This document shows positions 1 through 64,000 of a stretch of 64,000 nucleotides of DNA, in pieces. Below the pieces are notes generated by a model that saw only the letters and a program-made list of their open reading frames with translations, made no database searches and had not been told where the DNA came from. How positions within the stretch are numbered: position 1 is the first letter of the stretch; the number at the start of each line of letters is the position of its first letter. Source of the DNA: Cognatishimia sp. WU-CL00825 (GTDB lineage: Bacteria > Pseudomonadota > Alphaproteobacteria > Rhodobacterales > Rhodobacteraceae); contig NZ_BAABWX010000001.1 in the NCBI RefSeq assembly GCF_040364665.1, positions 620,001 to 684,000 of the forward strand, in the 5' to 3' direction. Position numbers and translations under genes: made by a program.

Positions 1-41
1 CTCTGATGAGAGTGCGCCTAGGTTTGGGAGGTTTCGTTTCG

Positions 42-1094
42 TTAGTTAGAGACAGCCAGACCGTCAGCATTGAACGTGCGCACGCGGTCGCGATCAAAGT
101 TCAGACCGATGATATCACCGACCTGCTTGTCTGAATCGCCATTGATCCGCACGTTGATCTGCCCCAATTCGCCGCCATCACACAGCAGGAACGTATCAGC
201 CCCCAAGAATTCAGTGACCTCGACCTTTGCGTCACATTGGCCGCTGCCAGCAGGGCCAATGGTGATGTGCTCGGGGCGAATGCCAAGATGCGCGGTGGCG
301 GCGTTAACCGGGTAATCATCACCGCGATGTCCCGGCAAATCATAGCCCCCAGACCGTGCGCTTGCCGGCATGATGTTCATTTTCGGGCTGCCGATGAACT
401 GCGCCACAAACAGGTTGGCTGGATTTTCATAGAGGTCGCGCGGGCTGCCGACCTGAGCGATAACCCCGTATTCCAAAACCACAATTTTATCTGCCAAGGT
501 CATGGCTTCGACCTGATCGTGGGTCACATAGATCATTGTGGCCTTCAGGCTTTGGTGCAGTTTGGCGATCTCGTGGCGCATTTCGACCCGCAGGGCAGCG
601 TCGAGGTTGGACAGAGGTTCGTCAAACAAGAAAGCGGTGGGGTCACGGACAATAGAACGTCCGATCGCCACACGCTGACGTTGCCCACCAGAGAGGTCTT
701 TGGGGCGACGATCCAGATAGGTTTCCAGTTTCAGGACAGCCGCCGCGTGGTCGACTTTTTCTTTCTGTTCCTGCTTAGATGCTCCGGCGGTTTTAAGCGA
801 AAACCCCATGTTGTCGCGCACCGACATATGCGGATAAAGCGCATAGGATTGGAACACCATGGCAAGGCCGCGTTTTGATGGCGGCTGATCGGTTACGTCA
901 TTGCCGTTGATTTCAATCGCCCCGCGAGAGGTGTCTTCGAGACCTCCAATCATGCGTAGCAAAGTTGACTTGCCACAACCGGACGGACCAACAAAGACCA
1001 CAAACTCGCCGTCGTTGATATCGAGATCAACGCCTTTGATCACTTGAACTTCGCCAAACCATTTTTCGACGTTTTTAAGATGTATAGAGCCCAT
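42..1094 (-). CDS. Sugar ABC transporter ATP-binding protein (MalK/UgpC type)
   Basis: This is the ATPase that powers the sugar importer encoded upstream on the same strand. The 350 residues show a Walker A motif GPSGCGKST at 36-44, Q-loop Gln82, the signature LSGGQ at 134-138, Walker B FLFDEP at 155-160 and the switch His192. A C-terminal regulatory region of about 110 residues, typical of MalK/UgpC proteins, follows. Length is normal for the family. It is the last gene of the operon and its start overlaps the stop of the glycoside hydrolase gene by one base, so the two are translationally coupled. The substrate cannot be read from this protein; the hydrolase next to it suggests a glucosyl or mannosyl compound. 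Confidence 0.96.
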
Positions 1095-2353
1095 TAGTCC
1101 CTCCGCTCATTCGGGTTGGCCCATGCCAGCCATGTGGCTGCGGTCCATGTGAAAGATTGCCCGCCGGCTGCAGCGCCAGTGGTTGAGTCGTAATATTCCG
1201 CAAAACCTTGGCTTCGGATCAGGTCAGCGGTTGCCAGTCGCAGACGTTCTGCCAGGTCTGCGTGGCCTTGGTCTGCAAGGCCGATGCCAATTAGCATGTT
1301 CATGAAAGCCCAGGTTGGACCACGCCAATACCGGCAGCTGTCATAGTGCTGCGAGGTGGTGGGGTGGCTGGCGACCGGGAAGTTGGTATTTGCGAAGCCA
1401 GTCTGTAATTTTGCCAGTTGATCTGCGTTTTCAAGCCCTGCGAACCAGCAGAGGAAGGAGGCATTAGACATACAACCGGCAAAATCCCCTGTGTGACCGT
1501 TGCGCGCATCATAGCTGCCAAGCGCTTGGTTCCACAGGCTTTCTGCGCCTGCGGTCAGGGTTTCGATTTCAGCCTCAATTCCGCTGATGTCCAGGCCCAA
1601 CTCTGTGCCCATGCTGAGCAGGTCTTTGTGGGCGCGCAGCAAAAGGAACGTTGTGGTTGGATCGGCCATTCGGAATGGGTTTTGCTCGAGCAGTTTTTGC
1701 TGATCCCATTTCAGAGCGGCACCTTGTTGCACCAGCCAGATGTAGCGGTCGTAGTCAAATTTAGTAGGGCGCATCGAGGCATCAACGTGACCGGTGTCGC
1801 GGCGGGTGTATTCGCCAACGCCTTCGGCTTTCATTGTGGTCAGGATTGCGTCCCATTCCGGCGCGTTGTCGCGACCAGATTCCCAGGGGTGCGTGACACA
1901 GATCGCGTTGTTTGCATCAACACGCCATTTAAGGAACCAACGGTGCCACGCCAGCATTTTGGGAAACAGCGCCGTGATCATGTCTTTGCCAGCTGCCTTA
2001 TCTTGTTCAAAGATAAGGCGGGCCATAGTCGCAGCAACGGGCGGTTGGGTGATGCCCGTAGAGGCCACAGGACCGGTGCCTTGCCAGACATCGAGGCCTG
2101 GGAAGTAGCTGGGATCGGGCTTGTGGAAAATGATATGGGGCACCATACCGTCATCCCATTGACCAGAAAACAAAGTTTCCAACTCTTGCCATGCGCGTTT
2201 TAGGTCAAACGTGGCAAATCCCAGGGCGGCAATGGCACTGTCCCAGTTCCATTGATAGGGGTACAGCCCTTCGGTTGGCACGGTATAACCACCTCGGTCG
2301 TTTTGGACCAAGATATTGCGCGCTTCGCGGTTGTGATTTGTTTGTGCATTCAT
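1094..2353 (-). CDS. GH63 / MGH1-like glycoside hydrolase
   Basis: A 419-residue cytoplasmic (alpha/alpha)6-barrel hydrolase with no signal peptide. The segment around PYQWNWDSA (33-41), the EWDAI segment near 165 and the [12 protein letters not shown] segment near 340 match the MGH1-like / GH63 clan, which includes mannosylglycerate and glucosylglycerate hydrolases. In that clan two acidic residues hydrolyse the glycosidic bond with inversion. Lying inside an ABC importer operon, it most likely cleaves the imported substrate. The most economical guess is a compatible solute such as glucosylglycerate, mannosylglycerate or glucosylglycerol; this is inference. It starts four bases after the upstream permease stop. 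Confidence 0.85.
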
Positions 2354-2357
2354 TTTC

Positions 2358-3572
2358 TTATCCTTTGACCGAGCCAGCTGTGAGGCCTTTGGTCATGAAC
2401 CTTTCGAGCCCAAGGAACAGCGCCATCACAGGGACAGTGGCGATAACGGCACCAGCCATGAGATGTTGTCGCGGAATTTCCGAGGAGTTGAGCATTGTGA
2501 CACCTCTTGTCAGGGTGAACTTTGACGGGTCATCCAGCAGCATGAAGGCCAAAAGGAATTCGTTCCAAGCGATCATAAAGACATAGAGCGACACCGAGGC
2601 CAAAGCCGGGAGGCTGAGGGGCAGAGTGATTTTCCAGATCACAGCGAGACGCCCAAGACCATCCATAAGGCCGGCTTCTTCGACTTCGGCGGGAAGGCCG
2701 CGGAAGTAACCTTGAAGCATATAAAGCGCCACGGGGATGGTGGTGACCGGATAGATCATCACAATGCCAAGGATCGAGTTGCGCAGGCCAATCATCGAAA
2801 AGGCGATATAGATTGGCAGGGCGAGAACGATCATTGGCACCATGTAGATCAACAAGATCGAGCGGCTGAAGGCCTTTTGACCCTGAAAGCGCAGGCGGGC
2901 GACCGCATAGGCTCCGGGGATGGAAAAGGCCAATGTGATAAAGACGGTCAGCACCGAAACATAGAAGGATGTCCAGAGATAGGACCCAAAGCCAAAGTCG
3001 GCAAACAGTTCGGAATAGCTGCGGAAGAGGCCGAGGCCTTTTTCCCAATCAAGCGAGAAATCAAGCGGGTTTTGCAACAAAGCTTGCTGAGATTTCAAGC
3101 TGGTCATGACCATCACATAGAAAGGGATCACCACGATGGCGGTGAAAAACACATAGCCAAAACCGGTAAGAAATTTGATCACAGCGTCTTCAAATTCGTG
3201 GCGGGTTAGCTCGCCCTGATGCACTTCTGGCAACATGGCAACCAATGCCGGGGCAAAACCACCGGTGAAGATCAGCACGCCGACCACATTGGCGATTGTG
3301 CTGACGTTTTCACCCACACGGATTGGGCCATAGCCGATCAGCGCACAAAGGATCATCACAGCCAAGGTGACGGCCGCCACGAGACTGCGGTTTGGCAGGT
3401 AGATCACCAGCATGCCCAAGATTGCGCCCACAATCAGTGCACCAAGCCCGCTTGGCGCAAATTCAGCACCAGTTGAAAACGACATGGCGATGGCCACGGT
3501 GACAGCAACAACAAAGGACCAAAGCGCACCAATAATGGGGGCCGTGACCTGTCCGATACGAAGAATGCTCAT
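2358..3572 (-). CDS. Sugar ABC transporter permease (MalG type) with N-terminal membrane extension
   Basis: Inner-membrane permease subunit. The C-terminal about 270 residues are a normal MalG-type BPD_transp_1 domain, with the EAA loop that docks on the ATPase (EEAGLMDGLGRLAVIWKITL). Before it lies an extra stretch of about 130 residues with roughly four hydrophobic helices (about 11-33, 43-60, 64-84 and 95-115). This brings the protein to 404 residues, against about 280 for ordinary MalG. Some alpha-glucoside permeases of the AglG type are also long, so the extension may be a subfamily trait. Its start overlaps the upstream permease stop by four bases (ATGA), showing tight coupling. Confidence 0.93.
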   Translation of the reverse strand: MSILRIGQVTAPIIGALWSFVVAVTVAIAMSFSTGAEFAPSGLGALIVGAILGMLVIYLPNRSLVAAVTLAVMILCALIGYGPIRVGENVSTIANVVGVLIFTGGFAPALVAMLPEVHQGELTRHEFEDAVIKFLTGFGYVFFTAIVVIPFYVMVMTSLKSQQALLQNPLDFSLDWEKGLGLFRSYSELFADFGFGSYLWTSFYVSVLTVFITLAFSIPGAYAVARLRFQGQKAFSRSILLIYMVPMIVLALPIYIAFSMIGLRNSILGIVMIYPVTTIPVALYMLQGYFRGLPAEVEEAGLMDGLGRLAVIWKITLPLSLPALASVSLYVFMIAWNEFLLAFMLLDDPSKFTLTRGVTMLNSSEIPRQHLMAGAVIATVPVMALFLGLERFMTKGLTAGSVKG

Positions 3573-4804
3573 AGTCCTTCCTCCTGGCTGATGTAACGGA
3601 AGAAGAAGAAGCTAAAGGTCAGCAAGCAGCAGAAGATGACCACGGCGACGGCTGCGCCTGCACCGATGTTACTGATCGCAAAGGCTTGTTCATAAACGTT
3701 AACGGTTAGGGTTCGGGTGCCTGCGTTACCACCGGTCAGCAAAAAGATGTCGTCAAACTTGTTGAAGGTCCAGATGAAGCGCAGCAGGAACAGCACTGAC
3801 AGAATGCCCAACAACTGAGGCATGCTGAGATACCAGAATTTCTGAAACGGGCTGGCACCGTCCATATCGGCGGCTTCGTACATGTCGGTATCAATCGACT
3901 GCATACGCGCCAGAATGAACAGGAACGACAGTGGGAAATAGCGCCAGATCTCAAACACGGTAACCGTGATCAAAGCCAAGGGCCGTTCGCCAAAAAAGTT
4001 GATCGCACCTTCGCTGACACCCATTTGGATCAGCAAAGCGTTTGCCGAGCCAGAGAAAGGGTCAAACAATGTCACCCAAGTGAAGGCCACCGCAATAACC
4101 GGGGCGACATATGGGAAAAGATATAGACCGCGCAACAGACCCTGGCCCTTGAAGCTTTTGTTCAACAACAGGGCAGCAAACAGACCAACAACCAATGCGC
4201 CAATGGTGCCAACAACCGTATAAAACAGCGTGACCCAAAGCACATTCATGAACTCGTCACCGTCAAACACACGGACAAAGTTTTCTAGTGAAAACTTGGA
4301 GTTGGTCAGGATGTGATCGGCTTTGCCAAAGGCCTTGGGTTCTGAGCCCTCAAGGGCTTCTTCGGCAGTGTCCATGTCTCCAGCAATGGAAACATCTATG
4401 CGATAGCGTTCGCTGAAACCTCCTTCAAGATCACCAAAATCACAGTTGATGTCGCGTCCGGTCAATTGACACTGAGGCGGCAGTTCGCCCAGCAGTGTGA
4501 CGCTATCAGGTAAGGTATCGCTGAAGCCAGCATTGGCAATGATATTGTCGCGGCTGGAATTACGAATGCGATAATCAAGTTGGGGGATATCCCCACGTGT
4601 ACGAAGGCTTTCTTTGACCACAACTTGCGCAGGGCGCAGGTCAGCCAGTTTGACGGGTTTGAAACTGATCCAGAAAATCGAAAGCAGTGGTAGGACGACG
4701 ACAAGGGTGATGATTGCGATTGTGGGCGCCAAGAGGCTCCAAGCCAATCGTGCCTCACCCTTTGCCAATGCCCCTCTGCCTGTCGGCGGGGATGACATAG
4801 ACAT
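3569..4804 (-). CDS. Sugar ABC transporter permease (MalF type) with a DUF11-like periplasmic domain
   Basis: Inner-membrane permease partner of the MalG-type subunit, with the EAA-loop sequence YEAADMDGASPFQKFWYLSM in the C-terminal half. I start it at 4804 because AGGGA lies 8 nt upstream (4813-4817), and because the longer start at 4840 would fall inside the hairpin 4828-4850. That gives 411 residues. After the first helix there is a periplasmic loop of about 130 residues. Residues about 75-141 (4382-4582) resemble the DUF11 beta-sandwich repeat: a DTLP motif, then two cysteines nine apart, then a GxxxxR(Y)RI strand. Ordinary permeases of this type lack such a domain at this place. Confidence 0.92.
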   Translation of the reverse strand: MSMSSPPTGRGALAKGEARLAWSLLAPTIAIITLVVVLPLLSIFWISFKPVKLADLRPAQVVVKESLRTRGDIPQLDYRIRNSSRDNIIANAGFSDTLPDSVTLLGELPPQCQLTGRDINCDFGDLEGGFSERYRIDVSIAGDMDTAEEALEGSEPKAFGKADHILTNSKFSLENFVRVFDGDEFMNVLWVTLFYTVVGTIGALVVGLFAALLLNKSFKGQGLLRGLYLFPYVAPVIAVAFTWVTLFDPFSGSANALLIQMGVSEGAINFFGERPLALITVTVFEIWRYFPLSFLFILARMQSIDTDMYEAADMDGASPFQKFWYLSMPQLLGILSVLFLLRFIWTFNKFDDIFLLTGGNAGTRTLTVNVYEQAFAISNIGAGAAVAVVIFCCLLTFSFFFFRYISQEEGL

Positions 4805-4827
4805 GGAAATATTCCCTGTTAAAAGCC

Positions 4828-4850
4828 GGGCGGCAGACAATCTGCCGCCC
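4828..4850 (-). terminator. Hairpin between binding-protein and permease genes
   Basis: A perfect 9-bp GC-rich stem (GGGCGGCAG / CTGCCGCCC) with a 5-nt loop sits in the 58-nt gap between the substrate-binding protein and the first permease. On the minus strand it is followed by only a short T-containing run (GGCTTTT), so it should be a partial terminator or a block to 3' exonucleases. Such hairpins are well known in sugar ABC operons, where they raise binding-protein mRNA above permease mRNA. I infer that role here. Confidence 0.7.
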
Positions 4851-4862
4851 GTTTTTGATGGA

Positions 4863-6224
4863 TTAGTTAACTTTTGCGAGTTCTGCGTTCAGTGCTTCCA
4901 CTGTTGCAGCCGCGTCGCGGGCCCCATCAATATACTCGCGCACCAGGCGGTTGATTGCCTGCGAGTTGTTGATTTTGGATGCCAAGGACAGCTGACCCTC
5001 GGTCACGCCCCAACGTTGCGCCACATCAAGACCACCAACGATTTCGTTGATCATGTCTTGTGGGTAAAGCTCGCCCAGTGGTGCTTTGCGGTCCACGCCA
5101 ACAGGCAATTCTGCCCATGCCATCGAGAATTTATCCGCGTCATCCATTGTGCCTTTGCGCACGGGGAATTTACCCTCGGGTGCAATCGACAGAGTTTGGG
5201 TGTAGCCCTCATCCATGGAGAATTTTACAAACTCCATCGCCGCGTCTGTGTCAGCATCTGTTGTGATGCCAAAATAACGTACGTCAGCGTAGGCTGCGCC
5301 ACCTGGGTTTGATGGACCTGCAAAGTTTGTCACAACACCGGTTTTGCCTGCCAATTCACGCGACTGAGGGTCGCTGTTGATTGTGGGCGGAGCGGAATCG
5401 CGCAGACCTGCCAGTTCATCCAGAATAAATGGCGACCAGATGATCATTGCCGCTTGGCCCGCAAAATAGAGTTCGCGGGACTGTTTCCAGTACAGTTCAC
5501 CCGGAGGCGACGCTTTGGCAATGGCCTTGTAGAAGTCCAGAACTTCGGTGGTTGCTGCAACATCAAGAGGCGCAAAACCATCGGAATCCACAGGGGAAAC
5601 GCCGTTGGCCAGGAAGACATGCTCTAGCACCTGAGACATGAAGTTTTCGTCAACCTTGGTGGGGGCGACAAAGCCATACATGCTGGGTGGGTTGTGCAGT
5701 TTATCAAGCGCAGCCAATACGTTGGCATAAGAACTTGGAGCTGCAAGGCCCTCCGCGTCAAACAGGTCTTTGCGGTAAACCACAAGCTGTGTCCAGCCAT
5801 CAACTGGAACCGCTGCGGTCAGACCATCATAGGCAGCCATGGCGATTGCGCCCGGTGCAAATGTGCCTTCGCCAAGCTCTTCGATCACGTCAGAGGCGGC
5901 GTCAACATCCAGAATACCGGCTTCGGCCCAAGGCAGGGCATATTGCAATGTGTGATAGATCACATCGGGCAAGTCACCCGCAGCAAACGCGGCTGTAGCA
6001 CGTGTGCCAAGGTCAGACTCGGTGACGGGAATAACTTCGACAGATGTGCCGGTTTGTGCCTTAAATTGTGCGGCCATTTCTTGCTGTTTCGCAAGACGCT
6101 CTGGCTGTTCCTCGGTGGTCCAGAAGCGGATGCTGTCAGCCATGGCACCGGATGATGCCAAAACAAGGGCAGCCGAACTGCAAAGCAGTACCTGGCGTGC
6201 GTTGGTTTTAAATGAAGTGAACAT
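4863..6224 (-). CDS. Sugar ABC transporter periplasmic substrate-binding protein
   Basis: Extracytoplasmic binding protein of the MalE/UgpB-like family (SBP_bac_1), 453 residues. I start it at the ATG at 6224, which has GGGAGGA 5-6 nt upstream. The N-terminus then has a positively charged region, a hydrophobic core and an AMA cleavage site before DSIRFWTTEEQ. The mature protein has the usual two-lobe composition and is rich in aromatic residues that could stack on a sugar. It follows the LacI gene by 29 nt and precedes the two permeases, the usual layout of a regulated sugar import operon. The ligand is unknown. Confidence 0.94.
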   Translation of the reverse strand: MFTSFKTNARQVLLCSSAALVLASSGAMADSIRFWTTEEQPERLAKQQEMAAQFKAQTGTSVEVIPVTESDLGTRATAAFAAGDLPDVIYHTLQYALPWAEAGILDVDAASDVIEELGEGTFAPGAIAMAAYDGLTAAVPVDGWTQLVVYRKDLFDAEGLAAPSSYANVLAALDKLHNPPSMYGFVAPTKVDENFMSQVLEHVFLANGVSPVDSDGFAPLDVAATTEVLDFYKAIAKASPPGELYWKQSRELYFAGQAAMIIWSPFILDELAGLRDSAPPTINSDPQSRELAGKTGVVTNFAGPSNPGGAAYADVRYFGITTDADTDAAMEFVKFSMDEGYTQTLSIAPEGKFPVRKGTMDDADKFSMAWAELPVGVDRKAPLGELYPQDMINEIVGGLDVAQRWGVTEGQLSLASKINNSQAINRLVREYIDGARDAAATVEALNAELAKVN

Positions 6225-6253
6225 AGAATCCTCCCAAAGGTTCACGGTGAAAT

Positions 6254-7345
6254 TTATTCGGTCAGTCGTCGCGCGAGCTGCTCCGAATTCATTGAGGGCG
6301 CATTGTCAGAGCCCCCGCTTACGAAATGCGCAGAGGCAATTTCGCGAAGTTCTTGTGGGTCTTCGCCACGGATTTGCCGGATCAGCAAACTCGCAAGCCG
6401 ACGGCCCGCCTGATAGCTGTCCACTCGAAAGCTGCTGAGCTTTGGTTTGGCATAGCTGCCTTGTGGAATGCCGTCATATCCAATGACCGATAGGTCGGTG
6501 CCAACCGACAGGCCAAACTGTTCTGCAGCCTCATAAACGCCAAGCGCCAATGCGTCTGTCGCGCCAATGATGGCCGTTGGCGGAGAGGGCAAACGCAGCA
6601 ATTTTTTGGTTGCAACATCAGCCTCTTCACTGCGTTGAATGCCATGAACGTCAATTTTGGCATCATAGGGCAGGCCACATTCCGCGAGCCCTTTGAGGTA
6701 GCCGTCATGGCGCAGGTGGGTGTAGTTATATTCGTTCAAAGCGCCGAGAAATCCGATGCGCTTGTGCCCCAATTCTGACAAATGCCGCACCGCACGGGCC
6801 ATGGCATCGCCACCTGCGATGTCATACCAAGACAGCCTAGAGCTTTCGGTGTTTTTGCCATAGCCGGTGCGACCAAACAGGACATGTGGTACATTCTGAT
6901 CCAGCAGAATCTTGACGCGTCGATCCCTGACGCGGGTCCGCGGCAGAATGAAACCGTCTGCTTTATGCTCGTGGATCAGGCGCAACAGGGTGCGTTCCAT
7001 ATCTGCGCCAGAGTGTGCAGTGGCGACGGTTAATGTCCAGCCGTTCTCGCTGGCTTCCTCAGAAACGCCAGACAGAAAGGTGGTTAAAAAGGGCGCGTGC
7101 CCGTCATATTCGGTGGTTTCGAGAACCAGACCCAAAGCGCGCACACGACCGGTTTTGATCGCTTGCGCGTGGGACAATGGACGATATCCCATGCGCTCGG
7201 CCATGCGTTTGACACGCAACTGTGTGCTTTCGGAAATATCAGGATAGGCGTTCATTGCCCTTGAAACGGTGCCCTTTGACAAGCCCAACGCCTCAGCGAC
7301 ATCGCTGATTTTTACGCGTGTTTTTGGCCTTGTGACTTGTGACAT
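6254..7345 (-). CDS. LacI family transcriptional regulator
   Basis: First gene of the operon and its likely repressor. Started at 7345, where GGGGGA precedes the ATG; this gives 363 residues. The N-terminal helix-turn-helix with hinge helix (VKISDVAEALGLSKGTVSRA) is typical of LacI proteins, and the rest is a periplasmic-binding-protein-like sugar-sensing domain. A perfect palindrome of LacI-operator type lies 54 nt upstream of the start, consistent with autoregulation and control of the downstream ABC and hydrolase genes. The effector should be the transported sugar or its breakdown product. Confidence 0.94.
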   Translation of the reverse strand: MSQVTRPKTRVKISDVAEALGLSKGTVSRAMNAYPDISESTQLRVKRMAERMGYRPLSHAQAIKTGRVRALGLVLETTEYDGHAPFLTTFLSGVSEEASENGWTLTVATAHSGADMERTLLRLIHEHKADGFILPRTRVRDRRVKILLDQNVPHVLFGRTGYGKNTESSRLSWYDIAGGDAMARAVRHLSELGHKRIGFLGALNEYNYTHLRHDGYLKGLAECGLPYDAKIDVHGIQRSEEADVATKKLLRLPSPPTAIIGATDALALGVYEAAEQFGLSVGTDLSVIGYDGIPQGSYAKPKLSSFRVDSYQAGRRLASLLIRQIRGEDPQELREIASAHFVSGGSDNAPSMNSEQLARRLTE

Positions 7346-7398
7346 GTTTCCCCCGAATTCGCGGTGCCTAATTGGCTCGCTTGATTCGAGAGTGAGTT

Positions 7399-7414
7399 CC
7401 GAAACCGGTTTCGG
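7399..7414. promoter_or_regulatory. LacI-type operator palindrome
   Basis: The 16-nt sequence CCGAAACCGGTTTCGG is a perfect inverted repeat with a central CG, the normal form of a LacI-family operator. It sits just upstream of the lacI-type gene, in the promoter region of the sugar operon. Seen directly; the binding protein is inferred from position. Confidence 0.8.
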
Positions 7415-7510
7415 CAATGATTTTATTCAAAAAATTTCAAGCAAACCCCCAATAACATTTGGGGGTTGTCAAATAATTGCGTTTTTGAGACTGCTGGAAC
7501 GGTGCCGACG

Positions 7511-7519
7511 TGTGGATAA
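7511..7519 (-). promoter_or_regulatory. DnaA-box-like 9-mer
   Basis: The plus strand reads TGTGGATAA, the exact complement of the DnaA box TTATCCACA, next to an AT-rich stretch (7526-7550). A single box is not an origin; a second identical 9-mer is at 19887-19895. It may be a DnaA regulatory or titration site, or chance. Confidence 0.3.
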
Positions 7520-7572
7520 CTGACTGATATTATTTAATTAAATTTGATTGACTGGAAATGCCGCTGATTGAT

Positions 7573-8925
7573 TTACGGCTCAAAACCCTCGGGAACACCA
7601 AAAATTGGTGTTTTAAGGCCAGTTCCGGTGAGCGCGTGTAAAAACTGGACTATGTCAGAGATATCCTGATCGGACAGCACCACGGATTTGATGTCGATTT
7701 TTGCCGCTTGGCGCGCCATTTCAAATCTGTCTGACCGTACGGTGAAATCAATTGCCGCAAGCCATTCGGCCTTGGGCAAATGGGCATCTGCGGGCTGCCA
7801 AGATTGGCGGGATTGCTGTGGGTTTAAGTGGTGACGCACCATGCTTTCGAGGGTCGCAAATGCACCATTGTGGCCATAGGGCGCTGTCAAAGCCACATTG
7901 CGCAGCATCGGCGTGCGAAAGCGGTATGCATCGTCCAGATCATCGCTTTCGCCCATACGGCCCACATCGCGCACCATTGGATCAAAGCGACGGGTACGGC
8001 CAGGGCCAAAGGCGGGCAGGGCAAGGGCGTGAAACTTTTGATCGCTGAGCAGCTTGCCTGAATGGCAAGTGCTGCAATTTGCCTTGCCATAGAAGAGCTG
8101 CATGCCGCGTTGTTGGGTGTCTGTTAAGGCCGCGGTGTCACCGGCAAGAAATTGGTCAAATGGGCTATCGATGCTGCGCCATTCGATGGCCTGAAAGGCA
8201 GCGAGTGCGTTGGCGATTTCTACGATGGTGACTTGATCTGGGTCTTGGATGTGGTCGAAAGCCGCGACAAAACGTGTGCCATAATCGCCTTTGGTGCGCA
8301 CGGCTTTGGCGATGATAGGCCAAGGGGCATCTATACGGTCATGGGCCGCGCCAGCCACTTGGTTTTCGCCGGGATTGCCAGCCATTTCAAATTGCGCGAC
8401 CAGTGGAAAAACCGCTTGGGCTGCGAGCAGTGAGTTAAAACCGGTGGGCAGCCATTCCTCGGCCGGGGAATTGAATCCGTTTTCAAAATCATCAGAGATG
8501 CTGAGTCGCCCGTCATGGAACAGCGTGTGCAGCTCTTTGGCCCCGAGATTCCAAAGTGGCGGTGCATTGCGTGGGATGCGTTTTTTGATACGCGTTTCAC
8601 CCGTGCCTGCGGTGCGATCTGTGCCCAATCCAACACCGCCTTCGCCGATGCCAAGAGACAATCCATCGCCGGTGCCAAAATCGGGATGATGACAGGTCGC
8701 ACAGCTAATATTTCTGTTGCCTGACAGGATTTTGTCGTAGAATAGGTCACGCCCTAAGGCCGCCTGTTTCATATCAAAATCAATGAAATCAGCAGCGGTC
8801 AATGGGGCAGGGAGTTCGCCCGCCAAGGCTGGTGTGGCCATAAGAAAAGAGAGACCAAATAGATGCGCGCGATAGCCTTTGGATTGGCCTTGTTGGCGAC
8901 GCCGGTGATGGCGGAAATTGAACAT
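7573..8925 (-). CDS. Di-haem cytochrome c peroxidase / MauG family protein
   Basis: Periplasmic di-haem protein, 450 residues from the start chosen here. Two c-type haem sites are visible, CATCH in the N-terminal half and CSTCH in the C-terminal half, as in bacterial cytochrome c peroxidases, which reduce H2O2 with electrons from small cytochromes, and in MauG-like oxidases. The frame is open up to 9288, but that extension is antisense to the Sel1 gene and lacks family features. The ATG at 8925 gives a basic n-region, a hydrophobic core and an ALA cleavage site; the ATG at 8841 would leave no signal peptide. This start overlaps the divergent gene by 63 nt. Peroxidase versus MauG-type function cannot be decided here. 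Confidence 0.85.
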   Translation of the reverse strand: MFNFRHHRRRQQGQSKGYRAHLFGLSFLMATPALAGELPAPLTAADFIDFDMKQAALGRDLFYDKILSGNRNISCATCHHPDFGTGDGLSLGIGEGGVGLGTDRTAGTGETRIKKRIPRNAPPLWNLGAKELHTLFHDGRLSISDDFENGFNSPAEEWLPTGFNSLLAAQAVFPLVAQFEMAGNPGENQVAGAAHDRIDAPWPIIAKAVRTKGDYGTRFVAAFDHIQDPDQVTIVEIANALAAFQAIEWRSIDSPFDQFLAGDTAALTDTQQRGMQLFYGKANCSTCHSGKLLSDQKFHALALPAFGPGRTRRFDPMVRDVGRMGESDDLDDAYRFRTPMLRNVALTAPYGHNGAFATLESMVRHHLNPQQSRQSWQPADAHLPKAEWLAAIDFTVRSDRFEMARQAAKIDIKSVVLSDQDISDIVQFLHALTGTGLKTPIFGVPEGFEP

Positions 8926-9333
8926 GCTCGTGACCTTATGGAAGAGGGTAAGTTTCAGCAAGCTTACGCGGAGTTGTGGCCTGCAGCCCGGTCTGGGAAT
9001 GCGGATGCCGAAGAGCTGATTGGCGTGATGTATGCGATGGGGCTGGGTGTGGATCGTGACGATCAGCGGGCGTTTGAATGGTATCTGCGCAGTTCGCTTA
9101 AGGGGCATCCGGGCGCGCAATCTGGCATTGGGTGGTATTACGAGGTTGGGCGCGGCATGCCAGCGCCGGACTTGGTAAGGGCCTATATGTGGTACACATT
9201 GTCGGCCATTGGCGGCGACCCTGATGCGGCGATCAGTCTGGAAGAGGTCGTCAAGAAAATGACGTCTGAAGAGATCGAAAAAGCGCATATTTTGGTCGAG
9301 GACTATAAGGTTTGGATGTATCCGTTTCGGTGA
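8863..9333 (+). CDS. Secreted Sel1-repeat (TPR-like) protein
   Basis: A 156-residue protein with a clear signal peptide (MRAIAFGLALLATPVMA, cleavage near residue 17). It is followed by two to three Sel1-like repeats, for example GNADAEELIGVMYAMGLGV and HPGAQSGIGWYYEVGRGMP. Sel1 repeats form alpha-solenoids that bind other proteins; no enzyme activity is expected. It is divergent from the di-haem peroxidase and overlaps its 5' end, so the two may be co-regulated. A shared function is possible but not shown. A strong bidirectional terminator follows. Confidence 0.85.
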   Translation: MRAIAFGLALLATPVMAEIEHARDLMEEGKFQQAYAELWPAARSGNADAEELIGVMYAMGLGVDRDDQRAFEWYLRSSLKGHPGAQSGIGWYYEVGRGMPAPDLVRAYMWYTLSAIGGDPDAAISLEEVVKKMTSEEIEKAHILVEDYKVWMYPFR

Positions 9334-9355
9334 TCAACTGATCTGAATTGATAGA

Positions 9356-9385
9356 AAAGGCGGCCAAGTTGGCCGCCTTTGTTTT
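9356..9385. terminator. Bidirectional intrinsic terminator
   Basis: The stem AAAGGCGGCC / GGCCGCCTTT with a 5-nt loop, flanked by A on the left and by GTTTT on the right, separates the convergent Sel1 gene and the TRAP binding-protein gene. Confidence 0.85.
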
Positions 9386-9397
9386 GCATGTCAAAGC

Positions 9398-10456
9398 TTA
9401 GTTCAGGTCAGCTGCGCGTGATGCATTCACGTCTGCTTCGGCTGCGGCAACAGCGTCTGTCAGAGCGGTAAAGATTTCATCGCCACGTGTTACGTTGGAT
9501 TTGAACCAGTCATAAACAGGGGTCGCGGCTGTTTTGAAAGCAGCTTTCTGATCTGGGGTTGGAACATAAAGGTCCCCACCACCTGCTACGAAATCTTCGT
9601 ATGCTTTGATGGACTTACGCTTTGGAGAGGCGAAAGTCGCCTGTTGCAGAGCATAGAAGCCGTCAACGATGACACGGCGCATGCCTTCGTCCATACCCAT
9701 GAACTTTTCGTTGTTCATCCACCAAAGGGCACCCATGTAGGCGTGGCCATCCAGCGTAACGTACTGCAGACCTGCATCTGGGAATTTCATGCCCATGATG
9801 TCGGTGATGCCGTTTTTAGAGCCTTCAACAACGCCCGTTTGGAACGATGTGAACAGTTCAGGCCATGGGATCGGAGTTGGGGACGCGCCTAGGGCTTTCA
9901 CCAATTCCTGTGGAAGGTCTGCGACAACTGTCCGGATTTTCAGGCCATCCATGTCAGATGGGTTTGCAACGCGACGCTTGGTGTTGGCGAAATTGCGCCA
10001 GCCGCCGGTGTTACCAACTGTCATCAGACGGATTGCATTGCCGGAATCTTCCAGCGCCATGTCACGCAATGTGCGTGTAAAGTCGCCAGACAGAACGTGC
10101 TCTGCGATGCGGTCGTCAGCCATCAGATATGGCAGGTCAAGAACCTGAACATATGGGAAGATGCCGGACGCGCCGCCAGAAGTGGAGATGTAAACATCAA
10201 CCTGGCCTTCGGCCACGCCCTGCAGACACTCTGCGCCGTTTGAACAAAGCTGTGTGCCAATGAACAATTCTACTTCGATCGCGCCATTGGAGGCCGCTTC
10301 AACGTAGTTTTTGAAGACAACCAGACCGTCATAGTCTTCGTCGTTTTCATTAGAGTTCGCAGTGGCCCGGATGGTATAGTCCGCAGCCGATGCTGTCACT
10401 GCGGATGCGGCAAGAAGCGCGGCAACCGAGAGTGATTTGATTGTGTTCTTGAGCAT
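9398..10456 (-). CDS. TRAP transporter substrate-binding protein (DctP type)
   Basis: Periplasmic solute-binding subunit of a TRAP transporter, 352 residues, with a signal peptide ending in TASA before ADYTIRATAN. It carries the conserved DctP core, including the MDGLKIRTV segment whose arginine usually holds the anionic group (carboxylate) of the ligand, and the EGSKNGITDI segment. It is the last gene of a six-gene minus-strand set with the two membrane subunits immediately upstream (26-nt gap). Because the operon begins with a sulfonate-type monooxygenase, I infer an organosulfonate or sugar-sulfonate ligand; the sequence alone does not prove this. Confidence 0.93.
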   Translation of the reverse strand: MLKNTIKSLSVAALLAASAVTASAADYTIRATANSNENDEDYDGLVVFKNYVEAASNGAIEVELFIGTQLCSNGAECLQGVAEGQVDVYISTSGGASGIFPYVQVLDLPYLMADDRIAEHVLSGDFTRTLRDMALEDSGNAIRLMTVGNTGGWRNFANTKRRVANPSDMDGLKIRTVVADLPQELVKALGASPTPIPWPELFTSFQTGVVEGSKNGITDIMGMKFPDAGLQYVTLDGHAYMGALWWMNNEKFMGMDEGMRRVIVDGFYALQQATFASPKRKSIKAYEDFVAGGGDLYVPTPDQKAAFKTAATPVYDWFKSNVTRGDEIFTALTDAVAAAEADVNASRAADLN

Positions 10457-10482
10457 GGTAATTCCTCCCCTTTTTACTCAAA

Positions 10483-11958
10483 TTAATTCGCGAAACCCGT
10501 TAAGCGCGGGATCGTCATGCTAATGGCTGGGACATAGGTGATCAGGAAAATCACAGCTATTTCCACAGCCAGGAACGGCAGGATGGCCTTGGCGATAGTC
10601 TCTACTTTTTCTTGCGAGACTGCGGCGGCTACAAATAAGACCAACCCCATGGGTGGTGTGGCCAGACCAACGGTCAGGTTCACACTCATGATGATGGCGA
10701 AGTGAATTGAATCAACCCCTAGGTCGATAAAAATTGGGCCAAGGATTGGGCCAAGAATGATGATCGCAGGGCCAGCGTCTAGGAACATCCCCACCACAAA
10801 CAACAACAGATTGATCAGAAAGAGCAGGATCAAGGGGTTGTCGCTGAGGCTTAGGATATAGGCCGCCAGCGTTTCCGGTGCGTGGCTGAGGCTGACAACG
10901 GTTTTGAAGGCCATTGCGGCCCCCACCAGCAACAACACCACAGAGGATGTGATGCCTGCACGGATCAAAACATCAGGCAGGTCGCTGAGTTTCATGGTGC
11001 GCAGGATGCCAAAGGCCACGATCAACGCGTAGGCAACGGCGACGGCTGCGGCTTCGGTTGGGGTGAAAACACCCACCAAGATGCCACCCAGGATCAACAC
11101 CGGCGTTTGCAGCGGAACCACGGCGCGTTTGCAGACCATGCGGAAATCATGACTGACAACACGGCGCAGTCCGAGCATTAGGCCATGGGTTGCCAGAACA
11201 CCACCACCAAAGGCCAACCATTTTGCAGTGGAGGTGGCCTCGGGGCCAAGTGGCACAAATTGCGCCAACAACAGGCCGATGTTCAGGCGTACCAGAGCAA
11301 AGGAGAACCAATATTCTACGGGGCCAAGTTCGATGCCTGTCAGGACGACGCGTTGGGCTGGAGGAAGATCATAACGATCTGCTGTCACTCGGACCATCAC
11401 CATCAGACCAACGCCCACCAAGATGCCTGGTACAATGCCTGCAAGGAACAGCGCGGCGACGCTTTCGCCCATGACATAAGCATAGATGATCATAATGCCC
11501 GAAGGCGGGATGATCGGGCCAATAACAGAGCTAGCCGCCGTGATTGCAGCGGCGAATTTACGAGTATAGCCTTGTTTTTCCATGGCTGGGATTAACATTG
11601 ATCCCAGGGCCGATGTGTCCGCCACAGCAGAGCCTGACAGGCCCGCAAACAGGATGGATGACAGAATATTCACCTGCGCCAGACCACCACGCAGATGCCC
11701 CATCAAAGCTTGGGAGAATTCGACCAAACGAATGGTGATGCCACCTTTGTTCATCAGCTCGCCTGCAAGCATGAAAAACGGAATTGCCATCAGCGGAAAG
11801 CTGTCCATGCCGTTGTAAACGTTGCGATAAAGCAGCGTGATGTCTTTTTCCTGACCATTTAGCCATAGCAAAATACCGGGTGCCGCAAGCAGGCCAAAGA
11901 ACACCGGCAGGCCAACCATGAGGAAAATCAGAAAGACGGGTAAGAACCAGATCAGCAT
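10483..11958 (-). CDS. TRAP transporter large permease (DctM type)
   Basis: Large membrane subunit, 491 residues with about 12-14 hydrophobic helices. It contains typical DctM segments such as GSAVADTSALGSMLIP near the middle of the N-terminal half, IGPIIPPS, and GVFTPTEAAAVAVAYA. It catalyses Na+-driven uptake of the ligand delivered by the DctP protein. It is about 60 residues longer than usual for DctM because of an insertion with extra hydrophobic segments (about 195-290) before the PTEAAAVA region. Its start shares one base with the dctQ stop (TAATG). Confidence 0.94.
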   Translation of the reverse strand: MLIWFLPVFLIFLMVGLPVFFGLLAAPGILLWLNGQEKDITLLYRNVYNGMDSFPLMAIPFFMLAGELMNKGGITIRLVEFSQALMGHLRGGLAQVNILSSILFAGLSGSAVADTSALGSMLIPAMEKQGYTRKFAAAITAASSVIGPIIPPSGIMIIYAYVMGESVAALFLAGIVPGILVGVGLMVMVRVTADRYDLPPAQRVVLTGIELGPVEYWFSFALVRLNIGLLLAQFVPLGPEATSTAKWLAFGGGVLATHGLMLGLRRVVSHDFRMVCKRAVVPLQTPVLILGGILVGVFTPTEAAAVAVAYALIVAFGILRTMKLSDLPDVLIRAGITSSVVLLLVGAAMAFKTVVSLSHAPETLAAYILSLSDNPLILLFLINLLLFVVGMFLDAGPAIIILGPILGPIFIDLGVDSIHFAIIMSVNLTVGLATPPMGLVLFVAAAVSQEKVETIAKAILPFLAVEIAVIFLITYVPAISMTIPRLTGFAN

Positions 11959-12548
11959 TATTCAGCGCCTCCGATGTCAGCATCATCAATTGTCGGCAGG
12001 CGGTCGCGACCACCCAGCAATCCGACGATGCTGCGCAAAATAAGTTCGATATTTACAGAAATGAGCAAGATGACACCGATAAACAGCGACATCATCATCC
12101 AACTGCGTGGAATGCGGTACCATTCGTCAAAAGAAATAGAAGTTGGCAAATAAAGCGAAGCAGTGGCAAAGCGTCCGCCAAAGCCCGTGACTTCTTTGTA
12201 GCCAATGGTGACAGCCATGACCAAAACAACAAGGGAGAGCGTCAACAGGATTAGGCTGAGGATATCGCCAACGCGTTTGGGCAACAGATCTGGGACCGTT
12301 TCGATTGCGACAAATCCACCCCGGCGAAAGGCTGTGGGGGCCATAAGACCCGTCATCCATAACATGCCAAAGCGCGCCGCTTCGTCAGGCCAAGGCAAGG
12401 CGTTGTTCAGCACATATCGGCAAAAGACCTGTATCAAAATGGCGGCGACCATAAAGGCTACTGCCACACAGCCAACGCCGCGGCCTAGTTTGAGCACCGC
12501 AGCGTTTACAAAACTCAGAGGCGTAATCAACGCCAGCAATCCGCCCAT
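11958..12548 (-). CDS. TRAP transporter small permease (DctQ type)
   Basis: Small membrane subunit of the TRAP transporter, 196 residues with four hydrophobic helices. The RYVLNNALPWPDEAARFGMLW segment is characteristic of DctQ. It partners the large permease encoded directly downstream. A strong ribosome site (GGGGGAGGA) precedes the ATG. A 53-nt gap separates it from the flavin reductase gene upstream, with no terminator in between, so the transport and enzyme genes are likely one transcript. Confidence 0.93.
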   Translation of the reverse strand: MGGLLALITPLSFVNAAVLKLGRGVGCVAVAFMVAAILIQVFCRYVLNNALPWPDEAARFGMLWMTGLMAPTAFRRGGFVAIETVPDLLPKRVGDILSLILLTLSLVVLVMAVTIGYKEVTGFGGRFATASLYLPTSISFDEWYRIPRSWMMMSLFIGVILLISVNIELILRSIVGLLGGRDRLPTIDDADIGGAE

Positions 12549-12601
12549 GCGGATCCTCCCCCTTGTTGGTGGGCCTGTCCTCCTCAGGCAGACCCTTGCG
12601 C

Positions 12602-13117
12602 TTATTTTTGCGCGAATTGGCCGATTTTTCCGGCGTAGAAACCCAATGCGTCTCCGTCGCGCATCTCGGCCTTTAATACTTGTCCTAAAACGATGACGTG
12701 ATCGCCGCCATCAAAGCCCGCGACGCGTTTGCATTCAAAGCGGGCAAGACAATTTGGCATAATTGGAACGCCAAATTCATTTTGTTCGTGTTCGATATGT
12801 TGCAGCGCAAATGCATCTTTTGCAAAGCTGCCACAAAGATCGCTTTGATCAGAGCCTAACACGTGAATCGCGTAGTGCTCTGTTTTTTCAAAGTAGGGAA
12901 ACCGCCGAGACGTCTTGGCCGGAGCCCAAAGCACCATGGCCGGTTCTAGTGATACGGACGAAAAGCTATTGGCTGTAATGCCAACAGGGCCGTCATCAGA
13001 GGACGCAGTGACAATGGTAACGCCGGTCGCAAATCGACCAAAGGCATCCCGCAACAAGCGGGTGTTTTCTGGGTCAGGCTGGAAAGCTATGGGCATATCT
13101 GGGGCATAGGCATTCAT
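12602..13117 (-). CDS. Flavin reductase (SmoA/SsuE-like role) for the adjacent monooxygenase
   Basis: A 171-residue FMN-binding split-barrel flavin reductase, with the typical FATGVTIVTA and GITANSFSSVSLEPAMVLW segments near the N-terminus and GGDHVIVLGQV near the C-terminus. Such enzymes use NAD(P)H to make free FMNH2 for two-component monooxygenases. It shares a TAATG overlap with the aldo/keto reductase gene and is the third gene of the enzyme set. In the Agrobacterium sulfoquinovose monooxygenase pathway, SmoA has this role. Assignment to the neighbouring monooxygenase is inference from coupling. Confidence 0.9.
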   Translation of the reverse strand: MNAYAPDMPIAFQPDPENTRLLRDAFGRFATGVTIVTASSDDGPVGITANSFSSVSLEPAMVLWAPAKTSRRFPYFEKTEHYAIHVLGSDQSDLCGSFAKDAFALQHIEHEQNEFGVPIMPNCLARFECKRVAGFDGGDHVIVLGQVLKAEMRDGDALGFYAGKIGQFAQK

Positions 13118-14007
13118 TAAGGAACCTCGTTACCAAGGGCTGCTTCGTACAAACGGTACCAGCTTTCGCGGTCAAGATTGACTTTGAGCGCGTCAGCGAT
13201 GGTGGCAATACGGGACAGGTTGTTGGTGCCCATGACAGGCAGGATCTGGGCGGGATGCGCCAAAAGAAAGGCCACCGCAACCGCGCCACGATCCACATCA
13301 AATTCGGCGGCCAGGTCGTCCAATACGATGCCCAGTTTGTCGCTGTTGTTTATGATGCTACCGCCACCCAAAGGTGACCAGGCCATGATTGGATTGGCTT
13401 GGCGTTGGTGGAACGCCAGGTCGCCATTGGTGAAAGGGCCGATTTCTGCAAGGCTGATTTCAATTTGGTTGGTGACCAGTTTGGTTTTCATCGCCGATTG
13501 CAGCAAGTCCCAATCCCAGGGGCGGAAATTGGAAACACCAATGTTGCCAACTTTGCCTGAGGCCACTAGGTCATCAAGTGCGGCACCGGTTTCATGATGA
13601 TCCATCAAGGGATCAGGGCGGTGCACCAGCAAGAGGTCTATGTGATCGATCGCCATTTCCTGAAGCGAAATATCAACCGATTTTTCGATATGCGCACGTG
13701 AGGTGTCATAGTATTTAACTTTGACGTCAGAATAACGGCCGCAGGGTGCAACGATGTCACATTTTGTGACGATTTGCATTTGCGCGCGCAGGGCAGGATT
13801 GGCACGCAATGCACCGCCCAAAACCGCCTCTGCAACATATTCACCGTAAATGTCGGCTTGGTCAAAGGTGGTGATGCCTTGGTCCAAGCAGGCTTGGATT
13901 TTGGCTTCGACATGGGCAGGAGATGTATCGCTGTCGTCGCCAAGGCGCCACATGCCATAGACGATGCGGCTCATGTCCAGAGACGGGGATAATTTGATGC
14001 GATCCAT
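13117..14007 (-). CDS. Aldo/keto reductase (YdhF-like, candidate SmoB-type 6-oxo-glucose reductase)
   Basis: A 296-residue NADPH-dependent aldo/keto reductase barrel. The catalytic tetrad is visible as Asp49 and Tyr54 (FDQADIYGEY), Lys82 (VTKCDI) and His129 (LLLVHRPDP). The fold and motifs resemble E. coli YdhF. Its ends overlap both neighbours by one base (TAATG at each junction), so it is translationally coupled to the monooxygenase and the flavin reductase. In the sulfoquinovose monooxygenase pathway an aldo/keto reductase (SmoB) reduces 6-oxo-glucose to glucose; the same role is plausible here but untested. Confidence 0.92.
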   Translation of the reverse strand: MDRIKLSPSLDMSRIVYGMWRLGDDSDTSPAHVEAKIQACLDQGITTFDQADIYGEYVAEAVLGGALRANPALRAQMQIVTKCDIVAPCGRYSDVKVKYYDTSRAHIEKSVDISLQEMAIDHIDLLLVHRPDPLMDHHETGAALDDLVASGKVGNIGVSNFRPWDWDLLQSAMKTKLVTNQIEISLAEIGPFTNGDLAFHQRQANPIMAWSPLGGGSIINNSDKLGIVLDDLAAEFDVDRGAVAVAFLLAHPAQILPVMGTNNLSRIATIADALKVNLDRESWYRLYEAALGNEVP

Positions 14008-15164
14008 TAGCGGCGGACTCCGTTACCAAGTGGTGTTGCTGGTGTTGTGGCGGGCGCGCGGCCATATTCGATCGGCAGCGAGCAGGTTTTTAGGTTAGGC
14101 AATACGCGTGCGCCAAAATGTTTGGCTTCTTCTAGGTGCGGGTAACCCGAGAAGATAAAGGCGCGAATGCCCATTTTCTGATAATCTTCGATTTTGGACA
14201 TGACCTGATCGGTCGATCCAACCAGGGCAGCGCCGCAGCCAGAGCGGGCCCGGCCTACACCGGTCCAGAGGTTTGGTTCGATATAGCCGTATTTGTCCGC
14301 CAGCTCGCGGTTTTTGGCTTGGTGGCTGACACCCAAAGACGTGCTGTCCAGCGCGCGTTCGCGGATCATTTGGCCATATTCATCGTCAAGCTTTGAGACA
14401 ATGTAATCTGCGTATTCCTGGGCTTCTTTTTCGGTGTCACGCACAATCATGTGGACGCGCAGGCCGTAATCAAGCGTGCGATTGTATTTCTCGGCAACCG
14501 AATGCACGGCCTTCATGCGGCTTTTAAGCTCTTCGATCTTTTCTGGCCACATCAAATAGACGTCGCAGTGTTCGCCGCAAAGTTCCAAAGCAGAGGGAGA
14601 ATAGCCGCCAAAATACAGCAGCGGGCCGCCGTTTTGCTGGTAAGGTTTCACCGGATCAGTGGTCAGGCCCTTGAAGTTATATACGTCGCCTTCGTGATTG
14701 ATTTCGTCCTGTGTCCAGGCTTGCTTGAGGATTTCAACGACTTCGCGAGAGCGCTGGTAGCGGAAGGCGCTTTCTTCTTTTTCACCGGGAAAATCAGAGC
14801 TGATAATATTGACCGTCAGACGGCCTTTTAGCATGTGATCCAGCGTTGCGATTGTGCGCGCCAGCATGATGGGTTGTACTTCGCCACAACGCACCGCCGC
14901 CAGCAGGTTTATCTTGTCGGTGATCGGCGCACAGCCGGCCACAAATGAAAGCGTGTCTTGACCCACTTGATAAGAAGAGGGGCACAGAATGTTGTTGAAC
15001 CCTTGCTCTTCGGCAGTTTTGACAATGTTTGAGCAATGCTCCCAAGAGGAGCGCAGATCGCCATCTGGCACACCTAAAAATTGGTAGTCATCAGAGCAAA
15101 GTGCTGAAAACCATGACACTTCTGCCGCGTCGAGATCAGGTGATGTAATGGGCACGACTGTCAT
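14007..15164 (-). CDS. SsuD-like FMNH2-dependent monooxygenase (candidate sulfoquinovose monooxygenase)
   Basis: A 385-residue luciferase-like (LLM) monooxygenase close to alkanesulfonate monooxygenase SsuD. Shared segments include GLRVHMIVR (234-242), NLWTGVG (298-304) and FSGYPHLEEA (338-347). Residues corresponding to SsuD Arg226, His228, Arg297 and Tyr331 appear kept as Arg236, His238, Arg307 and Tyr341, with Trp206 also present; the SsuD active-site cysteine (Cys54) is not. As I recall, the same positions are discussed for SmoC of Agrobacterium. The reaction would be C-S cleavage of a sulfonate to sulfite plus aldehyde. AGGATC precedes the ATG. It is the first gene of the operon, divergent from a GntR regulator. 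Confidence 0.9.
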   Translation of the reverse strand: MTVVPITSPDLDAAEVSWFSALCSDDYQFLGVPDGDLRSSWEHCSNIVKTAEEQGFNNILCPSSYQVGQDTLSFVAGCAPITDKINLLAAVRCGEVQPIMLARTIATLDHMLKGRLTVNIISSDFPGEKEESAFRYQRSREVVEILKQAWTQDEINHEGDVYNFKGLTTDPVKPYQQNGGPLLYFGGYSPSALELCGEHCDVYLMWPEKIEELKSRMKAVHSVAEKYNRTLDYGLRVHMIVRDTEKEAQEYADYIVSKLDDEYGQMIRERALDSTSLGVSHQAKNRELADKYGYIEPNLWTGVGRARSGCGAALVGSTDQVMSKIEDYQKMGIRAFIFSGYPHLEEAKHFGARVLPNLKTCSLPIEYGRAPATTPATPLGNGVRR

Positions 15165-15212
15165 TTTTGATCCTATGGGTTGTCTTCGCTTACCACTTGG
15201 GTAACATCCGCC

Positions 15213-15226
15213 TTGATATGGATCAA
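15213..15226. promoter_or_regulatory. FNR/FnrL-type box in divergent promoter
   Basis: TTGAT-ATGG-ATCAA is a perfect match to the FNR/FnrL consensus TTGAT-N4-ATCAA. It is centred about 55 nt upstream of the monooxygenase start and about 51 nt upstream of the GntR start chosen here. A second half-match TATCAA at 15232-15237 forms a wider inverted repeat with TTGATA at 15213-15218, so part of this could instead be the GntR operator. Confidence 0.6.
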
Positions 15227-15270
15227 TGGTGTATCAATTTTTTCCGCGACATCCTGACACGGGGTTTTTA

Positions 15271-15975
15271 GTGACAAATCGAAACCGAAACGCGCTGCCT
15301 GTTTATGTGCAAATTACAGAACTGATCATCCGAGACATCAGTGCGGGCCGCCTGTTGGATGGCGAACGATTGCCGCCAGAACGTGAGATGGCAGCGGGTA
15401 TGAACACTTCTGTTGGCACCCTGCGCAAAGCGCTTGGCGAACTCACAAACAAAGGGCTTTTGGAGCGAATTCAGGGGTCTGGGAATTACATTCGTGCCGG
15501 CAGTGTGCGCGACAGTGTTTATGGATTGTTTCGTCTGGAATTGCCCGAAGGTGGGGGCTTGCCACGCGCAGATATCTTGTCGGTCGCCACGGTTTCAAAG
15601 CCGCAAGACTTGCCCGAGTTTGGCTATGCTGATCGCGGCGCGCGCATCCGTCGGCTGCGGTATTTGAATGATACAATTATTGCTGTGGAAGAGATTTGGC
15701 TCGACGAATCGGCGGGTGAAGTCAGCGAGGCTGCCCTGTCGGATTCGCTTTATCACTATTATCAAAAGCAACTTGGCTTTTGGATTACCCGTGCCGAAGA
15801 CCGGGTGAGCATCGCAAAAGTGCCGCAATGGGCACCGGATATATTCACAAAACCCGTCGGTTCGACCGTTGGATTTGTGGAACGTTTTAGTTGGGCGGAC
15901 CAAAATATGCCCATCGAATACTCAAGAACTTGGTTTGACACGGATCAGGCGCTGTATGTGCAGCGGCTGAAATAA
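15271..15975 (+). CDS. GntR/HutC family transcriptional regulator
   Basis: Winged-helix regulator with an N-terminal GntR domain (LPVYVQITELIIRDISAGRL, then PPEREMA) and a C-terminal UTRA-type sensor domain. I start it at a GTG at 15271 with GGGG just upstream; this gives the usual short lead before the first helix. The upstream ATG at 15226 adds 15 residues but overlaps the FNR-type palindrome and lacks a clear ribosome site. It is divergent from the monooxygenase-TRAP operon and followed after 10 nt by the Gfo/Idh gene. It probably controls both, responding to the substrate or an intermediate. Confidence 0.87.
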   Translation: MTNRNRNALPVYVQITELIIRDISAGRLLDGERLPPEREMAAGMNTSVGTLRKALGELTNKGLLERIQGSGNYIRAGSVRDSVYGLFRLELPEGGGLPRADILSVATVSKPQDLPEFGYADRGARIRRLRYLNDTIIAVEEIWLDESAGEVSEAALSDSLYHYYQKQLGFWITRAEDRVSIAKVPQWAPDIFTKPVGSTVGFVERFSWADQNMPIEYSRTWFDTDQALYVQRLK

Positions 15976-15985
15976 GGAGCTCTCA

Positions 15986-17080
15986 ATGAACCGTGACATC
16001 AACTATGGCATCATCGGCTGCGGCATGATGGGGCAGGAACATATGCGAAATATTGCGCTGTTGGAAAACGCGCGTGTGGCTGCAATTTATGAACCAGATG
16101 AAATAATGGCCAATGCCGCGAAAGCGATAGAGCCAAATGCAACGCTGTGCGACACGCTAGAAGCGCTTTTGGATCGTGAGGATCTGGATTGTTTGTTGGT
16201 GGTCAGCCCAAACCATATGCATGTGCCGCAGCTAGAGGCAATTGCGGCGCGTAATCCACTCCCTTTGCTGATGGAAAAGCCGCTTTTCACTGACGCAAAC
16301 GATGAGGCGAAATTGCTGGCGTTCAAGGAAAGCTATCCGGCCCCGATTTGGGTTGCGATGGAATACCGCTATATGCCTCCGATCCAAACCTTGGTCGAAG
16401 AGGTGCAAAAGGCAACAGGCGGCGTGAAAATGTTGACGATCCGCGAGCATCGGTTTCCGTTTTTGGGCAAAGTTGGCAATTGGAACCGATTTAACAAAAA
16501 CTCTGGCGGCACATTGGTTGAAAAATGCTGTCACTTCTTTGATTTGATGCGTTTGATCATTGGGGCAGACCCGGTGCGCATTATGGCCTCGGCAGGCCAA
16601 GAGGTGAACCATTTGGATGAAAACTATGATGGGGCAGCCTCAGATATTTGGGACACGGCGTATGTGATCGTTGATTTTGCCAATGGCGCGCGTGGCATGC
16701 TGGAGCTGAGCATGTATGCCGAGGGCAGCAAGTTTCAGGAAGAAATCAGCGCGGTTGGACCTGAGGGTAAGATCGAGGCCTTTGTGCCTGGCCCAGGTCG
16801 GTTCTGGCCAACACATTTGGGCGAACCGCCTGTCTCACAAGTTGTGGTATCGCCGCGCAGTCCCAAAGGACCGCAAATGGTGGAAATACCGGTTGATCCA
16901 ACGATTTTGGATGCGGGCGATCACAATGGGTCGACGTTCTACCAGCATGTGAAGTTCTTGGAGGTCGTGCGCGGCGGCGGTGCGCCTGAGGTCTCTTTGA
17001 TGGATGGGTTGAAGGCTGTTAAAATGGGACTTTTGGCGCAGGATTCTGCGCGTGATGGGCAAAGCAAACAATTTGCTTAA
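15986..17080 (+). CDS. Gfo/Idh/MocA family protein (oxidoreductase or candidate NAD-dependent sulfoquinovosidase)
   Basis: A 364-residue protein with an N-terminal Rossmann fold (GIIGCGMMGQEH, residues 8-19), the EKP motif at 97-99, and a C-terminal Gfo/Idh domain with the active-site helix GGTLVEKCCHFFD at 174-186 containing His183. Most relatives are NAD(P)-dependent sugar dehydrogenases, but some members (GH109, GH188) use NAD to cleave glycosides. GH188 enzymes are sulfoquinovosidases found in sulfoquinovose gene clusters. Since this locus looks like such a cluster and no GH31 gene is near, a GH188-like role is attractive. AGGAG precedes the ATG, and it is in operon with the GntR gene. 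Family certain; reaction uncertain. Confidence 0.88.
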   Translation: MNRDINYGIIGCGMMGQEHMRNIALLENARVAAIYEPDEIMANAAKAIEPNATLCDTLEALLDREDLDCLLVVSPNHMHVPQLEAIAARNPLPLLMEKPLFTDANDEAKLLAFKESYPAPIWVAMEYRYMPPIQTLVEEVQKATGGVKMLTIREHRFPFLGKVGNWNRFNKNSGGTLVEKCCHFFDLMRLIIGADPVRIMASAGQEVNHLDENYDGAASDIWDTAYVIVDFANGARGMLELSMYAEGSKFQEEISAVGPEGKIEAFVPGPGRFWPTHLGEPPVSQVVVSPRSPKGPQMVEIPVDPTILDAGDHNGSTFYQHVKFLEVVRGGGAPEVSLMDGLKAVKMGLLAQDSARDGQSKQFA

Positions 17081-17109
17081 GCAGTATTGTTAACGCAATG
17101 TATCACTTT

Positions 17110-17143
17110 AATAAGCGCGCTGAAGCAATTCAGCACGCTTATT
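17110..17143. terminator. Bidirectional terminator hairpin
   Basis: A 15-bp stem with one mismatch (AATAAGCGCGCTGAA / TTCAGCACGCTTATT) and a 4-nt loop, followed by TTATT. It separates the convergent Gfo/Idh and MFS genes and reaches the MFS stop codon. Confidence 0.75.
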
Positions 17144-18364
17144 TTATTGGCTGACCATCTCTTCTTTGGGCCGGAAGGCCAGCCAAATTAACGCACCGCC
17201 TGCCAAGACCAAAAAGGGAGCCATCGCCAGATTTACGGCTGTCCAGCCCTCGACCGCATTGCCGCCAGAGCAATTCATCAATCCGCCCGAAGCCAACGAG
17301 GCCATTGTGACACCACCAAAAACAATCAGATCGTTCAGACCTTGCATCTTGCCGCGTTCATGTGGTGCATGGGCCTCGGCGAGCATGGCTGTGGCACCGA
17401 TGAAGCCAAAGTTCCAACCAATGCCCAAAAGGATAAGCGCTGCAAAGAAATTCGGCAGCGTTACCCCCATTAGGGCAACGGCACCTGCAGCGGCAAGGAT
17501 CACAAGCCCAATGGCGACGATTTTCTCGACGCCAAATCGCGCAATCAAATGGCCAGTGAAAAACGAAGGAGCAAACATCGCCAGAACATGGCCGCTGACA
17601 ATGTCGGCTGCATTGTCTTTGGTGAAACCGCATCCGACCACAGCAAGCGGCGTTGACGTCATCATCAGGTTCATCAGCGCATAGGAAACTGTGGCGCAGA
17701 TAATCGCCACGGCAATGCGTGGCGTGGTGATCAGTTCCCAGCGCGAGCGGCTCGGTGCGGCGTCGGCTTTGGGGGGCGCGGGTTTGGGGATGTCCAGAAA
17801 GACAAACAGAAATGCCCCCAGAAGATTAAGGGCGATAACCGCCGCATAGGTGCCCATAAAGGGCACAACCATCGCGTCAGCCGTGACTTTGACGATTTGC
17901 GGGCCAATCAAGGCCGCGGCCAGGCCTCCGGCCATGACGTATGAAATGGCTTTGGGTCGAAACGCATCAGAGGCAGTATCGGCGGCGGCAAAGCGGTAAA
18001 AGCCATGTGCGCTCATGTAGACGCCGGTGAAAAGGCTGCCGATCAAAAAGATCGTAAAGCTGCTGGTATAAAGGCCGTAGGCCCCGATGACAGCGCCAAG
18101 CGCCCCGCAGAATGCCCCAAGAATGAAGCCTGCGCGACGTCCATGTTTTTGCATAATTGCAGACATGGGGGTGGCGCTGATCATTGAACCAAGCACAATC
18201 AGCGAAATGGGCAAAGTTGCAAAACATGCATTGCTGGCAAGCGATTGGCCAGCCAATCCACCGATCGTAAAGATCATGGGCATCTGTGCGCCGATAAGGG
18301 CTTGGGCCAGAACAAGAACAAAAACCGTCTTTTTGGCGCGGGAGTCATCAATCAATTGAGTCAT
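17144..18364 (-). CDS. MFS transporter
   Basis: Major facilitator protein of about 406 residues with 12 predicted helices and no obvious substrate signature. The frame stays open to 18481, but the first helix follows MTQLIDDSRAKK, so the ATG at 18364 is the best start even though no good ribosome site is visible. The loop MQKHGRRAG between the second and third helices corresponds to the MFS signature loop. It is convergent with the sulfonate locus and divergent from the glycosylase. Efflux or uptake of an unknown small molecule; a link with the neighbouring locus is possible only by position. Confidence 0.85.
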   Translation of the reverse strand: MTQLIDDSRAKKTVFVLVLAQALIGAQMPMIFTIGGLAGQSLASNACFATLPISLIVLGSMISATPMSAIMQKHGRRAGFILGAFCGALGAVIGAYGLYTSSFTIFLIGSLFTGVYMSAHGFYRFAAADTASDAFRPKAISYVMAGGLAAALIGPQIVKVTADAMVVPFMGTYAAVIALNLLGAFLFVFLDIPKPAPPKADAAPSRSRWELITTPRIAVAIICATVSYALMNLMMTSTPLAVVGCGFTKDNAADIVSGHVLAMFAPSFFTGHLIARFGVEKIVAIGLVILAAAGAVALMGVTLPNFFAALILLGIGWNFGFIGATAMLAEAHAPHERGKMQGLNDLIVFGGVTMASLASGGLMNCSGGNAVEGWTAVNLAMAPFLVLAGGALIWLAFRPKEEMVSQ

Positions 18365-18513
18365 GGGGGAATGGCTAGACTTCAAACTTTGGTTTGGAAA
18401 GGGGTTTGGTACAATTTTTCCCGGGTTCTGGGTCACAATTACGGTTGCCTGAAATACGCGTTTGACTTGGATGGTTTGCACCGGTCTGATGCGGCCAAAT
18501 CAGGAGAGCGAAT

Positions 18514-19143
18514 TTGGTTGGCCGAATAATAGAAACGGATGCCTGTGTCGCAGAAGGCGCGGATTGGTTGGCGCGATTTGATCCGCGTTTCGCCCAGGCG
18601 CTAAATTTAACAGGGACTTTGCCATTGCGGCGCAAGTCTGATGGGTTTGAGCCATTGTTAAGTGCGATTGTGAGCCAACAGGTCAGCGTTGCGGCTGCAA
18701 ACGCCATTTGGGCAAGACTGAAAGCTGCGAGATTAACCGGGCCGCGCAAAGTTATGTGGGCAACAGATGATGACCTGCGCGCAGCAGGTCTAAGCCGGCA
18801 AAAGGTGAAATATGCTCGTGCATTGGCCGAAGCACGTATTGATTTTAAAGCCTTACGGGATGTTCCAACGGCGGATGTGATCAAGACATTAACCCAAGTC
18901 AGCGGCATCGGCGTTTGGACAGCAGAGATTTACGCAATGTTTAGCCTAGGACGCGCTGACGTTTTTGCGCCGGGTGATTTGGCGTTGCAAGAAGCGGCAC
19001 GTGTTTTGTTTCAATTGAACGACCGGCCTTCGGAAAAGGCCTTGCGTGTGATGGCAGAGGACTGGAGCCCATGGAGATCGGTTGCGGCGCGGCTCTTGTG
19101 GGCCTACTACCATGTGGCAAAGGATAGGGAAGGCATCAGATGA
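18514..19143 (+). CDS. DNA-3-methyladenine glycosylase II (AlkA-like)
   Basis: HhH-GPD base-excision glycosylase of 209 residues that removes alkylated bases from DNA. The helix-hairpin-helix is seen as VSGIGVWTAE (129-138), followed by the catalytic aspartate Asp155 in FAPGDLAL, matching Asp238 of E. coli AlkA. The start is a TTG with AGGAG 7 nt upstream; no ATG fits the family N-terminus. It is shorter than E. coli AlkA because the N-terminal domain is missing, as in many alphaproteobacteria. It overlaps the following esterase gene by four bases (ATGA). Confidence 0.92.
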   Translation: MVGRIIETDACVAEGADWLARFDPRFAQALNLTGTLPLRRKSDGFEPLLSAIVSQQVSVAAANAIWARLKAARLTGPRKVMWATDDDLRAAGLSRQKVKYARALAEARIDFKALRDVPTADVIKTLTQVSGIGVWTAEIYAMFSLGRADVFAPGDLALQEAARVLFQLNDRPSEKALRVMAEDWSPWRSVAARLLWAYYHVAKDREGIR

Positions 19144-19805
19144 CTCGGGTATTGAATGCGCTGCGCAAGGAGCCGGTTTCAGGAGAAACACGTTCCGTTG
19201 TGGTTTTTCTGCATGGATATGGGGCCAATGGCCAGGATTTGATCGGTTTGGCTGATCCATTGGCGGAGCATTTGCCAGACACTTTGTTTATTGCGCCCGA
19301 TGCGCCGGAAACAATACCGGGCATGCCGATGGGTTTGCAATGGTTCCCGATTCCTTGGATTGATGGCTCGTCCGAAGAAGAAAGCATGTTGGGCATGCAA
19401 GCGGCAGTCGAAGATCTGAATGCGTTCTTGGATGCGCTGATGGTAGATGAAGATGTCTTGCCAGAACAGGTTGTGCTGTTTGGTTTTTCACAAGGCACGA
19501 TGATGGCGCTGCATGTGGCACCACGACGCGAAGATGAAGTTGCGGGCGTGGTGGCGTTTTCTGGGCGTTTGTTGAACCCTGATTTGTTGGCGGATGAAAC
19601 CGTAAGCAAGCCTGCGATTTTGCTGGTGCACGGCGATCAAGATGATGTGGTGCCCGTGAAATCGTTGCCTGAGGCGGCCGAGGCGTTGCAAACCGCAGGT
19701 TTCCAGGATGTTTTCGCCCATATCATGAAGGGCACCGCGCATGGTATTGCGCCGGATGGTCTGAGTGTTGCTTTGGCATTTATGCGGGACAAATTGGGTC
19801 TTTAA
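19140..19805 (+). CDS. Alpha/beta hydrolase, phospholipase/carboxylesterase family
   Basis: A 221-residue cytoplasmic esterase of the YpfH / acyl-protein-thioesterase-like family. The oxyanion segment LHGYGANGQDL lies at 24-34 and the nucleophile Ser117 is in GFSQG. The aspartate is in VHGDQDDVVP and the histidine in GTAHGI, completing the Ser-Asp-His triad. Substrates are probably short acyl esters. It is translationally coupled to the alkA-like gene, an arrangement seen in related genomes as far as I recall, but the functional tie is unclear. A terminator follows. Confidence 0.92.
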   Translation: MTRVLNALRKEPVSGETRSVVVFLHGYGANGQDLIGLADPLAEHLPDTLFIAPDAPETIPGMPMGLQWFPIPWIDGSSEEESMLGMQAAVEDLNAFLDALMVDEDVLPEQVVLFGFSQGTMMALHVAPRREDEVAGVVAFSGRLLNPDLLADETVSKPAILLVHGDQDDVVPVKSLPEAAEALQTAGFQDVFAHIMKGTAHGIAPDGLSVALAFMRDKLGL

Positions 19806-19834
19806 GCTTGGTTTAAGCTTTGGTGTTAGAAAAG

Positions 19835-19862
19835 GGGTCGGCACTGTGTGTCGGCCCTTTTT
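19835..19862 (+). terminator. Intrinsic terminator after the esterase gene
   Basis: A 10-bp stem with two wobble pairs (GGGTCGGCAC / GTGTCGGCCC) and a 3-nt loop, followed by five T. Confidence 0.8.
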
Positions 19863-19886
19863 GCATGCCGCATGAAAAACATGCCT

Positions 19887-19895
19887 TGTGGATAA
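19887..19895 (-). promoter_or_regulatory. DnaA-box-like 9-mer
   Basis: TGTGGATAA is the exact complement of TTATCCACA. It is the second such 9-mer in the window, upstream of the HNH endonuclease gene. It may be a regulatory box or chance. Confidence 0.3.
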
Positions 19896-19956
19896 CTGTC
19901 ACGCAGACGTTACGACGGCGGCGTATCATTCCCGTATAAAGCATATATCGTGGGGG

Positions 19957-19984
19957 TTGTCATAAGGTCGACGCGATATATAGT
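19957..19984 (+). promoter_or_regulatory. Sigma-70-like promoter for the HNH gene
   Basis: TTGTCA at 19957-19962 and TATAGT at 19979-19984 are separated by 16 nt, about 75 nt upstream of the HNH endonuclease start. The match to consensus is good, but this is prediction only. Confidence 0.45.
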
Positions 19985-20058
19985 AGAAGTAGAGTAAGGG
20001 CAGGGTGTCCTGTCCGAATGCTAAGAAAACAAGCAGTTGGGCGGAGGATGAGTCCCCA

Positions 20059-20643
20059 ATGGATGGCGATTTTAGGTCAGAGTTTGTACGTGAACCCGGT
20101 GGGTTAAAACAGCACCCTGCTTTGGTGCTGAATGCGGACTATCGGCCTTTGTCATATTATCCATTGTCGTTGTGGCCCTGGCAGGACGCCGTAAAGGCGG
20201 CTTATATGGACCGGGTTGATATCGTGGCTGAATACGATCAGATCGTGCGCAGCCCCAGCATTGAGATACGAATACCCTCGGTTGTTGTCCTCAGAGATTA
20301 TGTCAAACCAGTCAAGCGCGTGGCCTTCACGCGCTTTAATCTTTTTTTACGGGATGAATTTTGTTGCCAGTACTGCGGATCGCGCGGCGAATTGACCTTT
20401 GATCATGTTATTCCGCGCGCGGCGGGGGGCATCACAAGTTGGCACAATGTGGTTGCGGCCTGTAGCCCTTGTAATTTGCGAAAAGGATCCAAAAGCCTGC
20501 GTCAAGCGCATATGCAGTTGCGTAAGCCGCCACGTCAGCCAGATGCGGAAGAATTGCGAAATACAGGGCGCAAGTTTCCCCCAAACCATTTGCATGAAAG
20601 TTGGGTGGATTTTCTGTATTGGGATGCGGAATTGGACGCATAA
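20059..20643 (+). CDS. HNH endonuclease domain protein
   Basis: A 194-residue protein with a C-terminal HNH domain: two CxxC pairs (CQYC and CSPC) that bind zinc, and the ELTFDHVIPRAAGG core with the catalytic histidine. I start it at the ATG at 20059, with GGAGG 11 nt upstream, because MDGDFRSEFVREPGG is the N-terminus I know for this conserved Rhodobacteraceae protein; a GTG at 20005 would add 18 residues. It stands alone rather than in a restriction or phage context. The physiological role is unknown. Confidence 0.9.
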   Translation: MDGDFRSEFVREPGGLKQHPALVLNADYRPLSYYPLSLWPWQDAVKAAYMDRVDIVAEYDQIVRSPSIEIRIPSVVVLRDYVKPVKRVAFTRFNLFLRDEFCCQYCGSRGELTFDHVIPRAAGGITSWHNVVAACSPCNLRKGSKSLRQAHMQLRKPPRQPDAEELRNTGRKFPPNHLHESWVDFLYWDAELDA

Positions 20644-20647
20644 AAAA

Positions 20648-20667
20648 GGGCCTCAGCGATGAGGCCC
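20648..20667. terminator. Bidirectional terminator hairpin
   Basis: A perfect 8-bp stem GGGCCTCA / TGAGGCCC with a 4-nt loop. A run of six A lies on the left, which serves the minus-strand ocd gene, and AATTTGG on the right. It separates the convergent HNH and ocd genes. Confidence 0.8.
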
Positions 20668-20675
20668 AATTTGGT

Positions 20676-21728
20676 TTAGGCCGGAACCTTTGAACGCTGC
20701 AGCATGCCAAACAGATCGCGTGGATCATCGGGGTCTGCCAGCATATCCAGCATATCGCAGAAATCAGTGCCTTTGATGCTGTCACGCACATAGCGCAAGG
20801 CCGAGAAGTCTTCGATCGCGAAACCAACACCGTCAAATAAGGTGATTTGTTTGTCGTCGCGGCGGCCGGTCTTCGTGCCTTCGATCACCTCCCACAGTTC
20901 GGTGACCTCGAAATCTGCTGGCATTTGTTGAATCTCGCCCTCGATGCGGGTTTGGGGAGGAAATTCCACAAAAACATCAGCGCGTTCCAGAATGCCAGAG
21001 GCCAATTCAGTTTTGCCGGGGCAGTCGCCGCCGATGGCGTTGATGTGCACACCCGCGCCAACCATATTGTCGCTTAGAATGGTGGCATTCTTTTTATCCG
21101 CGGTACAAGTCGTCAGGATTTGTGCGCCCTGCATGGCTTGTTCGGGCGAGGTGCAGATGGTGACATTGACGCCTAAGCCTTTGAGGTTACGGGCGCATTT
21201 TTCAGAGGCCGCAGAATCTGTGTCGTACAAACGCACATTTTCAATGCCAACGATGGCTTTCATCGCCAGGGTTTGAAATTCGGATTGCGCGCCATTGCCG
21301 ATCATCGCCATGGTTTTGGAACTTTTGGGTGCCAGGAATTTGGCGGCCATCGCCGAGGTTGCCGCCGTGCGCAGGGCAGTTAACAAAGTCATTTCGGTCA
21401 GCAAGACCGGATAACCCGTATAAACATCTGCAAGCAAACCAAAGGCGGTGACCGTCTGTAGGCCCTCGGATGTGTTTTTGGGATGGCCGTTGACGTATTT
21501 AAAGCCATAGGCCTCGCCATCGCTAGTGGGCATCAATTCAATCACCCCAACATCAGAGTGCGAGGCCACACGTGGGGTTTTGTCAAAGAGTTCCCAACGG
21601 CGGAAATCGGCTTCGACGTAGGCTGCCAATTCTTGCAGCATGGTTTCAACGCCAACGTGATGCACAAGCCGCATCATATTATCGACGCTTACAAATGGGA
21701 CGAGGGCTTTGTCAGATGGTTGGGACAT
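20676..21728 (-). CDS. ocd: Ornithine cyclodeaminase
   Basis: Converts L-ornithine to L-proline and ammonia with tightly bound NAD. The 350 residues fit the OCD/mu-crystallin family: the substrate-lysine region GFKYVNGHP (about 74-82), TALRTAATSAMAAK, and the Rossmann segment MAMIGNGAQSEFQ. AAAGGAA precedes the ATG. It is the last gene of a three-gene arginine catabolic operon after rocF and ctlX (10-nt gap), so arginine would go to ornithine and urea, then to proline. The alanine dehydrogenase-like members of this superfamily are the main alternative. Confidence 0.94.
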   Translation of the reverse strand: MSQPSDKALVPFVSVDNMMRLVHHVGVETMLQELAAYVEADFRRWELFDKTPRVASHSDVGVIELMPTSDGEAYGFKYVNGHPKNTSEGLQTVTAFGLLADVYTGYPVLLTEMTLLTALRTAATSAMAAKFLAPKSSKTMAMIGNGAQSEFQTLAMKAIVGIENVRLYDTDSAASEKCARNLKGLGVNVTICTSPEQAMQGAQILTTCTADKKNATILSDNMVGAGVHINAIGGDCPGKTELASGILERADVFVEFPPQTRIEGEIQQMPADFEVTELWEVIEGTKTGRRDDKQITLFDGVGFAIEDFSALRYVRDSIKGTDFCDMLDMLADPDDPRDLFGMLQRSKVPA

Positions 21729-21738
21729 TTCAGTTCCT

Positions 21739-22659
21739 TTAAGTCGTACGACGGGTCAAGTGGACGCCTGCAATCATGCAGCGCACAGATCCACCTGCGG
21801 TTTCAATGGTGGGCACATCCAGTGGCAAGGGATGGGCGGATTTTTCAATAATGGACAGTTGATCTGGGCGCAGGGATTTCAGGGCACGCGAAGACAGGGC
21901 CAAAACGCGTTGATCGCCGGTGAGCTCGATGGCGTTGCCCGCAAATTTGCTGATTTGCGCGTGTGTCAGATCAATGACCTCTAGCCCGGATTCCTCAAGA
22001 CGATGCGCCACCGTACGGCGACGGGCCGGGTCAACGATCATATCTAGGCAAATCAGCGCATAGTCGGTGCCAATCCCCATCAGAACGTTGGTGTGATAGA
22101 CATCGCGGCCTTGGGAATCTTTGGCTTCAAAGGCGATGGGCTCATAGTTGAAGTGGGTGCAAAACCGTTCGAGGATCACAGGATCCGCCCGGTTGGATTG
22201 CACGGTGTAGGCGATGCGGCCCACATGATCGAGCACCATGGCTCCGGTGCCTTCAAGGGCCAGATTGTCTTGTTCTAGACCTGAATAGTCGATCACGTCC
22301 TGCACCCGGTATTCAGCCTTGAGCAGCTCTATCACGTCCTGACGACGTTCTTTGCGGCGGTTTTCAGCGAACATCGGATAAATCGCCACATGGCCTCCGG
22401 TGTGGGTAGAAAACCAATTGTTCGGGAACACACTGTCAGGGGTATCTGTGCTGTCGTCATCAAAGACATGCACGCGTACCCCCGCGCCGCGTAGTTTTCC
22501 AACCGCGCCGTCAAATTCCGCTAAGGCGGCCTCGGATGTGGCATCGACGCTGCGATTGCTGAGTGTTTGAAATGCGTTGTCGTCACGGGTTTCTGGATTA
22601 GAACAGAAATGGTGTGGACGGATCATAACAACCGCTTGTGGGGCTTGCATGGATTTCAT
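21739..22659 (-). CDS. ctlX: Amidinohydrolase of the CtlX type (citrulline utilisation hydrolase)
   Basis: A 306-residue member of the guanidino-group modifying (amidinotransferase/DDAH-like) fold. The PDSVFPNNWFSTH segment near residue 75-90, the histidine in YHTNVLMGIG and the near C-terminal cysteine in SVRCMIAG form the catalytic set. CtlX proteins hydrolyse guanidino or ureido compounds such as citrulline or methylated arginines; the exact substrate is not settled from sequence. Its start shares a base with the arginase stop (TGATG), placing it inside the arginine operon. Confidence 0.88.
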   Translation of the reverse strand: MKSMQAPQAVVMIRPHHFCSNPETRDDNAFQTLSNRSVDATSEAALAEFDGAVGKLRGAGVRVHVFDDDSTDTPDSVFPNNWFSTHTGGHVAIYPMFAENRRKERRQDVIELLKAEYRVQDVIDYSGLEQDNLALEGTGAMVLDHVGRIAYTVQSNRADPVILERFCTHFNYEPIAFEAKDSQGRDVYHTNVLMGIGTDYALICLDMIVDPARRRTVAHRLEESGLEVIDLTHAQISKFAGNAIELTGDQRVLALSSRALKSLRPDQLSIIEKSAHPLPLDVPTIETAGGSVRCMIAGVHLTRRTT

Positions 22660-23591
22660 CAGTAGCTCCGGGTGGGTCGGTCAAAGATGCGACGGCCAAG
22701 CGACGAGGCCGCAAGATCAACCATCATCTTGGCGGTGCGGCCACGTTCATCTAGGAATGGGTTCAATTCAACCAGATCAAGCGATGTCATCAGATTTGAA
22801 TCATGTAGCATTTCCATGACTAGGTGCGCCTCGCGCACCGTTGCGCCGCCTGGAACTGTGGTGCCAACGGCTGGCGCAAAAGAGGGGTCAAGAAAGTCAA
22901 CATCAAGCGAGACATGCAACATACCGTTCACAGCAGCCACTTTTTTCAGGAACGCGGCAAGCGGTTTGGCAATGCCGCCTTCGTCAATTTCGCGCATATC
23001 ATGGCTGTGAATTGCGCTGGCCTGCAATGCAGTGCGCTCGGCCAAGTCAACCGACCGCAAACCGATGATACACACGTTTCCCTGTGGCACCGGGTTATCA
23101 AGTGCCGGGAACCCATCAAACCCGTCACGGCCCGTAAAATAGGCCACGGGTGTGCCGTGTAGATTGCCGGTGTCTGTGGTTTGCGGCGTGTGATAATCGC
23201 TGTGTGCATCTAGCCACAAAACAAATTGTGGTCGGTTCTGTGTGTTTGCATATCGATTTACACCCAAAACAGAGCCGGCTGAAAGGCTGTGGTCACCCCC
23301 AAGAAAGATTGGAAAGCCGCGATCCATGGCGTTTTCCGCGGCGTCGGCAATGGATTCTGTCCAGCCAATGGTTTCGGCCAAGTTGTGTACTTTGGCCGAT
23401 GTGGCAACAGCATCAACTTTTCTGGCCGCCAAGTTCCCGTCGTCGATTACGGTATGTCCGAGCTCGCCAAGGCTTTGCGCAAGGCCCGCGGTACGATAGG
23501 AATCAGGCCCCATCAAGCATCCGTCTCGCATTTTGCCGGAATCGACCGGTGCGCCAATTAATATGCATGTTTTGGGTGTCATTTTGGTCAC
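22659..23591 (-). CDS. rocF: Arginase
   Basis: Hydrolyses L-arginine to L-ornithine and urea using a Mn2+ pair. The metal ligands are visible: His101 in GGDHS, Asp128, His130 and Asp132 in WLDAHSDYH, and the SLDVDFLDP segment with two aspartates. The ELNPFLDERGRT motif is near the C-terminus. The 310 residues are normal length. It is the first gene of rocF-ctlX-ocd and divergent from an Lrp/AsnC regulator, which likely controls it in response to arginine or ornithine. Confidence 0.95.
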   Translation of the reverse strand: MTKMTPKTCILIGAPVDSGKMRDGCLMGPDSYRTAGLAQSLGELGHTVIDDGNLAARKVDAVATSAKVHNLAETIGWTESIADAAENAMDRGFPIFLGGDHSLSAGSVLGVNRYANTQNRPQFVLWLDAHSDYHTPQTTDTGNLHGTPVAYFTGRDGFDGFPALDNPVPQGNVCIIGLRSVDLAERTALQASAIHSHDMREIDEGGIAKPLAAFLKKVAAVNGMLHVSLDVDFLDPSFAPAVGTTVPGGATVREAHLVMEMLHDSNLMTSLDLVELNPFLDERGRTAKMMVDLAASSLGRRIFDRPTRSY

Positions 23592-23595
23592 TCAG

Positions 23596-23649
23596 TTTGA
23601 TGATTTTTCAAAGTATGTTGCCGATTTGGGTTGAGTTTTAGTCATCAAA
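23596..23649. promoter_or_regulatory. Inverted repeat between rocF and the Lrp/AsnC gene
   Basis: TTTGATGA at 23596-23603 and TCATCAAA at 23642-23649 are perfect inverted 8-mers about four helical turns apart, in the AT-rich divergent promoter. This fits paired half-sites of an Lrp-like octamer; inferred from position only. Confidence 0.4.
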
Positions 23650-23699
23650 TTGTTCAAAATGATCCATGATGTTTCAAAATGAAGGTAAATACTTCCATT

Positions 23700-24125
23700 A
23701 TGGATGATATCGACCGTAAGCTTATCTCTGAGTTGCGCCATGATGCGCGGGCTTCTTTGTCGGACCTAGCGTTGGGGCTAAAGGTTTCTAGGGCAACGGT
23801 GCGCGCGCGCATTGATCGACTGAAGCAGCGTGGCGACATTGTGGGCTTTTCGGTGGTCTTAAAGGAAGACGTGCAAAGTGATCCGGTGCGCGGCCTGATG
23901 TTGATTGGCATCGAAGGGCGCGGGGCCGAGCGGATTGTGCGTCAGCTCAACGGAATGCCTGCGGTGCGGGCCGTGCACTCGACAAACGGTCGCTGGGATC
24001 TGATCGTTGAATTGGGGACCGAAACGCTTGAGGCGCTGGACAAAGTACTCGCGCAAATCCGGCGCTTAGAAGGGGTCACTACCAGTGAAACCAATTTGTT
24101 GTTGGCAACGCGCAAGAAAAGCTAG
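23700..24125 (+). CDS. Lrp/AsnC family transcriptional regulator
   Basis: Regulator with an N-terminal helix-turn-helix (LSDLALGLKVSRATVRARIDRL) and a C-terminal RAM ligand-binding domain. I chose the ATG at 23700 because MDDIDRKLI is the usual start of this family; an in-frame ATG at 23679 would add 7 residues, and neither has a strong ribosome site. It is divergent from rocF-ctlX-ocd and most likely its activator, as ArcR or PutR-like Lrp proteins are elsewhere. It overlaps the 3' end of dsbB by four bases on the opposite strand. Confidence 0.9.
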   Translation: MDDIDRKLISELRHDARASLSDLALGLKVSRATVRARIDRLKQRGDIVGFSVVLKEDVQSDPVRGLMLIGIEGRGAERIVRQLNGMPAVRAVHSTNGRWDLIVELGTETLEALDKVLAQIRRLEGVTTSETNLLLATRKKS

Positions 24126-24580
24126 TTGCGTGCCAATGCCAGACGTAGCCAGAAAACGGCAAAGATAAGCGAGAAGATCGCATTGAGGTTTGCCATGGTA
24201 AACCCAAGCATTTGCCAAGCGATTTCATCACAGCGCACCAAAGGTGCATTCATGATCTGATCAAACAGCTCGCTTGAATTCAGTTTTGAAATATCACCAG
24301 AAGTGCAGGTTGACGGCCCTTCCCAAAGCCCGCGTTCAACACCGGAATGGAAAATACCAATGCCACCGGTGACCAGCATGGCCGCTGCACCAAGCCAGTG
24401 GAACACGCGCAATTTAAGCGTATAGGCTAGCGCGCCAATCGCAATGGCCGCGATGTGCGGATAGCGTTGCCAGTAGCACATTTTGCACGGGGGATAGCCA
24501 AGGTATTGAAACCCCCAAGCCGACAGGATCATGGCCGTAGAGGCGAGCGTCAAAAGCAGCGTTTGGGTTTTGTGGGGCAT
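24122..24580 (-). CDS. dsbB: Disulfide bond formation protein DsbB
   Basis: Inner-membrane quinone reductase that reoxidises DsbA. The 152 residues from the ATG at 24580 give four hydrophobic helices. The first periplasmic cysteine pair is CKMC in YPPCKMCYWQRYPH, and the second pair is the cysteines in STCTSG and VRCDE. The frame is open much further upstream (to 24997), but that part is antisense-like to the VTT gene and has no family match. It begins one base after the stop of the upstream VTT gene, so the two form an operon. Confidence 0.93.
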   Translation of the reverse strand: MPHKTQTLLLTLASTAMILSAWGFQYLGYPPCKMCYWQRYPHIAAIAIGALAYTLKLRVFHWLGAAAMLVTGGIGIFHSGVERGLWEGPSTCTSGDISKLNSSELFDQIMNAPLVRCDEIAWQMLGFTMANLNAIFSLIFAVFWLRLALARN

Positions 24581-24581
24581 A

Positions 24582-25160
24582 TCAAAGATACCTAACAACC
24601 AAGAAACCTCCGAACAGGAGGATGAGGAAAAGCGTAAAGACCAAACCCAGGCGCTTTTCGATAAATGTACGGATCGGTGCACCGAACTTCCAAAGAAGCG
24701 CCGCGACGATAAAAAAGCGAAGCCCGCGTGCCAAGACAGATGTGGCGACAAAGGTCGCAATTGGCATCCCTGTCCAGCCAGACATGATGGTGATGACTTT
24801 ATAAGGGAAAGGCGTAATGCCCGCGCCCAATACGGCCCAGAACCCAAAATCGTTAAAGCGCGTATTGAATTCGGCAATGGCGTCTCCTTTGCCAAGCGAT
24901 TCCAAGATGGGCTGACCAATTTGTTCAAACGCCAATGACCCAATGGCATATCCCAACATGCCACCAAGCACCGATGACACCATCGCAACGCTGGCAATTA
25001 GCCAGGCCCGATGCGGTGCGGCAAGGATAAGCGGGATCATTAGAATATCTGGTGGGATCGGAAAAAAGGAACTTTCCACAAAGCTGATAATGGCCAATGC
25101 CCAAAGAGCTTTGGGGTGATCCGCCAGTCGCATTGTCCAATCGTATAAGCGTTTGATCAT
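24582..25160 (-). CDS. VTT-domain (DedA/YqaA-like) membrane protein
   Basis: A 192-residue membrane protein of the VTT/SNARE-associated family, close to YqaA, with about four hydrophobic segments. The conserved FVESSFFPIPPDILMIPL and GAGITPFPYKVITIMSG segments contain the re-entrant loop motifs of DedA-like proteins. Relatives act in lipid scrambling or undecaprenyl phosphate recycling; the specific role here is unknown. The start at 25160 has AAAAGG 8 nt upstream, whereas the longer frame to 25214 has a poor N-terminus. It is followed directly by dsbB. Confidence 0.9.
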   Translation of the reverse strand: MIKRLYDWTMRLADHPKALWALAIISFVESSFFPIPPDILMIPLILAAPHRAWLIASVAMVSSVLGGMLGYAIGSLAFEQIGQPILESLGKGDAIAEFNTRFNDFGFWAVLGAGITPFPYKVITIMSGWTGMPIATFVATSVLARGLRFFIVAALLWKFGAPIRTFIEKRLGLVFTLFLILLFGGFLVVRYL

Positions 25161-25643
25161 GGTTTTAACCTTTTTGGAAACGCCTGATCGGTTTGGCGCG
25201 TGAGTGCAAGTCAAATTTAAGTGGGGCCCAATTGTATCAGTTGGGTTGTGGATTTTATGTGCAGGAGGCCGCCGGGTTGGGGGTGAAGAATTATTTAGAT
25301 TAGCTTGTGCTATTTTTATTTTATTAACAATATATTTCAGTGCTTAATTCATTTAATGATTTAAGTTAGGTGATAAATACGTTTTGTCAATTAATCCATT
25401 GTTTTAAAACAGATTATCTTGCTTCTTAATGTTGCATGTGGAATTCGTGCGAATTTGCGGGTTCGGAAATTGCCGGTATGAGATTTTCCGCTGTTTCTGT
25501 AGAAGCATTGGCGAAACAAAATCCAGAGTATCTTGTCAAAGCGGGCTTGCTTGCCTGGTTGTTTGGAAAAAATGAATTTTTATGAAAATCTTGCGTTTTG
25601 CCTCTGGACCTTGCCGAGCGCTTTGGTTAGATCACTCGCAGTT
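25161..25643. other. Long AT-rich intergenic region without a convincing gene
   Basis: A 483-nt stretch between the VTT gene start and the tRNA. Positions about 25290-25440 are strikingly AT-rich, with several TTAA tetramers but none in the 7-nt CtrA spacing. A 35-codon frame at 25478-25585 on the plus strand has no good ribosome site and no family I recognise, so it is not called. The region should hold the tRNA promoter. Confidence 0.6.
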
Positions 25644-25729
25644 GCCCAAGTGGCGGAATGGTAGACGCAGGGGATTCAAAATCCCCCGTCCTAGCGGACG
25701 TGCCGGTTCGAGTCCGGCCTTGGGTACCA
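25644..25729 (+). tRNA. tRNA-Leu(CAA)
   Basis: An 86-nt class II tRNA with an encoded CCA end. The acceptor stem is GCCCAAG / CTTGGGT with a terminal G-U pair. The anticodon loop TTCAAAA gives CAA, which reads UUG. The D-loop (TGGCGGAATGGTAGACGC) and the long variable arm are typical of bacterial tRNA-Leu, and the T arm reads GGTTCGAGTCC. A terminator follows four bases later. Confidence 0.96.
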
Positions 25730-25732
25730 TTG

Positions 25733-25762
25733 AAAAAGGCGGTCTTTTGGACCGCCTTTTTT
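25733..25762 (+). terminator. Terminator after tRNA-Leu
   Basis: Stem AAAAAGGCGGTC / GACCGCCTTTTT with a 5-nt loop, followed by further T. It also lies at the 3' side of the convergent RTX gene and may serve both. Confidence 0.88.
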
Positions 25763-25779
25763 ATTGGGTTTTTCACTGA

Positions 25780-28428
25780 CTATTTGTGAAATAGCGTTGC
25801 TTCGTGTCGACGTGCAACTGTGCGAGCCGTTTGAAAAATCGTTGCAGGTGCATTTTTGAGTTCAGGAAAAAGAGTGTAGATCTCAGAGCGTTGGGGCGCA
25901 TTGAGACCCGCCATCGCGTGCTGACCAGGTTGAAAGCTTTCACTCCAAATCCCGTCAGACCACAAAATTTCATGCCGATCACACAGCAGATGTATGTAGC
26001 TGATTTCGCTCACATCTGCACGGGTAATGCCTTCGGATCCAACCAAGTGTTTGGCTGCCACCAAAACTTCTGAGTCACCAAGCAGCATCTGCGCTTTTTG
26101 ATCGGAAATAAGAATGCGGTGATTTGGACTTACCAACATATCCTTATGTGGAAGGTCAGCTCCAAGTGCACCTGCTTGTATCAGAATTGGCCGCAAGAAC
26201 GGCGATTTGATTAGTTCTGGTTTTGTGAGATCGCGTCGGCCAACCCAGCGGACCGGTTGTGATCCATGGTCGCGCGTGATTATGCGATCGCCGACTTCGA
26301 TATCTTCGACGTTTTTCAAGCCCAGTTCCGTGGCGATTTGGCTGCCTGGTGTGAAACACGGTACAATCGTTTCGATACCTTCATAGGTTACCGTTCCCGT
26401 GACGTTGCCGTCTGTATCCAGCAGTTCAACTTGGCCAGCCTCGGCATCATATGGGTCGCGTATAACGCGGAGCGGTCCAAGGCCGGTTAGGTCCAAAGTG
26501 TCGACATCATCGCCAGATTCTCCGCCAAGGATCGTGTCGCCGTCACTGACATTTCTAAAGATGTCTCGGCCAGCGCCGCCGTCCATATAGTCGGCACCGG
26601 CACCTGACTCAAACACATCATCACCGTCTTCGCCCATCAAGGAATCTGACCCGCTGCCGCCGACAAGTGTGTCGTCGCCAACAGAGGCATAGATCGTGTC
26701 ATTGCCGGACCCACCTTCAAATGAATCGTTGCCCGCGCCAGAAAAGACAAGATCGTCGCCAGCCCCAGCAAGAATTTGATCGTCATCGCCGGTCATGCCG
26801 GGCAGGGTGGCATCGTTGCCATCGATACGGTCGCCGTCTGCGTCGATATCACCAACGTTGATAACGTCATCGCCATCGGTTCCGTTGAAATACCCATCTG
26901 GCGCGGCCGGAATACCAATCGCTTCTAGCGCAGCAGGGGTGTCAAATGTGTCAGCTGTTACCCCAATTAAAGTGATCGCTTCACCACCTGGAAATGTCAG
27001 AACAGCGTTTCCGTCTGTGTCGGCTGAAACCGTTACATCCTGCGTTGTGACTTGTGTGGCACCAGCGTCGTTTGTCATGCCCGTGACATCAAGCTGATCT
27101 TGTCCAGAGAAGGTTCCGTCGCCATTGTCGACGGGGGCCTGAAAATCAGTTACCGCATCTTTTCCTGAACCGTCGGCCAAAACAATTGTGTCCTGACCAG
27201 AGGACAGTTTGATGTTTTCTACGGCTTCAAATTCAAGCGTGCTTGTGCCGTCGCTGACCGTTCCGGCCCCGGTGGCGCTGTCGGTAAGGTCGACGCGTAT
27301 CGCATCGGTCACCGCCGAAAGGTCCATCGTGTCGCCAAGGGTTTCATCAATGTTCTCTGCGGCGATGGTATCGTTGCCAAATTGGTTTTGGATTACAAAT
27401 AGGTCGTCGCCGTAGCCGCCCCAAAGGTAGTCATCGCCTTCGCCTGCACCGCCAGAGTGGATGGTGTCGTTGCCATAGCTGCCGCGCAGAAAGTCGTTGC
27501 CGGTGCCGCCAAACAATTCGTCATTGCCAAGGTCGCCATTAACCCGATCATCGCCAGCCCCGCCATAAAAGACGTCGTTGCCCGCGCTGGTTTCGACAGT
27601 GTCGTTGCCGTCGCCCCCCAAAAACAGATCGTCGCCTTCGCCGCCAATCATTGAATCGTTGCCGGCCCCTCCAACCAGAGTGTCATCCCCTTGATCGCCG
27701 ATCAAGAAATCGTCGCCTTGACCGCCATCGATGCTGTCATTCCCAAGGTTGCCATAGACGGTGTCGTTTCCGTCACCGGCTAAGATGGAGTCATCGCCGG
27801 TGGTAACGCGATCACCTTCCGGGTCGTCTAGATAGTCTATGTCAATCAAATTTGCTGCAGCGCTTCCCTCGACAATGCCATCGGGTGCATTTGAAAAGGC
27901 GATATCACTTAGGCCGAGTTTTCCGGTTTGTGCCGCGCTTTCCCCATGATCAAAGACAATTTCAAGCTGTGTAATAGGGCCGGCGATGGACACAGAAACC
28001 GTGTCCGCCGCGCCAGTCGTGTCAGTTGCAGCACTGCCTTGCCCGTCCGCGTCCAACTGTCCGTCCGTCACCGTATGGAGCGCGTCTAGGTCACCATACG
28101 TAATCGGATAGATGTTGCCTTCGGCGTCTGTTGCGAGGATTGTAACGCGCTCGTCCGTCAAAACACCATTTTGATCAACGTCAAAGAGCTCGAACGACAG
28201 GTTTTCGACCGGGGTGTCAAACGTGAGTGTTGTCGTGACAGCCTCGTTCAAATTGTCGACCCAAAGCGCGTTTGCAGTAGGGGTTCCTTGCGCGCTGACA
28301 CTTGCGGTTTGCCCACCAGCATTTGTTGATGTCGCGACCGTTACGCCGGTCGACGTCGCGCCACTCCCGACGGTGAAAGAGCCATTTGCGCCTGCGTCTG
28401 CCCAGCTCAGTGTTTGCTCTGAAGGCAT
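25780..28428 (-). CDS. Large RTX calcium-binding protein with C-terminal Hint domain
   Basis: An 882-residue predicted secreted protein. Residues about 1-180 form a beta-rich domain. Residues about 211-345 and 548-625 are two arrays of GGxGxDxLx-type RTX nonapeptides that bind Ca2+ and are typical of type I secretion substrates. The C-terminal part carries a Hint_2 domain, starting at Cys691 (CFTPGSQIA), with Asn769-His770 in VSPNHRILI and His819 in CDRHEI. There is no N-terminal signal peptide, as expected for type I export, but no ABC/MFP/TolC exporter is nearby. The Hint domain may self-cleave; this is inference. Divergent from a second Hint gene. Confidence 0.9.
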   Translation of the reverse strand: MPSEQTLSWADAGANGSFTVGSGATSTGVTVATSTNAGGQTASVSAQGTPTANALWVDNLNEAVTTTLTFDTPVENLSFELFDVDQNGVLTDERVTILATDAEGNIYPITYGDLDALHTVTDGQLDADGQGSAATDTTGAADTVSVSIAGPITQLEIVFDHGESAAQTGKLGLSDIAFSNAPDGIVEGSAAANLIDIDYLDDPEGDRVTTGDDSILAGDGNDTVYGNLGNDSIDGGQGDDFLIGDQGDDTLVGGAGNDSMIGGEGDDLFLGGDGNDTVETSAGNDVFYGGAGDDRVNGDLGNDELFGGTGNDFLRGSYGNDTIHSGGAGEGDDYLWGGYGDDLFVIQNQFGNDTIAAENIDETLGDTMDLSAVTDAIRVDLTDSATGAGTVSDGTSTLEFEAVENIKLSSGQDTIVLADGSGKDAVTDFQAPVDNGDGTFSGQDQLDVTGMTNDAGATQVTTQDVTVSADTDGNAVLTFPGGEAITLIGVTADTFDTPAALEAIGIPAAPDGYFNGTDGDDVINVGDIDADGDRIDGNDATLPGMTGDDDQILAGAGDDLVFSGAGNDSFEGGSGNDTIYASVGDDTLVGGSGSDSLMGEDGDDVFESGAGADYMDGGAGRDIFRNVSDGDTILGGESGDDVDTLDLTGLGPLRVIRDPYDAEAGQVELLDTDGNVTGTVTYEGIETIVPCFTPGSQIATELGLKNVEDIEVGDRIITRDHGSQPVRWVGRRDLTKPELIKSPFLRPILIQAGALGADLPHKDMLVSPNHRILISDQKAQMLLGDSEVLVAAKHLVGSEGITRADVSEISYIHLLCDRHEILWSDGIWSESFQPGQHAMAGLNAPQRSEIYTLFPELKNAPATIFQTARTVARRHEATLFHK
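26554..26787 (-). repeat. RTX nonapeptide array 2 (coding)
   Basis: Tandem Gly/Asp-rich nonapeptides (residues about 548-625 of the RTX-Hint protein), giving imperfect 27-nt DNA repeats rich in TCGTTGCC-like units. It is a coding repeat, not a CRISPR. Confidence 0.85.
27394..27798 (-). repeat. RTX nonapeptide array 1 (coding)
   Basis: The longer of the two RTX arrays (residues about 211-345), with units such as GNDSIDGGQ and GDDTLVGGA that form a Ca2+-dependent beta-roll. The DNA shows imperfect 27-nt periodicity. Confidence 0.88.
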
Positions 28429-28776
28429 GCCTTGTCCGATCTTTTTTTAAATACTGTGTCGATGCATAGATTCGTTAATTCTTGGGTGCTTTTATGGGCA
28501 GCGATTACGTTGTCTCTGTGGAGCGATTGCGGCGAAATTTTTGCGCGCTGACGAAAAAACGCCGTATTCTCGGATTTGATGCGTTTGATTGAAAAATGAG
28601 CTGCCTTAGCCGTCAAAACGCAAATTTGTTTTGATGGCTCGATGAACTAACGATTGGGTTAGCGTGCCAAAACTAATCGTTTTTCTGCCCCATTCCAGCC
28701 TTGTTCCAAGTCTAGGCCTAAACGCCAGCAAAGACGCCCGCAGAAGCAGGCACATCGAGCAGAAGTAGGCTTGTAA
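28429..28776. other. Divergent intergenic region of the two Hint genes, with a terminator-like hairpin
   Basis: A 348-nt region between divergent starts. It holds an inverted repeat CCGTCAAAAC / GTTTTGATGG with an 8-nt loop (about 28611-28638). A second hairpin, AACGATT / AATCGTT at 28649-28681, is followed by TTTT on the plus strand. A terminator-like structure before a start codon suggests either a leader or a short plus-strand RNA. I see no open frame with support. Confidence 0.5.
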
Positions 28777-29568
28777 ATGAGAGTACGTATCCGTCAGCGC
28801 CGCTCCACGGCGCTTGAGAGCCGTCCCATGCGGGGCGACAACATTTTTTCCGATATTCGCCTTGAGCATCCGCCGCGTGCGGTTGTTCCTGGTCTTGCCA
28901 CAGCCAAGAAGGCGCAGGTTATCCGCCCGACAAGTTTTCAAATTGACCCAATTGAAAGGGTGACAAGCGCCAGCTCGGAGCATGCGCGCGGTATTGGATG
29001 TATTAGCGCAAATGGCACAGTGATCACTCCAAGCGGACCTCGACCGGCTTCGGTGATCGCAAAAGGTGACAAAGTATTAACGCGTGACAATGGTTTTCAA
29101 ACTGTCCGCTGGTGCACCCACCAATTGGATCATGCAGCGATGCCAAGTCTGGTAGAAATTTCAGCCGGGGCGATTTCCGAAGGGAAGCCAGATTCTGATC
29201 TTTGTGTGACTGGAAGTCAGCGCTTATTGGTCACCGGTACGCAGGTATCAGAAAGCTTTGGGGCAAGCGAAGTTTTGGTGCGGGCAGGCGACCTGTTGCA
29301 TCTGGATGGGTTTGAAGAAGTTCACGAGCATGTTGGTTTTGTTGCACTGGTTTTTGATCAGCACGAAATTATGCGCGTGAATCAGACCTGGGTTGCCAGC
29401 TTGCAGCCAGATCATGTGTGCAGAAATCACTTAAGCAAGCTGCAATGCGAAGAGCTTTTTAAGATTTTCCCAGCGCTCAAAGGTCTGCCGATCGAGAGGA
29501 GCTATCCTGCTGCGCGGCCATTGCTGTCAGCGAGGTTCGCGCGTCAAGTTTGTCTAAATGCATGTTAG
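28777..29568 (+). CDS. Stand-alone Hint-domain protein, probably degenerate
   Basis: A 263-residue protein whose residues about 75-215 align with Hint_2: Cys75 (GIGCISANGT), then KGDKVLTRDNGFQTVRW, and His196 in FDQHEI. The block-B position that reads NH in the neighbouring RTX-Hint protein (VSPNHRILI) is Ser-Gln here (VTGSQRLLV, 147-148), so the splicing or cleavage chemistry is probably impaired. There are no RTX repeats and no signal peptide; the N-terminal 70 residues are basic and unrecognised. The start lacks a strong ribosome site. It could be a paralogue of the RTX-Hint C-terminus that lost its passenger. Confidence 0.75.
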   Translation: MRVRIRQRRSTALESRPMRGDNIFSDIRLEHPPRAVVPGLATAKKAQVIRPTSFQIDPIERVTSASSEHARGIGCISANGTVITPSGPRPASVIAKGDKVLTRDNGFQTVRWCTHQLDHAAMPSLVEISAGAISEGKPDSDLCVTGSQRLLVTGTQVSESFGASEVLVRAGDLLHLDGFEEVHEHVGFVALVFDQHEIMRVNQTWVASLQPDHVCRNHLSKLQCEELFKIFPALKGLPIERSYPAARPLLSARFARQVCLNAC

Positions 29569-29637
29569 ATCACACATATTTCACTAAAATTTGAAGAGTT
29601 GACTACGTAAACCACTGAAATTGTGCTATGGTTGCGT

Positions 29638-30198
29638 ATGGTTAGAATTGTGCTGGTATGCATTGCCTTGATGTTGGCAGCTTCCGCTGATGCCGCAGCT
29701 GTACGATATGAGTTGGATAAAGACTCGTCTCGTGTTGGCTTCACGTTTTGGTTTGGTGAGCAAACTGGCAAAGGGTTTTTCCCAATCACCGACGCCGAAG
29801 TTTTTCTGGATCTGCAGAACGTGCATAAGTCTTCTGTTCGTGTCCAGCTTGATGTTCGCAATGCGCGCGCGGGCGATATTGTCGCCACTTCAGGCATGAA
29901 AAGCCGCGAGGTTTTGAATGCTCAGGACTTTCCAGTCGCTGAATTTCAAAGCAACTCGGTGCGACGTTTGGGGCATGGGGTTGAGGTTGAAGGCGATCTG
30001 ACCCTGCGTGGTGTCACAAGACCCGTAACGCTTCAGGCCCGCATTTTACGCCAACCTTCGTCACCAAAAGACAATTCGCAGCTCGTTTTGGAAATTATGG
30101 GCAGCGTAAAACGCTCTGACTTTGGCGCGGTTGGGTATTCAAATCTGGTTGGCGATCAGGTCGATCTTAGATTTTTTGTTTGGGTTAACCGCCTTTAG
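29638..30198 (+). CDS. YceI family periplasmic protein
   Basis: A lipocalin-like YceI protein of 186 residues. These bind isoprenoid or lipid ligands in the periplasm; the true role is mostly unknown. The signal peptide (MVRIVLVCIALMLAASADA) supports the ATG at 29638. The core VRYELDKDSSRVGFTFWF, the VQLDVRNARAGD strand and the EGDLTLRGVTRPVTL motif are characteristic. A TTGACT element at 29599-29604 lies upstream; with a possible -10 at 29624-29629 the mRNA would be nearly leaderless. The 3' end overlaps the convergent CorC-type gene by 14 nt. Confidence 0.9.
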   Translation: MVRIVLVCIALMLAASADAAAVRYELDKDSSRVGFTFWFGEQTGKGFFPITDAEVFLDLQNVHKSSVRVQLDVRNARAGDIVATSGMKSREVLNAQDFPVAEFQSNSVRRLGHGVEVEGDLTLRGVTRPVTLQARILRQPSSPKDNSQLVLEIMGSVKRSDFGAVGYSNLVGDQVDLRFFVWVNRL

Positions 30199-31516
30199 AC
30201 GCATTCGGTTCCAGAGGCCGCAATTTCAGTTTTGTAATACGGTTGTCTTTGCGGGCCATGACCTCAAATCGAAATCCATGAAAGGCAAATACTTGCCCAA
30301 CAACGGGGATGGTTTGGGCTTCGTGTATCACCAATCCTGCAACTGTATTGGCTTCGTCGTCAGGCAAATTCCAATCACTTGCACGATTGAGGTCACGAAT
30401 TGTCATCGCGCCATCAATCAGAAACTGCCCGTCTTCACTGTTGCGAATAGGGTGTTCCGCGGCGGGATCAAATTCATCGGTGATTTCCCCCACAATTTCT
30501 TCAAGAATATCTTCGAGTGTGATCAGACCACGCAAGGCTCCGTATTCATCTACAACCAAGGCAAAGTGGCTGCGACGGCGCAAAAACTGGCGCATTTGTT
30601 CGTCAAGCGCGGTGGTTTCGGGGATGAAGTAAGGTTTTTTGGCTACGTCAGAAAGGTTAAATTTGCCAAGGTCAGCGGTATCGCCATCGTTGCCTGCCAA
30701 TTTGGCGTGCATGGCGCGCAGAAAATCTTTGGCGTGAACCACCCCAATAATGTTTTCAGGGTCATCCTTGAATATAGGCAAACGCGTGTAGTTGCTCTCT
30801 AGGCACTGCGCAAGAATATCTGCTGGATCTTCATCAGCGTTGATCATTTCAATACCTGAGCGATGCAACATGATTTCTTCGACTGTACGGTCACTTAGAT
30901 CAAGTGCGCCAAGAATCCGGTCACGGTCTTCTTTTTCAACGATACCTTCGCTGTGACCCAATTGAATGGCCCCGGCGATTTCTTCGCGTACGGCCAAAAT
31001 TTGGCTGTCAGGATCAATGCGCACCCCAAAAATGCGCAGCACCAACCGTACCAGGACGCGGACGGCGGCCACAACCGGCGCAAAAACCAGTACAATCACC
31101 TGGATAACGCCAGCAACGCGTGCTGCCGCGGTTTCAGGTGCCGTGATAGCGTAGGTTTTTGGCAAGACCTCGGCAAAAATCAAAACTAAGAGAGTCATGA
31201 CCAAGGTGGCGAGGGCAACACCAGATTCCCCAAAAGCTTGGGTAAACATCGCCGTGGCCAAAGAGGTTGCAAGGATGTTGACGAGATTGTTGCCGAGTAA
31301 CACCGAGCCAATCAGACGTTCGTTGTCTTCGGTGACGTTTAAGGCCCGCTTCGCGCCTTTGTTGCCTTTGCCGGCCTGGCTGCGCAATTTGCCGCGCGAG
31401 GCTGCGGTCAGTGCTGTTTCGCTGCCTGAAAAGAAGGCGGACAGCATCAACAGCACCGCAATAGCGCCGGCTGTAACCCAAAATGCAGTGTCCAGTGTCG
31501 GAGTTGTGACTTCCAT
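30185..31516 (-). CDS. CNNM/CorC-type (HlyC/CorC family) membrane protein
   Basis: A 443-residue membrane protein: an N-terminal CNNM (DUF21) domain with three to four helices (FFSGSETALTAASRGKLR marks the conserved part), two CBS domains in the middle (with FKDDPENIIGVVHAKDFL and VDEYGALRGLITLEDILEEI), and a C-terminal CorC_HlyC domain. Relatives take part in Mg2+/Co2+ export or resistance. Started at 31516, with AGAGGA about 11 nt upstream; the longer frame to 31597 runs into the divergent gene. It stands alone and is convergent with yceI. Confidence 0.93.
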   Translation of the reverse strand: MEVTTPTLDTAFWVTAGAIAVLLMLSAFFSGSETALTAASRGKLRSQAGKGNKGAKRALNVTEDNERLIGSVLLGNNLVNILATSLATAMFTQAFGESGVALATLVMTLLVLIFAEVLPKTYAITAPETAAARVAGVIQVIVLVFAPVVAAVRVLVRLVLRIFGVRIDPDSQILAVREEIAGAIQLGHSEGIVEKEDRDRILGALDLSDRTVEEIMLHRSGIEMINADEDPADILAQCLESNYTRLPIFKDDPENIIGVVHAKDFLRAMHAKLAGNDGDTADLGKFNLSDVAKKPYFIPETTALDEQMRQFLRRRSHFALVVDEYGALRGLITLEDILEEIVGEITDEFDPAAEHPIRNSEDGQFLIDGAMTIRDLNRASDWNLPDDEANTVAGLVIHEAQTIPVVGQVFAFHGFRFEVMARKDNRITKLKLRPLEPNASKGG

Positions 31517-31585
31517 CGCTCGAAAAATCCTCTTAACTGATGGCGTTATGGGCTGCGTTGGACTTTCATTCAAGGAAAACAACAC

Positions 31586-32398
31586 ATGATGGTGCAAGAC
31601 CTGGGGTGCATATCTGATGATGTCCTGCTTTTTGGTGGGCCTTATTCAAACCTTCAGGCCACAGAGGCGTTGATCAAAGACGCGCAGCGCCTAAATATTC
31701 TGCCAAGTCATATGATTTGTACCGGCGACCTTGTGGCCTATTGTGCTGACCCTTGTGAAACCGTAGCGCAGATCAAGGACATTGGGTGTGCTGTGGTCGC
31801 TGGAAATTGCGAGCAGCAATTGGCGCAAAACGCTTTGGATTGTGGCTGTGGGTTTGACGAGGGCAGTACCTGTGATTTGCTGTCAGCCGGATGGTTTTCG
31901 CATGCAAATTCCCGTGTCACCTATAAAGATAGAAACTGGATGGCCGCTTTGCCAGATATTGTTGTATTTCAGCATTTTGGTAAGAAAATTGCGGTGATCC
32001 ATGGAGGCGTTTCAGATGTCAGCCGCTTTATTTGGTCGGTGTCTCCGGCGGATGTGTTTCGCGAGGAGTTAGCATTGTTGCGACACCATGTAGGACCCGT
32101 TGACATGGTTGTTGCAGGTCACTCTGGGATACCCTTCCAGCGAAAGGTCGACGGGGTGATGTGGGTGAATGCGGGGGTCATCGGCATGCCTGCAAACAAT
32201 GGAAAATCCGCCACCCATTATGTGACGCTACACGCGGGTGAGATCGGGTTTCACGACCTCACTTATGATGCTTTGGCGGCAAAATCCGCGATGGAGCAGA
32301 CAGGGCTTGTGCAGGGATATCATAGGGCGCTGATCGACGGATACTGGCCCTCTGAAAGCGTATTGCCAGAGACGCTGCGCCGTACGTCCAGCGCCTAA
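31586..32398 (+). CDS. Calcineurin-like phosphoesterase family protein with altered metal site
   Basis: A 270-residue cytoplasmic protein with the overall order of a YfcE/MPP-type phosphoesterase: TGDLVAY at 46-52, a GNxE site at 73-76, HGGVSD near 140, GHSG and a late NAG motif. The first metal motif (DxHGN) is replaced by FGGPYSN (16-22), and the GNHE histidine is cysteine (GNCE). A cysteine cluster (Cys86, Cys88, Cys96) follows. I recall the same substitutions in roseobacter relatives, so they look like a family trait. Activity and metal are uncertain. AAGGA precedes the ATG. It is convergent with xerD. Confidence 0.82.
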   Translation: MMVQDLGCISDDVLLFGGPYSNLQATEALIKDAQRLNILPSHMICTGDLVAYCADPCETVAQIKDIGCAVVAGNCEQQLAQNALDCGCGFDEGSTCDLLSAGWFSHANSRVTYKDRNWMAALPDIVVFQHFGKKIAVIHGGVSDVSRFIWSVSPADVFREELALLRHHVGPVDMVVAGHSGIPFQRKVDGVMWVNAGVIGMPANNGKSATHYVTLHAGEIGFHDLTYDALAAKSAMEQTGLVQGYHRALIDGYWPSESVLPETLRRTSSA

Positions 32399-32413
32399 TA
32401 CAGCGCAATTGGG

Positions 32414-33340
32414 TCACTCTTTTGAAAGCGGATGGTGCTCTAACACGAGTTCTTTCAGGCGTTCATCTAACACATGAGTGTAGATTTCAGTTGTCGCGAT
32501 GTCTGCGTGCCCCAAGAGCGTTTGAATGGCACGTAAGTCTGCGCCGTTTGCCAATAGATGGGTGGCAAAGGCGTGTCGCAATGTATGCGGCGTGACTTTG
32601 GCGGGATCAATGCCGCCAGCTACGGCGAACTCTTTGATCAATACATAGAACCTGTGGCGCGTCAGGTGCCCCAACTTGCCGCGACTTGGGAATAGATAGG
32701 TCGAATTGGGCTTGCCGTTTCGTTTGTTTTTTTCTTCGGCAGCGTCCCGCAATTCCAACCAGTGGGCGAGGGCGTCGCGCGCACCAGGGGACAATGGCAC
32801 CATGCGTTCTTTACCACCTTTACCCAGCACCAGCAGCATGCTGGGATTACCGCGGGCAGAACTTGTGGGCAATGAAACAAGTTCTGTGACGCGCATACCT
32901 GTGGCGTATAACAGCTCCATCAAGCATTTATTGCGCGCACGATCCAGTTTGTTGCGACCAGAGTCCCTTGCGGCCTTTAACAATTCATCAACCTCGGCAA
33001 CCTCGAGCGTCTTTGGCAGGCGTTTATCTTGACCAGGACCTTTGATCTGGATGGCTGGGTTAATGTCCCGCCACCCCTCGTCAAACGCAAAGCGATAAAG
33101 CTGTTTGATTGCTGACAAGCGACGCGCGCGTGTTGATTTCGCGAGCCCTTGTGCGTCGCATGAAATCAGGTAGTCCTCGATGGTATCTCGCTCAACCTGT
33201 TGAAAACTCAGATTCCTATGTGATATCCACGCCGCGAAATCCTTCAAATCGCGCGCATAGGCCAATTGAGTGTTATTGGCAGCCCCCAATTCAGCAGACT
33301 GGGCATCTAAAAACGTAGATATCCATTGCAGATCACTCAT
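32414..33340 (-). CDS. xerD: Site-specific tyrosine recombinase XerD
   Basis: Resolves chromosome dimers at dif together with XerC. The 308 residues show the SAM-like N-terminal core-binding domain and the catalytic set: Arg in YATGMRVTELV, Lys in GKGGKERMVP, HxxR in HTLRHAFATHLL, His in LLGHADIATTEIY and the nucleophile Tyr in that same segment. GAGG precedes the ATG, and its first codon overlaps the stop of the upstream gene (TAATG). No integrative element surrounds it, so it is the housekeeping enzyme rather than a phage integrase. Confidence 0.95.
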   Translation of the reverse strand: MSDLQWISTFLDAQSAELGAANNTQLAYARDLKDFAAWISHRNLSFQQVERDTIEDYLISCDAQGLAKSTRARRLSAIKQLYRFAFDEGWRDINPAIQIKGPGQDKRLPKTLEVAEVDELLKAARDSGRNKLDRARNKCLMELLYATGMRVTELVSLPTSSARGNPSMLLVLGKGGKERMVPLSPGARDALAHWLELRDAAEEKNKRNGKPNSTYLFPSRGKLGHLTRHRFYVLIKEFAVAGGIDPAKVTPHTLRHAFATHLLANGADLRAIQTLLGHADIATTEIYTHVLDERLKELVLEHHPLSKE

Positions 33341-34857
33341 TAAAAGCCTCGTTCGAGCAAGAGTATTTGCAATGCTGCTTGGCGCGCGGTGTCATCAAGA
33401 CCAACTGCCCGAAAGGTTGCAAGCGCACTCGTCAGGGCCGGCAAGTCACCTGCGGCACCCTGTGAAAACAGCGTCATTGCCTGCAATATCACTTCGCCCA
33501 AATGGCCGCGCGCAAGACTGTTGGACAGGGATTGTGGGACGCCTGCGCCGTGAAAGGCGTCTGAAATCGCTTGGCTGGTTGTGTCCTGACCTCGTCGTGG
33601 AGGGAGCCCCAATGCAAGACCTGCCAAATAATCGCGGGGGCCGCGCTTGGCAGCCAACTCGTAGGCTGGGGACAACAGGGTGATCTTGCGTGCCAATGTT
33701 TGGGAAACACCGCTGAGCGACATTGTCATAAGCGGCTCTGCATAAAGCCGCGCAAAAGGAACCTCGAGCCGAGATGCTTGCATTGCGGCCCAAGCTGAGG
33801 GCAGGCGCACCGACACTTTTGCAGCATCCCCAGTTGCTATCGCTGTATCAAATTTCTGCAACGCGTCGACACGATCCCAAATCATGCCACTGGCGGCTGG
33901 TTTGCCCGCAGCATAGATGCCCAGCAACCGGTTCTCGGGCAAAGCCCCAACGCGGGCCAATCGTTCTGCGGCTTCGAGTTGTGCTTTCCAACCCGCTGTA
34001 TCGCGCAAATCTGAATGGGCATATTGCAGAGGAAGTGTCGTCGTTGGCTGTGGTTCGCCTATGGCTTCGTACAGGCGAAATTTCAATGGATCAGGAGATG
34101 ACGGTGTGACCAATATGGGGTCTTCTGCAAACAATTCTGGATCAAGGAACCGCAACAAAAGCGCATCTTCTTCTTCGGTCAAAAGACCCAGGAAATTTGC
34201 TGAATTCAGGGTAACGGCGGCTGTATTCCAGTCACCGGACCGAGCAGCGCAGAAAACCCGTGCGGCGTAACTGGGGGCAAGGTGGGCTGCCTGAGATAAG
34301 GTTTCACAAGCGCTGTCTTCTTCCCCTATCAGCAATGTTACATCAAAGCGTCTTTCAAATAGATCTGGCGTATCAGCGCCGCTCCGGTCGAGCAGCGCGT
34401 TGGCTTGTTCCAAGGCACCAAGCCGCACGAGCTTGTCGATGCGTGCCAACAGCAAAGTATCATTGCCATCTGAATCTACCGGGGGGTTCGCCTCTGCCAA
34501 AAGCAAAGTGTACAAAAGCGCCTGCATTGCGGGCAATGATTGCTGCGGTTGAATTGCAATCAAATCGGCCAGCACTTGCCCACGACTTTCTTGCCAGAGC
34601 GAGCTGGGTAAACCAGTGACCGCACTGGATAAAAGTCCCACAGCATCGCGTCCCTCGGTCCCCAGAGCCGACACCGACACTTTAGGGGTATTGCCACCAG
34701 CAGCGACAGGCGCTTCGGGTTCTATTTCGAGGGTCACCGTTGGCACTTTGTTCAACCAATCAATGGCCGACAAGGGTTCGGTTGATTGTGCCTGCACTGA
34801 GGGTGCAAAAAGAGCTGCGGCGCAAACCGCAACCCATTTAGAGACGTTAATTTGCAT
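33340..34857 (-). CDS. Conserved hypothetical periplasmic alpha-helical protein
   Basis: A 505-residue protein that I do not recognise beyond its being conserved in related bacteria next to xerD and aroK. A signal peptide (MQINVSKWVAVCAAALFAPSVQA) fixes the start at 34857. The rest is rich in leucine and alanine helices with TPR- or solenoid-like spacing (for example RLGALEQANALLDRSG and FLGLLTEEEDALLLRFL) and two to three cysteines. No catalytic motif is visible. It overlaps the upstream 49-residue membrane protein by 11 nt and xerD by one base. A scaffold or envelope role is possible, not shown. Confidence 0.85.
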   Translation of the reverse strand: MQINVSKWVAVCAAALFAPSVQAQSTEPLSAIDWLNKVPTVTLEIEPEAPVAAGGNTPKVSVSALGTEGRDAVGLLSSAVTGLPSSLWQESRGQVLADLIAIQPQQSLPAMQALLYTLLLAEANPPVDSDGNDTLLLARIDKLVRLGALEQANALLDRSGADTPDLFERRFDVTLLIGEEDSACETLSQAAHLAPSYAARVFCAARSGDWNTAAVTLNSANFLGLLTEEEDALLLRFLDPELFAEDPILVTPSSPDPLKFRLYEAIGEPQPTTTLPLQYAHSDLRDTAGWKAQLEAAERLARVGALPENRLLGIYAAGKPAASGMIWDRVDALQKFDTAIATGDAAKVSVRLPSAWAAMQASRLEVPFARLYAEPLMTMSLSGVSQTLARKITLLSPAYELAAKRGPRDYLAGLALGLPPRRGQDTTSQAISDAFHGAGVPQSLSNSLARGHLGEVILQAMTLFSQGAAGDLPALTSALATFRAVGLDDTARQAALQILLLERGF

Positions 34858-34996
34858 CCAACGGTACCGAAAGGCGAATCTCTTGCTGTGGTGCAGAAAA
34901 ATCTGCGCCAAAAATCGGTCCCAAATATGCATAGCCCACAAGCCCAATGGCCATGAGAACTATTAGGAAAAACAGTGCTCTTATGAGCTTGCCCAT
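34847..34996 (-). CDS. Small membrane protein, 49 residues
   Basis: A short frame with GGGGAA just upstream of its ATG. It encodes one N-terminal transmembrane helix (LIRALFFLIVLMAIGLVGYA, residues 4-23) followed by a short periplasmic tail of about 25 residues. Its last codons overlap the start of the 505-residue secreted protein in another frame by 11 nt, so the two are very likely translationally coupled and may act together. I recognise the pattern from other Rhodobacteraceae but know no function. Confidence 0.8.
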   Translation of the reverse strand: MGKLIRALFFLIVLMAIGLVGYAYLGPIFGADFSAPQQEIRLSVPLDAN

Positions 34997-35041
34997 GCGC
35001 TTCCCCAGTTTTTGTCTGCTCTTTTTTCCAACTTATAACTG

Positions 35042-35080
35042 GCCTTTTCGGCAATATCACGTCATTCAATGCGAAAAGGC
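35042..35080. promoter_or_regulatory. Inverted repeat in divergent promoter upstream of aroK
   Basis: GCCTTTTCG at 35042-35050 and CGAAAAGGC at 35072-35080 form a perfect 9-bp inverted repeat with a 21-nt spacer, between the small membrane protein gene and aroK. It could be an operator pair or a leader hairpin of aroK. Confidence 0.35.
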
Positions 35081-35134
35081 GGATTTTGGCCGGGATGGTG
35101 TCCAAAAACCCCTAAGTTGAGGCATCGCGTAGGC

Positions 35135-35671
35135 ATGAAACTTAAAAAGACAGTTGTAATGGTTGGCATGATGGGGGCTGGCAAAACCGCTGTTGGGCGG
35201 GCATTAGCAGCAAAGTTGAACGTGCCGTTCCTGGATTCGGACGCTGAAATTGTAAAAGCCGCAAATTTGTCGATTGCAGAAATTTTTGACCGAGACGGTG
35301 AAACGTTTTTTCGGCAAAAAGAAAGCCAGGTGATCGACAGATTGCTAGACGAAGAGCGCGGCATTTTATCCACCGGTGGGGGCGCATTCTTGGCTGAAGG
35401 CAATCGCGCGATGATCACTGAAAAAGGTATTTCAGTTTGGTTGGATGCGGATCTAGAGCTCTTGTGGCAACGGGTACGCCATAAAGACACGCGCCCGTTG
35501 TTACACACGCCTAATCCCAAGGCCACTTTGCGAGAGATTTATGAGCAAAGAGTGCCAATTTATGCCAAAGCGGATTTGTCCGTAAAGTCGCTGACGGCTT
35601 ATTCAATTGAAAATATGGCGGATCGCGTTCTTGAGGCGTTGAAATCACGTCCAGATGTGTTGGAGACTTAA
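35135..35671 (+). CDS. aroK: Shikimate kinase
   Basis: Phosphorylates shikimate at the 3-hydroxyl with ATP in aromatic amino acid synthesis. From the ATG at 35135 it has 178 residues with Walker A GMMGAGKTAVG, the substrate-binding segments DSDAEI and DRDGETFFRQKE, STGGGAFL, and the lid arginine in KDTRPLL. The frame is open 22 codons further upstream, but the usual family N-terminus begins near MKLKKTVVMVG. aroB follows after one base, giving the common aroKB operon. Confidence 0.95.
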   Translation: MKLKKTVVMVGMMGAGKTAVGRALAAKLNVPFLDSDAEIVKAANLSIAEIFDRDGETFFRQKESQVIDRLLDEERGILSTGGGAFLAEGNRAMITEKGISVWLDADLELLWQRVRHKDTRPLLHTPNPKATLREIYEQRVPIYAKADLSVKSLTAYSIENMADRVLEALKSRPDVLET

Positions 35672-35672
35672 T

Positions 35673-36785
35673 ATGGAAACCGTTCATGTTGGTTTGGGCG
35701 ATCGCGCCTATGATATTCACATCGGACCAGGATTGTTATCACAGGCCGGTAAGCTAATTGGGCAAATAAGCGGTCGCAAACGCATGATGATTGTCACAGA
35801 GGAAAACGTGGCACGTTTGCATTTGGCAACTTTGCAGGCTGGACTGGCCGCAGGCGGTATCGAATCAGAAGCGTTGATCCTGCCCCCCGGAGAAAGCACA
35901 AAGAGCTGGACCTATTTTGAGCAAACGGTGGAATGGCTATTGTCTCAGAAAGTTGAGCGCCAAGATTTGGTCATCGCTTTTGGCGGGGGTGTCATTGGCG
36001 ATTTGACAGGATTTGCAGCAGCTTCGTTGCGTCGCGGCGTGGGTTTCGTGCAAATTCCAACGTCGTTATTGGCGCAAGTGGATAGCTCTGTTGGTGGCAA
36101 AACCGGCATCAATGCGCCTCAGGGCAAAAATCTGATTGGTGCGTTTCACCAACCCACCCTGGTTCTCGCAGACATAGAAGTGTTGGGCACCATGACGCCA
36201 CGCGATTTTCTGTCTGGCTACGGCGAAGTCGTCAAATACGGCATGTTGGGTGATTCCGACTTTTTTGATTGGCTGGAAGTGCAGGGGCCAAAATTAGCCG
36301 CTGGTGATCAGACCGCGCGTATTGCTGCGGTGAAACGGTCTTGTGAAATGAAAGCTGATATCGTGATGCGCGATGAAACAGAGCAGGGTGATCGTGCTTT
36401 GTTGAATCTGGGGCATACGTTTTGTCATGCGCTCGAAGCCGCCACTGGATATGGTGATCGGCTGTTGCACGGCGAGGGTGTGGCGATCGGATGTGCGTTG
36501 GCTTTTGAAGTGTCCTCGCGTCTGGGCCTCTGCGCTCAAGAAGACCCAAGCCGAGTGCGGGCGCATCTCAAGGCTATGAATATGAAAACTGACCTGGCGG
36601 ATATTGAAGGTGCATTGCCGGACGCAGACGGATTGCTGGAGCTCATGGCCCAAGACAAGAAAGTCGTCGATGGTCAGTTGCGGTTTATTCTGGCCAAGAG
36701 CATCGGCGCAGCGTTTGTGACTTCTGACGTGCCAAAGTCTGTTGTGCATGATGTGCTTAGCGATGCTTTGAAGCAAAGACACTGA
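35673..36785 (+). CDS. aroB: 3-dehydroquinate synthase
   Basis: Converts DAHP to 3-dehydroquinate with NAD and a divalent metal, the second step of the shikimate pathway. The 370 residues show the NAD-binding segment AFGGGVIGDLTGFAAAS, QIPTSLLAQVDSSVGGKTG, and metal-binding positions in SGYGEVVKYG, LGHTFCHALE and LLHGEGVAIG. It starts right after the aroK stop and is translated with it. A terminator hairpin follows 10 nt after the stop. Confidence 0.97.
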   Translation: METVHVGLGDRAYDIHIGPGLLSQAGKLIGQISGRKRMMIVTEENVARLHLATLQAGLAAGGIESEALILPPGESTKSWTYFEQTVEWLLSQKVERQDLVIAFGGGVIGDLTGFAAASLRRGVGFVQIPTSLLAQVDSSVGGKTGINAPQGKNLIGAFHQPTLVLADIEVLGTMTPRDFLSGYGEVVKYGMLGDSDFFDWLEVQGPKLAAGDQTARIAAVKRSCEMKADIVMRDETEQGDRALLNLGHTFCHALEAATGYGDRLLHGEGVAIGCALAFEVSSRLGLCAQEDPSRVRAHLKAMNMKTDLADIEGALPDADGLLELMAQDKKVVDGQLRFILAKSIGAAFVTSDVPKSVVHDVLSDALKQRH

Positions 36786-36795
36786 TACAAATAAA

Positions 36796-36826
36796 AAATA
36801 CCGAGCACCAAAGGTACTCGGTATTT
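36796..36826. terminator. Bidirectional terminator between aroB and an RTX gene
   Basis: Stem AAATACCGAG / CTCGGTATTT extended by ACC / GGT across one mismatch. On the minus strand it is followed by TTTTTTAT, so it serves the convergent RTX gene best; aroB probably uses it as well. Confidence 0.8.
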
Positions 36827-36845
36827 ATGCGCTTCTCATTTTTGC

Positions 36846-37766
36846 TTAGACAAATATCAAATCGTCAGCAAAAAAGTTTGAACCAAGTTTCAGATCGCTT
36901 GCGGTCACATTCTCAAGCAAAACATTCGCGCCACTGGCTGCTTCCAGCAGGACATCTGTTCCAACTTGTGTCGCAACAATTTGGCCCATCTTTTTCATAT
37001 GGATGCTATCGTCAATGGCATCAAAATCTTCGACGATATTGTCAGTGCCGCTGAATTTCCGGAAATGAAACGAATCTTCGCCGGTGCCGCCGATCAGCGT
37101 GTCAGCGCCCCATTTATCGACAAGATTGTCGTTACCAGCGCCGCCATCCGACACGTCGTCGCCTTTGCCGCCGTCAAGACGGTCATCGTCTGCGCCGCCT
37201 TCAAGATGGTCATCATGGGCACCGCCCAAAAGCGTGTCATTGCCTTCATGGCCAAGCAAAATGTCAGCGCCGCCTTGACCGTGCAACTTGTCGTTGCCCG
37301 CTTCGCCCTTTAGCTCGTCCTGACCACGCCCACCGTCAAGTAAGTCATTGTCATCTCCGCCGAATAACGTGTCATTGCCGCGGCCCCCTAAGAGCGTGTC
37401 ATTGCCAGCATCCCCGGCAAGATAGTCATTGTGCAAGTCGCCGAAAAGCCAGTCATTGTCACTGCCGCCAAACAGGTAGTCATCGCCGTTGCCGCCGCGC
37501 AAAGTGTCATCACCGCTGTCGCCAATCAGAATATCTGAGGCACCTTCGCCTTTCAGCTCGTCGTTGCCTTCGCCACCCTTCAATTCGTCGTAGCCATCGC
37601 CACCAAACAGGGCGTCGTCGCCATCATCCCCAAAAAGCGTGTCGTTGCCGGCGTTGCCAATCAGGGTATCGTTGCCATCAAGACCATGAATTTCGTCGTT
37701 GCCTTCATAAGTGATCAGCAGATCATCAAACGCAGTTCCAACTTTGATTTCATCGATCGGGGGCAT
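36846..37766 (-). CDS. RTX calcium-binding protein
   Basis: A 306-residue protein made almost entirely of RTX nonapeptides (residues 21-233, units such as GNDTLFGDD and GGDGYDELK) that fold into a Ca2+-dependent beta-roll. A C-terminal region ending in DDLIFV follows, typical of the uncleaved type I secretion signal. There is no signal peptide and no catalytic domain, so it may be a surface or matrix protein or a repeat-only fragment of a larger family. AGGA lies 8 nt before the ATG. No type I exporter is encoded in the window. Confidence 0.9.
   Translation of the reverse strand: MPPIDEIKVGTAFDDLLITYEGNDEIHGLDGNDTLIGNAGNDTLFGDDGDDALFGGDGYDELKGGEGNDELKGEGASDILIGDSGDDTLRGGNGDDYLFGGSDNDWLFGDLHNDYLAGDAGNDTLLGGRGNDTLFGGDDNDLLDGGRGQDELKGEAGNDKLHGQGGADILLGHEGNDTLLGGAHDDHLEGGADDDRLDGGKGDDVSDGGAGNDNLVDKWGADTLIGGTGEDSFHFRKFSGTDNIVEDFDAIDDSIHMKKMGQIVATQVGTDVLLEAASGANVLLENVTASDLKLGSNFFADDLIFV
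37068..37706 (-). repeat. RTX nonapeptide array (coding)
   Basis: About 23 imperfect nine-residue Gly/Asp units, visible in DNA as imperfect 27-nt repeats containing TCATTGCC or TCGTCGCC. Coding repeat, not CRISPR. Confidence 0.88.
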
Positions 37767-38125
37767 GGCAATATTCCTAAACTGATAAACTGGCTAGTCG
37801 CGCTACGGGTGCATCGCGATCATTGGCGAACGAAAACTATTGGCAAGCTGCCAACAGATCGACTTACGGATTTATTGAAATCGTAAGGTTCTATTATAAG
37901 GGGGAATATATCGACTTTCGTTGCGTAGTGCAAAAAATGTGTCGAAATTGCGGCTGAAAAAAATGCAAAAATCTTATTCTAAGCTGAGTTTGTTGCCGGT
38001 TAGGAAACAACCCCACTAAGAACGTCATCATTGTTTGTAAAGTGCAAATTTGGGCACGGTTTGGATCATCGCAAGAAAAGAAGTGAGCTCGAATCAACCC
38101 ATAAGGACAATTTGTGTAGGCACAA
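37767..38125. other. Intergenic region upstream of the RTX gene
   Basis: About 360 nt without a supported gene, which should contain the RTX gene promoter. It holds an inverted repeat TTGGCA / TGCCAA (about 37835-37850). A hairpin CTTACGGATTT / AAATCGTAAG with one bulged G lies at 37863-37887 and has no T-run, so it may be an operator or 5'-leader structure. Otherwise I see nothing. Confidence 0.5.
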
Positions 38126-38153
38126 AAAAGCCACCGCAAAATCGGTGGCTTTT
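38126..38153 (-). terminator. Terminator of ssb
   Basis: An 11-bp stem (AAAAGCCACCG / CGGTGGCTTTT) followed on the minus strand by TTTTTTGTG, 25 nt past the ssb stop. Confidence 0.88.
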
Positions 38154-38178
38154 CTTAGATGCTAATACCGGACTGTAA

Positions 38179-38694
38179 TTAGAAGGGGATCTCGTCATCC
38201 AGATCGCGTGAAGGTGCACTTTGCTGCCCTCCACCATAGTTGCCTTGTTGGCCGCTGTCATAACCGCCGCCTTGACCGCCAGATTGGTCTCCGCCAAATC
38301 CGCCGCCCTGAGAGCCTCCACCGCCGCCGCCGCCACCTTCGCCACGGCCGTCGAGCATTGTGAGCGTGCTGCCAAAACCCTGCAAAACGATTTCGGTTGA
38401 ATAGCGATCCTGACCGGATTGATCTTGCCATTTGCGGGTTTGCAGTTGGCCTTCGATATAGACCTTAGAGCCTTTGCGTAGGTATTGCTCGCAAACGCGC
38501 ACCAAGCCTTCGCTAAAGACGGCAACAGAATGCCATTCGGTCTTTTCGCGGCGTTCGCCAGTGTTGCGATCTTTCCAATTTTCAGACGTAGCAATCCGCA
38601 GATTGCAAACTTTGCCGCCATTTTGGAAACTGCGAACTTCTGGGTCGCGGCCCAAATTGCCAATCAGCATTACTTTGTTAAGTGATCCGGCCAT
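38179..38694 (-). CDS. ssb: Single-stranded DNA-binding protein
   Basis: Binds single-stranded DNA as a tetramer in replication, repair and recombination. The 171 residues from the ATG at 38694 begin [19 protein letters not shown], the standard OB-fold start. They continue with a Gly/Gln-rich linker and end in DDEIPF, the tail that binds partner proteins. The frame is open to 38781, but that part is not family-like, and AGGGGG lies 9 nt before the chosen start. Divergent from a lytic transglycosylase gene. Confidence 0.97.
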
Positions 38695-38872
38695 GTCGCC
38701 AACCCCCTGAATCTGTTTTTCGCTTTGGCAAAGCTTACACCACCACAGACAACGGAATGCCAGCAGAAACTTGCCTTCCATCTATGTAGGATTTTGGCAA
38801 AGTCTTCAAAATTTGTTAACAGGCGCTATATTGAGCGAAATTGCACGCAGGTTTGCAAGTGGGGCAGGAACA

Positions 38873-39460
38873 ATGTTGACACGTTTTACCATAGGTTTGG
38901 TTGGCGCATTACTGCTTGGCCATCCGCTGTCCGCAAAGGATTTGGTTGGTGGAAAATCACGGATCGCATTGTTTAAAAGCCAGTTGAATGTATTGGATAC
39001 ACGCGCCTCACAGCAATATAACAACGCCGTACGCCTAAAGCCCCAACCCGTGATTACGCCGACCAAATGGGGCACAAAGCCATTTAACGGTAAGTATCGC
39101 GGACCATATTTGGATTTGGCGCGCAATGCGGCTCTGAAATACGACGTACCGGTGGATCTTTTCTTGCGCTTGGTCCAGCAGGAAAGCGGCTGGAAAGCCA
39201 ATGCGCGCTCACATAAGGGGGCGCTTGGATTGGCGCAACTTATGCCTGGCACCGCTGCATTGCTTGGCGTTAATGCGCATGACCCGCAAGAAAATCTTGA
39301 AGGTGGCGCCAAATATTTGTCACAGCAATATAATCGTTTCCGATCGTGGCGATTGGCATTGGCCGCTTATAATGCTGGGCCAGAAGCCGTGCAGAAATAC
39401 GGTGGCGTGCCGCCGTATAAAGAAACCCAAAATTACGTTAAAATCATTTGGGGCAGCTAG
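38873..39460 (+). CDS. Lytic transglycosylase (SLT domain)
   Basis: A periplasmic murein lytic transglycosylase of 195 residues that cleaves between MurNAc and GlcNAc. The signal peptide ([21 protein letters not shown]) and AGGA 5 nt upstream fix the start at 38873. The catalytic glutamate is Glu104 in [12 protein letters not shown], followed by [14 protein letters not shown] and the AAYNAGP motif. It is small and single-domain, like family 1 soluble enzymes that clear peptidoglycan for envelope machines. The stop is directly next to the convergent AraC gene stop. Confidence 0.93.
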
Positions 39461-40261
39461 CTATAGCGGTGTCTTTCGGGCCTTTTTACGCAGATCGCTT
39501 GGTGTTGCGCCACAGTGCTGCAAGATAAAACGCGTAAAATACGGGGCGCTGCCAAACCCAAGAGATTCAGATATTTTTTTGAATGAACTTGTTTCGTTGA
39601 CCAATTTCTCGCGCGCCGCATGCAAAGTGCACTGAACCAGTAATTCTGCGGCGGTCATGCCAGCCGTTTCACGGCACACGCGCGTCAAATGCGTTGGGGT
39701 CACTTCCAAGGCTTTGGCATAAGCGCCCATGGGCTGACCCGTTTCAAAACTCTGGGCAAGCAAATCACAATAGCGACGCACAAGCCGCATTGCTGCTTTC
39801 TGCTTTTTTTGTGGCTGGGCGCTTTGAATTTGGCGGCGCAACCAAATGGCAAGTAGATGGGCATGGGCCGCTGTTGCTTCTTCAACGTAGGGCCTGTTTT
39901 GCGTCAATTCGCGGCGCATGTCTTCGATTAGTCCGGTCAATTCGCTTTGAATAAGCCCGTCTTGCACACGTAAAAGGTGGCATTGTTCGGGGAAAGCACC
40001 AGAGGCTGTTGAAGGAATGAATACTGCTTGCCCCAAAGTCTGGCGGCCAATTTCAATGGCCCACAAATGACTTGCAGGAACAAATAACGCGTTATGGGTG
40101 CTGAAGCCACGCCGCACACCGTGTAGATTCACAACACCTTGACCACGGGTTGTCCAAAGCAGCAGGTTGGTGGGCTGCTTGTGAACAAGTTCTAATGTCC
40201 AACTTTCAGCCTGCATCAATTGTGCAAAGGTGCAAACTCGCACCGCGTCTTGGGAAAACAT
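39461..40261 (-). CDS. AraC family transcriptional regulator
   Basis: A 266-residue regulator with an N-terminal cupin-like sensing region (LLLWTTRGQGVVNLHGVRRGF, then LFVPASHLWAIEI) and a C-terminal double helix-turn-helix (GAYAKALEVTPTHLTRVCRE, then ISESLGFGSAPYFTRFI). Residues before the ATG at 40261 need a TTG start and are not favoured. The target is unknown; it is flanked by unrelated genes and has about 125 nt upstream with its own promoter. Confidence 0.92.
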   Translation of the reverse strand: MFSQDAVRVCTFAQLMQAESWTLELVHKQPTNLLLWTTRGQGVVNLHGVRRGFSTHNALFVPASHLWAIEIGRQTLGQAVFIPSTASGAFPEQCHLLRVQDGLIQSELTGLIEDMRRELTQNRPYVEEATAAHAHLLAIWLRRQIQSAQPQKKQKAAMRLVRRYCDLLAQSFETGQPMGAYAKALEVTPTHLTRVCRETAGMTAAELLVQCTLHAAREKLVNETSSFKKISESLGFGSAPYFTRFILQHCGATPSDLRKKARKTPL

Positions 40262-40387
40262 GTCTTTTGGCAAAAGGCTTGTGCTCCGTAAGCTGCGTTC
40301 TAGTCAATGTCCAGATCAGAGAAGGAAAAGCTCTGATACTTATCATAATAAGACATTAAAAGTCGATTGAAGCAAGGAATGGCAAGT

Positions 40388-41263
40388 TCATGCGGGTGAA
40401 TATTTAGTCCATGCTGCCATCTTTGATCGAAACCAAGTGCGTTGCCGTTTTGCGTATTGACGGGTTGCGATGTTTGAAAGGTCTCTGGCTTTGTCCAAAG
40501 TCAGATCTCCCTGTAAGTGGGCGATCAGTTCTGGGGCACCAATGGCTTTGGAAGAGGGCAAGCTTGGATCCCAATTTGGCAGGTTTGCTTGCGCCTCTGC
40601 AAGGGCACCTTTTTGCAACATCATGTCAAATCGTTTGGAAATACGGGCATTTAGCCAGTCTTTATCAACATCAAACAAAATGGGCATACAATCGCCGAGC
40701 GGTAAAATGGGGGCAGGCGTTTCATCTTGCCATTGCCACAAGGGGCGCCCGGTGGCTGTTTGAACTTCCCAAGCGCGTTGGACACGCATCGGATTAAGCA
40801 CATCAATGCGTTCAAGCGTCCGGGCATCCAGTTCGCTGCGCAAAGCATCAATGCCGTGCTCTGCAACTCTTTGATTTGCCTTTGAACGTAATGCAGGCGG
40901 GGTGGGGGGGATCTCTGCCAAACCATCGGTTAGCGCTTTGAAATACAACCCAGTTCCACCTACGATAATTGGGCGATCCCCTTTTTTTATCAAAGGTTTG
41001 ACATCTTTTAACCAATGGCCAACGGAATATTCTTGGGTCTTGTCGATGTACCCATAAAGCAGGTGAGGTGCTGCCGCTTCATCTTCTTCAGATGGACGTG
41101 CAGAGAGCACGCGCCAATTGTTATAGACCTGCAATGCATCAGCGTTCACAATCACGCCACCTTGGCGCGCCACAATTTCCAACGCTAATGCGCTTTTGCC
41201 GCTCGCAGTTGGTCCGGCAATAAGCACGGGTTGCTCTGAGGACAGCTTATTGATCTCAAACAT
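40388..41263 (-). CDS. miaA: tRNA dimethylallyltransferase
   Basis: Adds a dimethylallyl group to N6 of A37 in tRNAs that read UNN codons. The 291 residues show the P-loop GPTASGKS at 17-24, DALQVY (the catalytic aspartate region) and [15 protein letters not shown], and end with [15 protein letters not shown], the conserved tRNA-binding part. Length is normal. It is divergent from pyrH across 120 nt. Confidence 0.95.
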
Positions 41264-41383
41264 TCACTGTATTCCGTGTTTTTTCGGCCAAGGGTGCAGA
41301 AGATGTCATATCTCGCATTGAACCTGACGCTGTTTTCCGACATCTTGCGCGCAATTTAGATCTATGCGCGGACGGAGTGCAAC

Positions 41384-42115
41384 ATGGCTGACGCTAACCC
41401 GGAAAACGAGACCACTTTTAAACGTGTGATGCTTAAGATTTCGGGGGAGGCGTTGATGGGAGATCAAGGATTTGGTCTTAACCCGCCAACGGTTCAACGG
41501 ATCGCGGAAGAAGTAAAGACCGTGCACGACCTTGGGGTCGAAATTTGTATGGTCATTGGGGGCGGTAATATTTTCCGCGGCCTTTCCGGATCCGCACAAG
41601 GCATGGAACGCACCACAGCAGACTATATGGGCATGCTGGCCACGGTCATGAATGCTTTGGCAATGCAATCAGCGCTAGAGGAACTGGGCGTGTTCACGCG
41701 GGTTATTTCGGCCATCCCAATGGATCAGGTTTGCGAGCCATATATCCGTCGTCGCGCCGTGCGCCACCTTGAAAAGAAACGGGTGTGTATTTTTGCCGCT
41801 GGCACAGGTAACCCATATTTCACAACCGACACTGCGGCGACCCTGCGGGCAAATGAAATGGCCTGCGAGGCGATATTCAAAGGCACCAAGGTCGACGGTG
41901 TCTATGACAAAGATCCGGTGAAATTTGAAGATGCCGTTCGCTATGATACCGTGAGCTATGACGATGTGCTGGCGAAACGGTTGGGGGTTATGGATGCCTC
42001 TGCGATTGCGCTGGCGCGCGACAACAACTTGCCCATTATCGTTTTCTCGCTAGATGAACCCGGTGGCTTCCGCGGCATTCTTGCGGGCAAAGGGACCTAT
42101 ACAAAGGTTCAATAA
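41384..42115 (+). CDS. pyrH: UMP kinase
   Basis: Phosphorylates UMP to UDP in pyrimidine nucleotide synthesis. The 243 residues belong to the amino-acid kinase fold, with [10 protein letters not shown] near the start, [26 protein letters not shown] and [17 protein letters not shown] lies 6 nt before the ATG. It is the first gene of the long plus-strand cluster leading to the envelope genes and is followed by frr, the usual pairing. Confidence 0.97.
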
Positions 42116-42174
42116 ACCTTTTAGTGTTAGGTATAAATCCGGGGCACGGCCCCACAGAAGCAGAGTAAATCGCC

Positions 42175-42738
42175 ATGTCTGAAGAATTTGAGCTTGATAC
42201 CGATGACCTGACCCGTCGAATGGACGGTGCTATGGCCAATCTTAGAACAGAATTTGCCTCGTTGCGCACCGGGCGCGCCTCGGCCTCGATGCTAGAGCCT
42301 GTGCAGGTTGACGCTTATGGGTCTATGACGCCGATCAATCAGGTTGGGACGGTAAACGTGCCAGAACCCCGCATGGTGACTATCAATGTTTGGGACAAAG
42401 GCTTGGTTGGCAAAGTTGAAAAAGCCATTCGCGAATCTGGTCTGGGCATTAACCCGCAGCTCAACGGCACCATTATCATGTTGCCCATTCCCGAGCTTAA
42501 CGAAGAACGCCGCCGGGATTTGACAAAAGTTGCCGGACAATATGCGGAAAACGCCCGAATTTCCGTGCGCAATCTGCGTCGCGATGGCATGGACCAGATC
42601 AAAAAGGCCAAAAACGACGGCATGTCAGAAGATGACCAAAAGCTATGGGAATCCGAAGTTCAAGACATGACGGATGCCTATATCAAAAAGGTGGACGAGG
42701 CGCTTGAGACAAAGCAAGCCGAGATCATGCAGGTCTAA
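42175..42738 (+). CDS. frr: Ribosome recycling factor
   Basis: Splits the post-termination ribosome together with EF-G. The 187 residues are standard: [24 protein letters not shown] near the start, then [35 protein letters not shown] and [16 protein letters not shown]. Only a weak ribosome site is visible. It sits between pyrH and uppS as in most alphaproteobacteria. Confidence 0.97.
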
Positions 42739-42755
42739 GGCAGAGAGGTCTGAGC

Positions 42756-43481
42756 ATGGACGCCGATAGCACATCCCTTAAGGGGCCGCGTCATGTGGCC
42801 ATCATCATGGACGGTAATGGTCGTTGGGCGCAATCCCGCGGACGACCACGCTTGTTTGGCCACCATGCCGGAGCAAAACGCGTCAAAGAGATCGTGCGCG
42901 CGTGCAAGCCATTGGAGGTCAAATATCTGACGATATTTGGCTTTTCGACAGAGAACTGGAAGCGCACGCAATCCGAAGTCGCTGGATTAATGAGTCTTTT
43001 TCGCCAGTACATTCGAAAAGAAACGCGCAGCCTTAAAAAAGAAGGCGTGCGGGTGCGCTTTATTGGCGATCGTGTGCGGCTGGATGAAAAGCTTGTCGCG
43101 TTGATGGACGAGCTGGAACTGTTAACTGCGGAAAACGACGACGTTCATTTGACCATCGCGTTAAATTATGGCGGTCGCGACGAAGTCGCGCGTGCAACCC
43201 GTCGCCTGGCCTTTGATATTCAGGCCGGTAATCTTTTGCCGCAAGATGTCGACGAAGAAACGCTGCCAAAATATCTTGATACTTATGTGTTGCCAGATCC
43301 AGATTTGGTGATCCGTACAAGCGGCGAAGCACGTATTTCAAACTTTCTGCTGTGGCAATCGGCCTATGCTGAATATGAATTCATCGACACGCTTTGGCCT
43401 GACTTTTCCGAAGAGGAATTTCGCAAGGTTGTGAGTGCATTTGGCATGCGCAAACGACGTTTTGGTGCGGTGCCTGCATGA
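42756..43481 (+). CDS. uppS: Undecaprenyl diphosphate synthase
   Basis: A cis-prenyltransferase that makes C55 undecaprenyl diphosphate, the lipid carrier for peptidoglycan and O-antigen. The 241 residues contain the Mg2+/substrate motif IIMDGNGRWA with its aspartate near 19, HHAGAKRVK, GFSTENWKR and, near the end, DLVIRTSGEARISNFLLWQ. GAGAGG precedes the ATG by 8 nt. It overlaps cdsA by four bases (ATGA). Confidence 0.97.
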   Translation: MDADSTSLKGPRHVAIIMDGNGRWAQSRGRPRLFGHHAGAKRVKEIVRACKPLEVKYLTIFGFSTENWKRTQSEVAGLMSLFRQYIRKETRSLKKEGVRVRFIGDRVRLDEKLVALMDELELLTAENDDVHLTIALNYGGRDEVARATRRLAFDIQAGNLLPQDVDEETLPKYLDTYVLPDPDLVIRTSGEARISNFLLWQSAYAEYEFIDTLWPDFSEEEFRKVVSAFGMRKRRFGAVPA

Positions 43482-44254
43482 TATCTGACGGCAAGTGGGG
43501 AGATCTGGGCGCTCGGGTTTTATCCGCTATTGTGATGCTGGTCGTTGGACTTATGGCATTATGGCTGGGTGGCATTCTATTTCATGCATTGGTGGCGATT
43601 GTCTGCGGCGGTATGATTTGGGAACTCACACGTATGTTGGCACCATCAAAGCCAGCTGCGCCGCTCCAGATGGGTTTGTTGGCTGGTTTTGCCTTGTTCA
43701 GCATTGCTTTTATTCCCCCTTTGTTTTTTCTACCGGTGTTACTGGCACCCGCAATTGTGGGCGCAACCAGCCTAAGAAAAGATCGTTTGATATATGTTGC
43801 CTATGCCGCTGGATTGCTACTGGCGGCCTTTGGACTGATCATGTTGCGCGAATTTCGCGGACTGGAATGGGTTGTTTGGCTGGTGCTGGTCGTGATTGCG
43901 ACAGATGTGGCCGGCTATTTTGCAGGCAAAGCGTTCGGAGGCCCAAAGTTCTGGCCGAAAATCAGCCCCAAGAAAACCTGGTCAGGCACATCAGCTGGGT
44001 GGCTTGCAGCGGCCGTGGTTGGCTTTTTCTTTGCTGGTCCAGGTCTGGCGTTGGTCAGCGTGGCGATATCATTGGCAAGTCAACTTGGCGATATTGCAGA
44101 AAGCGCGATCAAACGGCGGGCAGGGGTCAAAGACAGCAGTCAGCTTATCCCCGGGCACGGAGGCCTGTTGGACCGCTTTGATGGTTTGATGGCTGCTGCC
44201 TTACTGATTTTGGTTATTTCGTCGCTTGTTGGCTTGCCCAGCCATCCGGGATAA
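43478..44254 (+). CDS. cdsA: Phosphatidate cytidylyltransferase
   Basis: Makes CDP-diacylglycerol from phosphatidic acid and CTP in the inner membrane, the branch point of phospholipid synthesis. The 258 residues have about seven hydrophobic helices and the C-terminal signature KDSSQLIPGHGGLLDRFDGL. It is translationally coupled to uppS and is followed by dxr after 27 nt. Confidence 0.96.
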   Translation: MISDGKWGDLGARVLSAIVMLVVGLMALWLGGILFHALVAIVCGGMIWELTRMLAPSKPAAPLQMGLLAGFALFSIAFIPPLFFLPVLLAPAIVGATSLRKDRLIYVAYAAGLLLAAFGLIMLREFRGLEWVVWLVLVVIATDVAGYFAGKAFGGPKFWPKISPKKTWSGTSAGWLAAAVVGFFFAGPGLALVSVAISLASQLGDIAESAIKRRAGVKDSSQLIPGHGGLLDRFDGLMAAALLILVISSLVGLPSHPG

Positions 44255-44281
44255 ATACCTGTTAATCTAGACGGAGTAGGC

Positions 44282-45454
44282 ATGAAACGCGTATCCATTT
44301 TCGGCGCAACCGGATCTATTGGGCAAAACACCATAGATCTAATAATGCGCGCGCCTGATGACTACAAAGTTGTGGCCCTTAGCGGCGGTGCGAATATCGC
44401 GCAATTGGCAAAGGATGCCATTGCCCTTGACGCTGAAGTTGCTGTCACCGCTTACGAGTCTCGATTTGAGGACCTGCAATCTGCGCTTCAGGGCACAAGC
44501 GTGGTGGCGGCGGCCGGAGCTTCCGCGATTGCCGAAGCCGCAGCACGGCCTGTTGATCTGGTTATGTCTGCCATTGTGGGCGCTGCTGGGTTGGAGCCAG
44601 GTCTTGTGGCGCTACAGCAAGGCGCGACATTGGCCTTGGCTAACAAGGAATCTTTGGTGACGGCTGGCGCGCTGGTTTTGCGCACCGCAAAGGCAAACCA
44701 AGCCAGGTTGTTGCCGGTTGACAGTGAACACTCAGCAGTATTTCAAGCCCTGATTGGTGAAGATATTTCCGCTGTCGAGCGTATAGCAATCACCGCCAGC
44801 GGTGGCGCGTTCCGGGATTGGAACCTGAATGATATGGCGAATGCCACGCCAGAGCAGGCCGCAACTCACCCTAACTGGGATATGGGGCAACGCATCACAA
44901 TCGACTCGGCCTCGATGTTCAATAAGGCGCTTGAGGTGATTGAAACCAAAGAGTTTTTTGGCGTAGATCCCAATCAAATCGAAGTATTGGTGCATCCAGA
45001 ATCCCTGGTGCATGCCTTGGTCGGCTTTAACGACGGCGCGCTTATGGCGCACATTGGCCCAGCTGATATGCGCCATGCCATTGGCTATGCGCTGCACTAC
45101 CCTGATCGTAAAACCCTGCCCGTTGAACGTCTTGATTTGGCGCGGATCGGCCAATTGAATTTTCGCGCCCCCGATCCTGCGCGCTATCCGGCTTTGCGAT
45201 TGGCGTGGGATGTGATGGAAATCGGCGGCATGGCAGGCTGCATATTCAATGCAGCGAAAGAAAAAGCTCTGGACGCTTTTATTGCCAAACGTATCGGCTT
45301 TCTTGAAATGGCCACTGTTGTCGAAAATACACTCACGAAACTGTCAGGTGACTCTGGCCTTATTCTCGCCGAAATGACATTGGATACGGTCAAACACACC
45401 GATCAATTGGCCCGGCGTATTGCCGACGAAACCATTCAAAAGCGCGAAGGATAG
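44282..45454 (+). CDS. dxr: 1-deoxy-D-xylulose 5-phosphate reductoisomerase
   Basis: NADPH-dependent second step of the MEP isoprenoid pathway, feeding the UppS substrate. The 390 residues start with the Rossmann motif IFGATGSIGQNT, contain ANKESLVTAG, the metal and substrate segment LPVDSEHSAVFQ, and ITASGGAFRDW with the flexible loop. GGAG lies upstream of the ATG. The rseP start follows 4 nt after the stop. Confidence 0.97.
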   Translation: MKRVSIFGATGSIGQNTIDLIMRAPDDYKVVALSGGANIAQLAKDAIALDAEVAVTAYESRFEDLQSALQGTSVVAAAGASAIAEAAARPVDLVMSAIVGAAGLEPGLVALQQGATLALANKESLVTAGALVLRTAKANQARLLPVDSEHSAVFQALIGEDISAVERIAITASGGAFRDWNLNDMANATPEQAATHPNWDMGQRITIDSASMFNKALEVIETKEFFGVDPNQIEVLVHPESLVHALVGFNDGALMAHIGPADMRHAIGYALHYPDRKTLPVERLDLARIGQLNFRAPDPARYPALRLAWDVMEIGGMAGCIFNAAKEKALDAFIAKRIGFLEMATVVENTLTKLSGDSGLILAEMTLDTVKHTDQLARRIADETIQKREG

Positions 45455-45458
45455 TTCA

Positions 45459-46808
45459 TTGGAAGTCTCGTCTCTGATTCCTCAGTTTCAAAGTGGTGCC
45501 ATGACTGTCTTGGCTTTTGTGATTGCCTTGTCGGTGATTGTCGCCATTCACGAGTATGGCCACTATATCGTCGGGCGTTGGTCGGGCATTCACGCCGAGG
45601 TGTTTTCGCTGGGATTTGGGCCTGTGCTTTACTCGCGTTTTGATAAACGTGGCACTAAATGGCAAATCGCGGCCATACCCATGGGCGGATATGTACGTTT
45701 TAAAGGTGACGCGGATGCTGCGTCTGCGGGAAAAGACGACCAGGCGATGTCAGAGCTTTCGCAGGCCGAATTGCGCAGCACCATGCATGGTGCCCCGCTC
45801 TGGGCGCGCGCGGCAACGGTCGCCGCTGGACCGTTCTTCAATTTTGTGCTGTCCATTTTGATATTTGCGGGCGTTATTCTTAGTCAGGGTGTTGTTGGTG
45901 AAAAGCTGATAGTGGGTGACATGCGCGCGCTGCCTGTCACTGATTTCACCTTGCAGTCTGGAGACACAATTCTCAGCGTCGCAGGCGCAGAACTGCCAAA
46001 TTCAGAGAACGGCATAGATGGAAACAGTTTCATTGAAAATCTGCCACGTCAGGCCTTGCTGGATTACCGGGTACAGCGCGATGGCAGTGAAACAACTGTT
46101 TCAGGCCCCTATCTCTATCCGCCAATTGTGGTTCAGCTGTCACCACAAAGCGCAGCCTATACCACTGGGCTAAAGCAGGGGGATGTTATCACCGCGATCG
46201 ACGGCAATAACATCTTTGCCTTTCGCGACCTGAAAGAAGCGGTTGAGGGTTCTGATGGGCGTGGGTTGGCGCTGACGGTTTGGCGTTCTGGTGAGTTTCT
46301 GGAGTATGAGTTGACACCGCGACGTGTCGATGAACCGCAAGATGGAGGCGGCTTTGTCACCCAGTGGCGCATTGGTATTGCTGGCGGCACAGCGTTTGAC
46401 CCAGCCAGAGAGCCCGCAAGCTTTGGCGAGGCGGTGACGGGTGGTTTTTCACAGACCTACCGCGTCATCAACGGATCATTGTCGGGCCTATATCATATGG
46501 TGACTGGGGCGATCAGCAGCTGCAACCTTTCGGGACCCATTGGAATTGCCCAGACATCTGGCGCAATGGCCAGCCAAGGCACACAGAATTTCATTTGGTT
46601 TATTGCGGTGCTGTCCACAGCAATTGGCTTATTAAATCTCTTTCCCATCCCTGTTCTGGACGGCGGGCATTTGGTGTTTCACGCATATGAGGCGATCAGC
46701 GGCAAACCGCCAAAAGACTCTGTTGTGCGCGTGTTGATGACCATTGGATTGGTCATGATTCTCAGCTTGATGGTATTTGGGGTTAGCAACGATCTTTTCT
46801 GCCCCTAA
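45459..46808 (+). CDS. rseP: Site-2 zinc metalloprotease RseP
   Basis: Intramembrane protease that cleaves anti-sigma factors and remnant signal peptides. I start it at a TTG at 45459 with AAGGA 8 nt upstream, just after the dxr stop; earlier frames lie within dxr. The resulting 449 residues have the zinc motif HEYGH at 31-35 in the first helix, GGYVRFKGD, one to two PDZ domains in the periplasm (TGLKQGDVITAIDG visible) and the second catalytic motif NLFPIPVLDGGH. It sits before bamA, as is usual. Confidence 0.95.
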   Translation: MEVSSLIPQFQSGAMTVLAFVIALSVIVAIHEYGHYIVGRWSGIHAEVFSLGFGPVLYSRFDKRGTKWQIAAIPMGGYVRFKGDADAASAGKDDQAMSELSQAELRSTMHGAPLWARAATVAAGPFFNFVLSILIFAGVILSQGVVGEKLIVGDMRALPVTDFTLQSGDTILSVAGAELPNSENGIDGNSFIENLPRQALLDYRVQRDGSETTVSGPYLYPPIVVQLSPQSAAYTTGLKQGDVITAIDGNNIFAFRDLKEAVEGSDGRGLALTVWRSGEFLEYELTPRRVDEPQDGGGFVTQWRIGIAGGTAFDPAREPASFGEAVTGGFSQTYRVINGSLSGLYHMVTGAISSCNLSGPIGIAQTSGAMASQGTQNFIWFIAVLSTAIGLLNLFPIPVLDGGHLVFHAYEAISGKPPKDSVVRVLMTIGLVMILSLMVFGVSNDLFCP

Positions 46809-46839
46809 GTTATGGCATTCCCAAGACTTTTTGCATCTG

Positions 46840-46896
46840 CCCAATTCTTGCCTCAATCCCTTGCTAAATTGCATTGGAAGATAGTCAAGAATTGGG
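46840..46896 (+). promoter_or_regulatory. RBS-overlapping inverted repeat in a leader
   Basis: CCCAATTCTTG (46840-46850) and CAAGAATTGGG (46886-46896) are a perfect 11-bp inverted repeat with a 35-nt spacer. The right arm takes in most of the GGGAG ribosome site (46894-46898) of the 46-residue gene that follows, so folding would hide the start site. This looks like translational control of the small gene; inferred. Confidence 0.55.
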
Positions 46897-46904
46897 AGTG
46901 ACCC

Positions 46905-47045
46905 ATGCAAACGATTGAAAACGGATACCGCGCCATGGGCGTTCTTTGGCACGTAAACTGGGAACGTCTTGTGTTCCCCGCTGCGATTTGTCTTTCCTTG
47001 GCTATTGGGGCGCAACTGGGCTCTATGGGCCTGTTCTGGAACTAA
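46905..47045 (+). CDS. Small membrane protein, 46 residues
   Basis: A short frame between rseP and bamA with GGGAG 6 nt before its ATG. The protein has one hydrophobic helix in the C-terminal half (LVFPAAICLSLAIGAQLGSM, residues 22-41) after an aromatic N-terminus (GYRAMGVLWHVNW). I know similar tiny proteins in roseobacters but no function. A 7-bp hairpin (47042-47059) covers the stop. The leader contains an inverted repeat that could mask its ribosome site. Confidence 0.75.
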   Translation: MQTIENGYRAMGVLWHVNWERLVFPAAICLSLAIGAQLGSMGLFWN

Positions 47046-47189
47046 GGTTTCAACCTTAGCAGACATGTTTCAAAAACTTTTGTCCAATAAGCGCGTATCC
47101 CTCTGGGATGCGCCGATTGCGGTTTTGACAAGACAACGTATTCCCGGTACTCAAGTCAGCAAATAGGATGTCTGACAGGATTTGGGGTT

Positions 47190-49556
47190 ATGAGCGAGCA
47201 GTTTGGGGGCGCGGCTTCGTTACGGAACCGTAAAAAGGGACTTTTGCGTCGTAGTGCATTTGCCTTTTCAGTAATTATTTCAATGGGTTTCGTTGCTAGC
47301 CCGGATTTTGCGCAGGCGCAAAGTTATCGATTCACTGCCGTTTCAATCGAAGGTAACAATCGTATTGAGGACGCTGCCATCGCCTCATACGCTGGAATCA
47401 TTCGTGGACAGGTCGTTTCTGCCGCGCAGGTGAACGAGGCCTATCAACGTATTTTGGCCAGCGGATTTTTCGAGTCCGTCGAAGTGACCCCTGTTGGCAA
47501 TCGTTTGGTTATTAAAGTCGTTGAATTTTCAACGATTAACCGTGTGCGCTTTGAGGGAAACAAACGGCTTAAAGATGATGTGCTTGAGGCTGTTATCGAG
47601 TCTCAGTCGCGCCGCGTGCTGAACCCGGCTGTCGCGGAGCGGGATGCTGGCGCAATCGCAGAAGCCTATGCCCAAAGCGGTCGGATCGCTGCACGCGTCA
47701 CACCGCGCATCATAAAACGTTCCGACAATCGCGCAGATCTTGTATTCGAAATTTTTGAAGGTGCCCTTGCCGAAATCGAACGCCTGAGTTTTGTCGGCAA
47801 CCGTGAATTCTCTGACCGTCGTTTGCGCCGTGTGCTTGGAACCAAACAAGCTGGAATCCTGCGCGCCTTGATAAAGCGCGACACATTGGTCGAAGATCGC
47901 ATCCAGTTCGATCGGCAGGTTTTGACCGACTTCTATCAGGCCCGAGGGTTTGTTGACTTCCGTGTAACAGGGGTAAACGCGGAATTGGCGCGAGAGCGTG
48001 ACGGCTATTTTCTGACCTTTAATGTTGAAGAAGGTCAGCAGTTTTCCTTTGGCGAAATTTCCGCCACAAGTGAGCTAGCAGAGGTTGACTCCGAGGCCTT
48101 TGAGGATGCGCTCAAGATCCGTAAAGGCGTAACATATTCGCCTTCGTTGGTGGAAAATGATATCGCACGGCTAGAGCGGTTGGCGATCCGCCAAGGTTTG
48201 GATTTCGTGCGCATTGAACCGCGCATCAGCCGTAATGATCGCGACCTGACGCTGGATGTTGAATTTGCAATTGTTCGCGGGCCGCGTGTTTTTGTCGAAC
48301 GGATCGATATTGAGGGTAATACAACCACTCTGGATCGTGTGGTGCGCCACCAATTCAAAACAGTAGAAGGCGATCCGTTTAATCCTCGCGAAATTCGCGA
48401 GGCCGCAGAACGCATTCGGGCGCTTGGTTTCTTTAGCACAGCGGAAGTGAACGCGCGCCAGGGATCGACGCCGGATCGCGTTGTCGTTGATGTTGATGTA
48501 GCAGAGAAACCTACGGGTTCCTTGAGTTTTGGCGGTACATATTCAACCGACAATGGCATTGGACTCGTTGCCGGGTTTACAGAGAGAAATTTCTTGGGTC
48601 GTGGCCAACTGCTTTCCTTCAGTTTGTCGACGTCACCAGATGTAAATGACTACCAACTTAGATTTGTTGAACCAGCATTCCTTGGGCGCGATGTCGCCGT
48701 TGGCTTTAACGCTGCTTTTCAGGATCAAGGATTTAGTCAGGCACGCTTTGAGAACACCGTGGGCGAATTCCAGCCCTTCATTTCGTTTGCGACTGGCGAA
48801 AATGGTCAATTGCAGCTGCGGTACACTTTAGATGCCGTGGATATGGTTGTCCCGACAGCCTCTGCAATTCCGGGCTCTGCGCTCGATACCGAGGCTGGGC
48901 GCGGTCAATTGGTGAACAGTTCGTTCGGATATTCCTATAGCTATGATACGCGACGCGGTGGATTGAATCCTGACGCGGGCGTGCTGTTGGAGTTTGCGCA
49001 AGATTTTGCAGCGGCTGGGTCGGATGTCTCATATATCCGATCAACGGCAAAAGCGGTTGGGCAGACCAAGATCTTCAACGGTGACGTGACCTTGCGCGCG
49101 ACGCTTGAAGGCGGGGTTCTTACAACACCCAATAACGATACGCGGGCCCATCATCGTTTCACTTTGGGCAGCTCGCAAATGCGCGGTTTTTCACCCTATG
49201 GCATTGGACCACGTGAAGTTGGTACGGGGGCAACGACCGTTGATGATGGTCTTGGCGGCAAGTTTTTTGCGGTAGCGCGATTTGAGGCTGAGTTCCCGAT
49301 TGGTTTGCCCGAAGAGTATGGGATTTCTGGCGGTGTCTTTTATGACATTGGATCGCTTTGGGGTGTAGATGGGTCAACCTCAGTTGCTGGAAGTTCTATC
49401 CTTTATAGCGATGCAAAAATCCGTCAAGTCATTGGGCTTTCGATCTTTTGGTCTACGCCCGTAGGCCCTTTGCAGTTCAACTTCTCCAAAGCCTTGCAAA
49501 AAGAAGCGTTTGACCGTGAGCAAACGTTTAATCTGACTATCCAGACAGAGTTCTAG
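47190..49556 (+). CDS. bamA: Outer membrane protein assembly factor BamA
   Basis: Central Omp85 protein that inserts beta-barrels into the outer membrane. The 788 residues have a long signal peptide ending FAQAQ (about residue 44), five POTRA domains (for example FTAVSIEGNNRIEDAAI and VFVERIDIEGNTTTLDRVV), and a C-terminal 16-strand barrel ending in the aromatic FNLTIQTEF. The VRGF-type lid motif is seen as QMRGFSPYGIGP. It follows rseP and the small gene and is followed by skp after one base. Confidence 0.97.
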   Translation: MSEQFGGAASLRNRKKGLLRRSAFAFSVIISMGFVASPDFAQAQSYRFTAVSIEGNNRIEDAAIASYAGIIRGQVVSAAQVNEAYQRILASGFFESVEVTPVGNRLVIKVVEFSTINRVRFEGNKRLKDDVLEAVIESQSRRVLNPAVAERDAGAIAEAYAQSGRIAARVTPRIIKRSDNRADLVFEIFEGALAEIERLSFVGNREFSDRRLRRVLGTKQAGILRALIKRDTLVEDRIQFDRQVLTDFYQARGFVDFRVTGVNAELARERDGYFLTFNVEEGQQFSFGEISATSELAEVDSEAFEDALKIRKGVTYSPSLVENDIARLERLAIRQGLDFVRIEPRISRNDRDLTLDVEFAIVRGPRVFVERIDIEGNTTTLDRVVRHQFKTVEGDPFNPREIREAAERIRALGFFSTAEVNARQGSTPDRVVVDVDVAEKPTGSLSFGGTYSTDNGIGLVAGFTERNFLGRGQLLSFSLSTSPDVNDYQLRFVEPAFLGRDVAVGFNAAFQDQGFSQARFENTVGEFQPFISFATGENGQLQLRYTLDAVDMVVPTASAIPGSALDTEAGRGQLVNSSFGYSYSYDTRRGGLNPDAGVLLEFAQDFAAAGSDVSYIRSTAKAVGQTKIFNGDVTLRATLEGGVLTTPNNDTRAHHRFTLGSSQMRGFSPYGIGPREVGTGATTVDDGLGGKFFAVARFEAEFPIGLPEEYGISGGVFYDIGSLWGVDGSTSVAGSSILYSDAKIRQVIGLSIFWSTPVGPLQFNFSKALQKEAFDREQTFNLTIQTEF

Positions 49557-49557
49557 A

Positions 49558-50142
49558 GTGCCAAAACTCTTATCTGCAATAATTGTCGGTGTCAGCCTTT
49601 TGGGGCTGACAGCGACATTTGCTTTGGGGCAGCAAGCGCGCGGTGTTGTTTCTAGCCCCATACTGATAATCGACTCTCAGCGGCTCTATGCGGAATCGGC
49701 CTTTGGGCAACGTGTACAAAGAGAACAAGAAGCCAGCATTGCAATACTAAGTGCTGAAAATCGTAAAATCGAGGCAGAGCTCGCCGCAGAAGAATTACAG
49801 CTCACAGAAAAACGCTCGGCAATGGTGCCTGCAAACTTCCGAAAAGTCGCTGATGCCTTTGATCTGCGCGTTCAGGATATTCGTGATATCCAAGATGGCA
49901 AAGAAGTTGAAATCGCCAGAGCAGCAGAACGTGAACGCGCGCGTTTTTTTCAGTCACTTGGCCCGGTTATGGACAGTGTGTTGCGGGAATCTGGTGCCGT
50001 GTTGATAATGGAAAAGCGATCGACATTTGCACATAGCCAAGCTTTGCTGATTACTGATTTGGTGCTTGCTCGCATCAATCAAACACTTGGCGATGGGGCA
50101 ATCGAACCGATAGATGATGCAGATGACGCTGCAGAGAACTAG
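49558..50142 (+). CDS. skp: Periplasmic chaperone Skp/OmpH
   Basis: OmpH-family periplasmic chaperone that carries outer membrane proteins to BamA. It begins with a GTG overlapping the bamA 3' region. The signal peptide MPKLLSAIIVGVSLLGLTAT leads to a cleavage site near ALG/QQA. Long charged helices follow (VQREQEASIAILSAENRKIE, then RAAERERARFFQ), as expected for the coiled-coil tentacles. The 194 residues carry an acidic C-terminal tail. lpxD, often next to skp, is absent here. Confidence 0.9.
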   Translation: MPKLLSAIIVGVSLLGLTATFALGQQARGVVSSPILIIDSQRLYAESAFGQRVQREQEASIAILSAENRKIEAELAAEELQLTEKRSAMVPANFRKVADAFDLRVQDIRDIQDGKEVEIARAAERERARFFQSLGPVMDSVLRESGAVLIMEKRSTFAHSQALLITDLVLARINQTLGDGAIEPIDDADDAAEN

Positions 50143-50208
50143 CACGCTTGCTCTACGCCTTTCGGATTGTTAGTCACCTCATAAGAAACAATAACAGCAG
50201 GAGCTTTT

Positions 50209-50673
50209 ATGAGCGAGCCGTTGAAAACCGCAGATATTTCGCTAATCCAGCGGATAATTCCACACAGATACCCGTTTTTACTGGTCGACAAAGTTGTGGA
50301 CATTGATGGCTATCAGACTGCCAAGGGCATCAAGAATGTCACGATGAATGAACCGCATTTTCAGGGCCACTTCCCAGGAAACCCAATCATGCCTGGCGTA
50401 ACTATCGTAGAAGCGATGGCGCAAACCGCTGCTATTATGGTTGGTACAGAACTGGGTATGGCCGATAGGAATATGCAGGTCTATTTTATGGCCATCGATA
50501 AATGCAAGTTCCGTCGCATGGTTGTTCCAGGCGATGTTTTGGAACTGAATTTGACAACGGTGCGTGGCAAGCCAGGTGGCAAGGTCTGGAAGTTCTCTGG
50601 AGTTGCCACGGTTGAAGGTGAAATGGCTGCCGAAGCCGAATTCACAGCAATGATGGAACTGCCCAAGGAGTAA
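50209..50673 (+). CDS. fabZ: 3-hydroxyacyl-ACP dehydratase FabZ
   Basis: Hot-dog fold dehydratase of fatty acid synthesis. The 154 residues contain the catalytic histidine in [11 protein letters not shown] and the glutamate in [24 protein letters not shown] near the N-terminus is typical. AGGAGC lies 6 nt before the ATG. It is followed by lpxA after 5 nt; pairing with lpxA balances 3-hydroxyacyl-ACP use between phospholipid and lipid A. Confidence 0.97.
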
Positions 50674-50678
50674 GCCGT

Positions 50679-51476
50679 ATGGCCGTTTCCCCAAAGGCGC
50701 GGGTTCATGCGTCAGCCGTCGTCGTAGATGGTGCTCAAATCGGTGCAGGGTGCACTGTTGGCGCATTCTGCGTTATTGGGCCTCAGGTTGTGCTTAAAGA
50801 CCGCGTTGAGCTGAAATCACATGTTGTGGTTACAGGCGACACAGAGATTGGTGAGGACACAATTGTCTTTAGCTTTTCGGTCATTGGCGAAATTCCTCAG
50901 GATCTGAAATTCAAGGGCGAAGCCAGCAAATTGGTTATCGGCGCGCGTAACCGCATCAGGGAACATGTAACCATGAACGCCGGCACCGAAGGGGGTGGCG
51001 GTGTGACCAAGATCGGCGATGATGGGTTGTTCATGGCCGGATGTCATGTTGCCCACGACGCCCAAATTGGCAACAACGTTATTTTGGTAAACTCCGTTGC
51101 TGTTGCAGGGCATTGCATTATCGAAGACGATGTTATCGTTGGTGGATTGTCAGGCATTCATCAATGGGTGCGCATTGGGCGAGGCGCGATTATTGGCGCT
51201 GTTTGCATGGTTACCAATGACGTTATCCCTTTTGGTCTTGTGCAAGGTCCCCGTGGCAAGCTCGACGGATTGAACCTTGTTGGGCTCAAAAGGCGCGGTG
51301 TACCGCGCAGCGAGATTACTGCAATGCGAGCGGCGTTTCAAACGCTAGCAAGTGGCGAAGGAGCCTTTTCTGAGCGTGCCAAAGAATTAGGAGCCTCACA
51401 GGACAGCGCCTATGTGCAGGAAATCGTTGATTTCGTGCTGGGGGACACTGATCGTTCCTTTTTGACGCCGAGCTGA
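50679..51476 (+). CDS. lpxA: UDP-N-acetylglucosamine acyltransferase LpxA
   Basis: First enzyme of lipid A synthesis; it transfers a 3-hydroxyacyl chain from ACP to UDP-GlcNAc. The 265 residues form a left-handed parallel beta-helix of hexapeptide repeats (IGAGCTVGAFCVIGPQVVL). The catalytic histidine lies in AGCHVAHDAQIGNNV, and a C-terminal helical region follows. AAGGAG lies within the fabZ end. The operon continues with lpxI and lpxB. Confidence 0.97.
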   Translation: MAVSPKARVHASAVVVDGAQIGAGCTVGAFCVIGPQVVLKDRVELKSHVVVTGDTEIGEDTIVFSFSVIGEIPQDLKFKGEASKLVIGARNRIREHVTMNAGTEGGGGVTKIGDDGLFMAGCHVAHDAQIGNNVILVNSVAVAGHCIIEDDVIVGGLSGIHQWVRIGRGAIIGAVCMVTNDVIPFGLVQGPRGKLDGLNLVGLKRRGVPRSEITAMRAAFQTLASGEGAFSERAKELGASQDSAYVQEIVDFVLGDTDRSFLTPS

Positions 51477-51480
51477 CGCT

Positions 51481-52284
51481 ATGGGTAAACTTGCTGTCCT
51501 AGCCGGAAAAGGCGCATTGCCAGTCGCACTGTCTGATGCCCGTCCAGATGCATTGTTGTTCACGCTAGCTGGCATGTCACATGATTTGAGCCGCCCCACA
51601 TTTGAGCATCGGTTTGAAAAACTCGGTGGGCTGATCCAAGACATGAAAGATCGCGGAGCCACCGAAGTTGTGATGGCGGGCGGCATGCCGCGCCCACAAA
51701 TTGACATTTCAGCGCTGGACGCCTTTATGATGGCAAATGCAGCCCGTTTGCAGGCAGCATTCCAACAGGGTGATGACACGCTTTTGCGGCTGTTTATTTC
51801 ATTGTTTGAAGAACAGGGCATAAAGGTACGCGGCGCGCATGAAATTCTGCCAGAACTTACAATTGGGCAAGGTGCTGTTGTCGGCCCATCTCCGACGGCG
51901 GACCAAATGCGTGATATCGAAAAAGCTGCCGATCTCTTAAAAGCTTTGTCGCCTCATGACTTGGGGCAGGGAGCGGTGGTATCTGCTGGCCTGTGTCTTG
52001 GCATTGAAACGCTGCAAGGGACGGATGCGTTGCTGCAATTTGTTGCTGAGACCCCAAAGCATCTTGTGCGCCAACCTGGCGTTTTTGTGAAAGTCCCCAA
52101 ATCCGGGCAAGATCTAAGAGTCGATATGCCTGCTATTGGGCCGGGCACGATTGAAAAGGTTATTGCCGCTGGCCTGGCAGGGATCGCTTTGGCCGCGCAT
52201 CGAGTCATTCTGCTAGAGCGTGCCAAGACCATTGCCGCAGCGGAAAAAGCCGGGCTGTTTCTCTATGGGCTAGAGGGCTTATAA
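51481..52284 (+). CDS. lpxI: UDP-2,3-diacylglucosamine pyrophosphatase LpxI
   Basis: Cleaves UDP-2,3-diacylglucosamine to lipid X and UMP. This is the alphaproteobacterial enzyme that stands in for LpxH. The 267 residues match the LpxI (former DUF1009) family, starting MGKLAVLAGKGALPVAL, with VMAGGMPRPQ and the C-terminal GAVVSAGLCLGIETLQGTDA, KVPKSGQDLRVDMPAIGPGT and LAGIALAAHRVILLER. It lies between lpxA and lpxB and shares a base with the lpxB start. Confidence 0.96.
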   Translation: MGKLAVLAGKGALPVALSDARPDALLFTLAGMSHDLSRPTFEHRFEKLGGLIQDMKDRGATEVVMAGGMPRPQIDISALDAFMMANAARLQAAFQQGDDTLLRLFISLFEEQGIKVRGAHEILPELTIGQGAVVGPSPTADQMRDIEKAADLLKALSPHDLGQGAVVSAGLCLGIETLQGTDALLQFVAETPKHLVRQPGVFVKVPKSGQDLRVDMPAIGPGTIEKVIAAGLAGIALAAHRVILLERAKTIAAAEKAGLFLYGLEGL

Positions 52285-53441
52285 TGAAGGTCTATGTGAT
52301 TGCGGGTGAATTGTCCGGCGACAAATTGGGCGCTGCACTTATGTCTGGACTTTTGCAATTGCACGGCACTGATATCGAGTTTCGCGGTGTCGGTGGGCCG
52401 CTGATGGCGCAACAGGGCCTGAGCAGTCAGTTTCCCATGACCGAACTTTCAGTCATGGGGCTTGTTGAAATTTTGCCCAAGTACTTTGACCTTAAACGAC
52501 GTATTCAGGAATGTGTGGATGCCATCTTAGCGTGGCAACCCGACGTTGTTATCACGATCGACAGCCCTGATTTTTGCCTGCGCGTTGCCAAAGCAGTGCG
52601 CGAAAAAAGCCAACTGCGCACTGTGCACTATGTGGCTCCATCAGTTTGGGCTTGGCGGCCGGGGCGGGCAGCCAAAATGGCTCCTTTTATTGATCAGGTT
52701 TTGGCGCTGTTGCCGTTTGAGCCTCCTTATATGACCGCCCATGGGATGCGCTGTGACTTTGTTGGCCACCCTGTGGTTGCAGAACCATTGCCAACGCCCG
52801 ACGCCATACAGTCTTTGAAAGCTGAGCTGGGAATTGACGGTCCCACCTGTTTGATATTGCCCGGAAGTCGACGCAGCGAAGTGTCTCGATTGCTGCCGGT
52901 TTTTGTGCAAACCATGGAAAGGCTGCAAGCCCAGCGTCCTGATCTAAATTTCGTGCTGCCTGCGGCGGGTCCGGTTGCCAGCCTCGTCAAAGACCTAACC
53001 GCGAATATGGCTGCACCGCCCACTATTCTGGATGCCTCAGAGCTTTCAGCAGATCAGGCAGAAACCCGAAAACGCGCTGCCTTCGCAATGGCTGACGTTG
53101 CCCTTGCTGTTTCCGGTACGGTTTCACTCGAACTTGCGGCGGCTGGCACGCCGATGGTGATTGCCTATGATGTAAATGTGATCACCCGAGAAATCATGAA
53201 ACGATTGCTAAAGATCGATACTCTGACTTTGGCCAACCTTGTGACTGACACACGCGAAATACCGGAATTTCTGGGCAAAGACTGCATTGCAGAGAAAATT
53301 GCGCCAAGCTTGCTCCAGCTCTTGGATGCGCCGGAAACGCAGCAAGAAATCCTGTCAGAGACCATGCGGCTTCTCGGGCGTGATGACCAAGACCCTGGAT
53401 TGCGCGCCGCGGCGGCTGTTCTGGATGGGCTGAGCGACTAA
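52284..53441 (+). CDS. lpxB: Lipid-A-disaccharide synthase LpxB
   Basis: A GT19 glycosyltransferase that joins lipid X to UDP-2,3-diacylglucosamine. The 385 residues start MKVYVIAGELSGDKLGA and contain FRGVGGPLMAQQGL, VAPSVWAWRPGRA, LPGSRRSEVSRLLPVF and SGTVSLELAAAGTPMVIAY. It is coupled to lpxI through ATAATG. It ends the plus-strand cluster and is convergent with mnmA; no strong terminator is visible in the 19-nt gap. Confidence 0.97.
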   Translation: MKVYVIAGELSGDKLGAALMSGLLQLHGTDIEFRGVGGPLMAQQGLSSQFPMTELSVMGLVEILPKYFDLKRRIQECVDAILAWQPDVVITIDSPDFCLRVAKAVREKSQLRTVHYVAPSVWAWRPGRAAKMAPFIDQVLALLPFEPPYMTAHGMRCDFVGHPVVAEPLPTPDAIQSLKAELGIDGPTCLILPGSRRSEVSRLLPVFVQTMERLQAQRPDLNFVLPAAGPVASLVKDLTANMAAPPTILDASELSADQAETRKRAAFAMADVALAVSGTVSLELAAAGTPMVIAYDVNVITREIMKRLLKIDTLTLANLVTDTREIPEFLGKDCIAEKIAPSLLQLLDAPETQQEILSETMRLLGRDDQDPGLRAAAAVLDGLSD

Positions 53442-53460
53442 ACCTGCATACACTATGCGC

Positions 53461-54603
53461 TTAGCCGCGCCAAATCCAACCACCGCCAAATATCCGAGAA
53501 CCTTCGGCCGCATAAAACACGCAGGCCTGACCAGGCGAAACGCCTTCTTCTGGTGTCAACAGCTCGACTTCTGCGGTTGTCGGGCCAGTCGGTCGAATAA
53601 TTGCCTCTCGTGGGGGGCGGGTGGACCGCACTTTTACCCAAAGATGGCGCTCTTTTTCCGCGTCAAAGGCATCATCACCCAGCCAGTTGATTTCGCGAAC
53701 CGGAATGATCCGCGTTGAAAGCATTTCTTTTGGACCAACGACCACTTGCTTGGCATCCACATCCAGTTTCACCACATAAAGCGGATCTTCTAACCCCCCT
53801 ATACCTAGGCCACGGCGTTGACCTATTGTGTAATGGATCACGCCATTGTGGCTGCCCAAGACCTTTCCAGTTTGGTCAACGATATCGCCGGGTTCAGCGG
53901 CACCGGGTCGCAGCTTTTCGATCACCTGGGCGTAGTTACCGTTTGGCACAAAGCAGATGTCTTGGCTGTCAGGCTTATCCGCCACGGCCAGACCGTATTC
54001 GGCGGCCAAGGCGCGGGTGGCGTCTTTGTTGGGCAAATGCCCCAATGGGAAACGCAAATAGTCCAGTTGCTCGGGAGTTGTTGAGAACAGAAAATAACTC
54101 TGGTCGCGTCGCGCGTCTTCTGCGCTGTGCAATTCAGGACCATTTGCACCCATTTTGCGCTGAATATAGTGCCCGGTGGCCATACAATCAGCTTCGAGGT
54201 CTTTGGCGGTTTCCAGCAGGTCTTTGAATTTCACCCGTTCGTTGCAGCGGATACAGGGCACAGGGGTTGCCCCGGCCAGATAGCTATCTGCGAATTCGTC
54301 GATCACCGCATCCTGAAAGATGTTTTCATAATCCAACACATAATGCGGGAAGCCCTTTTCTTCGGCCACCCGACGGGCGTCATGAATATCAATTCCTGCG
54401 CAGCAAGCGCCTTTCTTAGCCAAAGCGGCCCCGTGGTCATACAGTTGTAATGTGACACCGACCACATCATAGCCTTCGTCTGCCAGCCGAGCGGCGACAA
54501 CGGAACTGTCAACACCTCCGGACATCGCCACAACAACCCGTGTCTCTGACGGGGGCTTGGCAAATCCAAGTGAGTTTAACGGGTGTTTTTGATCCAGCGC
54601 CAT
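53461..54603 (-). CDS. mnmA: tRNA-specific 2-thiouridylase MnmA
   Basis: Makes 2-thiouridine at U34 of tRNA Lys, Glu and Gln. The 380 residues have the PP-loop [15 protein letters not shown] near the N-terminus and the two catalytic cysteines in [11 protein letters not shown] and [10 protein letters not shown]. The C-terminal barrel contains [18 protein letters not shown] precedes the ATG. The stop faces lpxB. It is divergent from sciP. Confidence 0.96.
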
Positions 54604-54724
54604 GACCGGTCTCCTTAGGGGCAGAAGAATGGAATATAGGAAAATTCAACATACTCTCAAGCCCAAGTTTCATAGGCCGTTAACAGAGCAAGCGCCACAG
54701 TCGAATATACAAAGAGGCTTGGCT

Positions 54725-55003
54725 ATGTTTTTAAAGAAAGTGGATGGCATTCGAACGGTGACTTTACCTGATGGAGAAGTCCTTTCTCAGGCAGATTTAC
54801 CCCCTGTTAATACACGCCGATGGGTTGCATCGCGCAAGGCGGCTGTGGTGCGTGGCGTGGCCTATGGCTTGCTCTCTCAAGAAGAAGCATTGCGCCGGTA
54901 TAGGTTGTCAAATGAAGAGTTTATTCAATGGACGCTGGCAGTTAGCGAGCATGGCGAAGATGCGCTTAAGGCGACGAATTTGCAAAAATATAGACAACCT
55001 TAA
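54725..55003 (+). CDS. sciP: CtrA inhibitor SciP
   Basis: Small helix-turn-helix protein (DUF1153 family), 92 residues, which in Caulobacter binds CtrA and blocks its transcriptional activity in G1. The start at 54725 (MFLKKVDGIRTVTLPDG) with AGAGG 8 nt upstream matches the family; the frame stays open to 54602 but without family features. The core TRRWVASRKAAVVRGVAYGL, then SQEEALRRYRLSNEEFIQW, is diagnostic. It lies directly upstream of ctrA on the same strand, an arrangement that suggests a local control pair. Confidence 0.95.
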   Translation: MFLKKVDGIRTVTLPDGEVLSQADLPPVNTRRWVASRKAAVVRGVAYGLLSQEEALRRYRLSNEEFIQWTLAVSEHGEDALKATNLQKYRQP

Positions 55004-55030
55004 CGTGTGGTGGTACTTTGGAAGTTGAAA

Positions 55031-55045
55031 TTAATTTGAATTTAA
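55031..55045 (+). promoter_or_regulatory. Full CtrA binding box upstream of ctrA
   Basis: TTAA at 55031-55034 and TTAA at 55042-55045 are separated by exactly 7 nt, matching the CtrA box TTAA-N7-TTAA. It lies 53 nt upstream of the ctrA start, in the right place for autoregulation. Confidence 0.8.
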
Positions 55046-55097
55046 CCATTCCTCGTCCACCGTAGATTTAGAGCCTGCTTGCCACTGGAGATTCCGA

Positions 55098-55817
55098 ATG
55101 CGTGTTTTGTTAATCGAAGATGACCCTGCCACAGCAAAAAGTATCGAACTGATGCTGACCCATGCCAATTTGAATGTTTATGCCACTGATTTGGGTGAAG
55201 AGGGAATCGATCTCGCCAAATTATATGATTACGATTTAATTCTTTTGGACCTTGGTTTGCCGGATATGGCTGGTCACGAGGTGTTACGGCAATTGCGTTT
55301 GTCGCGCGTCGAAACCCCAATTCTAATTCTTTCCGGGGCAGATGACACCGAAAGCAAGCTCAAGGGGTTTGGTTTTGGGGCGGATGACTATCTGACCAAG
55401 CCCTTTCACCGCGAAGAATTGGTTGCGCGCATTCACGCGATAATACGCCGATCCAAGGGGCATTCGCAGTCGGTTATTCACACGGGTCGGGTTTCGGTAA
55501 ATTTGGATGCCAAAACCGCAGATGTCGAAGGCAATGCGGTGCATTTGACAGGCAAAGAATATCAAATGTTAGAACTGCTGTCCTTGCGCAAAGGCACAAC
55601 TTTGACCAAAGAAATGTTCCTCAACCATCTTTATGGCGGCATGGATGAACCTGAATTGAAAATCATAGACGTGTTCATTTGCAAACTGCGCAAAAAACTA
55701 AGCGAGGCAACGGACGGCGAAAACTATATCGAGACCGTTTGGGGCCGAGGCTATGTTCTGCGCGACCCAGAACCGCAGCAGGTTGAGCCACCGCAAGATA
55801 TGGCGCTCAGGGCCTAA
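55098..55817 (+). CDS. ctrA: Cell cycle response regulator CtrA
   Basis: OmpR-type response regulator and master cell-cycle or motility regulator of alphaproteobacteria. In Rhodobacteraceae it mainly controls motility, gene transfer agent and related traits. The 239 residues have the phospho-acceptor Asp51 in [10 protein letters not shown], the receiver lysine in YLTKPF, and a winged-helix domain with [32 protein letters not shown] and [17 protein letters not shown] lies 6 nt before the ATG. A CtrA box upstream suggests autoregulation; sciP precedes it. Confidence 0.97.
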
Positions 55818-55823
55818 CCATAA

Positions 55824-60127
<4,304 letters not shown>

Positions 60128-60144
60128 CCTTTTATTCCCTAAAT

Positions 60145-60169
60145 GTTCTCAAATGTTCCTAAAAAGTTC
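60145..60169 (+). promoter_or_regulatory. LexA (SOS) box, alphaproteobacterial type
   Basis: Three GTTC tetramers start at 60145, 60155 and 60166. The second and third are separated by exactly 7 nt, matching the GTTC-N7-GTTC LexA box known from Rhodobacter and rhizobia. The element lies 68 nt upstream of a 40-residue membrane protein gene and just after recG. Confidence 0.6.
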
Positions 60170-60236
60170 TTTACTTTTGGTCCCGCAAGTGAGAACAAAG
60201 GAGCAACAAAACGAATTGAGCCGCAGGAGCCACCTC

Positions 60237-60359
60237 ATGTATACTCAGATCAAAGCCGTTGTTCGCAATTCTCAAAGCACCTTGGTGCAAGATGCCGTTG
60301 GGGCGGCTGCGTTGGTTGTGATGCTGTTGGTGGCGCTGCATATTCCGGGAGTAACCTAA
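60237..60359 (+). CDS. Small membrane protein, 40 residues, possibly SOS-induced
   Basis: A short frame with AGGAG 9 nt before its ATG. The protein has a polar, mildly basic N-terminus (MYTQIKAVVRNSQSTLVQ) and one hydrophobic helix (about 21-37, ALVVMLLVALHI), ending soon after. A LexA-type box lies upstream, so it may be damage-induced. Caulobacter has an SOS-controlled 29-residue division inhibitor (SidA) of similar design, but I see no sequence identity to claim homology. Function unknown. Confidence 0.72.
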   Translation: MYTQIKAVVRNSQSTLVQDAVGAAALVVMLLVALHIPGVT

Positions 60360-60382
60360 CTTTTTGCCTCGCGTTCTTTTTT

Positions 60383-60549
60383 GGATGTGCGCGTATCCTG
60401 TCCCCACTTTGATACGCACCGACGACTGACACTGCCTGTCCCCAAGTCCTGAAGGGTCTGCCTACTCATCCCATTCAGCCACATCCTGTCTCACAAGAAC
60501 GCATCACTGATCGCCGCCTTTCGTCCCCGAAAGTGCGGCGATTTTTTTG
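60383..60549 (+). ncRNA. Candidate small RNA with repeated C-rich loop motif
   Basis: A gene-free plus-strand stretch ending in a very strong terminator. It contains CCTGTCCCC at 60397-60405 and again at 60435-60443, CCTGTCTC at 60485-60492, and CGTCCCCG in the terminator loop. The first copy lies in the loop of a 7-bp stem GCGTATC / GATACGC (60391-60397 with 60411-60417). C-rich loops of this kind are used by alphaproteobacterial small RNAs to pair with ribosome binding sites. The 5' end is unknown, and it could also be the 3' UTR of the 40-residue gene. Confidence 0.5.
60510..60549 (+). terminator. Strong intrinsic terminator
   Basis: An outer stem ATCGCCGC / GCGGCGAT stacked on an inner stem CTTTCG / CGAAAG with a TCCC loop, followed by seven T. 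It ends the plus-strand transcript after the 40-residue gene or candidate small RNA. Confidence 0.9.
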
Positions 60550-60564
60550 TTTTGTTTGAGGGTG

Positions 60565-61017
60565 TTAAGCGCAGGCGGCTTGCTGGGCCTGATCAAAGGC
60601 ATCAAGCGTTGCTTCCAGCGACAGCAGGATTGATGCGTGACGATTTTTGTATTCACGTGCCGGGCGCAGAACCTCTAGGCCATCAAATGGTGCGGTGGGC
60701 GTCGGGCCGTCTTGTTTCAGCATGGCTTTCAGGTCGTCGCGGGCGGTTTCAACTTCGGCTCTGCTACGGCCGATGATGTTGGCCCCAACCACTGAGGCCG
60801 CGGCCTGACCCAAAGCGCAGGCTTTTACATCTTGGCCAAAATCCGTTATTTTTCCGTCTGTTACGCTGACGTCCACCGTGATTGTAGACCCACATAACGG
60901 CGCGCGTTTTTTGCTGCTTGCGTCCGGGGCCTCAAGGCGGGCGGCATGGGGCATGTCTGACGCCAAGGCAAGGATTTGGCCAGAATACAATTTGATCAGG
61001 TCGTTTTCACCGGACAT
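60565..61017 (-). CDS. IscU/NifU-like iron-sulfur scaffold family protein lacking the third cysteine
   Basis: A 150-residue protein of the NifU N-terminal/IscU family. The ATG at 61017 has AAGGGAA 7 nt upstream. Two of the three scaffold cysteines are present (Cys42 in PLCGST and Cys67 in KACALGQAAAS). The third position, normally HC in the C-terminal helix, reads HA (His127-Ala128 in NRHASILL). I recall the same change in roseobacter relatives, so it is probably not a random mutation. Cluster assembly may then use other ligands, or the protein may have another task. Divergent from hisI across 65 nt. Confidence 0.88.
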   Translation of the reverse strand: MSGENDLIKLYSGQILALASDMPHAARLEAPDASSKKRAPLCGSTITVDVSVTDGKITDFGQDVKACALGQAAASVVGANIIGRSRAEVETARDDLKAMLKQDGPTPTAPFDGLEVLRPAREYKNRHASILLSLEATLDAFDQAQQAACA

Positions 61018-61082
61018 CGAGGTTCCCTTTCGTTCGTCTTTCATAGATAGAGAGGCCAAGCGCAGATGCAAAGGGAAACCAC

Positions 61083-61448
61083 ATGTCTTTTGATGCAAAT
61101 AGCCTGAAGTATAATGACGCAGGCCTCATCCCGGCGATTGCACAGGATGCAGAGACCAAAGATGTTCTGATGATGGCCTGGATGAACAGGCAAGCTATTG
61201 AAATGACTTTGGAAACCGGGAAAGTGACCTATTGGTCGCGCTCGCGTCAGGCGTTCTGGATCAAAGGCGAAACCAGTGGTCATACGCAAGAATTGGTGGA
61301 TTTTCGCTATGATTGTGATCGCGATTGCATCTTGGTGCTGATCAATCAGAAGGGGCCTGCGTGTCACACGAACCGGCGCTCTTGTTTCTACACGTCTGTG
61401 CAGAACGGCGAGAACGTAGAGCTGATGTCGCCTATCGACCTGTCATAA
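61083..61448 (+). CDS. hisI: Phosphoribosyl-AMP cyclohydrolase
   Basis: Third step of histidine synthesis; opens the purine ring of phosphoribosyl-AMP with Zn2+. The 121 residues contain MMAWMNRQAIEMTLETGKVTYWSRSR, the GHTQELVD segment, the metal site DCDRDCIL and HTNRRSCFY near the end. It is the stand-alone HisI form without the HisE domain. AGGGAAA precedes the ATG. Its 3' end overlaps the convergent gluQ gene by six bases. Confidence 0.97.
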   Translation: MSFDANSLKYNDAGLIPAIAQDAETKDVLMMAWMNRQAIEMTLETGKVTYWSRSRQAFWIKGETSGHTQELVDFRYDCDRDCILVLINQKGPACHTNRRSCFYTSVQNGENVELMSPIDLS

Positions 61449-62297
61449 GCCAATCAGGTTAAGAATGTCTTGTGGTGCCGCGCCTGCGTCGCGATAAGTC
61501 GCAATGGCGCGCGCGTCGTCGCGTTTGGCAAGTCGCTTGCCTGCAGCGTCACGGATCAAATCGTGGTGGTAAAACCTGGGGATGGGTAACCCCAGAAGTG
61601 TTTGTAAAACAACGTGAATTTGCGTTGCCTCCCACAGGTCAGCGCCGCGTGTCACTTGGCTGATATGCTGGGCGGCGTCGTCGACGACGACGGACAGGTG
61701 ATAGCTGCTGGCCATGCCGCGGCGCACCAATATGATGTCGCCGACATGGCTTTGCAGGTGATCCGGATCTAACTGGTGTGTGCCGCGATAAAGCGGGCCA
61801 AATTCGTCAAATTCCGGGGGCGAAATGCGCTGAAGTGCCTTGTGCATATTTAGGCGCACGACCGGCGCAGCGTCTTGTAAATCAAAGGTTTTTTCCCGGC
61901 ATGTGCCGGGGTAAATTCGGCCGTCTGGGCCAAATTGTGGAACGCCTTCTTGAGGGGCGCTGGCGGCGGCTTGGATGTCGGCGCGACTACAGGTGCAAGG
62001 GTAGGTCAGCCCCATGTCCGTCAACTGGTTCAGGGCAGATTTATAGGCGCTGGCCCTGTCTGACTGGCGCATAACCGGACGTTGCCATTTGATCCCAAGC
62101 CATTGTAAATCATCATAAATTTGCTCTTCCCAGTGGGGTCGGCTGCGCGATTGATCGATGTCTTCAATACGCAGCAAAAATGCGCCCTTTTTGGCTTGGG
62201 CCTGCCGAAAGGCGATCAAGGCAGAATAGGCATGACCAAGATGCAAAGGCCCAGTGGGTGACGGGGCAAAGCGGGTTCGGAAAGTCAATGGTTTCAA
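61443..62297 (-). CDS. gluQ: Glutamyl-Q tRNA(Asp) synthetase
   Basis: Attaches glutamate to queuosine in the anticodon loop of tRNA-Asp. It resembles the catalytic part of GluRS but lacks the anticodon-binding domain. FRTRFAPSPTGPLHLGHAYSA has the HIGH-type motif and KRLAKRDDARAI the KMSKS-type motif. Zinc ligands are the cysteines in TYPCTCSR and GTCREK. No ATG lies near the family N-terminus; I chose a TTG at 62297 (about 284 residues), with GAG upstream. A TTG three codons later (62288) or at 62363 is possible, so the start is uncertain. Confidence 0.9.
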   Translation of the reverse strand: MKPLTFRTRFAPSPTGPLHLGHAYSALIAFRQAQAKKGAFLLRIEDIDQSRSRPHWEEQIYDDLQWLGIKWQRPVMRQSDRASAYKSALNQLTDMGLTYPCTCSRADIQAAASAPQEGVPQFGPDGRIYPGTCREKTFDLQDAAPVVRLNMHKALQRISPPEFDEFGPLYRGTHQLDPDHLQSHVGDIILVRRGMASSYHLSVVVDDAAQHISQVTRGADLWEATQIHVVLQTLLGLPIPRFYHHDLIRDAAGKRLAKRDDARAIATYRDAGAAPQDILNLIGL

Positions 62298-62634
62298 AGG
62301 CTTACTCGTTGTTTGTCGCAGTTTAACAGAGCGATGGCATAGAGCGCAAAATAATTTTAACAAAACCGCGGACAGACCAATATTCTGGAAAAAACTGCCG
62401 CCGTACGCTGTGTTAATCAGGTTTGTTAAGGTGACTTGTCACCTTATGTATGCGTTGTAAGTACTTGATATAGTGTTGCATTAACCCGGAATAACAAGGT
62501 TCGGTTTTGTCATTTTGCGTTAATTGTACAATTTGTACAACTGAGGCGCTGAAACGTACGATTCGCGTGGTTTTTCACGTTTCGCGCGAAACATTCCGGT
62601 TTTGGCAGGTTAACGCGTTTGTTTTTAGCGGTAA
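62298..62634. other. Intergenic region with palindromes upstream of gluQ
   Basis: About 337 nt with no supported gene. It contains two copies of the 8-nt palindrome TTGTACAA separated by one base (62524-62531 and 62533-62540). It also contains the 14-nt perfect palindrome GTTTCGCGCGAAAC (62579-62592), which resembles the ParB site parS. Several TTAA tetramers occur with 9-nt spacing, so they are not CtrA boxes. The gluQ promoter should be here. Confidence 0.55.
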
Positions 62635-62652
62635 GCCGGGCTTTAGCCCGGC
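62635..62652 (-). terminator. GC-rich hairpin downstream of trmFO (REP-like)
   Basis: A perfect 7-bp stem GCCGGGC / GCCCGGC with a 4-nt loop, just past the trmFO stop on the minus strand. No T-run follows, so it is either a weak terminator or a REP-like palindrome protecting the mRNA end. Confidence 0.5.
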
Positions 62653-62660
62653 CTACGCGC

Positions 62661-63998
62661 CTATGCCTCAAGCCAGCTTTTCCAATCTGCTTTGGCGCGG
62701 TCTGAATAGGCCTTGTAGCGTTCTTTACGTCCACGGCGACCATGTTTCAGGCCTTCGACCGGTTGGAAGAGACCAAAGTTCACATTCATTGGCTGAAAGG
62801 TTTTGGCTTCGGCACCGCCGGTGATGTGATGCACAAGCGCGCCCATGGCCGTGTTGAGCGGCGCGGTTTGCACCGGTTTGCCAAGGATTTCTCCCGCGGC
62901 CAAACGTCCAGCCAACAGCCCCATGGCAGCGCTTTCCACATAGCCTTCGACGCCGGTGATCTGACCGGCAAAGCGAATGTGCGGTTTGGATTTCATCCGC
63001 ATCTGATCGTCCAAAAGAGTGGGCGAGTTGATAAAGGTGTTGCGGTGGATGCCCCCAAGGCGCGCGAAAGAGGCGTTTTCCAGACCGGGGATCATTTTCA
63101 GCACTTCGGTTTGCGCGCCGTATTTCATTTTGGTCTGGAAACCGACGATATTAAGCAAGGTGCCAAGTGCATTGTCGCGGCGCAGCTGCACCACGGCGTA
63201 GGGTTTGTTTTCCGGATCATGGGCATTGGTCAGACCCACGGGTTTCATCGGGCCAAAGCGCAGGGTTTCGCGCCCGCGTTCCGCCATGACCTCGATCGGC
63301 AGACAGCCGTCAAAGTAACCAGCGGTTTCGCCTTCGTGGAATTCGGTTTTGTCTGCGGCCAGCAATGCGTCGATGAAGGCTTCGTATTGATCCTTGGTCA
63401 TCGGGCAATTCAGATAGGCTTTTTGTTCTTCTTCGGTCTCGCCCTTGTCATAGCGCGATTGCAACCAAGCGACATTCATATCGATGCTATCGGCATAGAC
63501 AATCGGGGCGATGGCATCAAAGAACGCCAGAGCGTCGGCACCGGTTTCTTGCTGGATGGCGGCACCCAGGCCAGCAGAGGTCAGCGGACCAGTGGCGATA
63601 ATCCAATGGCCATCAGTCGGCAACGCGTTGATTTCGCCATATTCGACAGAAATATTTGGGTGGGCCAGCAACGTATCGGTGACAGATTGCGCAAAGGGAT
63701 CACGGTCGACCGCCAAGGCGCCACCGGCGGGCAGGCGGTGTTTGTCGGCGGTTTGCATGATGATGCCATTTGCGGCGCGCATCTCCCAATGCAACAGACC
63801 CACGGCGTTTTGTTCGCTGTCATCAGAACGGAAGGAATTTGAGCACACCATTTCGGCCAGGTTGCCGGTGCGGTGGGCAAAGGTTTCGACTTTGGGTCGC
63901 ATTTCGTGGATCACCACGTTGACGCCCATGTTCGCGGCCTGCCAGGCGGCCTCGGATCCGGCCATTCCGCCGCCGATGATATGCAATGTCTGTGTCAT
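62661..63998 (-). CDS. trmFO: Methylenetetrahydrofolate-tRNA-(uracil-5-)-methyltransferase TrmFO
   Basis: Folate- and FAD-dependent enzyme that methylates U54 in the T-loop of tRNA. The 445 residues begin [19 protein letters not shown] with the FAD-binding motif, then [48 protein letters not shown] and, near the end, [22 protein letters not shown]. The gene is complete: the ATG lies two bases from the window edge, so its ribosome site is outside. Length is normal for the family. Confidence 0.96.
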
Positions 63999-64000
63999 AA

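Follow-up and report, generated by a model that had tools for sequence, protein, structure and literature searches.

What does the TRAP transporter encoded at this locus take up, and what chemistry do the enzymes beside it carry out? The window that we analyzed is a stretch of 64,000 nt from Cognatishimia sp. WU-CL00825 (GCF_040364665.1, NZ_BAABWX010000001.1, positions 620,001 to 684,000 of the forward strand). The host is a marine bacterium. An earlier note on this DNA had proposed that sulfoquinovose (SQ), a sulfur-containing sugar from the membranes of plants and algae, is degraded here by sulfo-SMO chemistry with a TRAP importer and without GH31, a reading that is supported by the SmoC and SmoB scores and by the absence of GH31 from the whole assembly. 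All eight open reading frames were found at the places and on the strands given there, and Pfam agreed with each family assignment. The minus strand encodes, in this order, an LLM monooxygenase, an aldo/keto reductase, a flavin reductase, DctQ, DctM, and DctP, and the genes for a GntR/UTRA regulator (15226-15975) and a Gfo/Idh protein (15986-17080) are divergent from this operon. The one-base TAATG overlaps described between the monooxygenase and reductase genes and between the latter and the flavin reductase gene are present, and the dctQ/dctM junction is a third overlap of this kind.

The monooxygenase (14007..15164, minus strand; 385 aa) is a predicted FMNH2-dependent member of the LLM family. 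Its residues 1-384 match 7olf and 7oh2, which we take to be SmoC, with 716 and 709 bits, followed by 7jv3 (190 bits) and 1nqk and 1m41 (180 bits), so that SsuD-like enzymes reach 180-190 bits. Trp206, Arg236, His238, Arg307, and Tyr341 occupy the positions that had been named as typical of SmoC. The earlier note had also held that a grouping with other monooxygenases would speak against its proposal; by score the protein sides with SmoC and, with all others at 190 bits or less, appears to be of the SmoC type rather than of the SsuD, MsuD, RutA, or NTA monooxygenase type. The aldo/keto reductase (13117..14007, minus strand; 296 aa), encoded in the same operon across a TAATG junction, groups by score with 7bby and 7bbz (405 bits; runner-up 206 bits), presumably SmoB, and is thus a putative 6-dehydroglucose reductase. 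In the PDB, 7OH2 and 7OLF are named sulfonatase/alkanesulfonate monooxygenase and 7BBY and 7BBZ aryl-alcohol dehydrogenase; a paper search for the codes 7OH2, 7OLF, and 7BBZ returned no publication. The flavin reductase (12602..13117, minus strand; PF01613, 124 bits), likewise joined by a TAATG junction, has FerA as its best NCBIfam match (201 bits, under the cut-off of 260) and is the presumed source of FMNH2.

The divergent Gfo/Idh protein (15986..17080, plus strand) carries the annotation Gfo/Idh/MocA oxidoreductase in relatives. It scores 506 bits against 8zn9, a code for which our paper search found no publication, and 357 bits against SqgA (8qc2/8qc3). Lys98, Tyr127, Glu179, His183, and His313 align with the SQ-contact residues Lys107, Tyr136, Glu189, His193, and His321 of ArSqgA, and Arg156, Leu160, and Lys162 with its sulfonate-site residues Arg166, Leu170, and Lys172. 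The protein is therefore likely an NAD+-dependent GH188 sulfoquinovosidase of the SqgA type, overlooked in the earlier note, and the locus should accordingly use SQ glycosides besides free SQ. In sequence and in these eight contact residues it is alike to the SqgA-type enzymes of PMC10755693, and we saw no essential difference. GH31 gave no match over the whole assembly, as had been claimed for the locus, in a search whose control was positive in 6 of 14 genomes; of the two sulfoquinovosidase families accepted for sulfo-SMO, GH31 and GH188, it is the latter that is represented here. GH188 is near-universal in Roseobacter sulfo-SMO clusters (PMC10755693), and since this is published, the catabolic core of the locus is already known.

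Of the best 80 of 181 SmoC loci found, 79 have a GntR match and 78 an aldo/keto reductase match; GH188 and a flavin reductase each occur in 77, and the full TRAP set in 62. The closest named relatives belong to the genus Cognatishimia. Given this recurrence, the gene grouping at the locus exceeds chance. A convergent MFS gene (17144-18481) was rejected as a member of the system; it and the AlkA-like gene beside it are each matched in only 4 of the same 80 loci and thus apparently represent local synteny among close relatives. The regulator (15226..15975, plus strand; PF07702, PF00392) probably controls the sulfolytic operon. The palindrome TTGATATGGATCAA (15213..15226), which reaches the gntR start and is the only exact TTGATN4ATCAA in the window, is a probable operator: in smoC-gntR intergenic regions, extended by 40 bases at the gntR end, this motif occurs exactly in 56 of 85 and with at most one mismatch in 66 of 85, a level reached by 0.4% of shuffled regions. 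A second palindrome spotted by eye in the window, TTACCN5GGTAA, was found in none of 85 relatives, and a simple promoter scan stayed at chance level (7 found, 7.1 expected).

The transporter is the newer part of the locus, beside the known catabolic core. All three subunits were recognized by Pfam: DctQ (11958..12548; PF04290, 79 bits), DctM (10483..11958; PF06808, 374 bits), and the solute-binding protein DctP (9398..10456; PF03480, 168 bits), all on the minus strand. C71, C77, W153, R154, and R175 of DctP are invariant in 98 of 98 aligned members. Members of the DctP clade were found in 142 of 394 genomes from the same family. SmoC is encoded in 110 of these 142, in 93 cases no more than 8 kb away, and the co-occurrence has an odds ratio of 12 in these mutually related genomes. 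Conversely, 55 of 165 SmoC genomes do not have this DctP (E<=1e-130), so other importers serve the sulfo-SMO pathway too. Among 13 SmoC loci scored as TRAP-less, eight have a related ABC binding protein and a ninth has another SBP_bac_1 protein. The ABC binding protein of L056 is not closely related to any solved structure (top score 33 bits). In one of the 13, L025, the lack of the TRAP is not firm because 497 bases of the slot are N; DctQ and the start of DctM are retained there.

This DctP clade is associated with a second route as well. Of 32 DctP genomes without SmoC, 22 carry a sulfo-EMP2-like gene set, with GH188 in all 22 loci and SmoC, aldo/keto reductase, and flavin reductase in none; the isomerase match of 252 bits lies under the NCBIfam cut-off of 700. 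Four of the 32 (L096, L108, L112, and L113) showed no SQ enzyme in the fetched stretch, where the contig of L096 is 3.6 kb long and L112 has just a weak flavin-reductase match. The stretch around the DctP of genome G336 (L103) likewise contained no SQ enzyme, and the SmoC of this genome sits on a separate contig. In the DctP tree, in which most forks are without strong support, sequences from the two routes interleave. Clustering by pathway label is seen in this tree as well, with 11 and 12 label changes where shuffling gives means of 27 and 20. The GH188 proteins separate by route, with 61-90% identity to the window copy in the SmoC route and 44-55% in the sulfo-EMP2-like route. SQ or an SQ glycoside is the substrate shared by both routes linked to this DctP. 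These patterns suggest that the transporter is a pathway-independent module for SQ uptake that sulfo-SMO and sulfo-EMP2-like clusters have exchanged.

Two further genes often accompany the TRAP. A small Sel1-repeat protein (8863..9333, plus strand; PF08238), with a signal peptide recognized by eye, is encoded in 56 of the best 80 of 181 SmoC loci and in 19 of 22 EMP2-type loci. The second is a di-haem protein of the cytochrome c peroxidase/MauG family (7573..8925, minus strand; PF03150, 121 bits; 450 aa from a predicted start at the Met at 8925). It shares with bCCP and MauG enzymes the overall family and two CxxCH haem motifs (CATCH and CSTCH), and it may differ from them at the column of His366, which we take to be that of the classical second-haem ligand, Met in bCCP or Tyr in MauG. 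In the alignment this column holds His in 83 of 89 members and Met in six (L073, L102, L120, L121, L123, and L124, of which L073 and L102 have this TRAP), with a gap in L119. A role solely as scavenger of peroxide leaked from the flavin monooxygenase was rejected because the gene also accompanies sulfo-EMP2-like clusters, where neither SmoC nor a flavin reductase was detected.

It is quite possible, if short of probable, that both genes are mere neighbours retained through shared ancestry and without a role in SQ use. Most sampled loci belong to one bacterial family, so the locus counts are not independent, and a terminator-like stem-loop (9356..9380; 11-pair stem, tail GTTTTGCATG) parts the pair from dctP at the point where the dctP and sel1 genes converge. 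This site is listed on the plus strand only, as the minus-strand stem past the dctP stop does not have the required T tail, and terminator-like sites in the region number 16, against 11.0 (sd 3.5) in shuffles. In addition, 56 of 142 DctP genomes have no di-haem gene within 10 kb of DctP, and G152 (L122) carries a high-scoring copy in a genome without DctP and with no SQ genes near. Against mere neighbourhood, 85 of 107 di-haem hits of at least 500 bits are no more than 10 kb from this DctP, 21 lie elsewhere in a DctP genome (six on the same contig and 15 on other contigs, to which assembly breaks may contribute), and one is in a DctP-less genome; by genome, the gene is present in 105 of 142 with DctP vs. 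1 of 252 without. It tracks the TRAP in both SQ routes as well as in Roseibium (Stappiaceae), and the stop of the L085 copy overlaps a kinase start (a mechanical call). More tentatively, and with some doubt, we suggest that the TRAP, the Sel1 protein, and the MauG-like enzyme form one periplasmic module for SQ acquisition, in which the di-haem enzyme might use peroxide to modify a partner (Sel1 or the receptor) or protect uptake, independently of the cytoplasmic pathway. Our literature searches, which were incomplete for sulfo-SMO work, found no link of a di-haem peroxidase or Sel1 protein to this TRAP.

Taken as a whole, the locus is very probably a sulfo-SMO operon for SQ in which the TRAP serves as a pathway-independent uptake module. 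That the transporter instead carries another SQ-associated compound, perhaps a sugar acid or a C2/C3 sulfonate, and owes its place in the cluster to co-regulation alone is unlikely to a marked degree. Many TRAP receptors bind small acids, and the DctP sequence does not name its ligand because the closest solved receptors reach only 96-112 bits (the isethionate receptor 8t9t 89 bits); however, the clade is tied to two routes that share SQ or SQ glycosides as substrate, the TRAP fills the slot held by ABC importers in other SmoC loci, and C3 sulfonates are formed in the EMP-type and not in the SMO route. That the locus serves to degrade some other sulfosugar (sulfofucose, for instance) or sulfonate (an alkanesulfonate, for instance) is hardly credible: the substrates of LLM enzymes are diverse and the earlier note had left the point open, but the SmoC- and SmoB-type scores, the pocket residues, and the SQ-contact residues of GH188 argue against it, and the sulfofucose pathway, as presented in the accessible part of PMC12421959, relies on enzymes from different families and on a putative ABC importer.

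For the sulfo-SMO operon with TRAP uptake, DctPQM, often joined by the Sel1 protein and the di-haem peroxidase, would import SQ and, judging from gene linkage, probably also its glycerol glycoside. GH188 would free SQ from glycosides with NAD+ as catalytic cofactor, a mechanism shown in homologues. The SmoC-type enzyme, supplied with FMNH2 by the flavin reductase and with O2, would then cleave the C-S bond to give sulfite and 6-dehydroglucose, which the SmoB-type reductase would convert to glucose by chemistry shown in homologues. Candidates for sulfite disposal are three PF00174 matches, two of them over the cut-off and the best in a 301-aa frame, and six TauE matches in the genome; the putative sulfate exporter PF03601 of some relatives had no above-cut-off match in this genome.

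About 10 billion tons of SQ are made and degraded per year, and Roseobacter are thought to be important in its marine cycling (PMC10755693). According to the accessible part of PMC13372026, Cognatishimia assimilated 13C-SQ in microcosms, and sulfo-SMO is encoded in relatives. In the accessible parts of PMC9594981 and PMC12421959, the SQ importers mentioned are ABC transporters. Should the TRAP prove to import SQ, a defined uptake system that does not run on ATP could be assigned to many Roseobacter SQ clusters, and DctP would become a marker of SQ use regardless of the downstream pathway. The di-haem protein, often encoded near the TRAP, suggests a periplasmic step of which we found no description in the literature searched.

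The sulfo-SMO pathway of Agrobacterium shares with the window locus the SmoC-type monooxygenase, the SmoB-type reductase, the flavin reductase, and C-S cleavage to sulfite and glucose. It has an ABC importer and GH31, whereas the window locus has a TRAP and GH188, the latter divergent together with GntR, unlike in Agrobacterium. No such ABC importer is present at the locus, where the TRAP genes fill the slot; this is no bar to membership because the survey in PMC13372026, in its accessible part, defines sulfo-SMO by SmoB and SmoC, with the importer not part of the definition. The sulfo-EMP2-like clusters of Rhodobacteraceae (kinase, LacD-type aldolase, SQ isomerase, and GH188) have the TRAP in common with the window locus and, in 19 of 22 loci, Sel1 and di-haem genes as beside the window's TRAP. 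They differ from it in cleaving a C-C rather than a C-S bond, in having a DeoR regulator (19 of 22 loci), and in a GH188 from another subgroup.

The window (620001–684000 of contig 1, in a 3.62-Mb assembly that is 99% complete) contains all eight genes that the earlier note had assigned to a candidate sulfoquinovose (SQ) locus of the sulfo-SMO type with a TRAP importer, each with the position and strand described there, and the observation of the locus is confirmed. The one-base TAATG junctions reported for the enzyme trio are present at monooxygenase/aldo-keto reductase (AKR) and AKR/flavin reductase, and a third joins dctQ to dctM. A single match to the SmoC-type gene occurs in the whole assembly. 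Among the best 80 of 181 relatives, the nearest named ones are Cognatishimia spp., with SmoC proteins 92–95% identical. Over residues 1–384, the monooxygenase matched 7olf with 716 bits and 7oh2 with 709 bits; we take these structures to be SmoC, although their PDB names are generic and our literature search found no paper naming these codes. The next-best structures were 7jv3 (190 bits) and the alkanesulfonate monooxygenases 1nqk and 1m41 (180 bits); enzymes of the RutA or NTA type scored about 31 bits. The choice between SmoC and SsuD raised by the earlier note thus falls to SmoC by score (716/709 versus 180–190 bits for SsuD-like enzymes), and the five monooxygenase residues it named are all there. 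The AKR matched 7bby/7bbz, presumably SmoB, with 405 bits, the next structure reaching 206 bits. The presumed flavin reductase belongs to PF01613 and, among NCBIfam families, comes nearest to FerA, under the cut-off for that family.

The divergently encoded Gfo/Idh protein scored 506 bits against 8zn9 and 357 bits against 8qc2/8qc3. According to the available text of Kaur et al. (2023, PMC10755693), 8QC2–8QC8 are the SqgA proteins on which GH188 was founded, a family that depends on NAD+ and oxidises C3 transiently. Counting along the printed alignment, with chain numbers equal to those of the paper plus 13, we found that Lys107, Tyr136, Arg166, Leu170, Lys172, Glu189, His193, and His321 of ArSqgA align with Lys98, Tyr127, Arg156, Leu160, Lys162, Glu179, His183, and His313 of the window protein, which is probably the sulfoquinovosidase of this locus. 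The lack of GH31 holds genome-wide: no match was found in the whole genome, with a control search positive in 6 of 14 genomes. The SQ reading of the locus is supported. In the accessible part of a stable-isotope study, Cognatishimia is among the estuarine assimilators of 13C-SQ, and sulfo-SMO is predicted for its relatives (PMC13372026).

Scanning one genome per species yielded 181 SmoC relatives, of which the best 80 were kept, so that the sample is biased to close relatives. In these 80 loci, matches were found to GntR (79), AKR (78), GH188 (77), and the flavin reductase (77). A complete TRAP set lies downstream in 62, five contigs were too short to judge, and 13 loci were scored as without. 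One related ABC binding protein recurs in eight of the 13 (46–47% identity in two of these), and another locus (L078) has a different SBP_bac_1 protein; in L025, also scored as without, dctQ and the beginning of dctM remain, and a run of N follows. In L053 the same slot is occupied by genes for plasmid replication along with one of PF03601, and in L003 by an ABC ATPase on the opposite strand. SmoC was detected at E ≤ 1e-100 in 165 of 394 same-family genomes and at E ≤ 1e-150 in 9 of 385 genomes of a class-wide draw, four of the nine from the window's own family. Rhizobium sp. SL42 has GH188, gntR, smo, and TRAP genes in the same order on a plasmid.

Of the 82 SmoC loci from L002 to L083, 16 adjoin a putative sulfate exporter of PF03601 that may serve sulfite or sulfate (L026, L032, L034, L047, L052–L054, L056, L060, L063, L066, L068, L070, L077, L082, and L083); the window's genome gave no match above the cut-off. 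In L069, L076, and L127, SmoC (81–82%) and GntR adjoin another TRAP large permease (DctM 25–30%), with no AKR or GH188 match within the stretch covered, a possible second TRAP–SmoC arrangement. L093, L110, and L124 are smo-type clusters that include AKR and flavin reductase and have no SmoC alongside; the L124 genome (G330) has SmoC on a separate contig, and the other two genomes have none at E ≤ 1e-100.

The window's DctP was found at E ≤ 1e-130 in 142 of 394 family genomes. SmoC is present in 110 of these, at ≤8 kb in 93 and on another contig in 7, its position in the remaining 10 not being among the matches listed. The other 32 lack SmoC at E ≤ 1e-100, and we covered the DctP neighbourhoods of all 32 and of G336, one of the seven with SmoC on another contig. 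A set resembling sulfo-EMP2, the C–C-cleaving SQ route, surrounds DctP in 22 of the 32. One of them, L085, encodes a DeoR regulator, TRAP, Sel1, the di-haem protein, a PfkB kinase, a LacD-type aldolase, a protein defined by one match (sole NCBIfam match: sulfoquinovose isomerase, 252 bits against a cut-off of 700), GH188, aldose-1-epimerase, and aldehyde dehydrogenase. GH188 and the kinase were found in 22/22 such loci, the aldolase in 21/22, and SmoC, AKR, and flavin reductase each in 0/22. Five others have a partial sulfo-SMO set (L093, L100, L107, L110, and L116, where SmoC is cut) and L102 has GH188 and GntR. No clear SQ enzyme was found in the stretch around DctP in the last four (L096, on a 3.6-kb contig, L108, L113, and L112, with a 48% flavin-reductase match only), nor in G336 (L103).

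DctP identity to the window's protein is about equal in EMP2-type (71–87%) and SMO loci (64–96%); GH188 identity splits cleanly (44–55% versus 61–90%). In a quick maximum-likelihood DctP tree of 98 rows (66 SMO, 22 EMP2, 4 partial, 6 none), route labels interleave, with 11 changes for SMO and 12 for EMP2; the strongly supported branches alone, 17 of 92 inner branches, force 3 and 4. There is clustering of the labels as well, since shuffling gives means of 27 and 20. Trp153, Arg154, Arg175, Trp198, Asn215, and His238, like the pair Cys71/Cys77, show no variation across all 98 rows. In alignment with the five nearest solved receptors, Arg occupies position 175 in 5/5 and position 154 in 4/5, and the cysteine pair occurs in 0/5. 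Most likely, the TRAP system is tied to SQ rather than to one pathway. Its cargo would most likely be SQ or its glycoside, because this is the compound shared by both routes.

Past dctP and a stem-loop (9356–9380) lie two companion genes, one for a Sel1 protein (8863–9333, forward strand) and, divergent from it, one for a PF03150 di-haem protein with two CxxCH motifs (presumed start 8925). Among the best 80 of 181 loci, the di-haem gene accompanies 56/62 TRAP loci versus 0/13 scored non-TRAP loci. It is also found in 19/22 EMP2-type loci, which rules it out as a simple guard for the flavin monooxygenase. Of the EMP2-type loci without it nearby, L087 and L088 have it elsewhere in the genome, and no high-scoring copy was found in the L114 genome. 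The search returned 198/394 genomes at E ≤ 1e-100, a second, lower-scoring group included. Of 107 matches of at least 500 bits, 85 lie at ≤10 kb from DctP, 6 on the same contig (14 kb–1.3 Mb off), and 15 on a different contig; the remaining one is in a DctP-less genome. By genome, this is 105/142 with DctP versus 1/252 without, for related genomes and a 500-bit line set once scores were known; 56/142 DctP genomes gave no match of at least 400 bits within 10 kb. Lower-scoring relatives (409–482 bits) follow smo genes in four DctP-less genomes (L118–L121). In L085, there is a four-base overlap between the di-haem stop and the mechanical kinase start. In the alignment, the column of the presumed classical haem ligand holds His in 83/89 and Met in 6/89, two of the six in TRAP loci.

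L122 (G152) holds the sole relative of at least 500 bits in a genome without SQ-type DctP, and no other query gene matched across 19.5 kb around it. At 4863–7417, directly past the window's di-haem gene, are genes for a LacI regulator and for a sugar-binding protein of the ABC type, and matches to the two (52% and 73%) adjoin the SQ-type TRAP of L085.

The palindrome TTGATN4ATCAA lies between smoC and gntR (15213–15226) and touches the gntR start, with no second exact copy in the 64-kb window. Of 85 loci in which SmoC and GntR diverge, 56 have it in exact form and 66 with at most one mismatch; nine of ten positions were matched in 0.4% of shuffled regions. The SmoC-less GntR loci L102, L110, and L124 score 6, 8, and 7 of ten. 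The palindrome is probably the GntR operator. The motif equals what we take to be the FNR box consensus, and therefore it may be an FNR-type box conferring oxygen control.

In the titles, openings of abstracts, and text passages covered by the literature searches, nothing connects SQ with TRAP import or with a di-haem peroxidase. The words 'transport', 'TRAP', 'peroxidase', and 'permease' are all absent from the main text of PMC10755693. The catabolic part, i.e., the smo enzymes and GH188, is an already-known arrangement, since GH188 is described as near-universal in Roseobacter sulfo-SMO clusters in the available text of PMC10755693; as far as the literature was searched, the new element is the putative TRAP importer together with its companion.
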